Origin: JBFJWU01 sp041623475 [NCBI: bacterium] | Lineage (GTDB): Bacteria > J088 | Assembly (NCBI GenBank): GCA_041623475.1 | Contig: JBFJWU010000209.1 | Location: 1 to 6,252, forward strand | Reading direction: 5' to 3' | DNA length: 6,252 nucleotides | Shown here: positions 1 through 6,252 of the stretch, in pieces | Position numbering within the stretch: position 1 is the first letter of the stretch | How the letters are laid out: each line of letters begins with the position of its first letter | Position numbers and translations under genes: made by a program | Notes under the pieces: model-generated | Databases searched by the model: none | Told to the model about the DNA's origin: nothing | What the model saw: the letters and a program-made list of their open reading frames with translations, nothing else

Positions 1-1326
1 CGCCCCGGCCCGGTTGTCGTTGACATCCCCAAGGACGTCCAGAACGCCGAGATAAATTTTGACGGCAACGCATCACTGGAACTGGATCGGTTCCGCAAAC
101 GAATCCAGATGCTGAAATCGCGGACGGTACCAGCGGCACAGGCGAAAAAGTTTTTGCGGGCGCTGGAAAAAAGCGAACGGCCCTTGGTTTATGCAGGCGG
201 CGGCGTTATCAACAGCGAAGCAGCAGCCGAATTTCGCAAATTCTGCGACGTGTTCAACCTGCCGGTTGTGACGACATTGATGGGCATCGGTGCGATTGAT
301 ACGACGGACCCGAAATCGTTGAAGATGCTGGGAATGCACGGTACCGCATACGCAAACTACGCCGTCGAGGACTGCGATTTGCTGGTTGCGGTCGGGGCAC
401 GTTTCGATGACCGTGTTGCCGGCAATCCCGCGAAATTTGCGCCCAATGCGAAGTTTATCGCCCACATCGATATCGACGAATCCGAAATCGGCAAAGTCAA
501 AGCGGTTGACTGGCACCACATTTCCGACGCCCGGATCGCTCTGACATCGCTGGTCGACGCGCAAAAACAGACCAAAGTAGTGAAGAACAAGTTTTCGGCC
601 TGGCACAAACACCTGGCAGGGATGAAGAAAACTCATGCCATGGGCTACCAGCAGGACGGCGACCTGATTCAACCCGGCTATGTCCTGGAAGAACTGAACA
701 AACTGACCGGCGGCGACGCAATCGTTACGACCGGCGTTGGCCAGCACCAGATGTGGGCGGCCCAGTATTGTGACTTCCACAGCCCGCGGACCTGGCTGAC
801 ATCGGGCAGCATGGGCACGATGGGTTTTGGCCTGCCCGCCGCAATCGGCGCCCAGTTTGCCCGGCCGGACCTGACGGTTATTGATGTTGACGGCGACGGG
901 TCACTGCGGATGAATCTGGGCGAACTTGAAACCGCAACAACCTATGACACGCCCGTTAAGGTCCTGCTGCTCAATAATCTGGGTGACGGAATGGTACGGC
1001 AATGGCAGAAGCTGTTTTTTGACAACAGGTTTTCCGGCAGCGACAAAAGCCTGCACAAGAAAAACTGGGTCCAGGCCGCCGAGGCCGACGGTTTTGGCTT
1101 TGCCAGGGTAATCTCGACCAAGAACGAGGTCCGGCGCGCCCTGAAGTCGTTCCTGGCGTTCAACGGCCCGGCATTGCTGGATGTCCGCATCGATCGTGAA
1201 GCGGGCGTCTACCCCATGGTCGGCCCCGGCCAGAGCTACGAGGCGATGATCACCGGGCCCCATATCAAGGACCGCAGCGGCGGACAGGGCAGCGACGAGA
1301 AACTGGATACAGCGGCGCTGTTTTAG
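1..1326 (+). CDS. ilvB: Acetolactate synthase (AHAS) large, catalytic subunit, 5'-truncated by window edge
   Basis: This ThDP-dependent enzyme condenses pyruvate with pyruvate or 2-oxobutyrate, the first common step of valine, leucine and isoleucine synthesis, in the cytosol. Frame 1 is open from base 1 and begins with RPGPVVVDIPKD, a block about 150 residues into E. coli IlvI, so the N-terminal PYR domain with the catalytic Glu lies outside the window. What follows is the central domain (GMHGTAYAN, RFDDRVAGN, HIDIDESEIGK) and the C-terminal ThDP domain: VGQHQMW at 736-756, GDG at 892-900 and NN at 973-978, i.e. the GDG-X(24-27)-NN metal/cofactor motif. MVRQWQ follows, with the Trp known from sulfonylurea-type inhibitor binding. 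Unusually, the usual NNxYLGMV reads NNLGDGMV, and a polar tail of about 30 residues follows the family core. No small regulatory subunit (ilvN/ilvH) follows; the next gene is convergent. Family assignment is secure; ilvB versus ilvI/ilvG naming is not. Confidence 0.95.
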   Translation, partial: RPGPVVVDIPKDVQNAEINFDGNASLELDRFRKRIQMLKSRTVPAAQAKKFLRALEKSERPLVYAGGGVINSEAAAEFRKFCDVFNLPVVTTLMGIGAIDTTDPKSLKMLGMHGTAYANYAVEDCDLLVAVGARFDDRVAGNPAKFAPNAKFIAHIDIDESEIGKVKAVDWHHISDARIALTSLVDAQKQTKVVKNKFSAWHKHLAGMKKTHAMGYQQDGDLIQPGYVLEELNKLTGGDAIVTTGVGQHQMWAAQYCDFHSPRTWLTSGSMGTMGFGLPAAIGAQFARPDLTVIDVDGDGSLRMNLGELETATTYDTPVKVLLLNNLGDGMVRQWQKLFFDNRFSGSDKSLHKKNWVQAAEADGFGFARVISTKNEVRRALKSFLAFNGPALLDVRIDREAGVYPMVGPGQSYEAMITGPHIKDRSGGQGSDEKLDTAALF

Positions 1327-1790
1327 CCCGGACCTGTTTGTCCCGTGTTGCGCCCGCTGCGGCGTTTCGCTGCCTGGGCTGTCAAGCGGTCCTGGATTTC
1401 ACGCAACTCGACCATTGTCAACTGCACCAGGCGCCGCCCCCGCAGCCGAAACGTATTGCGAACCCTGGCAATCCCGGCACGCAGTTCCTCCAGATGTTCC
1501 GGGTCCCGAGCACGGGTCAGGATTTCCTCGGCCTCGGCACGGGCTGCCATTGCTTTTTCGCGGAATACCGCGAGCGCCCGTCGCGCCCAGACAAATTCGA
1601 TACCCAGGATCGCCAACCCGGCCGGGATGACCAGGCTGCCCGGCCCGGGCAGGAAAACCATGATGCAGCCAAGCAGCAGGACCGTCCCGCCAACGATCCC
1701 GACAATCAGTTGCCGGGTGCGCCGATCGGCATCACGAAAATGCGATTCCAGTTCGTGGCGGGCCAGGTCAATCTGTTGCCGAAGGTCCAT
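1323..1790 (-). CDS. PGPGW-family small transmembrane protein (TIGR02611-like)
   Basis: A 155-residue membrane protein of unknown function. A basic/acidic amphipathic N-terminus (about 1-27) is followed by a hydrophobic hairpin: segment 1 about 28-47, the turn P48-G-P-G51, then segment 2 about 52-67 ending in FVWARR. PGPG between two hydrophobic segments followed by E-F-x-W-A-R-R is the signature of the PGPGW putative transmembrane family. The C-terminal half is charged and predicted helical, probably cytoplasmic. The start is well fixed: an in-frame TGA lies directly before the ATG (TGAATG). No convincing SD precedes it. The TAA stop overlaps the acetolactate synthase TAG by 4 bp in convergent orientation. 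No function should be inferred from the neighbours, since transcription is convergent with the synthase and divergent from tRNA-Gln. Confidence 0.85.
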   Translation of the reverse strand: MDLRQQIDLARHELESHFRDADRRTRQLIVGIVGGTVLLLGCIMVFLPGPGSLVIPAGLAILGIEFVWARRALAVFREKAMAARAEAEEILTRARDPEHLEELRAGIARVRNTFRLRGRRLVQLTMVELREIQDRLTAQAAKRRSGRNTGQTGPG

Positions 1791-1816
1791 TCATATATGG
1801 TATCTGCGACCCGTAA

Positions 1817-1854
1817 CAACCGCCCGACCCGCGGTTGCCATCAGCGGGCGTTTT
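1817..1854 (+). other. Two mutually exclusive hairpins upstream of tRNA-Gln
   Basis: Seen directly: CAACCGC (1817-1823) can pair with GCGGTTG (1831-1837), a perfect 7-bp stem with a 7-nt loop. Alternatively CGCCCG (1821-1826) can pair with CGGGCG (1845-1850), immediately followed by TTTT (1851-1854). The two structures share bases and cannot coexist. In the + direction the second resembles a weak intrinsic terminator in front of the tRNA gene. In the - direction the region is the 5' leader of the PGPGW gene. I saw no good sigma70 promoter for the tRNA in 1850-1888. The stems are short and the region is GC-rich, so chance is possible. Confidence 0.25.
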
Positions 1855-1888
1855 ACATACATTGAAAGCCTGTCGAAACGGCAGTAAC

Positions 1889-1963
1889 TGGGGTATCGTC
1901 TAACTGGCAGGACTCTGGATTCTGGTTCCAGCTATCAAGGTTCGAATCCTTGTACCCCAGCCA
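1889..1963 (+). tRNA. glnV: tRNA-Gln, anticodon CTG, CCA encoded
   Basis: A complete 75-nt cloverleaf read by eye. Acceptor TGGGGTA (1889-1895) pairs with TACCCCA (1953-1959), giving the weak U1-A72 pair typical of bacterial tRNA-Gln. Anticodon stem CTGGA (1915-1919) pairs with TCCAG (1927-1931) around loop TTCTGGT, placing anticodon CTG at 1922-1924, which reads CAG codons. T-stem CAAGG (1936-1940) pairs with CCTTG (1948-1952) around TTCGAAT. G1960 is the discriminator and CCA is encoded at 1961-1963. The acceptor, T-loop and 3' end closely match E. coli tRNA-Gln(CUG). It stands alone rather than in a tRNA cluster, and its 3' end is the first copy of the tandem repeat that follows. The symbol is by analogy with E. 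coli. Confidence 0.97.
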
Positions 1964-2191
1964 TTTCTTACGCTCGCGACGTGGGCGTTCCAGGCAACCG
2001 GCTACGTGGTCAACAAACCGCCATTCGCCACTTGCGTGCTCGAATCCTTGTACCCCAGCCATTTCTTACGCTCACGACGTGGGCGTTCCAGGCAACCGGC
2101 TACGTGGTCAACAAACCGCCATTCGCCACTTGCGTGCTCGAATCCTTGTACCCCAGCCATTTCTTACGCTCGCGACGTGGGCGTTCCAGGC
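1942..2191. repeat. 2.55 tandem copies of a 98-bp unit carrying the tRNA-Gln 3' end
   Basis: The unit copies are 1942-2039, 2040-2137 and a partial third 2138-2191 (54 bp). Each begins with the last 22 nt of tRNA-Gln, from within the T-loop through CCA (1942-1963, 2040-2061, 2138-2159), followed by a 76-bp spacer starting TTTCTTACGCTC. Homology stops sharply on the left (T1941 versus C2039 and C2137) and on the right after CCAGGC. The copies are identical except for A2074 in copy 2, where copies 1 and 3 have G. Copies 2 and 3 lack the 5' T-stem strand CAAGG, so they cannot fold as tRNAs. The architecture parallels E. coli tyrT, where 178-bp repeats carrying about 19 bp of the tRNA-Tyr 3' end lie downstream of the tRNA and give rtT RNA. 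Transcription of this copy is inferred, not shown. No variable spacers are present, so it is not CRISPR. Confidence 0.95.
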
Positions 2192-2220
2192 CTATACAAA
2201 TTCGGCAGATTAGTAGCGCC

Positions 2221-3885
2221 CTAAAACCGGTCAGCCGAAGCCAGGTTCCACAGGCGCATCCAGTCGGACGGTGCTTCGCCATCGACCAGGCTCTCGCGCT
2301 GTAACAAAGGATAGATGTCGGCAAATGAGCGAACATCTGTCGGCGAGACCCGGCGATAAATGTGATACGGTTGCAAGTCTTTTGGATGTTCCAACCCCGC
2401 AGCGCCCAACAGTTCGTAGGCGCTGGCAACGGTTTTCGCATGGAACTGGTGAACCCGCTTCGCTTTGTCGCCAACCACCAGGCCTTTTTCCAGTCGAGGA
2501 TCCTGGGTCGCGACTCCAACCGGGCAGTGGTTGGTGTTGCACTTGAGCGCCTGAATACACCCCAGGGCAAACATCATGGGGCGAGCCGCATTTACAAGGT
2601 CAGCACCCAGGGCCAGCAATCGCAGGATGTGGAATCCCGTTGTGATCTTGCCGGCTGCAATCAGCTTGACTCGATCGCGCAATCCGACACCCACCAGCGC
2701 CCGATGGATATACATCAGCCCGTTGTCCAGCGGTACGCCAACCGAGTTGGCAAATTCCAGCGGCGCCGCCCCGGTACCGCCTTCGGCCCCGTCTACGGTG
2801 ATAAAATCCGGTGTGATCCCGGTTTCCAGCATCGCCTTGCATAACCCCAGGAACTCCCGGCGACTGCCCAGGCAAAGCTTGAAACCAATCGGTTTCCCAC
2901 CTGACAACTTGCGCATCTGCCGGATAAACTCCAGCAACTCAATTGGCGTCGAAAACGCTGTATGTGCCGGCGGTGAATGAACACTGACACCAGGCTCAAC
3001 ACCCCGGATCCTTGCAATTTCCGGAGTCACTTTGGCAGCGGGCAGGATACCGCCGTGTCCGGGCTTCGCCCCCTGTGACAGCTTCAGCTCAATCATCTTG
3101 ACCGCGTCAATCGAGGCGGTCTCGGCAAACTTGTCCGGATCAAAGCCGCCGTCACTGGCCCGGCAGCCAAAATATCCGGTCCCGACCTGCCAGACCAGGT
3201 CACCGCCTGGCTCCAGGTGATAGGGGCTGATCCCGCCCTCGCCGGTATTATGCGAAAATCGACCGGTCTGCGCGCCCTTGTTCAATGCCAGGATGGCATT
3301 GCGACTAAGCGCACCGTAGCTCATTCCCGACACGTTCAAAAGCGAACTCCTGTAGGGACGTGAACAGTTGGCGCCACCAATCGGGATCCGAGCCTCTTCT
3401 GATCGCGCATTCCGCGCTGCAATTGAATGATTGATCCATTCGTAGCCAACGCGATTCACGTCCCGCATTGTACCGAACGGCATCGTGTCCAGTTGGCCTT
3501 TGGCCCGCTGGTAAATGATCGATCGTTTTTCGCGACTGAACGGGTTTTCTTCCGAATCGGACTCGACGAAGTACTGGCGGATTTCCGGCCGGATCGATTC
3601 CAGAACGTAACGGAGGCGGCCAAGAACCGGGAAATTCCGCCGGATCGTGTGCTGGGTCTGGAGGATGTCCGAGATGCCCAGCCACGCATAAGGGACAACA
3701 ACAACCAACCCGAGTGCCGCCCAGCGATTCCAGACCGTCAGCCCGCCAACCAAAAGCGTCAGCAAACCCAGCGACACCAGGTACGCGGTAACCGACCATT
3801 TCTCGATAATGCCCGGCACCCTTGCCGGTGCCGGGGAATGCAACCGACGGGTATCTGGAACTGCGGGCTGGTTGGATTGGCTCAC
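2221..3885 (-). CDS. Membrane-anchored FMN-binding glutamate synthase family protein (GltB synthase domain only)
   Basis: A 554-residue protein with the FMN/[3Fe-4S] synthase domain of glutamate synthase, where glutamine-derived ammonia and 2-oxoglutarate form glutamate in the classical enzyme. Two hydrophobic segments lie at about 33-52 and 56-71, placing the catalytic part at the inner membrane. Core motifs are NTGEGG (213-218), AKPGHGG (273-279; GltB has KPGEGG), VDGAEGGTGAAP (364-375, flavin phosphate region) and Cys443, Cys449 and Cys454 with CX5CX4C spacing, as in the GltB 3Fe-4S cluster. There is no N-terminal Cys1 glutaminase domain and no adjacent GltD-like subunit, so the ammonia and electron donors are unknown and true glutamate synthase activity is not established. 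Start: GTG at 3885, set by a perfect AGGAGG with a 6-nt spacer. It resembles stand-alone proteins such as Bacillus YerD. It is convergent with the tRNA repeat locus (29 bp away) and divergent from the MFS gene. Confidence 0.92.
   Translation of the reverse strand: MSQSNQPAVPDTRRLHSPAPARVPGIIEKWSVTAYLVSLGLLTLLVGGLTVWNRWAALGLVVVVPYAWLGISDILQTQHTIRRNFPVLGRLRYVLESIRPEIRQYFVESDSEENPFSREKRSIIYQRAKGQLDTMPFGTMRDVNRVGYEWINHSIAARNARSEEARIPIGGANCSRPYRSSLLNVSGMSYGALSRNAILALNKGAQTGRFSHNTGEGGISPYHLEPGGDLVWQVGTGYFGCRASDGGFDPDKFAETASIDAVKMIELKLSQGAKPGHGGILPAAKVTPEIARIRGVEPGVSVHSPPAHTAFSTPIELLEFIRQMRKLSGGKPIGFKLCLGSRREFLGLCKAMLETGITPDFITVDGAEGGTGAAPLEFANSVGVPLDNGLMYIHRALVGVGLRDRVKLIAAGKITTGFHILRLLALGADLVNAARPMMFALGCIQALKCNTNHCPVGVATQDPRLEKGLVVGDKAKRVHQFHAKTVASAYELLGAAGLEHPKDLQPYHIYRRVSPTDVRSFADIYPLLQRESLVDGEAPSDWMRLWNLASADRF
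3812..3835 (-). other. Perfect 9-bp GC hairpin inside the 5' coding region of the glutamate-synthase-like gene
   Basis: CCCGGCACC (3812-3820) is an exact inverted repeat of GGTGCCGGG (3827-3835) with a 6-nt loop. In the mRNA of the minus-strand gene it starts about 50 nt after the GTG, in codons for the P-A-P-A-R-V-P-G segment before the first membrane segment. It could affect early elongation or mRNA stability. It lacks a T-tract, so it is not an intrinsic terminator. The structure is certain as an inverted repeat; a function is speculative. Confidence 0.5.
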
Positions 3886-3891
3886 GTCAGG

Positions 3892-3897
3892 CCTCCT
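3892..3897 (-). promoter_or_regulatory. Strong Shine-Dalgarno AGGAGG fixing a GTG start
   Basis: On the minus strand AGGAGG is followed by CCTGAC and then GTG (3885-3883). Six matching bases at ideal spacing decide the GTG start over the ATG at 3902-3900, which is out of frame. Confidence 0.8.
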
Positions 3898-3973
3898 GTC
3901 ATGATTCGTATCGTATCAGGTGCCAGATCCGCCCGGCACAGCTGCTTTTTCGATGCTGGGGCAACATGTCGAC

Positions 3974-5185
3974 ATGCACAGAAACTTGAAGTTATATCCG
4001 TATTATGCGGCTTCCTCACAGGCCCTGTTCTGGTTACCAGTCTATATGCTGTACTTTGTCAGCGAACTGGGTCTTGCACAGGCGCTGCTGCTGGAATCCA
4101 TCTACTACGGTACGGTTGTCCTGCTGGAGTTGCCGTCCGGGTATCTGTCGGACCGCTGGGGTCGGCGTGTTGTCCTGATCGCTGCGGGACTGGCCGGGTT
4201 TATTGCCCATGGCCTGTTCGTTGGCAGCGATACGTTTGCCGGTTTTGCCATCGCCCAGATGCTTTTGGCCGCATCAATTGCCTTTCGATCCGGTAGCGAC
4301 ACCTCACTGCATTTCGACAGCCTGGTCCTGCACGGCGATCCGGACGAGTACGGGAAACGGGAAGCCCGTATTGAACGCATCAGCTTCGTGGTGACCGGCG
4401 CCGCTGCGATCCTGGGCGGTGCCGCCGCCACAGTGGACCTGCGGGGCGCATTTGTGCTGGCCGCCATCGCGTCGCTGATCGAAACGGTTCTGGCCGCGTC
4501 TATGAACGAACCATTGTTGCCCGGCCAGCGGGCCAGGAAAATTGCCAGTCAGGCTCGTGCCATCGGCCGTTCCCTTGGCCCGACCTATGTGCGCTGGCTG
4601 TTTGGATTCGGTGTTGTGATGACGGTCCTCAACCACATCCCCTACGAGTTCTACCAGCCGCTGATCGATCGTTTTGCCGACAGCCTGGCGGCACATCAGG
4701 TCCCGACACCTGTGATGACAGCGGCCCACGCAGCCCTGGCGATGTTTGTCGCCGCGCCGGTTGCCGGCTGGAGTACCGCGGTCGCCAGGAGGATCGGAAC
4801 GCCCGCGTGCCTGATGATGGCCGCCATCCTGCAGGCCGCGATTATCTGCTTGATGGCATGGATTGCCCATCCCGTTGTTGTTTTCGCACTACTGCTGCGC
4901 AGCGTCCCGCGGGCATTGATGACAGCTCCGCTTCGTGCGGCTATTGCGCCCCATGTGGGCAGCAGCCTGCGGGCGACCTGGCTGTCACTGCAGAGTCTGG
5001 TTGGCAGATTGGGGTTTGCGGCCGTGTTGGTTGCCCTGGGTACTTCAGCCAGCCAGGGCATCTACTCGGCGTTGCTATTGTCCGCGCAACTGACCCTGGC
5101 TTTGATTGCAGTCCTGGGGGCCTTTGGCGCAATCGCGTGGACGAACCGTCACCCGCCCGACGGGCAGGTTTCCGAAGGCTTATAA
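3974..5185 (+). CDS. Major facilitator superfamily (MFS) transporter
   Basis: A 403-residue inner-membrane secondary transporter, about the usual 400 for a 12-helix MFS protein. The N-terminal half carries motif A between helices 2 and 3 as GYLSDRWGRR (residues 56-65), preceded by E-L-P, a combination common in drug/efflux-type MFS proteins. The rest is a series of Ala/Leu/Val/Ile-rich segments with short charged loops, including a longer central basic loop (PGQRARK) typical between helices 6 and 7. Substrate cannot be read from the sequence. I chose the ATG at 3974 (MHRNLKLYPYY) because a short basic N-terminus directly before helix 1 is usual. In-frame alternatives are ATG 3953 and GTG 3920; none has a good SD. 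It is divergent from the glutamate-synthase-like gene, with a short (about 90 bp) shared upstream region. Its 3' end overlaps the next, convergent gene by 37 bp. Confidence 0.88.
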   Translation: MHRNLKLYPYYAASSQALFWLPVYMLYFVSELGLAQALLLESIYYGTVVLLELPSGYLSDRWGRRVVLIAAGLAGFIAHGLFVGSDTFAGFAIAQMLLAASIAFRSGSDTSLHFDSLVLHGDPDEYGKREARIERISFVVTGAAAILGGAAATVDLRGAFVLAAIASLIETVLAASMNEPLLPGQRARKIASQARAIGRSLGPTYVRWLFGFGVVMTVLNHIPYEFYQPLIDRFADSLAAHQVPTPVMTAAHAALAMFVAAPVAGWSTAVARRIGTPACLMMAAILQAAIICLMAWIAHPVVVFALLLRSVPRALMTAPLRAAIAPHVGSSLRATWLSLQSLVGRLGFAAVLVALGTSASQGIYSALLLSAQLTLALIAVLGAFGAIAWTNRHPPDGQVSEGL

Positions 5186-6054
5186 ACTTTTGTGCGGAGC
5201 GCTTCGATGGGCTCCATCAAGGGGTCCCACAGGTATTTGTCATACTTGCCGGATTCAACGGCCTCGTGAAAACGTTCCCGCAGGTAGACCGAAAGTTCGA
5301 ATGTATATTGGGATGCGACATCAACGGGACAGACCCGGTCAATCAGGTCGAGCGCCTGAAAGGCTGCATCGCGCCCGACACGCTGCATCTCCGCTTCTGC
5401 GTACACCACGTACCATAGCGCGTAATGTCGCTCCATCAACGGCCGCACCTGATCCAGGTATGCGTAACCCTTTTTCAGGGAGCCGACGCTCATTGGAAAC
5501 GGCGGCAGTTTTATATACGCTTTAGCCATTCCCAACGTTGCCGTACCAAACATGTAACTATTGTCGCGGGAATTGGCTTCTTCCAGTCGCTTGAAAAATG
5601 CTGGTACTTGATTCAGGAAATCAAGGACCCCGTTGATCAACGCCTCGTAGCCCCAGAAAATTGCTGACCACATTGGCCCGGCCGCGCTGTCCGCATGATC
5701 AGCCGCAACGCGATCAGACGTCTTCCGGCCGATTCGGGCCACGCGGATTCGTTCCGACTTGTCCTGCGGCAAGGATTGCCACCACAGGTTGACATAGCTG
5801 AGTGTCCATTCGCCGTACTCACGGCGACCGGTTGAAACGTACTGGTCCCAGAGGTGCTTGATAAACGGTTCGACATCATGAACACCGGCGACAACGTTAC
5901 GAATTCGATCGTAATTGGTCCCAATCGGACCAAACGGGTCAAACAGATCCAGATCCAGGTCTTCGGGGCGCACCGCCAGTCCGGTTGCCGGCAATGCCAG
6001 GACAGCGGCCCCGCCGACGCAGTTGGCCAGCAATGTTCTACGATTCTGTTTCAC
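5149..6054 (-). CDS. Secreted helical protein, possibly TRAP-transporter T-component (TatT)-like
   Basis: About 301 residues with an export signal: K-Q-N-R-R-T-L-L-A then a hydrophobic stretch to A27 (ALPATGLA), a plausible signal peptidase site. The twin arginine followed by T-L-L suggests Tat export, though Sec is possible. LANC at 9-12 is a poor lipobox. The mature part is helical. A stretch W129-SAIFWGYEAL, then PAFFKRLEEA (151-160), then Y-x-K-L-P-P-F-P-M-S-x-G-S-L-K-K-G-Y (180-197) and WYVVYAEAEMQ (214-224) recalls the TPR-like TatT family, in which a helical repeat is followed by a G/S-containing loop and a YAE/YA segment. No TRAP P, Q or M genes are nearby, so the assignment is tentative. 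Start: GTG 6054 gives a compact signal peptide. ATG 6099 is an in-frame alternative (316 aa). The TTG at 6207 would overlap the divergent gene. The stop lies inside the 3' end of the MFS gene. Confidence 0.7.
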   Translation of the reverse strand: MKQNRRTLLANCVGGAAVLALPATGLAVRPEDLDLDLFDPFGPIGTNYDRIRNVVAGVHDVEPFIKHLWDQYVSTGRREYGEWTLSYVNLWWQSLPQDKSERIRVARIGRKTSDRVAADHADSAAGPMWSAIFWGYEALINGVLDFLNQVPAFFKRLEEANSRDNSYMFGTATLGMAKAYIKLPPFPMSVGSLKKGYAYLDQVRPLMERHYALWYVVYAEAEMQRVGRDAAFQALDLIDRVCPVDVASQYTFELSVYLRERFHEAVESGKYDKYLWDPLMEPIEALRTKVYKPSETCPSGG

Positions 6055-6180
6055 AATTGTCCCAGGGTTCCGGCCGCACTTGCACGTGCTGCTCGACATC
6101 CACGTTAGCAGGCTGGACAATATAGGCAACAACTTTCCAGACCCTGTATCGACGCGATAGGGTACAGGGACGAGCCATCC
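6055..6180. promoter_or_regulatory. Divergent intergenic region between the TatT-like gene and the right-edge gene
   Basis: About 126 bp separates the two divergent starts and must hold both promoters if both genes are real. On the minus strand there is an AT-rich patch (CCTATATTG near 6116-6124), but I could not fit a convincing -35/-10 pair, nor any operator-like palindrome. It is listed for position only. Confidence 0.3.
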
Positions 6181-6252
6181 ATGAATCCAGAACAGTTCAA
6201 CCAGCAAAACTGGCGCACCAATGCGGCATCACGCGAGGCCCACCTGCTGGGC
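6181..6252 (+). CDS. Unknown protein, first 24 codons only, truncated by the right edge
   Basis: An open frame begins at ATG 6181 and runs without a stop to the window end, which falls exactly on a codon boundary. The peptide starts MNPEQFNQQNWRTNAA and ends REAHLLG; it is polar, with no signal peptide or membrane segment visible. An AGGGA at 6166-6170, 10 nt before the ATG, could be a weak SD. The family cannot be recognised from this much sequence. It is divergent from the TatT-like gene. Confidence 0.45.
   Translation, partial: MNPEQFNQQNWRTNAASREAHLLG

What the first reader, a model, noticed from the sequence alone, without database searches (positions are those of the whole stretch)
1889..2191. 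tRNA-Gln gene followed by 98-bp tandem repeats of its own 3' end (tyrT-like design at a different tRNA)
Seen in sequence: 2.55 near-identical 98-bp units begin exactly inside the T-loop and each carries the terminal 22 nt of tRNA-Gln(CUG), including CCA. Established: the E. coli tyrT locus has tandem 178-bp units with about 19 bp of tRNA-Tyr 3' end, processed to rtT RNA and linked to the stringent response. Here the tRNA, period and spacer all differ, suggesting an independent case of the same design. Inference: the primary transcript could be cut at each CCA end by tRNA 3'-processing enzymes, releasing 98-nt RNAs or acting as a processing decoy. The alternative is a passive recombination scar.
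Basis: partly seen in the sequence, partly recalled or inferred. Interest (0 to 1): 0.78.

Follow-up and report, generated by a model that had tools for sequence, protein, structure and literature searches.

The report
tRNA-Gln with tandem 3'-end repeats
A bacterial glutamine-tRNA gene is followed by two and a half near-identical 98-base repeats, each starting with the last 22 bases of that tRNA; this is most likely a fossil of DNA recombination at the tRNA's end, in the style of the E. coli tyrT repeats, and not a proven RNA-making device.

Summary
tRNA-Gln(CUG) lies at 1889-1963, with 98-bp units at 1942-2039, 2040-2137 and 2138-2191 (partial). Each unit starts in the T-loop and carries the last 22 nt of the tRNA, CCA included. 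Copies 1 and 2 differ at one base; partial copy 3 matches copy 1 at 54/54. Structurally, three 54-bp cores (22 nt tRNA end + 32 nt flank) alternate with two 44-bp inserts, the layout of attL-remnant-att-remnant-attR.

My reading is a recombination relic: a short, once-integrated segment at the tRNA 3' end, later amplified. RNA function is unproven. The unit folds no better than shuffles, has no RtT match, and downstream copies do not refold the T-arm or acceptor stem. No close relative and no second copy of the spacer were found, so conservation is untested.

The comparable E. coli tyrT array also starts inside the T-loop, and annotated RtT copies in that operon range from 4 to 1 between strains, which fits recombinational instability. 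A control-checked pattern found no second self-copy array of this start and spacing in 411 genomes or in IMG/VR. Verdict: a real new instance of a rare known kind; the independent-rtT reading is possible but unsupported.

The parts
1835..1863 (+). promoter-like site (TTGCCA-17-TACATT) upstream of the tRNA
   Evidence: consensus scan, 9 of 12; shuffles mean 0.2; not evidence of function
1889..1963 (+). tRNA-Gln(CUG) gene, intact, CCA encoded
1942..2039 (+). repeat unit 1; its first 22 nt are the tRNA's own 3' end
2040..2137 (+). repeat unit 2; 1 difference of 98 from unit 1 (2074 A); starts with truncated tRNA end 2040-2061
2138..2191 (+). partial repeat unit 3, 54 nt, identical to unit 1; starts with truncated tRNA end 2138-2159
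1942..1995 (+). 54-bp core copy 1 (22 nt tRNA + 32 nt flank), candidate attL-like; further core copies at 2040-2093 and 2138-2191
   Evidence: sequence; identity stops at 2191; att role inferred
1996..2039 (+). 44-bp insert copy 1, between cores 1 and 2; identical second copy at 2094-2137

Best explanation
A recombination relic at a tRNA 3' end. Inferred history: a DNA element joined the chromosome at the T-loop/3' end of tRNA-Gln, leaving the tRNA intact and displacing a 54-bp copy of the target (22 nt of tRNA + 32 nt of flank). Almost all of the element was lost, leaving a 44-bp remnant between the two 54-bp repeats. Unequal recombination or slippage between the 54-bp repeats then made a second 98-bp unit. 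Shown: the geometry core-insert-core-insert-core, the T-loop boundary, 99-100% identity, the intact tRNA. Inferred: the element, its loss, the amplification. A simple tandem duplication whose edge fell in the T-loop by chance is the nearest version without an element and is included in the stated confidence. The array would sit in the tRNA's 3' trailer if transcription runs on, with no needed product.
For: Three 54-bp cores alternate with two identical 44-bp inserts, and homology ends at a core end. A displaced 3' tRNA fragment beside an intact tRNA is the standard mark of islands in tRNA genes: Islander (PMC4383910, passages) lists 3760 of 3919 islands with a 3' fragment, 125 tandems, and 1836 islands in a class that pools T-loop and T/acceptor-junction crossovers. 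PMC3146451 (passages) describes insertion in the middle of the ssrA T-loop with several direct repeats of its 3' end downstream. PMC2647930 (passages) gives putative att sites of 49, 60 and 104 bp in tRNA genes, one with the T-loop, so a 54-bp core is an ordinary length. Viral stretches L123 and L124 carry the same 22 nt without an ARAGORN tRNA, 42 bp past a tyrosine-integrase gene (PF00589, E 1.7e-26), which suggests tRNA-Gln ends serve as integration targets. E. coli tyrT is unstable in copy number: in the 27 listed rows that cover the query from end to end, annotated RtT copies in the operon number 4, 3, 2 and 1 in 11, 4, 7 and 5 rows. Unit folds match shuffles.
Against: No integrase among the five main ORFs scanned in the window. 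The spacer was not found in phages, plasmids or viral contigs. The viral blocks seem by eye to start at the anticodon loop, not the T-loop, and a third such stretch (L125) was not tied to an integrase. The core is longer than tyrT's roughly 21 nt. No empty or single-copy site in a relative was found, so the order of events is unproven. Near identity of units would also be expected under selection. In one search all 27 end-to-end rows keep at least one RtT, so the tyrT comparison does not speak for a wholly dispensable product.
Confidence: 0.62

Rival explanations
1. An independent rtT-like element: the tRNA-Gln transcript runs through the array and processing releases small RNAs that act in regulation, as proposed for E. 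coli rtT.
For: Same layout as tyrT; promoter-like site upstream and no terminator-like site between 1750 and 2320, so trailer transcription is plausible; truncated self-copies were seen only here and in tyrT among 779 tRNAs in 184 held sequences; all 27 end-to-end E. coli rows keep at least one RtT copy.
Against: No RtT match even at E 10, while tyrT scores four times; fold energy ordinary; no relative to show conservation; in E. coli the number of RtT copies is not conserved.
Confidence: 0.15
2. A transcription-termination or insulation zone: a C-rich, G-poor trailer repeated to favour Rho-dependent termination of the tRNA transcript before the convergent glutamate-synthase-like gene.
For: No intrinsic terminator found; 1964-2191 has C-G = 25, above 98% of 228-nt windows on both strands, and YC = 38 (82nd percentile); 1.8% of windows reach both. 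Rho-dependent termination in tyrT is recalled, not read.
Against: YC count is ordinary; composition alone is weak; the tyrT trailer has C/G of only 1.2.
Confidence: 0.1
3. A processing decoy: the repeated tRNA ends compete for tRNA maturation enzymes or for the tRNA 5' strand.
For: UACCCCA is present three times and can in principle pair with UGGGGUA of the tRNA.
Against: Predicted pairing with the true 3' strand is 0.72-0.89, with each decoy 0.04-0.06; in the 75-nt stretches tested the truncated copies leave their 3' ends unpaired and form no T-arm.
Confidence: 0.04
4. Assembly artefact in copy number: one or more units are misassembled from short reads.
For: No genome is held for the window, so it may be metagenomic; a 250-bp array can exceed short reads.
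Against: The middle copy has its own variant base and the two flanks differ from each other and from the unit.
Confidence: 0.07

Closest known systems
E. coli tyrT/tyrV operon with RtT (Rfam RF00391)
   Same: tRNA followed by tandem units that each carry its 3' end; the array starts inside the T-loop; last unit partial
   Different: tRNA-Tyr, 178-bp units, core about 21 nt against 54 nt here, two tRNA genes with a further RtT copy between them, no RtT match in the window
tRNA-targeted genomic islands (Islander class: intact tRNA with displaced 3' fragment)
   Same: intact tRNA plus displaced 3' fragments in the same orientation; T-loop is a named crossover subsite
   Different: Islander requires an integrase and at least 2 kb between tRNA and fragment; here 44 bp lie between cores and no integrase was found in the window
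Dehalococcoides ssrA islands (PMC3146451)
   Same: T-loop insertion with several direct repeats of the RNA gene's 3' end downstream (passages)
   Different: tmRNA, 20-bp repeats separated by whole islands, serine recombinase

Membership tests
RtT RNA family (RF00391) | covariance-model match | tested here: not met
   no match at gathering or up to E 10; control L128 scores 132.9-137.5 bits four times
tyrT-like design (tRNA with tandem copies of its own 3' end) | two or more truncated copies of the tRNA 3' end at regular spacing downstream | tested here: met
rtT-like small RNA | discrete RNA released from the tRNA transcript | not testable with these tools
   no transcript data
rtT-like small RNA | conserved spacer or structure in relatives | tested here: inconclusive
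   no close relative found; no listed match reaches past window position 1974 (thresholds differ)
tRNA-integrated island | displaced 3' tRNA fragment, same orientation, downstream | tested here: met
tRNA-integrated island | integrase gene between tRNA and fragment | tested here: not met
   only 44-bp inserts lie between cores; none among the five main ORFs of the window

The most novel reading that the evidence does not exclude
An independently evolved rtT-like element at tRNA-Gln: a tRNA transcript that yields 98-nt-periodic small RNAs. More generally, T-loop integration relics could be a recurring source from which bacteria make tRNA-trailer RNAs, with tyrT as an older example.
Probability: 0.12. 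Interest if true: 0.65.

Novelty: new member of a known kind. Interest (0 to 1): 0.36.

Why it matters
Truncated self-copy arrays behind tRNA genes are rare in what I searched. A second array that also starts inside the T-loop suggests a common origin, integrase-type recombination at the T-loop, for this array and tyrT; that idea can be tested by a genome-wide survey. If the array is transcribed and processed, it would show how a small-RNA gene can arise from an integration scar.

Tried and rejected
Taxon and relatives: no genome is held for the window. A genome-contig scan with the glutamate-synthase-like protein gave at best 65% identity. The TPP enzyme reached 46% in 34 genomes and 58.8% on a Caballeronia plasmid record. 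The PGPGW protein matched in 1 of 24 genomes, the protein at 5149-6060 only weakly in 2 of 50. tRNA-Gln identity peaked at 87% in the phylum of G002, whose record title says Sandaracinus (Myxococcota). The source phylum stays open.

Invalid searches: the first survey pattern failed its own positive control on the window (one base too long, and a G excluded)., launched in the same turn, are therefore void and not counted. The corrected pattern finds the window and none of 132 loci then held. It gave 1 of 202 genomes, 0 of 209 genomes and 50 viral stretches. None of these 51 is a self-copy: the best shares 18 of 22 nt. The pattern would not find tyrT (different start and spacing), so it measures only this narrow design.

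tRNA-Glu in L105 and L106 first looked like self-copies; they are complete second tRNA-Glu genes. The open frames through the array (all three plus frames stop-free; so are 4% of base shuffles) are judged spurious. Matches of the array in phages and plasmids were short scattered pieces with best E 0.07 among the 6 phage rows and 0.2 among the 10 of 26 plasmid rows shown.

Literature: eight full-text searches showed no listed paper on this design at tRNA-Gln. I saw listings only, apart from passages of PMC2647930, PMC4383910, PMC4986893 and PMC3146451. The original rtT and tRNA-sublocation papers are not held.

Full report
What is there. An intact tRNA-Gln(CUG) with encoded CCA lies at 1889-1963. 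From the second base of its T-loop (1942) to 2191 runs a direct tandem repeat of period 98 without indels. Copy 2 differs from copy 1 at one of 98 positions; the 54-nt third copy is identical to copy 1.

A more useful description. Because homology ends inside unit 3, the array is best written as core(54)-insert(44)-core(54)-insert(44)-core(54). The core is 22 nt of tRNA plus 32 nt of flank. The last core runs into a different flank 29 bp before the convergent FMN-glutamate-synthase-like ORF at 2221-3885. An ancestor with one core followed directly by that flank is the simplest single-copy state. From it, one event added insert plus core, and one recombination between cores added the second unit. 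This history is inference.

Does it work as RNA? A single unit folds no better than shuffled sequence in either phase (z -0.13 and -0.06); tRNA plus array has z -1.28. In the long transcript the tRNA acceptor pairs with its true 3' strand with probability 0.72-0.89 and with each downstream copy at 0.04-0.06; a 75-nt stretch ending at a downstream CCA leaves that tRNA end unpaired, with no T-arm or acceptor stem. From recalled enzymology, tRNase Z and related enzymes need that substrate, and an encoded CCA disfavours tRNase Z, so cleavage at each CCA is unlikely. Trailer transcription itself is plausible: a promoter-like site lies at 1835-1863 and no intrinsic terminator was seen between 1750 and 2320. 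The trailer is C-rich and G-poor (98th percentile for C-G, 82nd for YC), so Rho-dependent termination is a fair minor hypothesis.

Comparison with tyrT. In E. coli K-12 (L128) the tyrT array has 178-bp units, 3.1 copies, beginning with AATCC inside the T-loop and ending in a partial unit of about 21 nt, essentially the tRNA end. Rfam RtT matches this operon four times, three in the array and one between the two tRNA genes, and does not match the window even at E 10. A 1.4-kb query over the operon matches at least in part in 5375 of 5426 E. coli genomes, and 3654 have a place covering 80% or more. Of the 60 records listed at even steps out of 5391, 27 are covered from one end of the query to the other; the other 33 cover less and were left out. 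In those 27, annotated RtT copies number 4, 3, 2 and 1 in 11, 4, 7 and 5 rows, with spans of about 1400, 1220-1229, 1038-1049 and 870 bp, i.e. steps of about 178 bp (my count from the table). Which copies are lost was not determined. So the known relative in design varies in copy number, as recombination between repeats predicts; against a purely dispensable reading, all 27 rows keep at least one RtT. PMC4986893 (passages) says RtT-family RNAs come from the tyrT transcript and many other tRNA operons and modulate the stringent response; I did not read the original work.

Integration as origin. Islander (PMC4383910; passages) states that islands in tRNA genes leave an intact tRNA and a displaced fragment, that 3760 of 3919 have a 3' fragment, and that crossovers fall at the anticodon loop, the T loop or the T/acceptor junction, the last two pooled as 1836 islands. 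PMC3146451 (passages) describes insertion in the middle of the tmRNA T-loop with several 3'-end direct repeats downstream. PMC2647930 (passages) gives putative att sites of 49 to 104 bp in tRNA genes, one of 60 bp with the T-loop, beside a prophage remnant. An exact scan of viral contigs with the 22-nt tRNA-Gln end gave 6 stretches. Three (L122, L126, L127) lie in complete tRNA-Gln genes. Three (L123, L124, L125; the first two share the same sequence at this site) have no ARAGORN tRNA. In L123 and L124 the match lies 42 bp past the end of a tyrosine integrase gene; in L125 no integrase was identified (ORFs listed, not scanned). Their shared block appears by eye to begin at the anticodon loop, so they suggest that tRNA-Gln ends are integration targets, not that this site used the T-loop. 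Against this origin: no integrase among the five main window ORFs, and no second occurrence of the spacer.

Rarity and relatives. Of 779 tRNAs in the 184 sequences held (66 of them Gln; 71 of the 779 had less than 600 bp downstream), five have a copy of their last 15 nt within 600 bp downstream: this one, the two tRNA-Tyr of tyrT, and two tRNA-Glu that are full gene duplications. The control-checked pattern found no self-copy array in 202 genomes of the phylum of G002 (Myxococcota by record title; 1 unrelated hit), 209 of the phylum of G026 (Pseudomonadota by record title), or IMG/VR (50 hits, none self-copies). An earlier version failed its control and is void. DNA searches with 1880-2215 over 50, 235, 349, 199 and 12 genomes (sets overlap in part) listed matches only over the tRNA and at most 11 nt beyond, never past window position 1974 (in 25, 26 and 28 only two or three candidates a genome were scored, at strict thresholds). 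The organism remains unidentified.

Conclusion. The feature is real and rare in the searched material. The best reading is a passive recombination product at a tRNA 3' end, probably an integration scar that was amplified (0.62). An independent rtT-like RNA is possible (0.15) but has no positive evidence beyond layout. Interest lies in the shared T-loop start with tyrT, which makes the origin of such arrays testable by a genome-wide survey.

Noticed in passing
window 1853-2062 (-) and 1950-2213, 1981-2304, 2006-2224 (+): Open frames run through the tRNA and array on both strands; likely spurious.
   Followed up: partly
L128 (E. coli tyrT) and rows: Annotated RtT copies in the tyrT operon vary from 4 to 1 among the 27 end-to-end rows, with spans falling in steps of about 178 bp.
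   Followed up: partly
L123 8954-8975 and 9018-9923; L124 7110-7131 and 7174-8079: Phage stretch (portal gene in L123) with a tyrosine integrase beside a block matching a tRNA-Gln from about the anticodon loop (by eye) to CCA.
   Followed up: partly
window 5149-6060 (-): Protein of about 300 aa without a Pfam match; by eye it resembles TRAP-associated TatT proteins (recalled, not tested).
   Followed up: no
window 5352-5389: Short 19-bp x 2 imperfect tandem repeat (84%) inside that gene.
   Followed up: no
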